This document shows positions 1 through 44,032 of a stretch of 44,032 nt of DNA, in pieces. The stretch's first letter is position 1. Each line of letters starts with the position of its first letter. The position numbers and the translations under genes are program-made. The stretch covers positions 1 through 44,032 of IMG/VR virus record IMGVR_UViG_3300027861_000053; one strand, written 5' to 3'. The notes beneath the pieces are model-generated. The model saw only the letters and a program-made list of their open reading frames with translations. It did not search any database and was not told where the DNA came from. This stretch comes from a virus.

Positions 1-59
1 ACTCAACAGACCAAACAACAACATTTCCATACCCTTTAAACAAGCTTAAAGGCAACTTA

Positions 60-542
60 ATGGATAATTTAGGATTTAAATGGAAAACAACTTTAGGAGA
101 GTTTGAATTAACAAAAACAACAGCATCTTGGATTATAGCTAATTCTAAATCATCTATGTTTAATAATGAAAGATGTTTTATATACAACAAAGCTTTTTAT
201 GAATCTTTTTTAAACCCTAAGCATACGCCTTGTTCTGATCCAGAAATATCAAGGTTTAATTTAATAAGAGATTGGGCTAAACAAAGAGGTATAGTAGACA
301 AAGGAAACTCGCATACTCAATATGTTAAGCTAATGGAAGAAGCCGGAGAATTAGCACAAGCTTTATTAAAAAAAGACAGAAAAGAAATATATGATGCTAT
401 TGGAGATATGATAGTTGTTTTAACAAACTTAGCAACTTTAGAAGACATGAAAATAGAAGATTGTATTGATTATGCTTACAATGAAATAGCAAGTAGAAAA
501 GGTAAAATGATTAATGGAACATTTGTAAAAAACACACTTTAA
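60..542 (+). CDS. MazG-like nucleotide pyrophosphohydrolase
   Basis: Residues about 87-125 carry the all-alpha NTP pyrophosphohydrolase (MazG) signature: E93, E94 and E97 in the motif MEEAGE, then E109, D112 and D116 in KEIYDAIGD. These acidic residues bind Mg2+ and the triphosphate in the family. MazG enzymes hydrolyse (d)NTPs to monophosphates, and in phages they are thought to adjust nucleotide or alarmone pools. The first ~85 residues match nothing I recognise. The reading frame is open all the way to base 3, so this may be the C-terminal MazG part of a longer protein cut by the window edge; the ATG at 60 is the first in-frame start available. The stop overlaps the next ATG by one base (TAATG), suggesting coupled translation. 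The MazG domain is confident; the true N-terminus is not. Confidence 0.82.
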   Translation: MDNLGFKWKTTLGEFELTKTTASWIIANSKSSMFNNERCFIYNKAFYESFLNPKHTPCSDPEISRFNLIRDWAKQRGIVDKGNSHTQYVKLMEEAGELAQALLKKDRKEIYDAIGDMIVVLTNLATLEDMKIEDCIDYAYNEIASRKGKMINGTFVKNTL

Positions 543-805
543 TGATAATAAAAACAGAAGATAAAATAGTTCAACAAGTGTTAAGAAAAATGGATGAACG
601 TAGCTTAATAGGCCAAAAAAAGTACGGTGCAACTATGATGCAAGAGATAGAAGGTCAAGAAAAAGATCTTGATCGTTTCTTAATTGATGTTCAAGAAGAA
701 CTAATGGATGCGTTATTATATATAGAAGCAGCTAGACGTTGTTTAACTGATGAGGTTGAAGAAGTTATGTTAAATAGAATAGAAGTTTATGAAAAAAACA
801 TTTAA
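542..805 (+). CDS. Small MazG-like (dNTP pyrophosphohydrolase) protein
   Basis: This 87-residue helical protein has the pattern seen in short phage MazG-like proteins: a GQKKYGATM segment near residue 25, followed by DVQEELMDALLYIE near residues 49-62, whose EE..D residues fit a metal-binding helix. Relatives are often annotated as dATP/dGTP pyrophosphohydrolase-like. The first gene of the pair also carries a MazG motif, so two such enzymes sit side by side ahead of ribonucleotide reductase, consistent with tuning of the dNTP pool. It starts on the TAATG overlap with the upstream gene, and its last 17 bases overlap the next gene. The substrate cannot be told from sequence. The N-terminal half of a complete MazG is absent. 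Confidence 0.68.
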   Translation: MIIKTEDKIVQQVLRKMDERSLIGQKKYGATMMQEIEGQEKDLDRFLIDVQEELMDALLYIEAARRCLTDEVEEVMLNRIEVYEKNI

Positions 806-1241
806 ACGAAAAAAAGGTCCTGTACAGTCGAAGAAGATATCATATGATGGTATCAACTTCGCTTCTGGGCTTGAGCGTTACATGTATATGGCTTTAAGAA
901 AAGCTAAAATAACGTCTTTATATGAAGGTCAAACCTTTGAGTTATCAGAAGCTTTTGAATTTCCTTTTGAATCATACGAAAGATGTGGCAATGGTAAAGG
1001 TGAATACAAAAACAGAGGTAACAAAAAGATACTAAATATAAAATACACACCAGACTTTGTAGGTAAGGGTTTTATAATTGAAACTAAAGGTAGAGCTAAT
1101 GAATCATTTCCTCTTAGATGGAAGTTGTTTAAAAAGCTTATAACAGAAAGACGACTAGGACCACTTACATTATATAAACCACAAAATCATAAAGAATGCG
1201 ACGAGACAGTAAAGCTAATCCTGGCCAAGCTAAAAGAATAG
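789..1241 (+). CDS. T7 endonuclease I-like Holliday junction resolvase
   Basis: The 150-residue protein matches the endonuclease I / DUF1064 type of PD-(D/E)XK nuclease. E29 lies in ASGLER, D89 in YTPDF and E98-x-K100 in IIETKG; these correspond to the catalytic Glu, Asp and Glu-x-Lys of T7 endonuclease I, with nearly the same spacing. The family cleaves branched DNA and resolves replication or recombination intermediates before packaging. The N-terminus is very basic (MKKTFKRKKG), suiting DNA binding. The insert between residues 60 and 83 is longer than in T7. It overlaps the MazG-like gene by 17 bases and the next small ORF by 46. The nuclease fold is clear; the exact in vivo substrate is inferred. 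Confidence 0.85.
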   Translation: MKKTFKRKKGPVQSKKISYDGINFASGLERYMYMALRKAKITSLYEGQTFELSEAFEFPFESYERCGNGKGEYKNRGNKKILNIKYTPDFVGKGFIIETKGRANESFPLRWKLFKKLITERRLGPLTLYKPQNHKECDETVKLILAKLKE

Positions 1242-1369
1242 CTAGAAAAATGTATGGTGAGCGACAAATAGACAAGTGGTGTAAATGGAGCTGGGATATA
1301 AGAGGTAAAATAAAATATAAAGAATTAATAGAGCAACAAGATAAATATAAAATAAAAGTATATGGATAA
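1196..1369 (+). CDS. Small basic hypothetical protein (57 aa)
   Basis: An open frame of 57 codons starts with ATG inside the end of the endonuclease gene. A later in-frame ATG at 1250 would give 39 residues. The product is rich in Lys and Arg with a Trp cluster (KWCKWSWDIRG near residues 28-38), which would suit nucleic-acid binding, but I recognise no family. It fills what would otherwise be a gap between the nuclease and the next ORF, and its last codons overlap the following start, matching the compact packing of this operon. Coding status is inferred from context and composition only. Confidence 0.5.
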   Translation: MRRDSKANPGQAKRIARKMYGERQIDKWCKWSWDIRGKIKYKELIEQQDKYKIKVYG

Positions 1370-1517
1370 AATAAAAGAATATGCTGTAACAAATTATCCT
1401 AAAACATTTAAAGATGTTAGTAGTGTTATAGTAGAAGAAAACGATGTAGTTTATTTTATATCATCTCACAAAGATGGTTCACCTATAGTAATTAATAAAA
1501 AAACAATAAATGGATAA
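1362..1517 (+). CDS. Small hypothetical protein (51 aa)
   Basis: A 51-codon ORF begins eight bases before the stop of the preceding small ORF and runs into the start of the next one. The product has alternating hydrophobic residues (VSSVIVEENDVVYFISS near residues 19-35) suggesting a short beta-rich fold. No family is recognised. The evidence for it being real is the tight overlap on both sides and the lack of any other reading of this interval. Confidence 0.45.
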   Translation: MDKIKEYAVTNYPKTFKDVSSVIVEENDVVYFISSHKDGSPIVINKKTING

Positions 1518-1656
1518 AGAAATAAAAAACTGGAGTATAAGTGTAGGGTTTTATCCCGGCATATTAATGGGTATGAGGACATATGATGAGCCTGATCAAG
1601 TATCATATGTTATGTATATACCTTTTGTAGATATTGCCTTAGAAGTGTTTAAATAA
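1510..1656 (+). CDS. Small conserved-type phage protein (48 aa)
   Basis: This 48-residue ORF encodes a compact protein with the segment GFYPGILMGMRTYDEPDQ followed by a hydrophobic strand and the ending DIALEVFK. The pattern resembles small proteins of unknown function that travel with nrd genes in marine phages; this is a recollection of a pattern, not a database match. It overlaps the upstream ORF by eight bases and shares one base with the RNR small-subunit start (TAATG), so it is probably translated with nrdB. Function unknown. Confidence 0.6.
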   Translation: MDKEIKNWSISVGFYPGILMGMRTYDEPDQVSYVMYIPFVDIALEVFK

Positions 1657-2624
1657 TGGGGTTGTTTGACGAGCGCATAGCGTACAAACCGTTTGAATAT
1701 CCTGAATACTATACAGAAGGTTGGTTAAAACAAGCACAGGCATTTTGGTTACATACTGAAATATCTATGCAAAGTGATATTAAAAATTGGAACGAAGAAT
1801 TAAATGATAAAGAGAAAAATTTGGTCGGTAACATTTTACTCGGCTTTGCACAGACGGAGTGCGCGGTATCAGATTATTGGACACAGAAAGTAGTTGGTTG
1901 GTTTCCTAAACACGAAATACAACAAATGGCTATGATGTTTGGATCACAAGAGACTATTCATGCTGTAGCATATAGTTATTTAAATGAAACTTTAAAACTA
2001 GAAAATTATGAAGCTTTTTTACATGAACCCGCTACTGCTGAGCGGTTTGATAATTTGGTTGCTTACAGTGGTAAGTCTACTATTGGTATTGCGAAATCTT
2101 TGGCAGTATTTAGCGCGTTCGCAGAAGGTGTTAGCTTATATTCTGCTTTCGCTGTACTTTATTCTTTTCAGTTACGCAATTTACTTAAAGGTATAGGGCA
2201 ACAAATGAAATGGTCTGTAAGAGATGAATCTCTACACAGCAAAATGGGTTGTCAATTATTTAGACATATGTGTGAAGAGGACAATAGCCTGTTAAGTGAA
2301 TGTAGAGAAGATATAATAGCCGCAGCGGAAACAATGGTTAATCTTGAAGAAAAATATATAAACAAAATGTTTGAAATGGGTGATGTAGAAGGTATTAAAT
2401 CTTATGACTTAAAACAATTTATAAAAAAGAGAACAAATGAAAAACTTGTGGAATTGGGTTACGTTGACTTGGGATCGTATTTTGCTTATGACACTAAAGC
2501 AGCGTCTAATCTTGATTGGTTCTATCATCTTACCGGCGGGGTCACTCATACTGATTTTTTCGCAACTAGGCCAACTGATTACTCGAAGGCTGGGGAAGGC
2601 GAAGACTTTGAAGACATCTGGTAA
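1656..2624 (+). CDS. nrdB: Ribonucleotide reductase class I small (beta) subunit
   Basis: The protein generates and holds the radical used by class I ribonucleotide reductase to make deoxynucleotides. The dimetal-site residues are visible in order: E68 (AQTEC), E99 and H102 (QETIH), E157 (FAEG), E191 and H194 (DESLH). Y106, four residues after H102, occupies the position of the radical tyrosine (Y122 in E. coli NrdB). At 322 residues it is a normal small phage beta subunit. It precedes the large-subunit gene with three tiny ORFs between, the reverse of the usual nrdA-nrdB order. The C-terminal tail (EDFEDIW) is acidic with a terminal Trp, as expected for the peptide that docks on the alpha subunit. 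All key residues are intact, so it is probably active. Confidence 0.96.
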   Translation: MGLFDERIAYKPFEYPEYYTEGWLKQAQAFWLHTEISMQSDIKNWNEELNDKEKNLVGNILLGFAQTECAVSDYWTQKVVGWFPKHEIQQMAMMFGSQETIHAVAYSYLNETLKLENYEAFLHEPATAERFDNLVAYSGKSTIGIAKSLAVFSAFAEGVSLYSAFAVLYSFQLRNLLKGIGQQMKWSVRDESLHSKMGCQLFRHMCEEDNSLLSECREDIIAAAETMVNLEEKYINKMFEMGDVEGIKSYDLKQFIKKRTNEKLVELGYVDLGSYFAYDTKAASNLDWFYHLTGGVTHTDFFATRPTDYSKAGEGEDFEDIW

Positions 2625-2709
2625 AATAAATATAACAGAAGAAGAAATATACAAAGATCTTAATTGGAATGGTATGCGAGACTTTGTTAAAAAAGAAGAT
2701 ATAAAATGA
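2608..2709 (+). CDS. Possible tiny ORF between nrdB and nrdA (33 aa)
   Basis: A short frame ends at TGA in an ATGA overlap with the next gene's ATG at 2706, the arrangement used throughout this operon. Its coding-looking part is KINITEEEIYKDLNWNGMRD. The only ATG long enough lies deep inside nrdB (2437), so a TTG at 2608, preceded by an AAGGCGAAG stretch, is offered as the start; this is uncertain. No family is recognised. The alternative is that the interval is merely a spacer. Confidence 0.3.
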   Translation: MKTSGKINITEEEIYKDLNWNGMRDFVKKEDIK

Positions 2710-2945
2710 AAGGACAAAAACAAAGTAGAACAGATTTAATAGAAAAAAAATTAAATGCTCAAAACAGAATAATTGAACATTTATTAAATGAGTTAAGCAA
2801 CATGAGAGACTTAGCTATTGGAACTTTAGAAACATTAAAATTAATGCCTGGTTATGAAAAAGCTATTGAGCAAATTAGAGAAAGTATTAAGCAAGAATCT
2901 AGTAAGACAGAAAAGGTTAAGTCCTTGGAAGAGATTAGCGACTAG
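2706..2945 (+). CDS. Coiled-coil hypothetical protein (79 aa)
   Basis: The 79-residue product is almost entirely helical and charged, with heptad-like spacing of Leu and Ile (LIEKKLNAQNRIIEHLLNEL near residues 11-30), so it probably forms a short coiled coil. It is coupled to the upstream ORF by an ATGA overlap. Its 3' end overlaps the next ORF by up to 92 bases if that gene starts at its first ATG. It lies between the two RNR subunit genes, but nothing in it suggests a redox partner: there is no CxxC and no glutaredoxin fold. Function unknown. Confidence 0.6.
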   Translation: MKGQKQSRTDLIEKKLNAQNRIIEHLLNELSNMRDLAIGTLETLKLMPGYEKAIEQIRESIKQESSKTEKVKSLEEISD

Positions 2946-3120
2946 ATCAGGTTACATGGGTGCAGGTTTTTTAATAGCTGCACAGTGGACATTAGAACCT
3001 AAGCTTTATATCTTAGGTTTTATATGCGTAATGATTCAAACAGCTTCTAGAAAACAATGGAACCTAGTTGCTTTAAACTTAAATGGGCTTATTGCCTGGA
3101 CAAAACATTTTATAGGATAA
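2854..3120 (+). CDS. Small membrane-associated hypothetical protein
   Basis: The frame gives 88 residues from the ATG at 2854 or 54 from the ATG at 2956. The C-terminal half is hydrophobic and aromatic, with a likely membrane segment at about residues 46-61 (KLYILGFICVMIQTAS) and the ending GLIAWTKHFIG. The N-terminal part is basic and amphipathic (MKKLLSKLEKVL). I favour the longer form because RSGYMGAGFLIAAQW reads as continuous protein, but the 92-base overlap it requires is unusually long. It directly precedes nrdA by three bases. The function is unknown; membrane association is inferred from hydrophobicity only. Confidence 0.55.
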   Translation: MKKLLSKLEKVLSKNLVRQKRLSPWKRLATRSGYMGAGFLIAAQWTLEPKLYILGFICVMIQTASRKQWNLVALNLNGLIAWTKHFIG

Positions 3121-3123
3121 AAT

Positions 3124-4842
3124 ATGTGGAACAATGAATGGAAAAAAGGAGAAGATTACCCAAAATGGGGAGACACAGACGTGTACAAAAAAACTATTAC
3201 CGGGGGATATTTATTTAACGGAGAGTCTCCTAAGGAGGCCTATCAGCGAGTATCAAAAACAGTTGCTAGAAGACTATATAAACCAGAGCTCGCAGAGACT
3301 TTTTTTGAGTATATTTGGAATGGTTGGTTGTGTCTTGCTAGTCCTGTTCTTAGTAACACTGGGACTGACAGGGGTCTTCCTATCAGTTGCTTTGGCATTG
3401 ATGTAGCTGATAGTATACAAGACATAGGAGGTAAAAACTTAGAAATGATGCTACTCGCTAAGCATGGCGGTGGAGTAGGTATTGGTATAAATCAAATTAG
3501 ACCCGCCGGCGCAACAATAACAGGAAATGGAACATCAGACGGAGTCGTCCCTTTTTGTAAAATATACGATTCAACAATACTTGCCACTAATCAAGGATCA
3601 GTTAGACGAGGAGCTGCATCAGTTAATATTAACATTGAGCACGACGATTTCGAAGAATGGCTTGAAATCAGAGAACCTAAGGGAGATGTTAACAGACAGT
3701 CGCTTAATTTACATCAGTGCGCAATTGTTGGCGATAAGTTTATGCGTAAACTTGAACAAGGAGATGCAGGAGCAAGAGCTAGATGGAGTAAACTACTTAG
3801 AAAGCGAAAAGCAACTGGAGAGCCGTACATTATGTTTAAAGGCAATGTTAACAAGAAGAATCCTAAAGCTTATAAAGAAAATGGATTAAAAGTACATATG
3901 ACTAATATATGTTCAGAAATTACATTACACACCGATGAAAATCACAGTTTTGTTTGTTGTTTATCATCACTAAATCTAGCTAAATATGACGAATGGAAAG
4001 ACACTAATCTTATATATGACGCCACTTTCTTTCTTGATGGTGTTATGGAAGAATTTATTCAACGGGCGAAAGGATTACGCGGATTCGAAAATTCTATACG
4101 ATCTGCACAAAAAGGGCGTGCACTCGGTTTGGGTGTCCTCGGATGGCATACATATCTCCAAGAAAAGGGTATTCCTTTCGAAGGTTTATTATCTCAGTTT
4201 GAAACTAGGAAAATATTTTCGCAAATTAAAATTGAAAGTGAAAGAGCTTCCATGGTTTTGGCGGAAACTTATGGCGAACCTTTATGGTGCTCTGGAACTG
4301 GCATGCGTAATACTCATCTGCGTGCTGTTGCTCCCACTGTTAGCAATAGTAAGCTCAGTGGCAATGTCTCGGCGGGAATAGAACCTTGGGCTGCTAATGT
4401 TTTTACAGAACAATCTGCTAAAGGTACTTTTATTAGAAAAAACCCAACATTAGTTAAACTATTACGAAAACACAAATTAAACAATGAAGAAATATGGAGT
4501 AAAATATTGGCTGATGGAGGCTCTGTTCAAGATATACCTGAGCTTGATAATATTACAGTTGGACATGACATGCCTGTTAAGGAAGTTTTTAAAACTTTTA
4601 AAGAAATAAATCAATTAGAGCTAATAAACCAAGCTGGTTTAAGGCAACAATATATTGATCAATCTGTTAGTTTAAACTTAGCTTTTCCTAGCGAAGCCAC
4701 GCCAAAGTGGATTAATAAGGTGCATTTTGATGCTTGGAAAAAAGGTATTAAAACATTATATTATACTAGAACAGAATCTGTTTTACGCGGTGATATAGCT
4801 CAACAAGCAATGAGTGAAGATTGTGTAGCTTGTGATGGCTAA
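3124..4842 (+). CDS. nrdA: Ribonucleotide reductase class I large (alpha) subunit, compact form
   Basis: This subunit reduces ribonucleotides at its active site and accepts the radical from NrdB. Visible key residues are C89 (LPISCFG) and C278 or C279 (FVCCLSSLNL) as the reducing pair, N261-C263-E265 (TNICSEI) as the catalytic triad with the thiyl-radical Cys, Y546-Y547 (TLYYTRTES) for radical transfer, and C567-x-x-C570 at the C-terminal tail for re-reduction. At 572 residues it is much shorter than E. coli NrdA (about 760): it begins almost directly in the catalytic domain and has no N-terminal ATP-cone, so dATP overall-activity inhibition is probably absent. That would suit a phage needing unrestricted dNTP synthesis. 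It is the last gene of the plus-strand operon and is followed by a terminator. Confidence 0.96.
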   Translation: MWNNEWKKGEDYPKWGDTDVYKKTITGGYLFNGESPKEAYQRVSKTVARRLYKPELAETFFEYIWNGWLCLASPVLSNTGTDRGLPISCFGIDVADSIQDIGGKNLEMMLLAKHGGGVGIGINQIRPAGATITGNGTSDGVVPFCKIYDSTILATNQGSVRRGAASVNINIEHDDFEEWLEIREPKGDVNRQSLNLHQCAIVGDKFMRKLEQGDAGARARWSKLLRKRKATGEPYIMFKGNVNKKNPKAYKENGLKVHMTNICSEITLHTDENHSFVCCLSSLNLAKYDEWKDTNLIYDATFFLDGVMEEFIQRAKGLRGFENSIRSAQKGRALGLGVLGWHTYLQEKGIPFEGLLSQFETRKIFSQIKIESERASMVLAETYGEPLWCSGTGMRNTHLRAVAPTVSNSKLSGNVSAGIEPWAANVFTEQSAKGTFIRKNPTLVKLLRKHKLNNEEIWSKILADGGSVQDIPELDNITVGHDMPVKEVFKTFKEINQLELINQAGLRQQYIDQSVSLNLAFPSEATPKWINKVHFDAWKKGIKTLYYTRTESVLRGDIAQQAMSEDCVACDG

Positions 4843-4913
4843 AGGCTAAAAGTTATGACTTTTTTACACATATAAAAACTAATATGTATAAATAATTAAA
4901 TAATGTATACATA

Positions 4914-4950
4914 TCAAAAAAAGGGCTCTCGTAATGAGGGCCCTTTCTTA
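4914..4950. terminator. Bidirectional intrinsic terminator between convergent operons
   Basis: A ten-base-pair stem (AAGGGCTCTC at 4921-4930 with GAGGGCCCTT at 4936-4945, one G-U wobble) closes a five-base loop GTAAT. A-tracts lie on the left and T-rich sequence on the right, so it works as a terminator read from either strand. It sits between the 3' ends of the plus-strand RNR operon and the minus-strand lysis end. The 154-base gap 4843-4996 holds nothing else I can identify. Confidence 0.85.
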
Positions 4951-4996
4951 TTTAGGAACTTTAGGTATGGTACGCCTTTTTTGTTTTGTTCCTTAT

Positions 4997-5479
4997 TTAT
5001 TTTGATTCATGTTTTCCATCTGGAAGATATTTAACTATTTTATCTATTATTTTATTTTTGCTATCATCCATTTTACTGTTTCCAATAGCTCCAACAATAG
5101 AGCCAGCATAGTTATTAGTTAGATCTTCAACACCTTCTATTAAAGTATCTTTCAATGTACTTTTTCCGCTTTTAACTGCTGAATAACCAGCTTTTATTTC
5201 GTGAGCAGCGCCTAAAGCATTAGCACCAAATGCGGCTAAACCTCTTCCCATTATAGAATTACCCAAACCAAATGGCAGTTTGTTTCTTAAGCTTTCAGTA
5301 GTATACTGAGACGTTGTAGTATGTCTAGGAGCATCGTCATTAGCATCATCTCCATTATATCTTGTACTTATATTAGCTATAGCTTTTTTCTTAGGATTAC
5401 CTAGTTCGTAAGCAACTTTAGACTCTATAGTGCCAGGCGCTTCTTTGATTTGTTTAAGTTTTTTGTAAGGATCTGGCAT
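4997..5479 (-). CDS. Hypothetical protein (160 aa), last gene of late operon
   Basis: A 160-residue protein with a polar, disordered N-terminal half and a Gly/Ala-rich segment at about residues 69-92 (PFGLGNSIMGRGLAAFGANA) that could be a glycine-zipper-like or membrane-inserting helix. The C-terminus is charged. No family is recognised. It is the most promoter-distal gene of the minus-strand block, two bases after the neighbouring small gene and downstream of the lysis genes, facing the shared terminator. A minor virion or lysis-accessory role is possible but unsupported. Confidence 0.65.
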   Translation of the reverse strand: MPDPYKKLKQIKEAPGTIESKVAYELGNPKKKAIANISTRYNGDDANDDAPRHTTTSQYTTESLRNKLPFGLGNSIMGRGLAAFGANALGAAHEIKAGYSAVKSGKSTLKDTLIEGVEDLTNNYAGSIVGAIGNSKMDDSKNKIIDKIVKYLPDGKHESK

Positions 5480-5481
5480 GA

Positions 5482-5715
5482 TTATTTTTTTGTTTTTCTA
5501 CCTGATCTAGCTTTTCCTTTTATAGCATCTGGTATATCACCAATTTGATCACCAACTTCTATTATAGCCTTAGCAACATCTTTTAATTCTTTAGCGGTAA
5601 GTTTGTATCTTTTTTTAATTTCTTTAACTGTAGCTAAAGCTTTTTCGTCTATGTTTGTTTTACTCCAAAGTAAATTCCACACGTCAATCCAATATTGTTT
5701 AGTTAGTTTCCACAT
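5482..5715 (-). CDS. Small helical hypothetical protein (77 aa)
   Basis: The 77-residue protein starts with an amphipathic aromatic stretch (MWKLTKQYWIDVWNLLWSK), continues with a helical domain (KRYKLTAKELKDVAKAIIEV) and ends in a very basic tail (RSGRKTKK). The start lies one base from the stop of the holin-like gene, so the two are probably translated together. The aromatic N-terminus could sit on a membrane, which would fit the lysis neighbourhood, but I do not recognise a family. Its function is unknown. Confidence 0.65.
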   Translation of the reverse strand: MWKLTKQYWIDVWNLLWSKTNIDEKALATVKEIKKRYKLTAKELKDVAKAIIEVGDQIGDIPDAIKGKARSGRKTKK

Positions 5716-5716
5716 A

Positions 5717-5869
5717 TTATTTTTTTTTAAGTTTTATCCATTTATCTACGGTATAACCTATGGTTACAATTAAAAGAAATATTTTTAAACCCATTTCTAT
5801 GTTTGTAAAAGTAGTAACACCTAGTGTTGATGCATTTATAATGTAAAGTTTCATTTGTTGAATGTCCAT
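5717..5869 (-). CDS. One-span holin-like small membrane protein (50 aa)
   Basis: A 50-codon gene between the amidase and the 77-residue gene. Residues about 26-42 (MGLKIFLLIVTIGYTVD) form one transmembrane helix, followed by the basic tail KWIKLKKK, which predicts an N-out, C-in topology. Size, single span, basic tail and placement next to the endolysin all match small phage holins, which permeabilise the inner membrane so that the amidase can reach peptidoglycan. I recall similar short ORFs with KLYIINA near the N-terminus in marine phages, but this is pattern memory. A second, different holin candidate lies at 35701-36099, so which one triggers lysis is open. Confidence 0.65.
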   Translation of the reverse strand: MDIQQMKLYIINASTLGVTTFTNIEMGLKIFLLIVTIGYTVDKWIKLKKK

Positions 5870-5879
5870 TTTTTATTAT

Positions 5880-6305
5880 TTATATATTACAATATTCTTT
5901 ATAAGCATCAAAGCAAGGACAAGATTTCGCTGCAAATTCATTGTGACCATGTATTGTAGCTTTTGAGTGCATCTTTTTTAACGTTTTTAACAGCAGTAAC
6001 AAGCTTTCTTTTTGTTCTATTGTTCTAGTGTCTTTAGCAATCCATTTTCCGTTACGTCCTCTCTCAGCCTCTACTCCTCCAATATAACAAATTCCTATTG
6101 ATCCTTTATTGTGGTTTTTAACATGAGCTCCTTGTTCATATATATTTCTACCGTACTCTATAGTACCGTCTAGCAAAACAACATAATGATAACCTATGCC
6201 TTTCCAACCTCTTTTTAAATGCCATCGATTTATTTCAGCAGCATCTAAGTCTCTGCCTTCTTGCGTAGCAGAACAATGTACTATTAATTTATCTATTTTT
6301 CTCAT
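5880..6305 (-). CDS. N-acetylmuramoyl-L-alanine amidase (T7 lysozyme-type endolysin)
   Basis: The 141-residue protein covers a single amidase_2 domain and closely follows T7 lysozyme. H10 (VHCSAT), H121 (HGHNE) and C129 (KSCP) match the Zn ligands, while Y39 (GIGYHY) and K127 match the catalytic residues. It cleaves the bond between muramic acid and the stem peptide to burst the cell. There is no signal peptide, so it needs a holin to cross the membrane; the next gene downstream is a holin candidate. T7 lysozyme also inhibits T7 RNA polymerase; no such polymerase is in this window, so that second role cannot be assumed. It lies directly after the giant internal virion gene, with one base between. 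Confidence 0.95.
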   Translation of the reverse strand: MRKIDKLIVHCSATQEGRDLDAAEINRWHLKRGWKGIGYHYVVLLDGTIEYGRNIYEQGAHVKNHNKGSIGICYIGGVEAERGRNGKWIAKDTRTIEQKESLLLLLKTLKKMHSKATIHGHNEFAAKSCPCFDAYKEYCNI

Positions 6306-6306
6306 A

Positions 6307-9300
6307 TTAAAACTTTATTTTATTAAACTCTAAAGATCCACCAAAATCTAAATTATTAAAATTAAGACCATTACTACTATTGTTTTCTTTATTTTCTCCT
6401 AAACCTAAATTCCATTTAGTATAACCCATCATTAAAGCTATTCTTTGCCAATTTTCATATTCAGAATTCATAGCGTTTTTAAGGTTTTCTGATTTTATAT
6501 ATAACCTATCTAAAGGTAGGTTTAAAGCTGCTGATGTTATTGAAGCTCCAGATTGTAGATAATATTTATTATCTAGACTCCAACCTAAGTATTCAGCTTC
6601 TTGTTTATTATATTGAATATTTTCCCAACCATCCATTAGTCTTCTAGCTTTTATACCAACTGGAGGTGAAACGTTTAAGGCTTCTATAAGAAGCTTTACA
6701 CTTTTATATCTACCTTTTGGATCAGCATTTAATTCTATTGCTTTTAAAATAGTATTTTTAATTCCTGCAAAAACAGCTCCTTTAAGACCAGAACCTCTAA
6801 GAAGAGTATCCATAGCTCCATTTACAGCTCTATACTTTCCTTTATCATATTTACCTTTTTCGTCTGCGTATTCGTCATCATCAAACCACATTCCGAATAG
6901 TGCGTTTTGTAAAAAATTAAACACAAGGTTTTGCAAAGCAGCATAATAAGTTATTTTTGCTACATTATTTTTCCAATTACCTCTTCCTTTCGCTAAATCA
7001 ACAACTGAGTTTTTTATTATTCTACCATATTGTAAAGGTGTATTTTGAAAAGCTAAAATTAATCTACCTTGAACAGAAGCTTGATTTTTTGATATTTTAG
7101 AAGGATCAGCAGATTGTTGACTTGTTTCAGCAGCTTCGTAAAACTCTCTCATTGCTTGAGATTCAGCAACTTTTAATTCAAGACCTTGTTTCATTAAAGA
7201 TTTTATTCTATTTCTATAAAAACTAGAACCACCTAGAGCTATAGCAAAACTATCAGCGAATCTAGTAGGCATAAAACCTTTTTTAAGCATCCAGGCTATA
7301 GCAGCTTTAGTTTTAGCCATAGGACCTTTGTATTTTGGATCGCTAACAACATCTATTAGTTCAGCTTCTTGTAAATCACTTAACATACCTTCTCTTCTGT
7401 TTGAAAGATAAGCTGATTTCCAAAGTGTGGTAAAATCTTTCCAAAACTGAGTTTGATTAGCAAGAGCACCAGCAGCCGCTAGTACATTATTATCTGTTGT
7501 GTTTATAAAATTAGTTGCAGATATTGTTTGTAGTAATGCAGATCTCATGTTAAAAAACATAGTAACACCAACAGAGCCGTTTAACCAGTCTACAAAGGCA
7601 TTATTATCTTTTGGTTTGTTTTTACCAGTTTGCATTCTACCAATTATTTCTTCTAAAGAAGAACGAAAATCACTACCTAACGTAGCTTCTAGTTTATTTA
7701 AATTTTCTTTATCAAATATTAAATCTTTGTTTTGAATCCATCTAGCTAAAAATTTTTCTCTGTTTGCAAAGTTTAATATATCTTGTATATCACTTAATAC
7801 GTTTCCAGAAGACCATGTATCAGATGGTTCTATCCAATTGTTTTTCATTTTGGATAGCTTTTCAAGCTGTAATGCAAAGCTTTTTAATGTAGGATTTTTT
7901 CTTATAATATTACTTAAAAACATAACATCTTTAGAATCTAGACCAGGAATAACCATGCCGTTTCTTTTCCATAAATAAACTCTTAAAGCTGTATCCATTG
8001 AAAAATTACTATATCCAGAATCTTCCATCAATAGTTTTTTTATTCCTTTGTTTTGTTTTATTAAGTTTTTAAAATCTCTATGCGCAACGTTTTTAGCTTC
8101 AACCATATTTAACATGCCTTCTGAATAAGGTTTTATTAAATTATCATTTAACCATTTTATTTGAGTTTCACCTTTTTTACCTTTAGCGCTAGCTATCATA
8201 TACATTAAACCTAGAAAATCAGAATCAGCAGGCGGCAACCAAACATTGTTTCCACCAACAATCTTGCTTAGTTCTCTTGCTCTTTCTTTAGAAAAAACCT
8301 CATCTACGTTAACGTTAAAGTTATCCTCTACAATTTCATTTAAACCTCTAGAAAGATTATTACTGTACTCATTTCTTTCATTATTTAAACTAAACTTAAT
8401 ATCTCCTGTGTCTAAAACGTTTTTTGACATTTTACCTTTCCAGTTATCGTTGTTTTTAAAATAAAAATCATTATAACCTTGTGATATTTTATCTATTAAA
8501 TAGTAAGAAATAGCTTTATCGTTCATATTACCTAGGTCAGGCACGTTGAACTTTATGGCTTTTTTGTTAAATTTAATTGTTTTTCTAGTAGCTTCATCAA
8601 TAGTTTGAGCCATAAACAATTGATCTTTAACGTTGGCTGTAGAAGATAAATAATCAGAACCTTTAGCATTGTTTAAAGAACCATTGTCTAAACTAAATCT
8701 TTCTCTTACGTCGTTTTTAGAGTTTTTCTTTATATTTTTTATAGATTTTTTAAACTGTTTGTTTGTTAAAGTAAAAGTATCAAAACCAAATTGATCAAGT
8801 CCTTGATTAAAACTAGAACTAAAACCTGCGTTTTTTCCTAAAACTCTAACTAATCTGCTATAAAGTTTTGTTCTTGATTGAGCTTCAGAATCAAACACTA
8901 CGTTCTTAATATTAAATTTATTCATAGCTTGTATTAAGCCGTTTGAAACTATGCTCATTACTTTAAACGCATCACCAGTACCTGATATCTCCGTAGATGG
9001 TAATGTTCCTTTAACAATTTCACCGTTTCTATTAAAAGTAACATCTTTAATTAAAGCAAATTGAAAAATATACTTATCTTTTCCTTCTGGTAATAAAGAC
9101 ATTACATATTTTTTACCACCTACGTTAAATCCAGTGTTATACATTTGGCCTGAACTTAAATCTCCAGGTATTATACTTGTGTCTGACCATTTTAAGTCTG
9201 CTTTAGTATCTAAACTAAACCTTACGCTAGTCGACTTACCTCTTGCTAAGTTGTTTAAAACTTTATTTCTTATATTTGTATCTTTAAGATCGTTGTATAA

Positions 9301-12300
9301 GTCTACATTTTTTTTAGATATTTCTTGTAAAAAAGCATCGTCTCTAATAGCGTTTCTAGCTTCTTGTAAAACTAAAACATCACCAAATAACTCCATCAAT
9401 GCAGTTCTTCTATCAAAATACGCTGTTGCCCATAAAGTTTTACCGGTTCTACCTTGTTCTACAGGATCAAAACTATTTAAAAGCTTTTGTTTATTACTTC
9501 CAGCTAGTCTTTCTATTATTCTAGTAGCTTCATCTAAACCAAAGTAGTTTTGTAAAAAAGAAGATACATTTAAATTTTTTACTTTTCTAGGTTTTCCATC
9601 ATCATCTGAATCTTTAAGCCTAGGAGGTAATTTTTTTATAGCATAAGTTGATTCACCTGTAACGGGATCAATAGGGTTGTTTATAACATCAAATATTAAC
9701 TTCCAGTTATCAAACATAAAGCTTTCTAAAGAAGTAGAGTTTTGAAAAGTCATTCTTCTAGCTAAAGTTTGAGATAATATGGCTAGTTTTTCTTTAAATG
9801 CTTTAAAATCTAAGTTTTCTATATTACGAGAACTTAGTATTTGTCTTTTAACCTCTGCTACAATAACTTGAGCAGGGTTTATTTGTTCAGAATAAGCTTC
9901 GTAAGTTTTTATCATACCACCTGAAGACAAACTATAAGTTCTAAAAGATTTTAAATCTTTCAACTCTTTAGCTTCAGCGTTTGTTAAGCTTTCTTTTGCC
10001 TCTAGCTCTAAACCTCTTTTTAAATCTCTTTTTTGTTTTTCTAATTGAGCTATTTCAACTTCATCTGTAGCGGTTGCTAATCTTTTGTTGACAGCTATAC
10101 TAGGGTCATTAAAATCTATAGCAAAATCTCCACCAACTGGAACACCATCTATTTCTATAGGTTTTCCATCGGAATTTACAAAACCAAAAACAGGATCTCT
10201 AAGAAGCTCTGTTAATTCATCTTGGCTTTGCTCATAAGATTGCTTTTCTTGTTCTAATATGTCATTGTCTATGTCTAGAGTTGATCCGGAAACCCTATCA
10301 TCTATCTCATCAGTAAACTCTTGAGAAGTTACGTTGCCTGTTTTAAGTGCAGCTTTCATTTTATTTCTAAGCTGAGAGTTAATCCAACCGTTTAAATTGT
10401 TGTTTTCAGTTATTAAGTCTCCATTAGCGTCTTTGTAACCTTTTTCGTCAAGAATATTTAGCTCGTTGTTTATAGAGTTAGATGGCATGTTGTTATCTTC
10501 TAACTCTTTTCTTTTAGCTTCTCTTAATTTTAAAAACTTTTTATTAAAATTTCTAATATGAGGTAGTAAAGCAAGTTGAGTATCTTGTATCATGTCCTCT
10601 GCACTATAATCAGGTAAATTACCATATAACACATAAGCCTTTTGAAGTATAGGCTTTTCATATTGTTCTAATATATCATAAAAAATTCTATCATCAGGAG
10701 ATATGTTACCCCATTTATTTTTATTATAAAAAGAATTTACAGTGTTTTTAAACTCATCATTGTTAGCTCTTGACTCTGGTTTTAAAGCAAACTTTTCATC
10801 AAAAGTGTAATTGTTTTCGCTGCTTGAATCTGTTGTTTTTTTAGTTTTAACAGGTTTTTTTGCATCAAGAATACTTTTAGTTTCTTCTTTTAAAGCTTTT
10901 TTATCTACTTCAGCACCTTTTGTTCCTAATTTTTTAAATGCTTTGTTTTTATCTAAAGACATAACTCTATTGTTCATAGATTTATTATAATCTTTTATAA
11001 AATTATAAACATCTCTACCTGAACCAAATTTAACATCTCTAACGCCTAAAAATTGTAAAACTTGTCTAAGCACGTCTGCTAATTTAGTAAAAACATCTTC
11101 ATCATATGTAACTGCACCAACATCTATAGCTTCAGAATAAAGAGTTAAAACTTCTTCCCACTGTTTACCTAATTCTGTCGATACTTTATTGTTATATTCA
11201 GACTTTGTTATTGTTCCTGCTTTTAAATCTGCTTCAATTCCAGCAATACTATTTTTATAATAGTTTATATAACCAGTAAAGTCTTTTAAAAACTTAGCAG
11301 GCAAAGCTGTTAGTTTAGAATCATCATTAGAAAGTCTTTCTTGTATTTTAAGTATTTCACCTAATAAAGATTTACCTAATAATATAGCAGCTTCAGGATC
11401 ATTTTTTATTGTTTCATAAATTAAGCCATGTAAAAATTCATGTTGTTTAACCCCTATTCTTCCACCTTTAGCGGCTTTGTCATTGTTTATTAAAACAATT
11501 TTTTTCCCATCAAAATCTATTATACTTCCGTATTGTTGTGAAGTAAAATCTGCTTTTTCAGGGGTGTAGTTTAATTCGTTTATTAAAAAATCTTTAGCTT
11601 CTTGAACAGAGTTAACTTCTTTCCATTCAGTATTAGTTATAATACCTTTTTTTATCGCAGCAGTTATTATTCCTGATTTTCTAGCAGTTAAATCATTATA
11701 ATATACTCTTTGTATTTTCTCATCTAAAGCTTTTATTCTTTCGTCTGTAGCTGCATTAAAAGATTTGTCCTCTGTTTTACGTTGATTTCTTAGTTTACCA
11801 ACTTCGTTAAGATCCCCTAGTATTTCTTCAGCAGCTTGAGCGCTTATGTCGGTAGGCATTCTATTTATGTTGTTATTAAAAGCATCTATTTCTTGTAAAA
11901 CCTGATCTGCTTCTTCTTGAGTATATATACCTTGATTAACTTGATCTGCTAATATTTTTTTAACTTTCTTTTTCTTATAAGATAACAAACTTAAGTTGTT
12001 AAATCTATCTACAGCACCCATACCTAGTAATTGCCTAGCTGATTTTTTAGCACCTTTTACAGCTACCCCAGCGCCAGGCATTATTGCACCAGCAAAAAAC
12101 GAAAGTACAGTAGTGTCTATAAAATCTTGCATAGACATAGTATCTTTCAATATTTTTTTACCAGCGGATTCATTTACTTGTTTGTTAACAACAAATGTTT
12201 CACCTGACTGCTGTATGTTTTCTTGAAAAACTTCTTTAATACCTTCACCACTTAAATTAAAAAGAGTTTTAGCGCCTGAAGCTAACTTTTGCCCAAAGCT

Positions 12301-14241
12301 TCTAAAACCACCTTTAACATATGCTTCTAAAGATTCTTTTATGTATTCGTTTTTTATTTTACCAAAAATAGCATCCGTTGCTTTTGTTTGAGGCGATATA
12401 GGAGCTGTTAAAGCATATAATATACCTGTTTGTATAGAAGCTATAGAAGCTAATTGACTTGCCTCTTGATCATTTATACCAGCTTGTCTAGCTTGCTTTA
12501 ATGTTTCTTCGTATCCTCTAGAAAAACCTAAAGTACTTTGACCTATTATAGCATCAGCCATATTTTTTTTAATAGGTACTGATTTTAAAAAACTTCTTGT
12601 TTTTCCTAAAACACCTAATCCTTTAGTAAAACCACCAACTGCCCTTACACCATTGCCCATTCCTCTTGTTAAGGCTATTTGAAAAAACAAATCACCTATA
12701 ACATTAGCACCAGCATCAAAAGCACCTAATACACTAAAAGAAGATACTTTTTTATTTCCTTTTCTGGCTTTAGTTCTTATATTATCTTGTTGTTCTTGTG
12801 TTAAAAAAGGAGTTGCATTTAATTTATTAGTTGTATCTATTATTTGGTTATTAGAATCTATAACATATTCAATATTAGTTTCGGGATCTAAATATCCATA
12901 ACCTATAGCACTGACGTATCTACCAAAAGTATTGTATTTAGTACCAACAACACCTATTTCTTCTAAAGCTAATTCTGTTCTGATACTTTCTGAAACACCT
13001 TCAAAAAAGTCACCAGGCAATAAACCATATGTACTTGCACTAAAACCTTCTATAGCACCACTTAACCCGTTCCAACCTTCACCTGCTAGATTTAATAAAA
13101 ATTTACCAGCACCAATATTACCGCCATCTTCCAGTAGTTTTTGATACTCTATTTGGTTTTTTTCGTCTTGTTCTTCTAGTTTTACAGATATTAATGGAAA
13201 TTCTTGTTTTATTAAGTTTTCATAATCTTGTAATAAAACATTTTCATTAGAAATATTAAACTTTTTATTTATAGTCTTTGGATCAATACCAGTTTGTTTT
13301 TCATACATCAACTGTTGTTGCTTTATGTCTCTCTGAAGTTGATCGTTAACATATAAGTTTAAGTACTGTAGTTTTTTTGCTTCAAGAGCTAGTTCTGGTT
13401 TATAATAATTACCATAATTTCTCTTATCCATGTCTAACTCTAGAAATCTTTTTAAATCTTTATCATAACCTTTAGCTTGTAAAAAACCTCCAAAATCTCT
13501 AGTGTTTATATTTCTACTTGAAAGAGCATCATTGTCGTACATTTCATCAACAAAAGAAGTTCCTTCACCTAGCATTTCAGCTAGTTCTGGAGAATACATT
13601 TTCATTCCTTCGTTTACCTGCTCATTTTCAGCAACATATGAGTCTTCATATATATAAGGTTGATTTAATTTTCTTAAATCAATGTAACTGTCTATCTCGC
13701 TATCACTTTTAGACTGAAAAGCACTTATTTTTCTCCTAGCTCTGTTTTTTTCATCATCACTTACTAGTTGCAATACAGATATAGCTTCAGGACTTTCTTT
13801 ATAACCAGCTATAATTAAATCATCTTCAGTTATAAAATTATTATCTACAGCAGCCTGTATATTGTCATCATCAAAAAAAGGTTGAGAAGCCATGCTGTCT
13901 CCATATCTTTCGGTAGGTAATAAATCTTTTTCATTATACTTACCAAACTGATTCTGTAAAGCACCTCTAATATTGCTACTTTGTTGTGTTATACTCTCTG
14001 GTAAACCATATAGATCTTCTTGACTACCTGTTGGTAAGTCCAAAGAAATAGTTTCCGAAACTGATTCCGTATCTTCTTGAGGTGCGAACATGTTGTTCTG
14101 AGGCGTTGCATTTGCACCCGCTGCATCGCCCCCTGCTTTTTTTGTAGCTCCAGGGTTGTCAGATAACCATATAACTATTTCATTTTCAGGATATCCGGTA
14201 AGATCTACCTCTTGTCCATTTGGTAAAATGTATATTTCCAT
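6307..14241 (-). CDS. Giant internal virion / ejection polyprotein with zincin and sigma-like segments (2644 aa)
   Basis: At 2644 residues this is the largest gene, placed where podoviruses keep the gp16-like ejected core protein. The N-terminus (MEIYILPNGQEVDLTGY) resembles the start of other giant phage virion proteins. H934-E935-x-x-H938 (KQHEFLHGLIYE) is a zinc-metallopeptidase motif. Residues about 1180-1300 resemble sigma-70 region 2: YSAEDMIQDTQ lines up with the AEDLVQE core and GWINSQLRNKMK with the W..I.RN helix, separated by an insert of roughly 50 residues. Residues about 1690-1820 (near FKVMSIVSNGLIQAMNKFNI) look like a compact alpha/beta domain common in polyvalent phage proteins. 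The last ~450 residues are helical with hydrophobic stretches (LQNLVFNFLQNALFGMW). It probably enters the host with the DNA. Domain calls other than the overall role are by eye. Confidence 0.85.
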   Translation of the reverse strand: MEIYILPNGQEVDLTGYPENEIVIWLSDNPGATKKAGGDAAGANATPQNNMFAPQEDTESVSETISLDLPTGSQEDLYGLPESITQQSSNIRGALQNQFGKYNEKDLLPTERYGDSMASQPFFDDDNIQAAVDNNFITEDDLIIAGYKESPEAISVLQLVSDDEKNRARRKISAFQSKSDSEIDSYIDLRKLNQPYIYEDSYVAENEQVNEGMKMYSPELAEMLGEGTSFVDEMYDNDALSSRNINTRDFGGFLQAKGYDKDLKRFLELDMDKRNYGNYYKPELALEAKKLQYLNLYVNDQLQRDIKQQQLMYEKQTGIDPKTINKKFNISNENVLLQDYENLIKQEFPLISVKLEEQDEKNQIEYQKLLEDGGNIGAGKFLLNLAGEGWNGLSGAIEGFSASTYGLLPGDFFEGVSESIRTELALEEIGVVGTKYNTFGRYVSAIGYGYLDPETNIEYVIDSNNQIIDTTNKLNATPFLTQEQQDNIRTKARKGNKKVSSFSVLGAFDAGANVIGDLFFQIALTRGMGNGVRAVGGFTKGLGVLGKTRSFLKSVPIKKNMADAIIGQSTLGFSRGYEETLKQARQAGINDQEASQLASIASIQTGILYALTAPISPQTKATDAIFGKIKNEYIKESLEAYVKGGFRSFGQKLASGAKTLFNLSGEGIKEVFQENIQQSGETFVVNKQVNESAGKKILKDTMSMQDFIDTTVLSFFAGAIMPGAGVAVKGAKKSARQLLGMGAVDRFNNLSLLSYKKKKVKKILADQVNQGIYTQEEADQVLQEIDAFNNNINRMPTDISAQAAEEILGDLNEVGKLRNQRKTEDKSFNAATDERIKALDEKIQRVYYNDLTARKSGIITAAIKKGIITNTEWKEVNSVQEAKDFLINELNYTPEKADFTSQQYGSIIDFDGKKIVLINNDKAAKGGRIGVKQHEFLHGLIYETIKNDPEAAILLGKSLLGEILKIQERLSNDDSKLTALPAKFLKDFTGYINYYKNSIAGIEADLKAGTITKSEYNNKVSTELGKQWEEVLTLYSEAIDVGAVTYDEDVFTKLADVLRQVLQFLGVRDVKFGSGRDVYNFIKDYNKSMNNRVMSLDKNKAFKKLGTKGAEVDKKALKEETKSILDAKKPVKTKKTTDSSSENNYTFDEKFALKPESRANNDEFKNTVNSFYNKNKWGNISPDDRIFYDILEQYEKPILQKAYVLYGNLPDYSAEDMIQDTQLALLPHIRNFNKKFLKLREAKRKELEDNNMPSNSINNELNILDEKGYKDANGDLITENNNLNGWINSQLRNKMKAALKTGNVTSQEFTDEIDDRVSGSTLDIDNDILEQEKQSYEQSQDELTELLRDPVFGFVNSDGKPIEIDGVPVGGDFAIDFNDPSIAVNKRLATATDEVEIAQLEKQKRDLKRGLELEAKESLTNAEAKELKDLKSFRTYSLSSGGMIKTYEAYSEQINPAQVIVAEVKRQILSSRNIENLDFKAFKEKLAILSQTLARRMTFQNSTSLESFMFDNWKLIFDVINNPIDPVTGESTYAIKKLPPRLKDSDDDGKPRKVKNLNVSSFLQNYFGLDEATRIIERLAGSNKQKLLNSFDPVEQGRTGKTLWATAYFDRRTALMELFGDVLVLQEARNAIRDDAFLQEISKKNVDLYNDLKDTNIRNKVLNNLARGKSTSVRFSLDTKADLKWSDTSIIPGDLSSGQMYNTGFNVGGKKYVMSLLPEGKDKYIFQFALIKDVTFNRNGEIVKGTLPSTEISGTGDAFKVMSIVSNGLIQAMNKFNIKNVVFDSEAQSRTKLYSRLVRVLGKNAGFSSSFNQGLDQFGFDTFTLTNKQFKKSIKNIKKNSKNDVRERFSLDNGSLNNAKGSDYLSSTANVKDQLFMAQTIDEATRKTIKFNKKAIKFNVPDLGNMNDKAISYYLIDKISQGYNDFYFKNNDNWKGKMSKNVLDTGDIKFSLNNERNEYSNNLSRGLNEIVEDNFNVNVDEVFSKERARELSKIVGGNNVWLPPADSDFLGLMYMIASAKGKKGETQIKWLNDNLIKPYSEGMLNMVEAKNVAHRDFKNLIKQNKGIKKLLMEDSGYSNFSMDTALRVYLWKRNGMVIPGLDSKDVMFLSNIIRKNPTLKSFALQLEKLSKMKNNWIEPSDTWSSGNVLSDIQDILNFANREKFLARWIQNKDLIFDKENLNKLEATLGSDFRSSLEEIIGRMQTGKNKPKDNNAFVDWLNGSVGVTMFFNMRSALLQTISATNFINTTDNNVLAAAGALANQTQFWKDFTTLWKSAYLSNRREGMLSDLQEAELIDVVSDPKYKGPMAKTKAAIAWMLKKGFMPTRFADSFAIALGGSSFYRNRIKSLMKQGLELKVAESQAMREFYEAAETSQQSADPSKISKNQASVQGRLILAFQNTPLQYGRIIKNSVVDLAKGRGNWKNNVAKITYYAALQNLVFNFLQNALFGMWFDDDEYADEKGKYDKGKYRAVNGAMDTLLRGSGLKGAVFAGIKNTILKAIELNADPKGRYKSVKLLIEALNVSPPVGIKARRLMDGWENIQYNKQEAEYLGWSLDNKYYLQSGASITSAALNLPLDRLYIKSENLKNAMNSEYENWQRIALMMGYTKWNLGLGENKENNSSNGLNFNNLDFGGSLEFNKIKF

Positions 14242-14246
14242 TTTTT

Positions 14247-15977
14247 TTATTTTATAGCCTTATTCATTCTTTCAGCATATTCAGTCAAAGTTTCGTCAGC
14301 TTTTTTAGGATTGTCAGCTTGCCAATCTATTTTTCTAGCTGTTTTCATTAACGTTGTTTTTTGTACGCTAGTTCTTTCTGAAGCAGTTGTATTATCTAAA
14401 GCAAACTTAAGTCTGTCAGTAGCGCTGTCAAGATTATAATTACCTGCATAGACAGGTTTATTACTTATTATTTTATATAAACCGTCTTTAGGTGCTAGTT
14501 TATTAAAAGCAGCCTTTGGATCTTCATCTCTTTTTTCATAGTGTTCTGCGTTGGTAGGAGAACCAGGGAAGTCACCAAAAGGAGTATTTAACCAAGTTTC
14601 ATATATATTTTCTTTAGTCATGTACTGAGTCTTAGGACCTGTTATTTTAGTTAAATTACTAAGAGTTACTTGAGTGTTACTCAGGCCTCCAGTGCCTCCT
14701 CGAACTATATTACTGTAATAATCGTTTCTGTAAGTTGATATTGGCGTAGTTTTATTACTTGATGAGCTTGATTGAACAACTGATTTACCACCAGACATAT
14801 AAAAACCATTTTCATCTTGTTTTAAACCTTGAGTTCTTGCTTGTATGATTTGATCAAAAAGCACTTGTTCAAACTGTTCGTCTGTTGGTTGTAAAGTCTG
14901 ATATTCATTTTCTATACCTTCGTTTAATTGTTTTAAATCAATATTCCAAGCATTAGCAGCCATCTGAACGTTACCGTTGACACCAGAAACTTTTGATTTA
15001 AGTATACTCATCATGTCTTTTCTTATCTCATCAACATTTAAGTATTGTCTAACTTCTTCTGTTCTTCTTGATCTACTACCTTGTACTTTAATTCTGTCTC
15101 TAAATATTTGTTCTTTGCTCCAATATTTATCTGCAAATTGACCATTAGCTTTTATAATACCTAAACCATCATTGTTAGGTGTTTTATCAGCTGGCTTCAT
15201 CCTTTCTAAACTTTCAGAAACTATCTGTGGAACATTAGACACAAAAGAAAATTGTTTATTTTCCGCCGACTGAGCATTCCAAGCTCTAGCGCTTATGTAT
15301 TTTTCTCTATACTGACCTTCAATTAGTTGACCATTTTCAAGTCTTTCAGGTTCGTTGCCTGAAACTTTTATCATTATGTCATTTTTCTCTTCATCATAAA
15401 CCATTTCAAAATCAGCATCAGAGTATATACCACCTAATGCATTTACAAAAAATTGATTATTAGCTATTTCATCTGGAGTGCTACCTATTATGGTTACTTT
15501 TTTTCCAATTTGAGCTGCGTTTTCTCTCCAATAATCACCGGTTGCAACAAAGTTTTGCGCTGCTGTTTTGCTTAAATTTAAAAGATCATAGTAATCTGTT
15601 ATAGCTTTTTGAGCAGATACTCTTTTTTCATTATCACCAAACTGAGTTTTTAAATAAATTTGGGCTTGAGTGGCTATATCTATTCTACTATTAAGGGTTT
15701 TTGTTAATTCATCTTGAATTGCGCTTGTTTTTGGAGCCGTTGCAAGATTGCTCATTTGCTCAAGATTCCATACATCAGCAGTGCCTTGAACCCGCTGCAT
15801 GTTTTCTATAATTCTTTGCTGGTCAGCTTTAGCTTTTTCAGCGGCTCTTCTTTTTTCTTGCTCACTTGCTTGCAAAGCTTGAGCATTGTTTTGATTCATT
15901 GCAGAAATTCCCTTAGTAAATGCACTAGCGTATGTGTCTCCTGTTAATCTTTGTGGATTTTCGTATGCTCCAGCCAT
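14247..15977 (-). CDS. Internal virion protein (576 aa)
   Basis: The protein opens with a short flexible region and then a long, charged coiled coil (SEQEKRRAAEKAKADQQRII near residues 39-58) followed by a helical body. This is the composition of podovirus internal core proteins such as T7 gp15, and its place between the 225-residue and 2644-residue internal proteins supports that role. Such proteins form part of the ejectosome that channels DNA through the host envelope. Five bases separate its stop from the giant gene's start. I cannot identify a catalytic domain. The start is the ATG giving MAGAYENPQ, behind an A-rich leader. Confidence 0.7.
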   Translation of the reverse strand: MAGAYENPQRLTGDTYASAFTKGISAMNQNNAQALQASEQEKRRAAEKAKADQQRIIENMQRVQGTADVWNLEQMSNLATAPKTSAIQDELTKTLNSRIDIATQAQIYLKTQFGDNEKRVSAQKAITDYYDLLNLSKTAAQNFVATGDYWRENAAQIGKKVTIIGSTPDEIANNQFFVNALGGIYSDADFEMVYDEEKNDIMIKVSGNEPERLENGQLIEGQYREKYISARAWNAQSAENKQFSFVSNVPQIVSESLERMKPADKTPNNDGLGIIKANGQFADKYWSKEQIFRDRIKVQGSRSRRTEEVRQYLNVDEIRKDMMSILKSKVSGVNGNVQMAANAWNIDLKQLNEGIENEYQTLQPTDEQFEQVLFDQIIQARTQGLKQDENGFYMSGGKSVVQSSSSSNKTTPISTYRNDYYSNIVRGGTGGLSNTQVTLSNLTKITGPKTQYMTKENIYETWLNTPFGDFPGSPTNAEHYEKRDEDPKAAFNKLAPKDGLYKIISNKPVYAGNYNLDSATDRLKFALDNTTASERTSVQKTTLMKTARKIDWQADNPKKADETLTEYAERMNKAIK

Positions 15978-16004
15978 AATTTATTTTTTTTTATAATATT
16001 TTTA

Positions 16005-16682
16005 TTAACCAAAAAGACCACCAATAGAACCTAACATATTGCTTGCTGCTCCATATTTACCGGCTTGAGCTTCTCCATAAGCTGCGTTTGCAGATCTTTC
16101 ATCGGCAGTAGCATTGTCTAATTGACCAGCAGCTCTATTTAATCTTTGGTTTTCTCTATTATCTGTAGCACCAAACATAAACTGTTTACCCATTACATCT
16201 GCGTTTTGCATTCTTTGTTTTTCAGCTAACTGAAGTTGTTGAAGTTTTTGATCTCCTTGTGCAACTAATTTTTGATTAGAAGCTTCTTGCAATTCTAAAC
16301 TAGCAGATATTTGTTTTTTACTTGCTAAAGCAGCTTGTGCTAAAGCCGTAGCACCACCAGCACTTGCTCCAGTGGCTCTTAACGTATCCAATGTATTTGC
16401 TAAACCAATTTCAGCTTGTTCTGCTTGAAACTCTGCCGCTTGAGTTGCCACACCTAGGTTAGCATAAGGATTACTCATCTGACCGCTTAAATCAGTTACG
16501 TTTTCGTATGGATTTATTATAGGTTGTCTAGAGTTTTCTAGTGATTCTAATTCTGCTGCTAAACGAGCTTTTTCATTTCTTGCTCTATTTCTTTCGCCTT
16601 TAGCTGCTTTTTCTGCTTGATTAGCGCCTACCATTCCAAGTATTCCTTGGCCAAAACCTATTATTGGTGCTGCTGCTCCCAT
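16005..16682 (-). CDS. Internal virion protein, T7 gp14-like position (225 aa)
   Basis: An Ala/Gln-rich, 225-residue protein. A hydrophobic Gly-rich N-terminal segment (APIIGFGQGILGMVGA) could cross or insert into a membrane, followed by a long helical region with low-complexity Ala, Gln and Glu and a Gly-rich end (MLGSIGGLFG). Size and composition match the smallest podovirus internal virion protein, which is ejected and forms a pore in the outer membrane. It lies immediately upstream of two further internal virion genes in transcription order, the same order as T7 gp14-gp15-gp16. The role is assigned by composition and synteny; similarity is not strong enough for a family name. Confidence 0.68.
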   Translation of the reverse strand: MGAAAPIIGFGQGILGMVGANQAEKAAKGERNRARNEKARLAAELESLENSRQPIINPYENVTDLSGQMSNPYANLGVATQAAEFQAEQAEIGLANTLDTLRATGASAGGATALAQAALASKKQISASLELQEASNQKLVAQGDQKLQQLQLAEKQRMQNADVMGKQFMFGATDNRENQRLNRAAGQLDNATADERSANAAYGEAQAGKYGAASNMLGSIGGLFG

Positions 16683-16686
16683 ATTT

Positions 16687-17094
16687 TTATTTTTTTGTTT
16701 TCCATATTACATAATGTTTTTTATCTTCAACATTATAATCTAAATCTTTTAATTTACTTAAAACACTGTCGTATGGAGTTGTACACCAAACGCTTAATGC
16801 TTCTTTTTTAAAACAATTAACAACTGCTTTATCTATTAAAGCTGTTAAAACCTCTTGTCTATTATTTTCTTTATAGCTTGGATCCGCACATAAAAAATCG
16901 CAATACCATATAGGTGAGTTTGTTTCAAATATAAAAACAGACGCAACAAGTTTATTATCTACAAAAGCACTTAACCCGCTGCTACCATTACCTGGTAACA
17001 TCATTTTGTTTATACCAACCTTGTTATAAAACTTCCACCATTTGTTTATTGTTTCAAAACAAGAATCTATGTCTATGTCTTTAATTTCTATCAT
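16687..17094 (-). CDS. GNAT-like acetyltransferase family protein (135 aa)
   Basis: The 135-residue protein has the alternating strand-helix layout of a small GNAT fold. The strand LSAFVDNKLVASVFIFETNS leads to WYCDFLCADPSYKENNRQEV, followed by a helix LTALIDKAVVNCF, a strand and a final region ending DYNVEDKKHYVIW. Similar short GNAT-like proteins occur within tail and internal-virion gene clusters of T7-like and marine phages, where their substrate is unknown. The usual acetyl-CoA loop (R/Q-x-x-G-x-G/A) is not clearly present; NRQEVLTAL occupies its place. The protein may therefore be a structural or degenerate member. It is closely packed between two virion genes. Confidence 0.6.
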   Translation of the reverse strand: MIEIKDIDIDSCFETINKWWKFYNKVGINKMMLPGNGSSGLSAFVDNKLVASVFIFETNSPIWYCDFLCADPSYKENNRQEVLTALIDKAVVNCFKKEALSVWCTTPYDSVLSKLKDLDYNVEDKKHYVIWKTKK

Positions 17095-18372
17095 TTAATA
17101 CGATGACTCTTTATAATCAGTTGATATCGCAAACAACTCGTTTGTTCCTGATGTTGCGGTATTTGAGGCTGTAAATTCAACCTGTGCTGTATAACCTTTT
17201 ATACCTGATACTGATGCACCAAAAACAACTTCACCTTGATTAAATGCCGTTGTGTTTACTAAGTCAGCAAAATATTTATCTTCTTTTTTCTTAAATTGAT
17301 TTTTAAATAACTGGTTTTCTAAATCAGCTAAAGTTGTTGGCATTACATAAGGATCAACAAAATTAGCAGAATCTCCTGAATTTGTAGATATAGATGTTAA
17401 TGCCCAATTAGTTCCACCCTCGTAATTTATTGTTTTAAAACTTTTAACTAGAGAAGGTTGTTTATTAAATATAGTTGTTACAGTTGAATCATATTGTAAC
17501 CCGTAAAAATAAGCTCTATTTACATCTTGAGAATAATGTAGATATATACCACCTCTTCTAGTTGAGTAAAAATTATTTTGAAGACTAATCATGTTTTGAG
17601 GATTGTAACTGTACCTACTAGTCCAACCTTGAGTTTGCTCGTCAAAACTAAGAGTTTCTACAGGTATAGTTGAGTTTTTAGATTTTAAAGACAAAACATA
17701 ACACTTGTTATGAATGTCCCAACCACCAACAGCTTCACCACCTCTTAAGGTTGAAAACTGACCTCTAAAATAATCATACATACCATAAGCAGATATTTCA
17801 GTTATACCATCTTGAGACAGTCTTAAAACGGCTCCTTGGTTAGCGTCTGTAAAATACTTTCTATATCCGTATACAGCAAATGACTCTGGGTTTTTAGAAA
17901 TACCAAACTCACCTGCATAAGGAACTATAGCTCCAATAACCACATTTGATGTTGTTTGCATTGCTTGACCTTCTTGGGTGAATACAGCGTCTTTGTCTAT
18001 TAAAGCTCTATTAACTTTGTTTTCTTGAAATATAATTAAGTTAGTATCTTCTGCATATAGTTTTTGAATACTACCTCTAGAAGGATCAACAGATCTAGTT
18101 ATATCTTCTCCTGATGGAAATTGATTAGATTGATTTATACCAGTTCTAGAGTTTAATACTCCAGAGTATATAATAGAATTACCTAAAGCTTCTTGAGCAT
18201 TGTTCTCAGATGTTATAAAAGCTCTAGGAGATAAACCAGTTTGAACATTGTTATATCCACCAGTTATTCTTGACTCTTCAACATACCAATTATAGGAAGC
18301 TGACACGTTTCCTTGAACAAGTTTTTTGAGAACATATGTGTTGTAATATTTTACAGGAAATGCTTTTGCCAT
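17095..18372 (-). CDS. Tail protein, probable stabilisation / tubular protein companion (425 aa)
   Basis: A 425-residue beta-rich protein with aromatic and Gly-rich blades, for example ESFAVYGYRKYFTDANQG and SAYGMYDYFRGQFSTLRGG, and a region listing numerical-event-like sequence such as FQENKVNRALIDKDAVFTQ. The pattern suggests a beta-propeller or repeated-sheet tail protein of the sort that follows the large nozzle-type protein in podoviruses. It lies directly downstream of the 1638-residue tail gene, and the two may act as one functional unit. The C-terminal ~70 residues look like a separate domain. No specific family can be named with confidence. Confidence 0.65.
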   Translation of the reverse strand: MAKAFPVKYYNTYVLKKLVQGNVSASYNWYVEESRITGGYNNVQTGLSPRAFITSENNAQEALGNSIIYSGVLNSRTGINQSNQFPSGEDITRSVDPSRGSIQKLYAEDTNLIIFQENKVNRALIDKDAVFTQEGQAMQTTSNVVIGAIVPYAGEFGISKNPESFAVYGYRKYFTDANQGAVLRLSQDGITEISAYGMYDYFRGQFSTLRGGEAVGGWDIHNKCYVLSLKSKNSTIPVETLSFDEQTQGWTSRYSYNPQNMISLQNNFYSTRRGGIYLHYSQDVNRAYFYGLQYDSTVTTIFNKQPSLVKSFKTINYEGGTNWALTSISTNSGDSANFVDPYVMPTTLADLENQLFKNQFKKKEDKYFADLVNTTAFNQGEVVFGASVSGIKGYTAQVEFTASNTATSGTNELFAISTDYKESSY

Positions 18373-18407
18373 ATTATATTATAGTTACTTATTTTTTATG
18401 TTAATTA

Positions 18408-21400
18408 CTATACTGGACCAGCTGGCACAGGTGTAGTTGTTGGATAAGCTTGTAAATTTGGATAAAAAGGAGGATTTGTTGTTACTTTTAACATAGTTTG
18501 TGTATCCGAAATACTAGCGTTAGCAGTATGACTCCAATATATATTTATAGTATAACCATTTACGCCACTCGCAGCTGCAGCAAACTTAGCACCTATACCA
18601 AGCTGCACACAACCACTATAATCATATCCAGTTGTTGTATTTTTTTGACCAGGCCTTAAACCATTTTGGATAGCAGCTTCAAAAGCGCTTTGGTTCCAAC
18701 TACTAGAGCCTGATGAGGCTGTAAAAGGCTGCAAAGATCCAATTTGTAAAAGTTGACCTGAACTACCGCCGCCTGTTAGTGTAGAGCTGGAAGTTATAGA
18801 GCTATCATTTAAAACTGCGTTAGCAGTAACGCCATCTGCATCTGTAAAAGTTCCATTACTACCATCACCAAACTTACCAGCTAAGTTTGTACAACTAAAA
18901 AAACCAGTTCCATTTGATGCGCTAACTTGCATGTATATATAAACTTTTTGTGTTGTCCAGTTTTCTATTTGACCGTTCCAAACTGGAGTAGTGATACTTG
19001 AGCTCTTTGAGGCAGTGCCATTTGTACCAGCCCATTGATTACTAGGAAAAGTTCCTGGTCTGTTACCTGAAGTGTAAGGGCAGCAAATAACTTGACCAAT
19101 AAACGTAGACGCACCAACTTGATATGTTATAGTTGAATTAGTGTTAACTAAACCTAACGTGTCTGTTAAATGCATGTTTATTAAATAACTATGATTTGAT
19201 TCATTCATAGGGCCTGGGGATCCAGCAACACCTGATAATGCAAAGCCCACTAAATCCTGGTTGTTTCCACCTTGAAAACTAGGAGAGTTTGTTGTTCCTG
19301 CGTATGTTTGTACGTAATTAGGTATATTTGAACCAGTAACTATTGTTTGATTTCCTGACGTTAAATTTGTTTTTGTTATTTTTTCAACCGTCCAAGCGTT
19401 TCCGTTTGGAGGAAACAAATTAAATGTTTTTCCTGTAGGTGAAGAATCTCCTAAACTTGATTTTCTAGCGGAACCATTGTCGCCTAAGTTAGATTGAACT
19501 ATAGTTGAAGAACCAGTAGGTGGATTTGGATTAACTATTGAAACATTACTTGGTGTAACATTTGCTGAAACATTTAATCTCGCACCTGGAACATCAGGTA
19601 TTGAATTTTCTAATTGTAAAGTAAGCGTTTGACTAACTAGTATACCATCAGATTGAGCAAACGTTATTGTAAATAAATACCTACCTCTTTGATCAACAAA
19701 AGAACCTATTTCAGAAGAAGAACCAGCGTAAAATCTAGCTTGTGTTTTTATTCTATAACTACCAGTAGAAGAGCCTGATTCAATTATGAAGTCATTTGTT
19801 CTAGGGTTGTTTACATCTAACGTGCCAAAATTAGGCCCACTGTCAAAATGATTATTAACAACGTAGCTGTTTAGGGTTGTGTTAACTAAATTAACACCAC
19901 TAGAAGTAGGAAAAAAATCTGTTGTAATTATAGTGCCTAGTGTTGCACTTTCTGGAAAACTAGAAGTAAAGTTAGAAATACCTGTTATATTTGTGGTTTC
20001 GTTAATTATACTTTCATTTAAATCAGAAATTAAATCACTAGTAGAAGATTCATAAAAAAGTTCTAAAGCTGAAACAAAAGGAGATGTTTCATAAACAGCA
20101 AGGCCCATATCAGGAGGGTAAGGATAATTACCAGAACCTAGTGCTGGTACTGTATATTGGTTTTCTTTTATACCTATAGCAGTTCTTGTAGATATTTGAG
20201 TTATATAAGGTTTTGTATTGTAATTATATATTGAATACTCATTTATCTCACCATCAGTAGTTCCTGCGTCTAATCCTGGAAACAAATCACTTACTGTACC
20301 TATTAAATCTACTTTGTCAGCAGATGCAGATGGAACATATTGTCTATTGTAAGTGCTGTATGGAACTGTAGAAGTAGATGCAACCTCAAGAATGTTTGTA
20401 ACTCTACCAAAAAGAAATGTATCACTTGTAAATTGATCCTGTAAAGGTCCTACAGACTGTAGGTTTCTTGGTATTTTATTTATATTGTCACTTATTAACG
20501 CTGTAAAAGCTATAGAATTTTGCTCTTTTGTTTCACCAGTTATTGGATAACCATTTATAATACCAGGTAGATATACATTATAGTAATCTTGTTGTTGTTG
20601 TTTTACCGCAAACTTGTAGCAATAAAAACCATTAACATTTATATCATATGTAGCATAAGTCAATGTACCAACTTTACTAGGTTCTGGTCTAGTAGCTGGT
20701 GTATTGTCAAATAAATAATTAGTAGCAACTTGTTCTTCTGTAAAAAAGTCTACAGCACGAACGCCATTAGCGTCTGTAATAGGTGTTACTAGTTTTATTT
20801 CTGTATAATCTATATATAAGCCTTTTAATTTTTTACCTACACTATAATATTGTGCATAATCTGCTGGCCAACTAGGAAATAACGGTCTAAGCGTACTAGA
20901 AGAAGCTCCTGTTCTATATTTATAATAATTGTTAGATGTATATAAAACTTCAAACTTAGCTACTTGATTAACAGTAAGACCTACGTTGAAAGTAACATCT
21001 ACATTGTTAAAGCTGTCTGCAATAGTATACGTTGGTGGTGTTGTAGAAGGATCCTGTAATATCCATCCATTACCTGAGTCTACGTATACATTAAAAGTAT
21101 TAGAAGCGTCTGTTGCATCTGCATATAATATTATTGTATCAAACAAAGTTTGGTTAGCAGTAGGTATTATACATTGAGTACCTAAGCTATTAAAGAAAGC
21201 ATATAAAGCCCCTGGCGCCACAGGATCACCATTAACTTCGTAATAATTACCAAAAGCATAAGAACCTGGGTAACCAGATATACCACCAGCGTCAACCTCT
21301 TCAGGTATTTGCTGTAAATAATACAATGCTAAATTGTCACCTGTCCAAGGTTGTATGCTTCCGCCAAAACTAGCTGGATTATATGAACTGTAAAAGTTAG

Positions 21401-23324
21401 ACCCGGGTTGAGGGTTTCCACTAGAGTCTAATAAGCCATCATAGTTAGAAAGAATTACATCTGTTTGTCTTCCATATTTATCAGCCAAAACAACACCTAC
21501 TTGATAATTTCTATTTTGTTTAACAGAATGTTGAGGATATTGTATAAACTCTTGAGCTGATTTGTTATCCACATCAACGTAGTAATCCAAGCCTTTAGGT
21601 GCGCTATACCCTTGAAGGTAATTTGAATACATTATTCTATTACCTGTAGTTTCTTGAGCTAAAGCTCTAACAGGTACTTTATCATAAACTCTAGTAGACT
21701 GAGAAGCTGGTAGTGTTTTTGTTGGAAGAGTTGATTCGTAAGAATACTGATATATATTAGTATTGTTTAATAAAGATATAAAATTAGAATCCACTTTAAT
21801 TGATTCTATAACCTGATAAGCTTGAGTATCTGATTGTTTAAATATTATATCTATAGCTTTTACTTTGTATTTTGTTATTATATCAATACAAGGAAGCGGG
21901 ATGTTTAATACAGCATTGTTTATAGAGTTTTGCATAAATTCTACAACACTAGAAACAAAAGCATTATTTTCATCGTTGTTTACAAACTGACCATCTTGAT
22001 ATGGTATAAAAACATCTTGGCTAAAAGGAGCAACTACTGAGTATTCGTTATCATCAAATTTAAACCTATAAGAAAACTTTACAAACTTTTCAGATAAATA
22101 ATCAGGATCACCATTCCAACCATTGTAGTTATCGTCTCTTAAAACTCTAACAGCATATCCATTTATTGTAGGAGCGGTTTGCGTTATATCAATGTTAGTG
22201 GTGTTGTGCTCAAATTTAATAATAGGGTTTGCATTTGGATTACCTGAATCATAAGCATCACTAGTCCAATAACCAGCTAATGTAGTTAAATTTTGAAAAC
22301 CATCAACGGTTGCTGAGTCTATTCGTTCACCAGAAGGAAGAGAATTAAATCCTAGTAAGTCCGTCCCAGGGTTTGTGCTCCAAAGAAATTGACTTTTATA
22401 TTTTTGAGCCTCTCCAGAAGTACCGCCTTGTGAATTAAACAACTGCGTCCATTCTGCTAAAGTTGGTACTCTATGTCCTATAGGTGCCAAACCTCTAACA
22501 TCTATAACAGCCCATTTATTATACAATAGACCATATGTAACGCCATTACCATTGTAATTAGCGTAGTAACACCATCTTCCTTCTTGTGCTGTATTAGCAT
22601 CTTGCCAAGCTGTGATTGATGTTGCTTCTGGTATTAAATCACCGTTTTTATATTTTTTAACTGCTAAATTAGAAGAACTTATTTTATTTATACCTAAAGT
22701 TATTATATCTGGATCTGAAGCGTCAGACATTGTAGATGGTAAAATAACATCCGTGTATGGTGGAGCTTGCTCACTTGCATCTGCTCTTAAGTTTAAAAAA
22801 CTAGGTGGAGAGTATGGTGCAAATTTAGCTACAGAAATATGATCTTCATTAGTATAATAACCTAAGCTTTGATCAACATTTATTTTTCTTGGTTGATTTC
22901 TATTGTCCGTAAAAAACAACTGGTTTTCTATTAAGCTAATTCCATTCATTCTTGAACCTGAACAAAAATTTAAAAAACTTCCTTGTACTAATACTATTTC
23001 ATTATTTGTTGAAGTTTCTAAATAACCAATAGTGCAAGTAGCACTTAAAGGAGCTTTTATAGAACAATCAGAATGATCTGTTTTGAAATAATAAAGTCTG
23101 TTATTTCCTTCATCGGCATAAACTCCTATTATTGTAAAGCCCGAAGACTCAGCAACATCAGTTATTGAGTTGCCTAATATAGATTCAACAGCTCCAACAT
23201 CACTACCATCTGATCTAGAAACAGCTATATTTAAAGCGTCTCTATACTCGTTATTTGGAATTAATCTTTCATCTAAGTCCTTATTCATTTTAGACTTAAT
23301 GAAACTGTTTTTAGCTTCTGCCAT
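18408..23324 (-). CDS. Large tail protein with FISUMP-like insertion (1638 aa)
   Basis: The N-terminal ~200 residues (starting MAEAKNSFIKSKMNKDLDER) have strand-rich repeats (GVYADEGNNRLYYFKTD, NQLFFTDNRNQPRKINV) typical of tail nozzle or tubular-B-like propellers. Residues about 220-397 differ: HRVPTLAEWTQLF, LLGFNSLPSGER, AGYWTSD and GYAVRVLRD follow the FISUMP domain (Fibrobacter succinogenes major paralogous domain), known from secreted and surface proteins of Bacteroidota. The propeller-like sequence then resumes (EKFVKFSYRFKFDDNEYSV). Residues after ~1100 are Ser, Thr, Gly and Asn-rich, like Ig-type or fibre domains. I read it as a tail nozzle or spike in which the insert and the C-terminal domains reach the host surface. 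Confidence 0.75.
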   Translation of the reverse strand: MAEAKNSFIKSKMNKDLDERLIPNNEYRDALNIAVSRSDGSDVGAVESILGNSITDVAESSGFTIIGVYADEGNNRLYYFKTDHSDCSIKAPLSATCTIGYLETSTNNEIVLVQGSFLNFCSGSRMNGISLIENQLFFTDNRNQPRKINVDQSLGYYTNEDHISVAKFAPYSPPSFLNLRADASEQAPPYTDVILPSTMSDASDPDIITLGINKISSSNLAVKKYKNGDLIPEATSITAWQDANTAQEGRWCYYANYNGNGVTYGLLYNKWAVIDVRGLAPIGHRVPTLAEWTQLFNSQGGTSGEAQKYKSQFLWSTNPGTDLLGFNSLPSGERIDSATVDGFQNLTTLAGYWTSDAYDSGNPNANPIIKFEHNTTNIDITQTAPTINGYAVRVLRDDNYNGWNGDPDYLSEKFVKFSYRFKFDDNEYSVVAPFSQDVFIPYQDGQFVNNDENNAFVSSVVEFMQNSINNAVLNIPLPCIDIITKYKVKAIDIIFKQSDTQAYQVIESIKVDSNFISLLNNTNIYQYSYESTLPTKTLPASQSTRVYDKVPVRALAQETTGNRIMYSNYLQGYSAPKGLDYYVDVDNKSAQEFIQYPQHSVKQNRNYQVGVVLADKYGRQTDVILSNYDGLLDSSGNPQPGSNFYSSYNPASFGGSIQPWTGDNLALYYLQQIPEEVDAGGISGYPGSYAFGNYYEVNGDPVAPGALYAFFNSLGTQCIIPTANQTLFDTIILYADATDASNTFNVYVDSGNGWILQDPSTTPPTYTIADSFNNVDVTFNVGLTVNQVAKFEVLYTSNNYYKYRTGASSSTLRPLFPSWPADYAQYYSVGKKLKGLYIDYTEIKLVTPITDANGVRAVDFFTEEQVATNYLFDNTPATRPEPSKVGTLTYATYDINVNGFYCYKFAVKQQQQDYYNVYLPGIINGYPITGETKEQNSIAFTALISDNINKIPRNLQSVGPLQDQFTSDTFLFGRVTNILEVASTSTVPYSTYNRQYVPSASADKVDLIGTVSDLFPGLDAGTTDGEINEYSIYNYNTKPYITQISTRTAIGIKENQYTVPALGSGNYPYPPDMGLAVYETSPFVSALELFYESSTSDLISDLNESIINETTNITGISNFTSSFPESATLGTIITTDFFPTSSGVNLVNTTLNSYVVNNHFDSGPNFGTLDVNNPRTNDFIIESGSSTGSYRIKTQARFYAGSSSEIGSFVDQRGRYLFTITFAQSDGILVSQTLTLQLENSIPDVPGARLNVSANVTPSNVSIVNPNPPTGSSTIVQSNLGDNGSARKSSLGDSSPTGKTFNLFPPNGNAWTVEKITKTNLTSGNQTIVTGSNIPNYVQTYAGTTNSPSFQGGNNQDLVGFALSGVAGSPGPMNESNHSYLINMHLTDTLGLVNTNSTITYQVGASTFIGQVICCPYTSGNRPGTFPSNQWAGTNGTASKSSSITTPVWNGQIENWTTQKVYIYMQVSASNGTGFFSCTNLAGKFGDGSNGTFTDADGVTANAVLNDSSITSSSTLTGGGSSGQLLQIGSLQPFTASSGSSSWNQSAFEAAIQNGLRPGQKNTTTGYDYSGCVQLGIGAKFAAAASGVNGYTINIYWSHTANASISDTQTMLKVTTNPPFYPNLQAYPTTTPVPAGPV

Positions 23325-23327
23325 GTA

Positions 23328-24602
23328 TTAGTGTTTTATCCATTTAGATTTACCTCTCATAACTTGACATATTTCGTCTAATTTAATGTTAGATAATCTT
23401 ATCTTAGCGTTTCTTAATTTAGCACTTCTATCTTTTTTTAATCTTTGAACAACATACTCTGGTTGATTTATTCTATTAGACATTAAAGAGTAAAGTATAG
23501 AAGCATACATAGCATCTTCTGCCATTTTAGGTATTCTACTATCTAAGTCATAAGCTAATCCATCTGATATATATTCAAAAACAATTAGTCTTCCAACTAA
23601 ATTGCTGGAAAAAGATAATTTGTTTTCTCTTTCATTTATATTAAACCAACCATTACCTTGTGCTGTTTGAGGGTCAAGGCCATATAACTGACCAAATCCA
23701 AAACCAAAAAGTCCTTCCCAACCATATCCATATTCCGCTGCATTAGCCGCGTCTGGTATTAAGTTGCCGTTTAATTCTGTTGATAAACTAGAGCTATTAC
23801 TGTGCCATCTTTCTTGAGTTATTGGCGTTCCTTCTACGTCATTACCAAAGTTATCTTGCGTGGGTATACCTGTAGAGTCTTGAACTTGAGTGTAGTAAGG
23901 GCTTATAGTTAGATTGTTTGTAGGGTATATTATATGTTTAACACCTAAAGAATCAATCCAAGAACATCTAACATAGTTTACATAGTCTTGCGGTATAACT
24001 AAAGTTAAAGACGGAGGTATTGTTAGTTCTGCTGATTTAATACTTTTTAAAGTATCATAGCTAAACTCTTGCATAGCTCTTTTTGCAAAAAATATTATAT
24101 CACTTCTTTTTACATTAGGTAGTAGCTTATCTTGTCCTACGTAACCTACGGCAAAATTATTAATAACATCATTTAGCTTTATGTATTGATAACTACCGTA
24201 ATTATCCTCTACGGCTTGGCCATAAGCTTTTTCTGCTTCTGTATTTCCATATTTACCACCTGTAAGTATAGTAAGTTGAACAACTATAAATGCGTTGGCT
24301 CCTGGTGAAGCTGCTAGTTTTATTGTTCTATTGTTATTAATAACTTCTAAAGCAGTAACCCATTCGCTCCAAGAACCAGATATACCGCTAGTACTTGTGT
24401 ATACTTTAAAATTATTTAAGGCATAATCAACATCGTTAGGGTTCCAGCTAGTAGTGCTACCCAATATAAGATCTGTATTAAAGTCTGTTAGAAGTAATTG
24501 ATTCTGAGTATTACCAGCATCACCTCTAAATCCTTGAGATCCAGCGTAGTATTGCTCGTTGTTCTCAGTTATTAATCCGTTATTTTGTGGTTGTATAGCC
24601 AT
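23328..24602 (-). CDS. Head-tail connector / tail tubular-type protein (424 aa)
   Basis: The central part holds RSDIIFFAKRAMQEFSYDTL, the sort of helix found in adaptor and tail-tubular A (T7 gp11-like, P22 gp4-like) proteins, followed by strands (LTLVIPQDYVNYVRCSWID) and a C-terminal helical region (RINQPEYVVQRLKKDRSAKL). These adaptors bind the portal and seal the head. An extra ~140-residue beta domain precedes this core and may be a decoration. It lies between the other connector gene and the large tail gene, in the expected morphogenesis order. The category is likely; the exact family is not settled. Confidence 0.68.
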   Translation of the reverse strand: MAIQPQNNGLITENNEQYYAGSQGFRGDAGNTQNQLLLTDFNTDLILGSTTSWNPNDVDYALNNFKVYTSTSGISGSWSEWVTALEVINNNRTIKLAASPGANAFIVVQLTILTGGKYGNTEAEKAYGQAVEDNYGSYQYIKLNDVINNFAVGYVGQDKLLPNVKRSDIIFFAKRAMQEFSYDTLKSIKSAELTIPPSLTLVIPQDYVNYVRCSWIDSLGVKHIIYPTNNLTISPYYTQVQDSTGIPTQDNFGNDVEGTPITQERWHSNSSSLSTELNGNLIPDAANAAEYGYGWEGLFGFGFGQLYGLDPQTAQGNGWFNINERENKLSFSSNLVGRLIVFEYISDGLAYDLDSRIPKMAEDAMYASILYSLMSNRINQPEYVVQRLKKDRSAKLRNAKIRLSNIKLDEICQVMRGKSKWIKH

Positions 24603-24608
24603 TTTATA

Positions 24609-25553
24609 TTAAGTTCTTTCGTTTTGTTGATCTCTCTGTATTTCAGCAGATGCCGCTTGTATAATCATAGGATCTTTTATAACAACTCCAGCGTATAAAA
24701 GTATTTGTAAAACAACATTAGCCTGCTCGGTTATTGCTAATTCAAAATTTACAGAAGTTGTAGGATCATAAACATAGTAACCCGCTGTTGAATCAAAGTT
24801 CCACACAACGTCGGCTGGCTTTCTAACATAAGTAGCTTCAACATTAGAAACTATTGTTTGAGGATGTATTATTATTTTATTTTCATTAAACAAATATACT
24901 GGAAAATATTCGCTAGGTTTAGTTATTGTAGAAAGATTAAGTAAAGCTAGTTCATTTCTTTGAACAGGTTCTACTGCTTTATCATTCTTATATAAGACAG
25001 TTCCTAATTTATAAAAATCTTGAGGATATAAAACTATTCTTAATGTGTTTCCAGTAGCTATTGCGCCTGCGGTTAGTTGTAAAGCACCGCCTGTTATAGT
25101 AAAATTAGCATAAGCAACACCTGCAGATCCAGTTGGTGTTTCTAATGTAACTACTACGTTACTGTTTTCTACTTGTGCTTGTGTTATTGTTGTTAATGGG
25201 TAAGATATTGTAGTTGTTGTTGTAGCGAAAGTTTGTGTTCCGCTTGCTACACCTGAGGAAGATGGTGGCGTAAAAAAAGCTGGTTCTGTTAAAGTTGCAG
25301 CGGTAAAAGCACAAGAACCTATATCTTTAAAAGCATCTAGTTTTTCTTGCACGCTTTTATATCGATCAGCATATTCGCTATCGTTTTGTGGCAATCTCAT
25401 TTGTTGATTTATTGTTTCAAAATAACCATCAACAATTTCTAATTGAACTTGAGTTGCTAATTTGTTAAACTCGTTTGGAGTTAAATAGCCTCTTTGTTCT
25501 TTGTTAATTATTAACAAGACTGTTTTATAGACCTGATCTACGTTTATTGCCAT
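24609..25553 (-). CDS. Head-tail connector protein (314 aa)
   Basis: The N-terminus (NVDQVYKTVLLIINKEQRGY, then LTPNEFNKLATQVQLEIVDG) forms a helical unit of the kind found in portal-adjacent adaptor proteins of crAss-like and marine podoviruses. A Ser/Thr-rich, beta-type segment lies at about residues 95-170, followed by a mixed region with conserved-looking YVRKPADVVWNF and a C-terminal helix. Its place after the capsid genes and before the second connector supports an adaptor role. It has an A-rich leader and follows a hairpin terminator, so it may be served by its own promoter or by read-through. Function is inferred mainly from synteny. Confidence 0.62.
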   Translation of the reverse strand: MAINVDQVYKTVLLIINKEQRGYLTPNEFNKLATQVQLEIVDGYFETINQQMRLPQNDSEYADRYKSVQEKLDAFKDIGSCAFTAATLTEPAFFTPPSSSGVASGTQTFATTTTTISYPLTTITQAQVENSNVVVTLETPTGSAGVAYANFTITGGALQLTAGAIATGNTLRIVLYPQDFYKLGTVLYKNDKAVEPVQRNELALLNLSTITKPSEYFPVYLFNENKIIIHPQTIVSNVEATYVRKPADVVWNFDSTAGYYVYDPTTSVNFELAITEQANVVLQILLYAGVVIKDPMIIQAASAEIQRDQQNERT

Positions 25554-25575
25554 TTTTATTTTTTATTATAATATT

Positions 25576-25595
25576 GGGCCCGAGTAAACGAGCCC
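25576..25595 (-). terminator. Hairpin terminator downstream of the capsid-linked gene
   Basis: On the minus strand GGGCTCG, loop TTTACT and CGGGCCC form a seven-pair stem with one G-U wobble. The pairing is perfect only on the minus-strand RNA, because on the plus strand the wobble becomes an A-C mismatch. The following sequence is AT-rich but not a clean U-tract, so termination may be partial. Confidence 0.65.
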
Positions 25596-25612
25596 TATAT
25601 TAGTATTACATG

Positions 25613-26368
25613 TTATTTAAACTTTTTCTCGATAGATTTAAATATTTCTACGCCTTCGTCTGTTTTGAAGAAAGCAGCCATTGCTGAGTAAGGGTTTTCA
25701 TCAAAAGGAACTGTCATCAGTTTCTTTCCATTAGTTGCCCAGGTAAAAAATCTTTGATCTTGAGATAGGTTAATTATGTTAGCTTCTGTAGCTTTTATAG
25801 CAAAGTTTCTTAACTGTACATTTTCATCATTAACGAGCTCTATAAACAATTGAGGGTTTGATCTTGCAAATATCAACAAATCTCTTTTAAGCTCCTTAGA
25901 ACTCATGTCTGATACCTTAGATCCAATTTCAACTCTTAATATTGCTTCTGCTTGATCAATATCTATATCTTTAGCATAAGTCATTGCTGTTACTTGTAAT
26001 TCAAGTAATCCAAGTTCATCTGTAGCTTCTTGAACAGCGTTAAATTCAACATAACTTTTTGATCTTGATGGGTGATATAATGATAATAGTTTTTGTAAAT
26101 TTTGTTTAGCTTTTGGCACAAACAAAACCCCATCTTGAAATATAATATGTCCCAACGTTACTTCACCTTTTTGTTCTTCTACAAAAGGAGAGTCTTGATT
26201 AGTTGCATATCTTAATTCTTTTTGTTTACCTGTTTGTTCGTCAAAATAAAGAAGCGCGTGCTTTCTTGTGTGTTTAGACGGAATAGTAAACGTTAATGGT
26301 TCTAAATTATTTGATAGAATATATCTTCTGTCTTTAATTTCCCAATTACTTTTTTGTTCTGTTTTCAT
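25613..26368 (-). CDS. Conserved-type capsid-adjacent protein (251 aa)
   Basis: The N-terminal ~85 residues look like a small beta domain (RRYILSNNLEPLTFTIPSKH) and the remainder is helical and charged (DIDIDQAEAILRVEIGSK, QLFIELVNDENVQLRNFAIK). It is bracketed by two hairpin terminators, one between it and the major capsid gene and one after it. Proteins of this kind commonly lie next to the major capsid gene in marine Bacteroidota phages, possibly as minor capsid or head-completion factors. I do not recognise a named family. Its 20-base leader is identical to that of the scaffold-like gene. Confidence 0.65.
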   Translation of the reverse strand: MKTEQKSNWEIKDRRYILSNNLEPLTFTIPSKHTRKHALLYFDEQTGKQKELRYATNQDSPFVEEQKGEVTLGHIIFQDGVLFVPKAKQNLQKLLSLYHPSRSKSYVEFNAVQEATDELGLLELQVTAMTYAKDIDIDQAEAILRVEIGSKVSDMSSKELKRDLLIFARSNPQLFIELVNDENVQLRNFAIKATEANIINLSQDQRFFTWATNGKKLMTVPFDENPYSAMAAFFKTDEGVEIFKSIEKKFK

Positions 26369-26385
26369 AATATAATATAATTAAA
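26366..26385 (-). promoter_or_regulatory. Leader element ahead of capsid-adjacent gene (copy 2)
   Basis: The 20 bases up to and including the ATG (minus strand TTTAATTATATTATATTATG) are identical to those ahead of the scaffold-like gene at 29104-29123. There is no Shine-Dalgarno sequence. It could be a shared translation-initiation leader or a promoter-like element. Confidence 0.4.
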
Positions 26386-26404
26386 TAGTTTTTAAAAGTA
26401 ATAA

Positions 26405-26431
26405 TTACCCCCGTTAATACAACGAGGGTAA
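26405..26431 (-). terminator. Hairpin terminator downstream of the major capsid gene
   Basis: On the minus strand TTACCCTCGTT, loop GTATT and AACGGGGGTAA form an eleven-pair stem with one G-U wobble, just after the major capsid stop. On the plus strand the wobble would be an A-C mismatch, so the structure is tuned to the minus-strand transcript. It probably caps or stabilises the abundant capsid message while allowing some read-through. Confidence 0.75.
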
Positions 26432-26453
26432 GAATTACATTAATATTGACTTA

Positions 26454-27908
26454 TTATAGTCCTTTAAATAACACGAAGTTATTAGCAGCTTGAACAACTA
26501 AACATCTTTCTGATAGGAAGTTTACTTCCATAGCATCAAGATCTGAAGTGAAAGCTCCACCCGCAGAACCAGTTAACCAAGACTTCATACGTCTGTCATC
26601 TCCTTGAGAAGCTCTGTAACGCACGTGTAAGAATGGTCGTCTGATGTTAGTTCCTAAGATTTGATCGTAAACTGTAGAAGTTCCAGCAGGAATTAATACA
26701 CCTTCAATAGAAGAAGGTCCTACCATAGCACCTCTTGTAGAAGCATCATTTAAGTATTTCCAATCAGTCTTATAGAAATCGTAAGATCCTCTACGGAATC
26801 CGCTAAACCCTAAGTTTAAAGCCATTTCTTCAGAATTTTCAAATAATCCAAAAGCAGTACCACCAGCGTATCCACCAGAGATAGAAGCTAACATATCGTC
26901 AAAATCCAAAGCTGTTTGTCTTTGTAAGAATAACATGTTTTCTTCAATTGCTCCTTGAGTATCTAAATTTTTCAAAATAGCATCAAAAGAATCAAGTCCT
27001 GCAGCAGCAGTAAATCCTGTTTGCACATTACCTCTATCAGTAATAGCAGCAAAAAGACCTTGTGTACCAGACGTACCAGGATTCGCAATCGCACCTGAAC
27101 CAACAGCAGCAATTTCACCTTCTACTAATGACATTTCTAAGTAATCTTCAAAACGTAAACGTGTTTCAGATTCAGCTTTTAAATACCATAAGTATCCAGA
27201 TGTCCCGTCTTCAGTAGCAACTTCAACCCAACCAATTTGTGCCATATCAGATCCGTTTACAACGTATTTATTTCTGATAATGATAGGTGAGTTAGAAAAT
27301 TGAGTGAATTGTGGATCAACACTTATATAACCATTTGGTGTAGCGACAGCATCAAAGTTTGGAGTAGTAGATCCTTTTCTATATTCAGAACCATATACAA
27401 ACACTTTAACATTACCAGCTAAACCAGCCGCAGCTATATTTAAAGCTGTGTAAGGTAAAGCAGTAATTGAACCAACACCTGCGCCACCTGGAGTAGAAGC
27501 GCTAACATAACATTTAACTTCACCGCCAAAGTCATCCATTACTACAACAGTAGCTCCAACAGATATAACATTTGTTACAGAAGCAGCAATAGCTCCTCCA
27601 AAGTTAATAACATTACTAACTCCATAAGCAGGCGTAAGCCCTTCGTAAGCAATGTGTAATCTATTTTGTTCAGACCAAATTACTTGATCAGAAGTCATTG
27701 GCATTTCAGCGCCAACCATTCTTAAAAAGCCAGATAACGTTCTGTTTCCATAACGCTCTACTTCTTGTTCGTATACTTCAGGTAGATATTGCTGTGCAAA
27801 ATCCACGAAGTTAGCACCTGCAGCATTGTTCCATTGTAGGTAATTGCTGTTTAATACTTCTTGTGCTTGAGATGGGATTAAACTCCCAAATTGAGGTTGT
27901 AAACTCAT
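26454..27908 (-). CDS. Major capsid protein
   Basis: A 484-residue protein following the portal and scaffold-like genes, which is where the major capsid gene is expected. The N-terminal part has helix-rich sequence (FAQQYLPEVYEQEVERYGNR) and a segment MPMTSDQVIWSEQNRLHIAY. The middle is beta-rich, and the end (SDLDAMEVNFLSERCLVVQA) fits the terminal strand of HK97-fold capsids seen in crAss-like and related phages. The gene is richer in G and C and in well-translated codons than its neighbours, as expected for the most abundant virion protein. It is followed by a strong hairpin. The assignment is from position, size and composition; no fold search was possible. Confidence 0.85.
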   Translation of the reverse strand: MSLQPQFGSLIPSQAQEVLNSNYLQWNNAAGANFVDFAQQYLPEVYEQEVERYGNRTLSGFLRMVGAEMPMTSDQVIWSEQNRLHIAYEGLTPAYGVSNVINFGGAIAASVTNVISVGATVVVMDDFGGEVKCYVSASTPGGAGVGSITALPYTALNIAAAGLAGNVKVFVYGSEYRKGSTTPNFDAVATPNGYISVDPQFTQFSNSPIIIRNKYVVNGSDMAQIGWVEVATEDGTSGYLWYLKAESETRLRFEDYLEMSLVEGEIAAVGSGAIANPGTSGTQGLFAAITDRGNVQTGFTAAAGLDSFDAILKNLDTQGAIEENMLFLQRQTALDFDDMLASISGGYAGGTAFGLFENSEEMALNLGFSGFRRGSYDFYKTDWKYLNDASTRGAMVGPSSIEGVLIPAGTSTVYDQILGTNIRRPFLHVRYRASQGDDRRMKSWLTGSAGGAFTSDLDAMEVNFLSERCLVVQAANNFVLFKGL

Positions 27909-27924
27909 AATTGTTTAAATTTTT

Positions 27925-29106
27925 TTAGTTAAATTTTTTTGTTTTTATTCTTAATTTAGAAGAATCTGCACCACTTATAGACCTAACTTTAATTCCATTA
28001 ACAAAAACACTACCAGCATTACCCTCTTTTCGGGCTTCAGTTGTAATGTTTTTAGACTTAGCAACTACATCTTTAACTGCATCTGCTTTTCCTTGTTCAT
28101 AAAAGTGTTGTGCTATAGTATCTGCGTTTCGCGCAGCGTACATGGCTTTATGATAACCTTTTGGATCTTTTAAACTACCATCGTCTGCTAAGAACTTCGT
28201 AACAAAATGGGTTATGTCTAATTGATTTTCAACTACATCGCTTGGATTTTTAATACCATATCTAAATTTCTTTTCTCCTAAATCAAAATCGAAACCTTCG
28301 AAATCTTTATTAAAAGTGTCTTTAGTTATGCGTTCAAATTCTGCACGCTGTTTGGTTCTCAATATTTCATCTTCATTATATCTATTAAAAAAGTCAACGG
28401 CTTTTTTTTGATCAGGATTAACGGTTGATTTCAACTTGATTTCATCGTAATACTTATCCTTAAGACCATCTAAATAGCTTTTAGCTTTTCCAATTTCTTC
28501 TTTATACGCTAGTTTCTTTTTTCTAACTTCGCGTTCTTCGTCTACCTCTTCATCATATTTAAAATTATCTTCTAATAAAAAGTTAACTTCATCATAATCT
28601 AAGTGTGGACGTGTGTTTTTATAATATTCTCTAAGCAAAGTACTATTATCAACATTTGAGTAGTCAGCATTTAATCTAACATAATCTTCAATTGTAGAAC
28701 CAGGTACTTCATCCATAAAAGAAACTAGCTTTTCAATGTTTTCAGGTAAAGGTTTACCTAATACCTTTTGATCTCTTACAGCTTCTTTTACTTCTTTTTG
28801 TATTTCTTTAGTATTTATTTCTGAGTCTGATATTTCTTTAATAACATTCTCAACGGGTTTTTTGTCTCCTTGTCCCACTGCTTGCAATTCCACCTTGGAT
28901 CCTTCTTCGAGTAACACGCTTTCCTCTGAGCTTTGCTTTTGAACGGCATCTAAATCTATTTTTATTGGTTCTTCTTTTTTATTAACTGCAGCAAAATCCA
29001 TTTTAACGGTTTCTTCTGGTGCAATTAATTTTTTAGGTATTTTCTTTTTTACTTTAAAATCACCTTCCTGTTTAACAGGTTCTTTTACTTTTGTTTCTTT
29101 TGACAT
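27925..29106 (-). CDS. Scaffold-like protein (393 aa)
   Basis: The protein is highly charged and low in hydrophobic residues, with Lys/Glu-rich segments throughout (KVKEPVKQEGDFKVKKKIPK at the start) and predicted coiled coil in the middle (YKEEIGKAKSYLDGLKDKYY). This is the usual composition of phage scaffolding proteins, and its place between portal and major capsid is the canonical scaffold position. It would direct capsid assembly and then leave the head. There is no visible protease motif. It could alternatively be a structural inner-head protein. The leader is identical over 20 bases to that of the capsid-adjacent gene. Confidence 0.7.
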   Translation of the reverse strand: MSKETKVKEPVKQEGDFKVKKKIPKKLIAPEETVKMDFAAVNKKEEPIKIDLDAVQKQSSEESVLLEEGSKVELQAVGQGDKKPVENVIKEISDSEINTKEIQKEVKEAVRDQKVLGKPLPENIEKLVSFMDEVPGSTIEDYVRLNADYSNVDNSTLLREYYKNTRPHLDYDEVNFLLEDNFKYDEEVDEEREVRKKKLAYKEEIGKAKSYLDGLKDKYYDEIKLKSTVNPDQKKAVDFFNRYNEDEILRTKQRAEFERITKDTFNKDFEGFDFDLGEKKFRYGIKNPSDVVENQLDITHFVTKFLADDGSLKDPKGYHKAMYAARNADTIAQHFYEQGKADAVKDVVAKSKNITTEARKEGNAGSVFVNGIKVRSISGADSSKLRIKTKKFN

Positions 29107-29123
29107 AATATAATATAATTAAA
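29104..29123 (-). promoter_or_regulatory. Leader element ahead of scaffold-like gene (copy 1)
   Basis: Minus-strand sequence TTTAATTATATTATATTATG ends in the ATG of the scaffold-like gene and is an exact copy of the leader at 26366-26385. No Shine-Dalgarno is present. Its role is unproven. Confidence 0.4.
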
Positions 29124-29136
29124 AATTGATAATTCT

Positions 29137-31551
29137 TTATCTAGGATTAAATTGCTCTAGTCCAAACCCTCCTAAGCCATCAAACCCAGCGGATTCAAAG
29201 TCTTGAGGCAAAGTGTTGTTTTGTCTTTGATTTATTAATTGAGATTCTTGTGTTCCTTGAAGTTGTATTCTACTATCTTTTCTATCTTCAATCTCTTGTT
29301 CTTTTTGAGTCTCACCTTTAGCTTTCATTTGAGCTAATTGCATATTGTAACTAAACTCTTCTGCCATTAGTTCTTTTTTAACCTTAGCTTCTTGAAGCAT
29401 TTTATTTATTTCAAACTGTATTTTTGCTTGTTCTATTTGTATAGTTGTTTCTGCTAAAGCTTGTTGTTTTTGCATTTCTGCTTCAATAGCTTGTTGAGCT
29501 GCTTGAGCGTTTGCTTGAGCTTGAGCTTGTATATTAGCTTGCTGATTAGCCTGATCTTTAGCTGCTTTAGCTTTTCTTTTTTGTTTTAATAAAGCGTTTG
29601 CTAGTTTTATATTTTTAACTTGACGAATATCAATAGCATCATCTAAATCAATACCACCAGAAGCAAGTGCTGTTTGTATGTTTTGTTCTAGTTGCGCTTT
29701 CATCTCATCGTCTGGTTCTAATTCTAAGAATATACCAAAGTCCATTAAAGTTTTTTCTTGCAACTCTTCTAGTGTCCCAGTATTATAAGATGATATTGAA
29801 TCTATTAAAGCGGCTCTAGTTAAAGGATAGTCTAAGGCATCTGCTATTCTCAACGCTATATTTTCGCATGTTCTTAAGGTAAGGTATAAACCACCTTGCA
29901 TAACATGTCTTAACGCTGTGTTAGAGTTTGCAGCTGCCATTTTTTGTAATCCTACTAATGCGTTTGCGTCTGGAGTACTAGCATCTGTTGCTTCGTTTAA
30001 TCCAGTTACGTCTCTTATCATCTGTAAGTAGTACTGATATGTCTGTATTAATGAACCTATTTTTGCGTTACCTGAAGAAGTTTGAAGTTCTTGAATAGGA
30101 ACTTTGCCTCTATTGGGATCTCCTTCTTGAGTCATAGATCTACCTACAATACTACCAGTTTGGAAGTACATATTAAGAGCCTCTTGAGCGTTATAATTAG
30201 TTCCATTACCTAAGTCTACTTCAGCTAAACCATCAACGTCTACAAAAACACCATCTGGAACCATTCTAGATAACACTTGCTGTAGCTTTAAATGAGTTAA
30301 CTGAATCATGTCAGCAAAACCAGTTATTCTACTAACAGTTGACTCTATCATACCTTTGTACATTCTAGGAGCACATATAGAGTAATTCATGTTAACCTTA
30401 GTGACGTTAGCATTAGGTCTTGTCATATTTTCTGACAACTTCCACTCTAGCATCATTTCATGGCCTAATATTTTAGCGCCAGTATATAAAACCTCTATAG
30501 CTCTACCAACTCTTTCAAAGTTGTCACTTTCAGGTGGATTAAATGTGTCTGGCTTTTCTAAAGCTTTTTCTAAACCTTGATCAGTTTGTTTTATTTTAAA
30601 AACTTGATTAGTATAGGTTTTGTATTCAAAATACAATACCTGAACTTGGTTAGAAGAATCTTGTTGCGCGTAAAAATTTCTAGTATAATTTGCATCACCA
30701 GGAAACTTTTCTATTTCTTTTAATTCTTCATCCGTTAAACCAGGAAATTGTTTCTTAAGTTCTACTAAACTTATAGACTTAACTTCACCAGCGTAGTATA
30801 TATCATCAAAGTTAGGATCTTCCGTATAAGAATAAACTAAATTAGATGGATCAACATAGTTTAAAGTAACACCGTTAGATAGGTTAAAATCTGTTTTAAC
30901 AGCACTTATACCTATAATAGTAAGATCAGCTATTAATCTTCTTTTTATTAATTCGTATTTGTTAGCTGCTAAGACGTTTTCAATAGCTTCTTCTTCTGCT
31001 ATCTCTATAGACTGCTTATATGATAATTGCATATGAAGGTCTAATTCATCTTGAGATTCCGGTATATTATTAGGGTCATTACTATTAAAGAAATTCATAC
31101 CCGTAGCGTCGTTTGTTGCTTGGATTATTTCTTTAGCATACATGTCTCTCATTATAGCGTCTGCGTACTTTGTTCTTTGCTTTAAAGATTCTGGGTCTTG
31201 AGCATATGCTTTTATGTCAAATATCTTCTGAGACATACCGTTAACTATAATATCAACAAATTTTGGTATAATAGGAACTGGTTTCCAGTCTAAGTTTAAA
31301 TAAGACAAATCGCCATTAATAGACAATTCATCTTTATATTTTTGAACAGGTTGTTCACCTCTAGCGTAAAGTCTTAGTCTGTGAAAGTTTAACCAACTGT
31401 TTTGGTATCTATTTCCCATGCCGCCTCTGTCTCCTGAGAACCATTCGCCTTCAATGGCGCGAGCTACGGCGTAACCGTAATCATAACCTTGCTTCTCTTC
31501 GTCCGATACTACTTGACTTGGAAATGAACCTACGTAATTAGTATAAATCAT
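29137..31551 (-). CDS. Portal protein
   Basis: An 804-residue protein directly downstream of terL with no gap between the genes. The N-terminal part has the aromatic and basic stretch LNFHRLRLYARGEQPVQKYK and LDWKPVPIIPKFVDIIVNGM, typical of portal proteins of crAss-like and related podoviruses. A long helical stem region is seen around residues 390-560 and a Gln/Ala-rich coiled coil occupies about residues 645-760 (AAQQAIEAEMQKQQALAETT), where podovirus portals often have a barrel extension. Twelve copies form the DNA channel at the head vertex. The final ~30 residues are Gln, Gly and Phe-rich and probably flexible. Confidence 0.85.
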   Translation of the reverse strand: MIYTNYVGSFPSQVVSDEEKQGYDYGYAVARAIEGEWFSGDRGGMGNRYQNSWLNFHRLRLYARGEQPVQKYKDELSINGDLSYLNLDWKPVPIIPKFVDIIVNGMSQKIFDIKAYAQDPESLKQRTKYADAIMRDMYAKEIIQATNDATGMNFFNSNDPNNIPESQDELDLHMQLSYKQSIEIAEEEAIENVLAANKYELIKRRLIADLTIIGISAVKTDFNLSNGVTLNYVDPSNLVYSYTEDPNFDDIYYAGEVKSISLVELKKQFPGLTDEELKEIEKFPGDANYTRNFYAQQDSSNQVQVLYFEYKTYTNQVFKIKQTDQGLEKALEKPDTFNPPESDNFERVGRAIEVLYTGAKILGHEMMLEWKLSENMTRPNANVTKVNMNYSICAPRMYKGMIESTVSRITGFADMIQLTHLKLQQVLSRMVPDGVFVDVDGLAEVDLGNGTNYNAQEALNMYFQTGSIVGRSMTQEGDPNRGKVPIQELQTSSGNAKIGSLIQTYQYYLQMIRDVTGLNEATDASTPDANALVGLQKMAAANSNTALRHVMQGGLYLTLRTCENIALRIADALDYPLTRAALIDSISSYNTGTLEELQEKTLMDFGIFLELEPDDEMKAQLEQNIQTALASGGIDLDDAIDIRQVKNIKLANALLKQKRKAKAAKDQANQQANIQAQAQANAQAAQQAIEAEMQKQQALAETTIQIEQAKIQFEINKMLQEAKVKKELMAEEFSYNMQLAQMKAKGETQKEQEIEDRKDSRIQLQGTQESQLINQRQNNTLPQDFESAGFDGLGGFGLEQFNPR

Positions 31552-33768
31552 TTATTGTATTATTTTTGAACTAAATCCTTCGTTATTATATTTCTTAAAA
31601 CCTAATGGTTTTGTTTCTAATTTTCTTTTAAAAATTGGATTATATTTGTTTTTGTTACAAGCCATTATAGCTAAACCAGAACTAATTGATGCATCATGCT
31701 TTGTTCTGTTATTTATATCAAATCTAGCCCAATCATTTAATGTTCTTTGAAAATAAACATCACCATATGATTCTCCTAAATTTCCAACATAAGTTTCTAT
31801 GTAAGATTCAATTGCTGCAGCATGAGCTTGTTTAACATCTTCACTAGAGTTAGGTATTCCGCCAATTTCTCTTTCTGTTACAGATAACTTTGCTATAGCT
31901 TTGTCTGGTCTGTTCATAGAAAAACCTCTATAACCTCTTCTTTTAAAATAATATAAAAGTCTTGGTTTGTTGTTTTCAGCTAATATTGGCATGCCATAAA
32001 AAATACAGGCCATTAAAACATCTTCAAAAAATATTTCTGCTGTTTGTGGTCTAGCTATGTACTCTAAAAAAAAGCTATTCATAGGGGCATTTTCCATAGA
32101 AAACTTAGTTAAACCGTGTAGTGATCCGTTAGAACCACGAGAATCAACCGTACCTGATATATCATAGCTATCACAACCAAAAGCACCCACGTGTTCATTA
32201 GCAGGATATTTTAATCCGTTTTTTAATATTAATCTATTTTGTAATTGAATAGGTGGTATCCAAGAGATTTTAAATCTTCCATCTTTATTTGGAACAAACA
32301 TAACACCGCTTGGGCTATCTTTTATTCCATTGTGCCAATTAAAAGAACCTGTTGTTATTAACGATTCACTTTTACAGTCTTCATTAAAATCAATTTGCTC
32401 ATATATTCTAGTTAGATTAAATATAGATTGTTTAGCTTCATCTCTAAAAGCATGTTGCTCAGTTCTTGGAAACTGTCTATAAAATTCATTTAAACCATCT
32501 TGATCTTTTTTAAGACCTTCTACTTCGTTTTGCCAATATTCTATTACACCTTTTCTTATTTGTTGACCATGAGGTCCAAAGGTATCTTTTTTTGGAGTGT
32601 CGAAGACAGGTATTCCATAAGAATTAATGTATCCTTCGTAGTTCCATTCCATAGGTATGAATAAAGAATATAATCCTGAACGAGTTTGTCCATTGGCATT
32701 TCTTTCGTTAACATCTGAGTCATAATATAATTTTTTGAAGTTATCACCGCCTTTATCTAAGGCATTAGACGTACTTCCCATCATACACTTACCAATTACT
32801 TTACTACCTAGTCTAAGGGTGGTTTTCGTAACACGCCAGTTGTTGAGGATGTTGTTGGGCCTTTCCCATTTCCCTGATTCATCGTGGACGAGGAGTTTGA
32901 GCTTTTCACCATCATAGGAGTTGTCACCGGTGTTCTTCCAATCGATCGTGGTGTCCAAACCGGTAATTTCTTTAAGGGTTTCATTGGAATCAAGTTTTCT
33001 ACGGGTAAATTTGGAGGCAGGGACTCTGTAAGCAAGTTCGGTCTTAGGCCTGTCCATCCCGTCCTGTATTGGTTTGAAAAAGAAGGGATAATTGACGGAA
33101 ATTGGTACGACCTTATCTGTGAACATCTTCTTAGCATCGGGACCAGATTTGGACAATATTCCAAACCGTGAATCTGTTGATATTGTAGCAAGGTTGACCG
33201 ATTCAGCTGAGGACATAAATGAAAATCCTGACCTACGGTTTTTAAGATAACACATTCCATAACACCTGGTATCTGCTTTACAAGCTTCCCAGAAAATGTA
33301 GAATAATCTATTTGATTCCCTAAAGTCTGGTTGCCCAACATCAATCTTGGACCACTGCAGGTACATATAATGAGTGCCAGTAATATAAGTAGGACTACCT
33401 TGGTTATAGAACCAAAAACCTTCTTCACGTTTAATAAATTCTTTGTCAATATAGTCATACCATTTTTCTTTAAATTCTGCTGGATACTCTTCCCAATCAA
33501 ATACTGATTTTATTCTATTTAATTCTTTAGGATAAGCGGTGTGACTCCATTTGTTTTCTTCAAATTTAGTAACATCTTGTTGTTTAGGCAAAGCTATTTT
33601 TAGGTTTTGTATTTCATATATTTCACCTATTTCACCTGTTTTACTTATAACTACGACATCATAGTCTTCGTTATATCCATACTCCCATTTTTTATACCTA
33701 TTGTTTCTTTTTAAAACTTTAGGTTTAATGTGGTCTTTTAATACTTTATATAGAGTTTGCTCGTACAT
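31552..33768 (-). CDS. terL: Terminase large subunit (packaging ATPase and nuclease)
   Basis: The 738-residue protein packages DNA into the prohead. The ATPase part shows a Walker A-like motif at about 175-183 (LKNRRSGFS), Walker B at 291-297 (KLLVHDE) and the coupling motif GSTSN at 331-335. The nuclease part has likely acidic ligands at D533 (GCDSYD), E582 (FFEDV) and D692 (HDASIS). It has an extra N-terminal region of about 110 residues. It starts on a one-base TAATG overlap with the upstream small gene. A stretch at about 32.81-33.37 kb inside the ATPase part uses GC-rich codons (TCC, ACC, AGG, GTC, CTC, AAC) unlike the rest of the gene, although the protein reads through without disruption. 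Confidence 0.93.
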   Translation of the reverse strand: MYEQTLYKVLKDHIKPKVLKRNNRYKKWEYGYNEDYDVVVISKTGEIGEIYEIQNLKIALPKQQDVTKFEENKWSHTAYPKELNRIKSVFDWEEYPAEFKEKWYDYIDKEFIKREEGFWFYNQGSPTYITGTHYMYLQWSKIDVGQPDFRESNRLFYIFWEACKADTRCYGMCYLKNRRSGFSFMSSAESVNLATISTDSRFGILSKSGPDAKKMFTDKVVPISVNYPFFFKPIQDGMDRPKTELAYRVPASKFTRRKLDSNETLKEITGLDTTIDWKNTGDNSYDGEKLKLLVHDESGKWERPNNILNNWRVTKTTLRLGSKVIGKCMMGSTSNALDKGGDNFKKLYYDSDVNERNANGQTRSGLYSLFIPMEWNYEGYINSYGIPVFDTPKKDTFGPHGQQIRKGVIEYWQNEVEGLKKDQDGLNEFYRQFPRTEQHAFRDEAKQSIFNLTRIYEQIDFNEDCKSESLITTGSFNWHNGIKDSPSGVMFVPNKDGRFKISWIPPIQLQNRLILKNGLKYPANEHVGAFGCDSYDISGTVDSRGSNGSLHGLTKFSMENAPMNSFFLEYIARPQTAEIFFEDVLMACIFYGMPILAENNKPRLLYYFKRRGYRGFSMNRPDKAIAKLSVTEREIGGIPNSSEDVKQAHAAAIESYIETYVGNLGESYGDVYFQRTLNDWARFDINNRTKHDASISSGLAIMACNKNKYNPIFKRKLETKPLGFKKYNNEGFSSKIIQ

Positions 33769-34043
33769 TATTTAGATCTACCTTCAGCAAAACCTTTAAA
33801 AGTTTTTTCTTCTTTAACTTCTTTAGGTTTTTCATTTAACAAGTTCTCTTCGTTTTGTATTCTATTTAATATTTCAAAAGCATCAAATATAGCTAGCTTC
33901 TTAGTAGCTGCTGCATTTTTTAATCTATCAGCAGTTATATCCTCTCCAGAATCAACAATAGCCTCTTTAGCTACCTTTATTAATTCTTCAACTGCTACAT
34001 GCCCAGCTAGGATTATATTCTTCTTCGTTTCCTTTATATTCAT
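33768..34043 (-). CDS. Candidate terminase small subunit (91 aa)
   Basis: The 91-residue protein lies immediately before terL, shares one base with it, and is helical (AGHVAVEELIKVAKEAIVDS, then LKNAAATKKLAIFDAFEI), with a charged tail. Small terminase subunits usually occupy this place and are helical oligomers of about 100-180 residues, so this is a positional candidate. It lacks a recognisable helix-turn-helix, and is short for the family. It overlaps the upstream gene by 56 bases, which is unusual but both frames read as good protein. Alternative: an unrelated head-assembly cofactor. Confidence 0.5.
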   Translation of the reverse strand: MNIKETKKNIILAGHVAVEELIKVAKEAIVDSGEDITADRLKNAAATKKLAIFDAFEILNRIQNEENLLNEKPKEVKEEKTFKGFAEGRSK

Positions 34044-34593
34044 ACTTAATTACAATATCATTAGATTTCATACAATAAATTCTTTCTTTGTCAATCAAGA
34101 ACTCCCATTCACCACCAGGCGTGTAACCAACTAAGTCTCCTGGTGTTATTTTAAGAGCTTCTAAAGACTTATTTCCGTATTTTAATATACCAACAAGGCT
34201 TTGCTCTTTATCATTAACTAGACTGTTTGTGTTTTTTATAGGTTTTATGAAACATCTGTTATTAATAGAGTTCCAACCGTCTTTATTTTTATATAAATAT
34301 ATTTGATCTAAAGCACAAAAGTAAAGGTTTTCTTTAAAAAAAGATCTACTCTTCTTTTTCTTACCTCTAGAATCATAAAAAGTTCTAAACACATTTTGGT
34401 GTATAATTATAGTATCACCAATTTTTATGTTTGTTTTAAAAGCTAAAGGTATAGCTATAACTATAGCCTGTCTATTTACAAACTTAAAGCTTTCAACTTT
34501 ACTGTTTACAACTAAATCTTTATCTTCAACTTTAATTTTATTATTGTATTTATCACCAATTGGTTCTACAATAAAATCATACAAACTATTCAT
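33988..34593 (-). CDS. Protein with two tandem GroES-like (cpn10-like) domains
   Basis: The 201-residue protein appears to contain the cpn10 beta-barrel pattern twice. Domain 1 (about 5-101) runs from FIVEPIGDKY through AIVIAIPLAF and NIKIGDTIIIHQNV to YFCALDQIYLYK. Domain 2 (about 113-186) runs from RCFIKPI through LVGILKYGN and LKITPGDLVGYTPGG to IYCMKSNDIVIKYE. Each follows the GroES order: entry strand, turn, strand, GD-containing strand, then the closing DI-V strand. A mobile loop like that of GroES is not obvious in either copy, so it may not cap GroEL in the normal way. A canonical GroES and GroEL lie about 8 kb away. Its neighbours are small virion or packaging genes. The fold is inferred by eye. 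Confidence 0.6.
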   Translation of the reverse strand: MNSLYDFIVEPIGDKYNNKIKVEDKDLVVNSKVESFKFVNRQAIVIAIPLAFKTNIKIGDTIIIHQNVFRTFYDSRGKKKKSRSFFKENLYFCALDQIYLYKNKDGWNSINNRCFIKPIKNTNSLVNDKEQSLVGILKYGNKSLEALKITPGDLVGYTPGGEWEFLIDKERIYCMKSNDIVIKYEYKGNEEEYNPSWACSS

Positions 34594-34820
34594 TAGTATT
34601 CTAAATCATACTCAACAGATATAGCCATGTTAGAATTAAACTTCTTCCATGGCATTACCTCATTGTTTTTCTTTATATGTATATTATAAGATTTGTCAGA
34701 CTCATCTAAAAGTATATGAGAGATTTCATGTCCACCATAAACTTGTTGACCAACTGAATAATGCATTGCTTCATTTTTATAATCTGAACCAATACTTATC
34801 TTTCTAATATTATTTTTCAT
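34593..34820 (-). CDS. Small hypothetical protein (75 aa)
   Basis: A 75-residue protein with the look of a small beta-sheet domain (MHYSVGQQVYGGHEISHILL, then NIHIKKNNEVMPWKKF, ending AISVEYDLEY). It overlaps the preceding gene by 11 bases and the following one by a single base (TAATG), so translation is probably coupled. The pattern looks conserved rather than random, but I know no function. It sits upstream of the double GroES-like gene, with which it may act. Confidence 0.6.
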   Translation of the reverse strand: MKNNIRKISIGSDYKNEAMHYSVGQQVYGGHEISHILLDESDKSYNIHIKKNNEVMPWKKFNSNMAISVEYDLEY

Positions 34821-35073
34821 CTTCTTTTTCGATCTCAGTATAAGAACCGTCTTTTAAATCAATATTTACTTGACCGTATTCATTTTCTAGTTCTTTTTTA
34901 GTAGCTTCTATCTCTTTAGATAACTCAGCTATTTGACCGTGAACATTTTGTTTTTGTACATCTAACACACCTAAAGTTCTTAAACCTTCTGTTAGTTTAG
35001 CTTGTTGCTCTTGTACAGTTTTTAATTGCTCTTCAGTAATCATTGCTTTTACCATTTCTTTTACTTTACTCAT
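34810..35073 (-). CDS. Coiled-coil hypothetical protein (87 aa)
   Basis: The 87-residue product is a continuous charged helix with heptad spacing (MITEEQLKTVQEQQAKLTEG, ELSKEIEATKKELENEYGQV) and an acidic tail. It is probably a short coiled-coil oligomer. Small coiled coils beside packaging genes can be scaffolding or terminase cofactors, but nothing here specifies which. Its leader shares the motif ATCAAATAAAATTA with the groEL leader. Confidence 0.6.
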   Translation of the reverse strand: MSKVKEMVKAMITEEQLKTVQEQQAKLTEGLRTLGVLDVQKQNVHGQIAELSKEIEATKKELENEYGQVNIDLKDGSYTEIEKEDEK

Positions 35074-35135
35074 AATTTAATTTTATTTGATTATTAATAT
35101 TTACTTATTTATATAGTCACCTATATATTAGTTAT

Positions 35136-35690
35136 TTACCCTAATGATGACTCTCTTCCTGCTACCAATAAAGTAGCGCTTGTGTCTGTACTTAAAACGT
35201 AATCAACATATACTGGCATTGTGTCACCTGGTTGTAATCCAGAGAATTCAACACCTTGATCAACCGTGGGTAATAAACTTTTTACACCAGCAATAGTTAA
35301 TTTTGCGTTTGCGTTTCCACCGCTTATTGTTATTACGTCTCCAACCTTGTATCCACTACCTGCTGCGTTTACTACTGCAGCGGTAATTACATTGTTTGTA
35401 TCTGTTGTGTTTACTGTTAAACCAGTTCCTGACCCTCCAGTTGTTGCAACGCCGGTAGCTCCCGTGTATCCAGTTCCACCAGCTGTAATAGCTTGAAAGT
35501 CTACGACTGTGTTTTGCGGACCTAATGTACCAGCTACTATTACATTTACATCACCTGCACCACCAACGTATACTAAGGATCCAGCTAGAAAAGTTCCTAG
35601 CGTACCTGTTTGATTCATAAACTCCCACGCTGGTAAAGGATTTATTGTATCACTTTTTGTTATACTTATTGCTCTACTAAAATATCCCAT
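35136..35690 (-). CDS. Gly/Thr-rich virion protein, head decoration or fibre type (184 aa)
   Basis: The 184-residue protein is beta-rich and low in charged residues, with repeat-like GGTGYTGATGVATTGGSGTG and VNAAGSGYKVGDVITISGGN, the kind of sequence found in capsid decoration proteins or fibre stalks. The C-terminal part (GLQPGDTMPVYVDYVLSTDT) suggests a further small strand-rich domain. It starts at MGYFSRAIS behind a poly-A-rich leader. No sequence family can be named; a structural role in the virion is inferred from composition and the presence of similar ORFs among marine phage structural genes. Confidence 0.6.
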   Translation of the reverse strand: MGYFSRAISITKSDTINPLPAWEFMNQTGTLGTFLAGSLVYVGGAGDVNVIVAGTLGPQNTVVDFQAITAGGTGYTGATGVATTGGSGTGLTVNTTDTNNVITAAVVNAAGSGYKVGDVITISGGNANAKLTIAGVKSLLPTVDQGVEFSGLQPGDTMPVYVDYVLSTDTSATLLVAGRESSLG

Positions 35691-35700
35691 TTTTTTTTAT

Positions 35701-36099
35701 TTATTTGTTACTTATTGATTTATATTTCTCAAAACCACGCGAGCCAAAATAGGCTACATACACAGTTGTTAATAATTGTTTTAATAATTCTATCCACTCT
35801 TGCTCTACAGTAAAAGATATTTCGTGATGACTATCAACCCATATAAAAGCTATAGCCATGAAGGATAAGAATATAAGCGCCATAGGACGCGTATTTTTAC
35901 TTAACCACGAATCAGATGTCATATCCGACTCCCAGCGTTTTGTTATTTGGTCCTCTGCTGTTGCAGCTGCTTTTTCTACTATAACTTGGATTTCTTTTTT
36001 AATCTCAAGTTTTTCTTCTTCTGTAGTTGTTAGTTTATCGATAACGTCACCAACATCTTTGATAACGTTACCGCTTAACCATTCCCATATTTTTTTCAT
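35701..36099 (-). CDS. 3TM-type holin-like protein (132 aa)
   Basis: The sequence has an N-terminal charged helical region, then RWESDMTSDSWLSKN and RPMALIFLSFMAIAFIWV (first membrane span, about residues 72-89), and a second hydrophobic stretch ending in TTVYVAYFGSRGFEKYK. The motif pattern RW..DM.SDSWLSKN.RP, with YFGSRG.EK at the end, matches the holin family related to gene-transfer-agent 3TM holins (PF11351), from memory. It shares an ATGA overlap with the GldL-like gene upstream, so both are translated together. It may be the lysis holin, or act with its partner. The other holin candidate is at 5717-5869. Confidence 0.72.
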   Translation of the reverse strand: MKKIWEWLSGNVIKDVGDVIDKLTTTEEEKLEIKKEIQVIVEKAAATAEDQITKRWESDMTSDSWLSKNTRPMALIFLSFMAIAFIWVDSHHEISFTVEQEWIELLKQLLTTVYVAYFGSRGFEKYKSISNK

Positions 36100-36533
36100 T
36101 AGCCTTTCATTGCTTTTAATATTGAATAATAAGTTTTGCTCATATAAGAAGTGCGTTGAGCTAAAGAATTAGCCTCTGTATTAATTTTTATATAAGCATC
36201 AGTTGAACTTTTAATAAGTTTAAGTTGATTTTCATGAACTTTATTAATTAAAGAAATATTTTTAATAGCATCTTTAATTTCTTTAACGTATTCTTTTTGA
36301 GCATCTATAATAGTTTTAGGATTGTATGGATCAGTTTCGAGTGATTCATCTGTTTCATTTTCTGTTTTTTTATCAAACGCAGAATACGTAAACACAACAG
36401 CTTCTGTTACCATACCTATTGTCAATAATAATGAACCGCCGTTCCAATGTTGGATTTTAAACAAAGCTCCTAAAATAACAATTGCAGCTCCAATGCCGTA
36501 GAGCATATTTGTTAGACTTAAATTTTTTAACAT
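36099..36533 (-). CDS. GldL-like small membrane protein
   Basis: The first ~52 residues strongly resemble the membrane part of GldL, the subunit of the Bacteroidota gliding and type IX secretion motor. YGIGAAIVILGALFKIQHW forms TM1, then the N-G-G turn, then LLLTIGMVTEAVVFTYSAF as TM2. GldL has conserved charged residues here, and the likely equivalents K26, H29 and the membrane-embedded E44 (TEA) are present. The last ~90 residues are a helical soluble tail ending YMSKTYYSILKAMKG, reminiscent of the cytoplasmic end of GldL. At 144 residues it is shorter than the cellular protein. The partner GldM is absent. It overlaps the holin-like gene, so a membrane role is likely, but which one is inference. 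Confidence 0.75.
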   Translation of the reverse strand: MLKNLSLTNMLYGIGAAIVILGALFKIQHWNGGSLLLTIGMVTEAVVFTYSAFDKKTENETDESLETDPYNPKTIIDAQKEYVKEIKDAIKNISLINKVHENQLKLIKSSTDAYIKINTEANSLAQRTSYMSKTYYSILKAMKG

Positions 36534-36608
36534 AATATTTGATTTAATTATTATAAAGATTCAATATATAATCTCTATATTAATAATATCACATGTTATA
36601 ACAAATTA

Positions 36609-38534
36609 TTACGCGTTAGCTTCCATTGAATTAGCTTTTAACAAATCAAATTTATTTTTACCATCAGCATCTCCTGGATTATTTGCACCAATTAGTTTAT
36701 TCATTTCTGTAGATAAACCATCAAGATCTTCTACAAAATCTAATGCTCTAGCTTCATTAAAAAACCTTCCATCCGCCGGTCCACTTATAAATCCTTTTGG
36801 TGATTTAGTAAGTATATCTCTAGTTTTTTCAAGCATCCCTGGTGTAACCGTCTCCCAAGTTCCATTATTGTTTTTAAGAATACCCAGGTCATACATTGAT
36901 TTTTTTAATTCTTGAGCATAAGCGTATGGTTCTTTGCCTTCACTACCAGTATTAAAATAACCTTGGTCTGGAGTTGAATTAGCCGCGCTTCTTTGTGATA
37001 GATTTCGTAATCTATTATCAGCATTTGAAACATCATTAATTTTGTTTAACTTATCAACATATTGACCACCGTGACCAAGTAATTCATGATACGCTGTTGA
37101 GCTTGATCCTGTTGTATTAGCACCTAAAACATAACTAGGATTTTGACCTCTATTTTTACCATTATAATAAGCGTTATCAACTAATTGAGGAAAAATTTTA
37201 GTTCCATCTCCATAAATAGCTTTAACTGCTCCGTTTGGATTATAATTACCCTGAGAATCAAAAGCTAATTCAGCCACTAATTCATTCATGCTTTTTGAGT
37301 TACTTAACTTGTCTTGGTGTTGTTTTTTAAAATAATTAATATATTTTTCTCTAGTTTTAGGAGACATGTTTGCAACTATTTCTTTGTCCTTAAACGCGTT
37401 AAGTGAAAATGGTATTTCAGTTTTACTATCAAGTGTTTCTGTAATTAAATCAGTTAATCTTTGTTGCCCTTGTTCTGATCTCATATTATTAGCAGCAAAC
37501 TCCCTAGTTTCTCTAAACGTATTAGCTCCTTTTCTTAATTCCCTTGCTAATGGTTCTAACGATCTACCTAATTCTTTATCACTTCCGAGTAGCTTTCGGT
37601 TAACCATATCAACCAAATAATTTTTTTCTGAAGTTCTTTGGGGTAATTTACTAAAATCAAAAGAAAAATCTCCAATACCTCCTACGTTATCTAGATTGTA
37701 ATCTACATTGTTGGTTCCTCTTTGAGCGTTTATTGCTTGTTGAAAAGCATCTACACCGGCGTCATCAATATTATTACCTAACGCATTACTTATTGCGTTT
37801 GCGGTAGGTTTTCCTAGTCCAGCTAAAGGGTTGACAGTATTATTTAAAACTCTTCCAGTATAATTAGCTGCCCCTTTAATTCCAGTACCAGCGCCTCCAG
37901 CTCCTATCATGCCTAGCCCAACATTAAGAGTTGCAGAAGGAACCATACCAAGACCCATTTGAGTTTTAGCTTTTAATTTGTCAGAAAACGATAAGTTTGG
38001 ATCTGTTCTCATTGTCTCTATTTCTCTAGCTAATTGTGTTGTATTTCCAGTATCAAAACCTAAAAAAGAATTAATACCCATATCACCTAAAAGTGCTGAT
38101 GGATCTGACATATAAGCTAATGGTCTTTCTAATAAACTTAATGAGGCATTATGTATTTTTTCACCTCTTTCATTATTTATTGCTGCTTGTTTTTTTTCTT
38201 GTTCTGTTACAGGGCCTTGACTAATAGTTGCTCTATTTCTGTTTTGGTTCTTCTGTATTTTTTTTTCTTTTATTTTCTTAACTTGAGCTGCGTTCTTAAT
38301 TATTTGTTCTGAAGAAACGTCGTTGTTTTGTCTAAATTTTTCTACAGCTAGATTATCTGAAACATTTTGATTTAATAACCTTTCGTCAACTACAGATTCT
38401 TTAGTAGCAAGCTTATGATTTAGTAAACCTGCAAAGTCTTTTTTACTGTGAGGTGGACCACCCTCGTGTGATTTTAAAGGACTATGATTTACACCGCCTT
38501 GTAATCTTTTAAAAAAACCTTTTTTTAGTGCCAT
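36609..38534 (-). CDS. Large virion-associated protein with HExxGH zincin motif (641 aa)
   Basis: The 641-residue protein has a basic start (MALKKGFFKRLQGGVNHSPL), a long charged coiled-coil region to about residue 125, a Gly-rich hydrophobic region around 195-230 (LGMIGAGGAGTGIKGA), and a metallopeptidase-like motif H483-E484-L-L-G-H488 (TAYHELLGHGGQYVDKL). A later acidic candidate for the third zinc ligand occurs in GKEPYAYAQELKK. HExxGH is characteristic of some zinc peptidases, such as DPP III, but the surroundings do not resemble that family; many polyvalent phage proteins carry such zincin segments. It may act on peptidoglycan or phage proteins. The 75-base gap to the next gene holds no clear structure. 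Confidence 0.68.
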   Translation of the reverse strand: MALKKGFFKRLQGGVNHSPLKSHEGGPPHSKKDFAGLLNHKLATKESVVDERLLNQNVSDNLAVEKFRQNNDVSSEQIIKNAAQVKKIKEKKIQKNQNRNRATISQGPVTEQEKKQAAINNERGEKIHNASLSLLERPLAYMSDPSALLGDMGINSFLGFDTGNTTQLAREIETMRTDPNLSFSDKLKAKTQMGLGMVPSATLNVGLGMIGAGGAGTGIKGAANYTGRVLNNTVNPLAGLGKPTANAISNALGNNIDDAGVDAFQQAINAQRGTNNVDYNLDNVGGIGDFSFDFSKLPQRTSEKNYLVDMVNRKLLGSDKELGRSLEPLARELRKGANTFRETREFAANNMRSEQGQQRLTDLITETLDSKTEIPFSLNAFKDKEIVANMSPKTREKYINYFKKQHQDKLSNSKSMNELVAELAFDSQGNYNPNGAVKAIYGDGTKIFPQLVDNAYYNGKNRGQNPSYVLGANTTGSSSTAYHELLGHGGQYVDKLNKINDVSNADNRLRNLSQRSAANSTPDQGYFNTGSEGKEPYAYAQELKKSMYDLGILKNNNGTWETVTPGMLEKTRDILTKSPKGFISGPADGRFFNEARALDFVEDLDGLSTEMNKLIGANNPGDADGKNKFDLLKANSMEANA

Positions 38535-38536
38535 AT

Positions 38537-38863
38537 CTATGCGTTTTTAGCTTCGTTGTAGGCTTCTTTTTCCCAAGGTAAATTCTTAGCGCCTTCTTTC
38601 ATTGAAGATCTTGGGTATTCTTTGCCCTTCCAAAATACTGTATCATCATCATAATTTAAGTCTCCACGCTTTATTTGGTTCACATGAACCATCTCGTGAT
38701 CTACTACGTCTTGAATTTTATTAGGGTCTTTAATATCTTTATTAACTAGTATACCGCCTTTGTTTGTGGCCATTCCTAGTGTATTTTCATCCATATCAAC
38801 ATGTAATATAGGAGTATTTAATGTGCACTCACAGTACGGTGCCCCTTTCATTTTAAATGCCAT
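38537..38863 (-). CDS. Small zincin-like metallopeptidase protein (108 aa)
   Basis: This short protein has H56-E57-x-x-H60 in VVDHEMVHVNQIKRGDLNYD, with a third acidic ligand probably at E98 or E100 in PWEKEAYNEA; this is the order of a gluzincin. Only one small domain is present. I chose the start at 38863 (MAFKMKGAP) over the ATG at 38890 because the latter lies inside a hairpin terminator. It follows the 141-residue virion-like gene and is three bases before the 641-residue gene, which also has a zincin motif. Proteolysis of virion proteins or of host targets is possible; the substrate is unknown. Confidence 0.7.
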   Translation of the reverse strand: MAFKMKGAPYCECTLNTPILHVDMDENTLGMATNKGGILVNKDIKDPNKIQDVVDHEMVHVNQIKRGDLNYDDDTVFWKGKEYPRSSMKEGAKNLPWEKEAYNEAKNA

Positions 38864-38882
38864 ATAAGGAAGATTAAATAAA

Positions 38883-38906
38883 CCCCGCAACTATATAGCT
38901 ACGGGG
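38883..38906 (-). terminator. Hairpin terminator downstream of the 141-residue gene
   Basis: The minus strand reads CCCCGTAGCTATATAGTTGCGGGG, a near-perfect palindrome that folds with two G-U wobbles and is followed by TTTATTT. On the plus strand both wobbles become A-C mismatches, so it is tuned to the minus-strand RNA. It occupies the apparent start of the zincin-like ORF, which fixes that gene's start at the later ATG. Confidence 0.78.
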
Positions 38907-38923
38907 ATATTTAGGTTAGTTAA

Positions 38924-39349
38924 TTATACTATTGCTGCAGTTGCAATTGCAAAAGCAGAAAAATACATTTGAACTGGAGTAACAGCTTCATCAAGTCCTA
39001 ACTGAACAGTTGATTGCACACCTCCTGGATTAGCAGTCATTGCTGCGTATACAGCTTTTTGTGGTGACTTAGCTCCATTAGTAATAGTTGGGGCAGCTCC
39101 ACTACCATCTTTAGTTACTTTTACAGTAAGAGTTACTACTCTTTGACTTAAACTTAATGCTGGTACTGCTTCGTCAGTAGCTCCAGATCCCGTATGTGCA
39201 ACTTGAGTGCTTGCGGCACCGTCTAATACGATTGTTAATGCTCCAGCATTATATGCTACGCTTTGAATTTGTTCTACGTTAACTAATTCAATACCTTGAG
39301 CTGCAGGAGTTGTTGTGTTAACAATGTTGAATTTTAAAAATTTTGACAT
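38924..39349 (-). CDS. Probable virion structural protein (141 aa)
   Basis: The 141-residue product is mostly beta-type and lacks charged coiled coils. It starts SKFLKFNIVNTTTPAAQGIE and continues with alternating hydrophobic strands (SVAYNAGALTIVLDGA, VVTLTVKVTKDGSGA) and an Ala-rich end. The composition and a strong terminator directly after it are the profile of an abundant head or decoration protein in phages of this type. The start is preceded by an A-rich leader containing a small hairpin (39365-39376). The function is inferred from composition. Confidence 0.6.
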   Translation of the reverse strand: MSKFLKFNIVNTTTPAAQGIELVNVEQIQSVAYNAGALTIVLDGAASTQVAHTGSGATDEAVPALSLSQRVVTLTVKVTKDGSGAAPTITNGAKSPQKAVYAAMTANPGGVQSTVQLGLDEAVTPVQMYFSAFAIATAAIV

Positions 39350-39423
39350 TTTGTTTTGTTTTTTGGCTATTAAGCCTGGTTTGGTTTACTATTATTTTGA
39401 GTTTTGTACAGTCCTCTACTGTT

Positions 39424-39846
39424 TTATTTTTTCATGCCACACATTGAGGCAATACCTTTTTTCATCATAAGAGCTGGTTTACCTAAAGCTTTCATCATAG
39501 GAGCTGGGTTGTTGCCTGTGTTTATTGTGGGATCTGGTGCGCCAGATGCATCTCCTGCGTATCCCATATCACCACCAACTATTGATTGTGAATCAGGTGT
39601 CATATCTTCAGCTAAAACGTTGTGACCCATGTCTCCAGACATTTTAGGAGCTGCATTATGTTTAGCTCCTTTGCTTAATACTTTAGTAATGTTTTTAGCT
39701 GGTGGATCTCCGTACATTTTAGCAGCATGTTTATCATGCTCACTATTTTCTAAGTAATGTAATCTTGCTGAAGCGCTTAAGTCTTTGTCGTAAGCTTTTG
39801 TAGCATCATACTTTTGAGCATGATGGTTGTTTCCTGTGTAACCCAT
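39424..39846 (-). CDS. Hypothetical protein (140 aa)
   Basis: A polar, His-, Met- and Ala-rich protein with no hydrophobic core apparent in the first 110 residues (KHAAKMYGDPPAKNITKVLS; DMGHNVLAEDMTPDSQ) and a short conserved-looking end MKKGIASMCGMKK. Low-complexity proteins with similar endings occur in marine phage structural clusters, from memory. It may be a small internal head protein. No family or motif is recognised. It is separated from the next gene downstream by 74 bases containing only the hairpin described there. Confidence 0.55.
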   Translation of the reverse strand: MGYTGNNHHAQKYDATKAYDKDLSASARLHYLENSEHDKHAAKMYGDPPAKNITKVLSKGAKHNAAPKMSGDMGHNVLAEDMTPDSQSIVGGDMGYAGDASGAPDPTINTGNNPAPMMKALGKPALMMKKGIASMCGMKK

Positions 39847-39886
39847 AATTTTTGTTTTTTATTGTTGTTTTGGTTTGGTTTTTATT

Positions 39887-40174
39887 TTAACATTTCCAGC
39901 GTTTTCTAGCTGCTTTACCTCTTTCGCCAGTCCATCCTTTGGATCTAGCACAGAATGATTTTCTTCTTTTAGCAGCTTTACTTCCTGGTTTTACATCACC
40001 GGTTACTGCTGTTTTTAATTTACTTCCTGGGTTTTCTGCTCTGTATTTTTTAACTCCCTTAGAAGTCATACCAGCACCCTCTTTAGTAGTTCTAAAGTTT
40101 CTTCCTTTACCCTTAGTTGTTTTTCTAACTTTTAATATAGGGGAAGTAAACGGGTTATTTTCTTGTGAAAACAT
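39887..40174 (-). CDS. Basic DUF6321-like protein (95 aa)
   Basis: The C-terminal 60 residues hold a strongly basic, Cys-containing pattern: MTSKGVKKYRAENPGSKLKT near residues 36-55, RRKSFCARSKGW near 70-81, and KAARKRWKC at the end. This matches, from memory, a small domain (DUF6321-like) that recurs in marine phages and large algal viruses. The predicted charge and conserved Arg and Lys suggest binding to DNA or RNA, possibly in the head. It is one of the few small genes here with a recognisable sequence pattern. The function is unknown. Confidence 0.7.
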   Translation of the reverse strand: MFSQENNPFTSPILKVRKTTKGKGRNFRTTKEGAGMTSKGVKKYRAENPGSKLKTAVTGDVKPGSKAAKRRKSFCARSKGWTGERGKAARKRWKC

Positions 40175-40176
40175 TT

Positions 40177-40335
40177 TTATTTTTTTACACAGTTATTAAC
40201 CATCTTAACTTTACCACCCTTAGTTTTTTTACCACTAGGTGATTTTTTCTTGCCTTCAGCTTTGTATCCTTTCCAGCAACTAGCTGTAGCTTTAGCCGGA
40301 TGATTCATAACTTGTTTTATAAGCTGTAGACTCAT
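40177..40335 (-). CDS. Small basic hypothetical protein (52 aa)
   Basis: The reading frame continues to an ATG at 40440, but I choose the ATG at 40335 because it follows the stop of the upstream gene by one base, the spacing used elsewhere in this operon. The 52-residue protein is highly basic (KGYKAEGKKKSPSGKKTKGG near residues 22-41) and has two Cys. It could bind nucleic acid or pack in the head alongside the basic DUF6321-like protein two bases downstream. No family is recognised. Confidence 0.55.
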   Translation of the reverse strand: MSLQLIKQVMNHPAKATASCWKGYKAEGKKKSPSGKKTKGGKVKMVNNCVKK

Positions 40336-40336
40336 A

Positions 40337-40555
40337 TTATCTGTATACTTTAGCTTTTGAAGTAATAGGCCCAGCTTCATAACGCGTTGGAGCTTTAAGT
40401 ATTTGCACACCTGTAATTCCAGAGCTAGAACCTTCTCCATGAGGTCTTCCAGTTTGATCTAAAGGCCCATCCCATACGTGAGACTCACCTACCACACCAA
40501 CATGTTGACCTGGTTTTAATTTTTCCATTGAAGGATCGTATTTGTTACTATGCAT
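40337..40555 (-). CDS. Small hypothetical protein (72 aa)
   Basis: A 72-residue polar protein, Gly-, Ser- and His-rich (GVVGESHVWDGPLDQTGRPH near 20-39, then GEGSSSGITGVQILKAPTRY). It looks like an unstructured or beta-type small virion protein. It lies in a run of five small genes with close spacing on the minus strand. There is no motif to give a function, and its coding status rests on the regular packing and on the good start after an A-rich leader. Confidence 0.55.
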   Translation of the reverse strand: MHSNKYDPSMEKLKPGQHVGVVGESHVWDGPLDQTGRPHGEGSSSGITGVQILKAPTRYEAGPITSKAKVYR

Positions 40556-40576
40556 ATTTTTATTGTTTTATAATTG

Positions 40577-41641
40577 TTAGCTAAATAAACTACCTATTTT
40601 TTTTACAGTTCTTTGTAGTGCGTTGTCTGGATTTGCTTGATTTTTAGTAAAGTTATCAAGTTTTTTCTGAAGTCTAGCATGTTTTTTAAGCTGGCCATTA
40701 GCTTTAGCATCAGCCATTCTAGCTTTAATAGACGGCGCATTTCTTTTATGAAGACCTAAAAAACTCATTCTATGTTCTGGGTTAGACAGTTTTGATTTAT
40801 CAAAAGTTTGAGTGTTTTGATCTGTTAAAAAACTATATTTAGGAGTGGTTGATGCAGGTGGGGCTGTATTAATAGTTATTCCAGCTCCAGTACTAGCTGG
40901 GTTAGAATAAGAACCACTCATTCCACCACTTCCAGTTGAAGACGTGGGTAAACCTGGTAATCCAATACTTTTATATACATTATCTGTATCTCTTCTATAA
41001 TTTGTTTTTCCTTCTTGATTTAAATTTAAGTTTTGAACCGATTTTAAAGCATCCATAGCATTATAAACAGCAGAAGGATCTATCTTCATGCTAAGAGGTG
41101 ACATAGCTGCTGTTTTTTCTAATTCACCACCGTAAGTTTGCGCAGCGACTTGTCTAGTTGGATCACTAAAAGTGTTTAGTTGTCCACTCTCACCCACATT
41201 AGCGGGATCTATTAAGTTAGGATCTTGTGTATTATTCATATTATTATTTGTTATGTTTGGTTTTCCAGCTGGACCATATGTTAATAAATCTTGTTGAGAT
41301 TGAATTATATCTCTATTTCTAGCGGCATTTTGATAAGACATACCAGTTCTATCTCTATCAGTAACGTTAGCTTCACTATATCTTAACTCATCTGGTAATT
41401 GAAAGTTTTCATATCTTCCATCAATATTATTACCTAAACCATTAGCCCATTCTACTTTTTCTATAGGTTTTTCTGCAATTTCTTGCCCAGTTGCTTTTAA
41501 ATAAGATTCTCTTTGATACCAAGGAGTACCATCATTTATACCACCAGGTGCAAACGCAGCTTTATCTCTAGCTTGCTTGTCGTCTACCCGTTGTTGTAGC
41601 TGAGTGTTCATGGTATATGGCATGTTTGATCTAAAACCCAT
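40577..41641 (-). CDS. Hypothetical structural-type protein (354 aa)
   Basis: A 354-residue protein of low hydrophobicity, rich in Asn, Gln, Thr and Ser (NMNNTQDPNLIDPANVGES), with a Gly/Ser-rich linker near residues 230-260 and a basic helical C-terminus (KARMADAKANGQLKKHARLQ). This composition suits an internal head or connector protein or a disordered virion accessory. The C-terminal helix could bind DNA. I recognise no family. It precedes the small basic proteins in transcription and follows the wHTH-like gene by two bases. Confidence 0.55.
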   Translation of the reverse strand: MGFRSNMPYTMNTQLQQRVDDKQARDKAAFAPGGINDGTPWYQRESYLKATGQEIAEKPIEKVEWANGLGNNIDGRYENFQLPDELRYSEANVTDRDRTGMSYQNAARNRDIIQSQQDLLTYGPAGKPNITNNNMNNTQDPNLIDPANVGESGQLNTFSDPTRQVAAQTYGGELEKTAAMSPLSMKIDPSAVYNAMDALKSVQNLNLNQEGKTNYRRDTDNVYKSIGLPGLPTSSTGSGGMSGSYSNPASTGAGITINTAPPASTTPKYSFLTDQNTQTFDKSKLSNPEHRMSFLGLHKRNAPSIKARMADAKANGQLKKHARLQKKLDNFTKNQANPDNALQRTVKKIGSLFS

Positions 41642-41643
41642 TA

Positions 41644-42090
41644 TTATCTGTATTTATCTTTATTGACATTATAAATAGCTTTTGTCAGTACTTTATCTGT
41701 ATAACTGTTACCATTTATTATTTTATTTCTTCTTTTACTTATAGGTAAATCTTCATCACCTAACATTATCCTATATATCCTATTTATTAATTGCTTAAAT
41801 TTAAAAGATACAGCATATATATTATATTTTTGTGTTGTTCTATTTCTATTTCTCCAAACAACTATCCATTCGTTTTTAAGCAATCGATTCCAACGGCGGT
41901 TATCCCAACTATAGGAATAACTACCGGTTTTGAAATCTTGCTTAGAAAAGTGTTCTATAGATTCTAAATATATTAAAAGTTCTAAATCAGCGTCATTTAA
42001 GTCATTGTTTTTACAAGCCCACTTGCGTATTATACGGTAGTGTTTTAGCAGTTTAAGATTTTTTAAGTCCTCTGCGTCTAGCTTTCTCAT
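41644..42090 (-). CDS. Winged-helix-like basic DNA-binding candidate (148 aa)
   Basis: Residues 1-50 form a short helical stretch (LKHYRIIRKWACKNNDLNDA, DLELLIYLESIEHFSK), and residues 60-100 give a typical wing-like turn with aromatic and basic residues (WRNRNRTTQKYNIYAVSFK). The layout, helices then a turn and strand, resembles a MarR-like winged helix. It shares four bases (ATGA) with groES, so it is probably translated with the chaperonin genes. It may be a late-gene regulator. The fold call is by eye and moderate at best; alternatives include a small nucleic-acid-binding virion protein. Confidence 0.5.
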   Translation of the reverse strand: MRKLDAEDLKNLKLLKHYRIIRKWACKNNDLNDADLELLIYLESIEHFSKQDFKTGSYSYSWDNRRWNRLLKNEWIVVWRNRNRTTQKYNIYAVSFKFKQLINRIYRIMLGDEDLPISKRRNKIINGNSYTDKVLTKAIYNVNKDKYR

Positions 42091-42347
42091 AAAACAACAA
42101 CCACATCTTGTGATTTAATAACGTGATAAGTTAAATCTCCCACCTCTATTTTATGCCCAGCATGTCTATCAAAAAATATAGTGTCAGACTGTTTTAAGCC
42201 TTCAACTTCATTACCAATAGAAATAACTTTTGCTTTTATGTATCTAATGTCTTCTCTATGTGTTTCCGCTAGAATTAAACCACCTTTTGTTTCAGTGGTT
42301 ACATTTTTTTCTTTTTGTATTATTAAATTTCTACCTATTGCTTTCAT
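42087..42347 (-). CDS. groES: Co-chaperonin GroES (cpn10)
   Basis: The 86-residue protein follows the GroES fold from end to end: strand AIGRNLIIQKE, the mobile-loop region (NVTTETKGGLILAETHREDI) containing GGLIL as in cellular GroES, then IKAKVISIGNEV, the strand around SDTIFFDRHAG, and the closing strand HVIKSQDVVVVL. GroES rings cap the GroEL cavity and release folded substrate. It lies immediately downstream of groEL, and its start overlaps the end of groEL by 17 bases, the reverse of the usual cellular groES-groEL order. A phage-specific GroES probably pairs with the phage GroEL to fold the capsid or another virion protein. Confidence is high. Confidence 0.93.
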   Translation of the reverse strand: MKAIGRNLIIQKEKNVTTETKGGLILAETHREDIRYIKAKVISIGNEVEGLKQSDTIFFDRHAGHKIEVGDLTYHVIKSQDVVVVL

Positions 42348-43887
42348 CTATTCTTATATTATTGATTACACAATCGGTTGATAATATAGTGGTAGCTACA
42401 GAGGCTGCGTTTTTCAAAGCGCTTTTAGTTACTAATAAAGGATCAATTATTCCTGATTTTATCATATCAACTGTCTTACCAGTTAATACATTTAAACCCC
42501 TCCCTTTGATCTTAGGTAGTTCTACATCTATTATGCCAGCATTTTCTAATATTGTCTTAAATGGCGCTGAAATAGCTTCTAGCAGTATACTTTCGCCTTT
42601 AGACTTAGATTTTATACTATTGCTAGCATTTAATAGTGCAATACCACCTCCTGGTACAATACCTTCTTTAATAGCAGCTTTAGTAGCGCAAACAGCATCT
42701 TCAACTCTATCCATTTTTTCTTTTAACTCAATATCTGAATTAGCACCTACTTTTACAACTGCAATTTTAGCAGCTAGCATAGCTAATCGTTTTTCAAGCC
42801 TTATTATTTCATCAGGAATCTTACATATAAGTAATTTATCCTTTATGTCTTTTATTATAGTGAGACAATCTTCGTTTATTTCTTGTAATTGAATTATAGT
42901 TTCTGTTTGGTCTGTAATAGACTTTAAACATGAACCTAGATGATCTATTTCAATTAAATCCATATCATCACCTAAATCTTCGTTTATAATAGTTGAACCT
43001 GTTAGAAGTGCTAAATCATCAAACATCTGTTTTCTGTTAACACCTAGCGTAGGCGCTTCAATTACATTAACTTTTATATTTCCTTTTGTTTTATTCATAG
43101 CTAATGCAGACAAAACTTCAGGACTTAAATCTCCTATAATTAATAAAGATTTACTATTTTTTATAACGTATTCTAACACACTTTGTATTTGCCTAATGCT
43201 TTCAACCGGAGATTCTATTAGTAAAACTAAAGGATTATTTAACTCAGCTGTATTTTTAGCTTTATTTGTTACAAAATGAGGACTTGATAATCCTTTAAAA
43301 TACTGTGAACCTTCTATAACCTCAAGTTCTGTTTTTCCACTTTGAGATTGATCCATCATAACAACACCGGTGTTATCAACAGATCTAAAAGCATCTGCTA
43401 TAATTTTACCTAGTTCACTATCATTATTTGTTGATATCGTTGCAATTTGGTCAATCATATCATCTTTAACTGGTAAAGATATTGATTCTAAATACTTAAT
43501 TACTTTTTCAGTTGCTGTATTTATACCTTCTTTTATTTCTCTAGAATTACTATTTTCTGAAACCTTATAGGCTTCAACTAATATAGCGTGTGCTAGAACT
43601 GTTGCGGTTGTTGTGCCATCACCAGCTTCTTTAACTGTTTTTCTAGCCGCTTGCTTTAGCAAACTACAACCTAAATTTTCTACAGGGTTTTTAAGTATAA
43701 CACTATCGGCTACTGTAACACCGTCTTTAGTTATAGTTGGAGATCCAAACGAATCTTCAAGCAAAACACATTTGCCGCTAGCCCCAAGTGTGGAGCTAAC
43801 AGCTTTTGTGAGTTTTTCTATACCTTTAAATACTTCATACTTAGCCTCGTCTCCAAAGCTAAGATTTTTTACTATCATGTCTGACAT
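42331..43887 (-). CDS. groEL: Chaperonin GroEL (cpn60), phage-encoded
   Basis: The 518-residue protein is recognisable throughout as GroEL. D55 in PTITKDGVTVA corresponds to E. coli D52, the ATP-binding loop D90-GTTT is intact, and D397 in RVEDAV corresponds to the ATPase-essential D398. KEGIVPGGGIALL also fits. It should therefore form a double ring and hydrolyse ATP. It is about 30 residues shorter than cellular GroEL, and the C-terminus ends INNIRIDESNR without the GGM repeats. Translation may begin at M1 or M4 (MIVKNLSFGDE resembles the usual GroEL start). It lies at the right end of the late block, immediately before groES. It would fold phage proteins, such as the capsid or large tail proteins. 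Confidence 0.95.
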   Translation of the reverse strand: MSDMIVKNLSFGDEAKYEVFKGIEKLTKAVSSTLGASGKCVLLEDSFGSPTITKDGVTVADSVILKNPVENLGCSLLKQAARKTVKEAGDGTTTATVLAHAILVEAYKVSENSNSREIKEGINTATEKVIKYLESISLPVKDDMIDQIATISTNNDSELGKIIADAFRSVDNTGVVMMDQSQSGKTELEVIEGSQYFKGLSSPHFVTNKAKNTAELNNPLVLLIESPVESIRQIQSVLEYVIKNSKSLLIIGDLSPEVLSALAMNKTKGNIKVNVIEAPTLGVNRKQMFDDLALLTGSTIINEDLGDDMDLIEIDHLGSCLKSITDQTETIIQLQEINEDCLTIIKDIKDKLLICKIPDEIIRLEKRLAMLAAKIAVVKVGANSDIELKEKMDRVEDAVCATKAAIKEGIVPGGGIALLNASNSIKSKSKGESILLEAISAPFKTILENAGIIDVELPKIKGRGLNVLTGKTVDMIKSGIIDPLLVTKSALKNAASVATTILSTDCVINNIRIDESNR

Positions 43888-43915
43888 AATTTTATTTGAT
43901 TAAATTTAATTTATT

Positions 43916-44032
43916 TTACTTAAAGGTCTTTACGACTTTTGGTCCATTAGCGAACTCTAGCTTTTTAGCGTAATGAGCAACTGATGAATCAATCGCTTGT
44001 TCTGCTCCTTCTAAAGTTTCACGCCTGGTTAC
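43916..44032 (-). CDS. C-terminal fragment of unknown protein, cut by window edge
   Basis: Reading leftwards from the right edge, 38 codons in frame give a helical segment (ETLEGAEQAIDSSVAHYAKK) and the ending PKVVKTFK before TAA at 43916-43918. The protein continues beyond the window. Its stop is 28 bases before the groEL start, and both are on the minus strand, so it is likely upstream in the same operon. No family can be named from this fragment. Confidence 0.6.
   Translation of the reverse strand, partial: VTRRETLEGAEQAIDSSVAHYAKKLEFANGPKVVKTFK

Follow-up and report, generated by a model that had tools for sequence, protein, structure and literature searches.

Two adjacent genes of a flavobacterial podophage encode proteins with different zinc-peptidase motifs, which raises the question of whether they form a pair of enzymes that act together, for example on capsid maturation or on the host envelope, as a first-pass annotation had proposed. 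The window, that is, the whole stretch of 44,032 nucleotides analysed here, was recognized as part of such a genome by its terminase and portal. The terminase shares 64% identity with its counterpart in the environmental podovirus MW202828 and 45% with those of Flavobacterium elemo phages, and for the portal the identity with that of Cellulophaga phage phi38:1 is 32%. On the minus strand, the genes run in the order groEL, a groES-like gene, small genes, the gene for the 108-residue protein (Z108), the gene for the 641-residue protein, a GldL-like gene, a holin-like gene, small genes, terminase and portal. Across related phages, gene order is largely constant on both flanks of the position held by the 641-residue gene, hereafter the slot, and it is the content of the slot that differs.

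The zincin-type sites of Z108 and of the slot protein

The two genes are adjacent and 2 nt apart, with the lengths and motif positions originally described, and a third motif, in a giant protein of the same window, is also present. The features involved are as follows.

38537..38863, minus strand: Z108, a 108-residue minigluzincin-like protein (ORF from ATG; 37 relatives; AlphaFold model)
38684..38698, minus strand: HEMVH, Z108 residues 56-60, active-site helix (alignment and model helix 47-66)
38570..38572, minus strand: Glu98 in LPWEKEAY, proposed third zinc ligand of Z108 (alignment; helix 96-107)
36609..38534, minus strand: 641-residue slot protein of HExxxH type (ORF; same type in L001-L004 and L050/L056)
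37071..37088, minus strand: HELLGH, residues 483-488 of the slot protein (HELLGH, HELVGH, HETQH or HEIQH in homologues)
36930..36932, minus strand: Glu535 in KEPYAY, proposed third zinc ligand of the slot protein (12/12 rows; in every homologue examined)
6307..14241, minus strand: 2644-residue protein with HEFLH at residues 934-938 (about 11428-11442); no Pfam match up to E 0.1
34593..34820, minus strand: 75-residue gene with a decoy HEISH motif

Among the 39 proteins taken from the window (14,035 residues), HExxH occurs three times, compared with 0.125 times in shuffled sequences, a count reached in 1 of 2000 shuffles. HExxxH occurs once, with 0.136 occurrences expected in shuffles (P 0.13), and therefore HELLGH by itself is not beyond chance. 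The motifs of Z108 and of the slot protein are credible because each is conserved together with a downstream Glu. The 75-residue protein was considered as a further zincin and set aside: by hand count, HEISH is broken in 13 of its 30 distinct homologues and intact in just 17, and thus it is not a metal motif.

The longest ORF at the Z108 locus has 117 codons and starts from TTG, and the 108-residue form starts from ATG. Its H56, E57, H60, W97 and E98 are invariant in all 24 aligned rows, which comprise the window, 22 fetched loci (near-copies avoided) and Tenacibaculum phage pT24. A second HExxH protein, L016:9142-9501, is 17% identical and not homologous, and it was excluded from later counts. 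In the AlphaFold model (pLDDT 79.5, pTM 0.68), helix 47-66 carries HExxH and helix 96-107 carries Glu98. Z108 thus shows the gluzincin arrangement, an HExxH helix followed by a Glu on a second helix, both in the 24 rows and in the model. No ordered structure is modelled for residues 1-11, yet conservation of A2, F3, K4, M5 and P9 reaches 90% or more (23 rows), giving the conserved N-terminus MAFKMKGAPY. The dN/dS of Z108 is 0.09 in two comparisons, in which dS is saturated.

As for its relationships, IrrE entries head the structural neighbours of Z108 (Z 6.7 and 6.6), and the others are mostly zinc peptidases. The comparison with IrrE 3dte (VIA; Z 6.7, rmsd 3.8, 83 aligned residues) is a middling one, with Z below 8. 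A Foldseek search of the PDB gave a weak best match (E 0.19). The same search of viral models gave 13 matches with E <= 0.001, among which three have SprT-like names and one is a pT24 protein; IrrE-like names begin at E 0.013 and the remaining matches are unnamed. Z108 therefore resembles the uncharacterised SprT-like and IrrE-like small zincins of phages in its Foldseek matches, and the pT24 protein has the same HExxH...WE pattern. It differs from them in its length of 108 residues, in its own N-terminal sequence and in matching no Pfam family at cutoff. Up to E 1, the only Pfam match is Peptidase_M76, below cutoff, and NCBIfam gave none up to E 0.1, so that curated membership in IrrE/ImmA (M78) or SprT finds no support in either database. 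Relatives were found 37 times in viral contigs, with matches in four phage records. Judged by its sequence, Z108 is a small protein of the zincin type that is under constraint and keeps an intact site, for which zinc binding is predicted, and its gene is constant in a group of flavobacterial podophages.

In the slot protein, H483, E484 and Glu535 are kept in 12 of 12 rows, which were chosen as HExxH or HExxxH occupants. Relatives of the window type show HELLGH, HELVGH, HETQH or HEIQH at the same site, followed by GGQ, and the downstream Glu lies in EPxA(F/Y) in each row examined, with some contigs repeated among the rows. Thus, HExxxH is a one-residue variant of an HExxH site within one family. 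Taken with the invariance of the Z108 site, this bears out the view that both motifs belong to conserved zincin-type sites.

Dipeptidyl peptidase III (M49) has the motif HELLGH, the same six letters as the 641-residue protein, whereas homologues of that protein show plain HExxH. Assignment to M49 was rejected, as there is no Pfam match up to E 1 and no such match among PDB sequences. The metallopeptidase zincins of phage polyvalent proteins include, according to Iyer et al. 2017 (PMC5512222), an HEXXXH set with one extra residue, and the chemistry of such a site is therefore not new. These domains are parts of giant multidomain proteins, in contrast to the slot zincins, which are encoded by separate genes behind a leader (see below). 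The 641-residue protein, with no Pfam domain at cutoff, was accordingly rejected as a polyvalent-protein metallopeptidase. Its structural model (pLDDT 45.4, pTM 0.27) is too poor for fold assignment, its pI is 9.0, and it matched no record of the phage collection.

A constant gene coupled to an exchanged one

Among 31 loci selected for having a slot gene, 23 have the Z108 stop and the slot-gene start 2 nt apart, seven have a 1-nt overlap and one an 11-nt overlap. Elsewhere, where there is no such slot gene, Z108 precedes other genes at other distances. Many of the contigs are close relatives, and locus counts here and below are for this reason not counts of independent events. The two genes are probably translated together, and the proposal that these neighbours act together stands to that extent, with coupling in 31 of 31 loci. 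The notion of a fixed pair does not, since the slot gene is exchanged: phages with close flanks carry a different gene after Z108. Because Z108 is constant and the following gene swapped, they are not a dedicated two-enzyme machine, and the most that could be proposed is that Z108 acts on leader-bearing proteins or together with them. Nor were they recognized as products of duplication. The hhalign probability is 0.4% for Z108 against the 641-residue protein and 2.9% against other slot occupants, and BLASTP between Z108 and slot proteins gave E 16, a null that rests on few residues and is compatible with distant kinship.

The exchange has a sharp limit within the slot gene, as its first 25 codons are shared and its body is not.

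38460..38534, minus strand: leader, codons 1-25 of the slot gene (conservation, pN/pS, end of DNA homology)
36636..36662, minus strand: C-terminal motif GKNKFDLLK, residues 625-633 (similar motif in other slot genes)

In seven of ten related loci, DNA homology to the window ends in codons 19-25 of the 641-residue gene and another body follows. The breakpoint is at 38479 in L005, L006, L007 and L062, at 38473 in L063, and at 38460 in L008 and L065. Identity up to the break is high, 96% over 388 bases in L005 and L006 and 91% over 1018 bases in L007. In L001 and L002, which have the same type as the window, homology passes through the breakpoint, and in L056 it reaches 37729. The leader boundary could partly be a preferred recombination point. 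An hhalign comparison of the 641 type against other occupants (A2 against A6) aligns the leader only. The 641-residue gene is thus, as its sequence context indicates, one allele of a hypervariable slot directly after Z108.

Across 14 slot genes, 12 of the 25 leader positions are identical in all. The pN/pS ratio is 0.28 for codons 2-19 (pS 0.40), 0.30 for codons 20-25 (pS 0.77) and 0.43 for the first block, codons 2-9 (pS 0.27), compared with 1.09-1.19 for codons 26-80 past the leader, where the bodies no longer align. The low ratio means that the leader is kept as a peptide and is not merely recently copied DNA; the pattern indicates purifying selection. It was found in 24 of the 31 slot-gene loci. 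The other seven (L024, L026, L029, L030, L032, L033 and L034) have a shorter N-terminus, which starts M(A/S)FK(I/L)K in the six that were aligned (L030 is outside that alignment). Among the 2140 ORFs of the fetched loci, only slot genes carry the leader, the next matches having E 0.47 and 0.82. It occurs once per record in eight of eight phage records searched, none of which carries a tandem form; in L008, two slot genes stand in tandem, each with a version of the leader. The carriers found are all uncultured contigs, and against the phage collection the leader had no match beyond chance (E 6 and more).

The bodies behind the leader are mostly zincin-like by their motifs (HExxH, HExxxH or EExxH), and some are not. 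Occupants other than the window type show HELTH, HELLH, HEILH, HEDTH or HEIGH, and those of L069, L071 and L035 are without a zincin motif, so that the leader stands on zincin-like bodies as well as on others (L069, L071). In a second set of occupants, the first His is replaced by Glu (EExxH) in five of 12 rows, and the rest of the site is kept, namely the Glu that follows, the second His and the Glu further downstream. These EExxH occupants may be inactive, which is compatible with binding as well as with cutting. A motif like GKxKFDxLK, a pattern drawn by eye from these same slot proteins, lies at most 40 residues from the end in 19 distinct C-termini, all from slot genes. It matched once outside slot genes among the 2140 ORFs, and two of its carriers have no zincin motif. 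It is missing in the occupants of L007/L047 and L069/L071, in the 484-residue protein of L008 and in the second slot genes of L024, L026, L032 and L033. Slot proteins evolve at dN/dS 0.37-0.70, compared with 0.09 for Z108 (where dS is saturated).

We infer that the slot protein is either leader-tagged cargo or a docked virion protein. The first of these is the explanation that we favour over its rivals, at somewhat less than an even chance. The leader would be a targeting or docking tag that brings whatever occupies the slot into the virion, and the body would be an effector, probably a protease, that changes rapidly and enters the host together with the DNA. Such delivery would resemble that by the capsid-targeting sequences on the internal proteins of phage T4. 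According to PMC9026906, no more than its first 10 residues are required for IPIII to be packaged, and internal proteins vary between phages. Slot proteins are like these T4 proteins in having a short conserved N-terminus on variable bodies, as the T4 proteins are described in the same source. They differ in that their leader is longer and has a different sequence, that the bodies behind it are zincin-like, and that many end in a C-terminal motif. Packaging in the head, ejection and removal of the leader by a prohead protease are hypothetical for the slot proteins. Z108 would act late in infection and might trim or accompany the tagged protein. A link of the gene pair to the virion is possible on account of the leader.

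The second form, a slot protein that serves as a variable component of the virion surface, of the fibre or receptor type, is unlikely on the present evidence. Its N-terminus would dock on the outside of the particle and its body would contact the host envelope, binding or cutting surface proteins. Receptor-binding proteins usually combine a conserved N-terminal anchor with an exchanged body, which is the pattern seen in the slot. Residues 1-26 of a crassvirus tail fibre protein, for instance, sit in a docking hub (PMC10172136), the related isolate phi46:3 has tail-fibre genes upstream of its terminase, and the third gene of the cassette is envelope-acting (GldL) or secreted-looking. However, no fibre or chaperone domain was found in the slot protein of the window or in nine from other loci, and the C-terminal motif, also common to several occupants, would be unusual for fibres. 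More generally, none of these ten proteins has a Pfam match at cutoff.

Z108 might otherwise be a prohead or maturation protease, with the leader, and the C-terminal motif, as its cleavage sites. No prohead protease was recognized in the four head genes scanned, and the conserved Z108 is coupled to the slot gene in all 31 loci with such a gene. Nevertheless, Z108 remains where the leader is absent, known prohead proteases are to our knowledge not zincins, and the head genes were scanned in part (those four), all of which makes this reading very doubtful. The leader-less loci with Z108 include L010, L012, L018 and L036, among others, and its function therefore extends beyond this slot.

The third gene of the cassette and its meaning

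Behind the slot gene lie two further genes, and the window holds an endolysin at a distant position.

36099..36533, minus strand: mini-GldL, 144 residues, homologue of the type IX secretion and gliding motor protein GldL (PF22827, E 3.8e-23)
35701..36099, minus strand: holin-like protein, last gene of the cassette (phrog_3427 holin, E 1.4e-24)
5880-6305: amidase_2 endolysin of the window (domain match)

The holin-like protein also has a GTA_holin_3TM match below cutoff. This neighbourhood of secreted or membrane proteins and a holin makes an envelope link of the gene pair possible, and a lysis module, in which Z108 and the slot zincin would be cell-wall or envelope peptidases working with the adjoining holin, has to be considered. 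The holin-like gene closes the cassette, an M15-type peptidase or endolysin lies in the corresponding stretch of related phages, and a small secreted-looking or membrane protein stands in between in most leader loci. However, the window already has its amidase_2 endolysin, no wall-binding domain was matched in the 641-residue protein or in the nine other slot proteins, and rapid swapping would be odd for a housekeeping lysis enzyme. We therefore regard a role in lysis as quite improbable. No PADLOC defence family was matched in the six proteins scanned.

Mini-GldL scores 87.8 bits against the NCBIfam equivalog TIGR03513, above the cutoff of 68.3, and matches five GldL sequences of the PDB (7sau, E 4.6e-16). 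The match to GldL/PorL is strong over the two-helix domain, but the phage protein has 144 residues, compared with 212-309 in the GldL chains of the PDB, and is phage-encoded, between the protease slot and the holin. Its Glu44 aligns, by hand count on the alignment, with residue 49 of the 6ys8 GldL, the residue that pairs with Arg9 of GldM according to PMC12239597. Its dN/dS is 0.17-0.32 in three comparisons. A GldL match was found in 276 of 295 genomes from a sample of one bacterial class. In the phage collection, there is one match among 50,697 records (MT839621), and it was rejected as a phage gene and left out of the phage count because the reading frames of that record resemble GldK/L/M/N and suggest a type IX operon of bacterial origin. 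Literature titles and abstract openings mention no phage-encoded GldL, among the matches listed. Under the favoured explanation of leader-tagged cargo, mini-GldL would become part of the GldLM motor of the host and disturb both type IX secretion and gliding, which could, for instance, exclude competing phages.

GldL homologues occur in 11 viral-contig loci and stand behind occupants of the 641/678 type in 11 of 11, window included. Fifteen other leader loci are long enough to show this position (L048, L052, L061 and L070 are truncated at contig ends), and in 14 of them a small protein with a signal-peptide- or lipoprotein-like start, judged by eye, is found instead; in L066 this protein is a DUF6705 member above cutoff. 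The exception is L035, which has no small secreted-looking gene. In L016/L017, replacement of the neighbouring gene goes with divergence of the secreted-looking protein. These associations could mean that the slot carries cargo and partner together, the swapped small envelope protein protecting the producer cell from its neighbour or cooperating with it. Nevertheless, L035 lacks such a gene, the genes are adjacent so that one recombination event moves both, and related phages were counted apart; the linkage of mini-GldL to one occupant type may be mere adjacency. This reading is given only a slight chance. Very unlikely, too, is the most elaborate one, a plug-in cassette of flavobacterial phages in which Z108 would mature or load any protein bearing the leader (and, in many, the C-terminal motif). 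The bodies would be rapidly exchanged zincin effectors with variable active sites (HExxH, HExxxH, EExxH), most of them with an envelope partner, here a viral GldL that would take over the type IX secretion and gliding motor of the host.

A stand-alone, leader-tagged and swapped zincin coupled to a constant zincin and a phage GldL was not found in the literature, among the matches listed. Should the leader prove to be a targeting tag, it would provide a sequence-only handle on the proteins that uncultured aquatic phages deliver or display and could send chosen proteins into phage particles. The exchanged zincins would add a new set of proteases to those of phages. Mutation of genes for the type IX secretion and gliding motor is a known route by which hosts escape phages, and in Flavobacteria, according to PMC13288928, gliding-gene mutations confer phage resistance. 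A phage GldL would be direct evidence of phages manipulating this motor.

Exchanged and variant genes behind Z108

Gene replacement next to Z108, the conserved 108-residue zincin-type protein, is also found in another clade, represented by two related loci, L016 and L017. In these, the flanks are 95-98% identical, yet the gene past Z108 and a secreted-looking protein differs.
L016:6585-7856, replaced gene after Z108 and the secreted-looking protein
L017:6585-7384, replaced gene in the same place
The exchanged genes have a common N-terminus, PGR..(F/Y)..TG(H/Y)GLPS, which is distinct from the 25-residue leader of many slot proteins, the products of the exchangeable gene after Z108. This suggests a second leader type.

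Slot genes also vary at the putative active site. In some (first slot gene, L024, L029, L032, L033, L034), the motif is EExxH, with Glu in place of the first zincin-motif His and the other site residues kept. One further slot gene is possibly a broken copy, its stop lying about 100 bases short of the contig end.
L061:5995-6213, reading frame closed after 72 residues

Z108 fusions and gene order

Z108 is also found fused to a long lysine-rich protein, which, as read in L020, carries KMKxSP-like motifs and a C-terminal SAFKMKG that resembles the N-terminus of free Z108.
L020 (3928-5346, for example), L021 and L022, lysine-rich Z108 fusions
The phage gene order around Z108 recurs in MAG contigs labelled Bacteroidetes (L079), Woesearchaeota (L080) and Aliivibrio (L081), of which the latter two are probably phage contigs misbinned to the wrong organism.

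Chaperonin genes and the region before the holin

In addition to groEL, the window has two GroES-like genes.
42087-42347, groES-like gene, matching an annotated chaperonin 10 kd subunit in MW202828
33988-34593 (-), GroES-like protein (phrog_13932), adjoining terminase

A phage gene flanked by the protease slot and the holin gene encodes a homologue of GldL, a protein of the type IX secretion/gliding motor; a glutamate of this homologue aligns with GldL residue 49.
36099-36533 (-), GldL homologue, 144 residues
Among 50,697 phage records, it had a single match, itself bacterial-looking. That match, MT839621 (locus L083), an unannotated record of the phage collection labelled bacteriophage, was rejected as a phage GldL carrier because its reading frames resemble a bacterial type IX secretion operon.

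Elsewhere, small proteins with signal-peptide-like starts are found between slot gene and holin.
L005, L006, L008, L009 and L062-L071, small proteins, 126-141 residues where read
One of them passed the DUF6705 cutoff. Superinfection exclusion is a possible role for these proteins.
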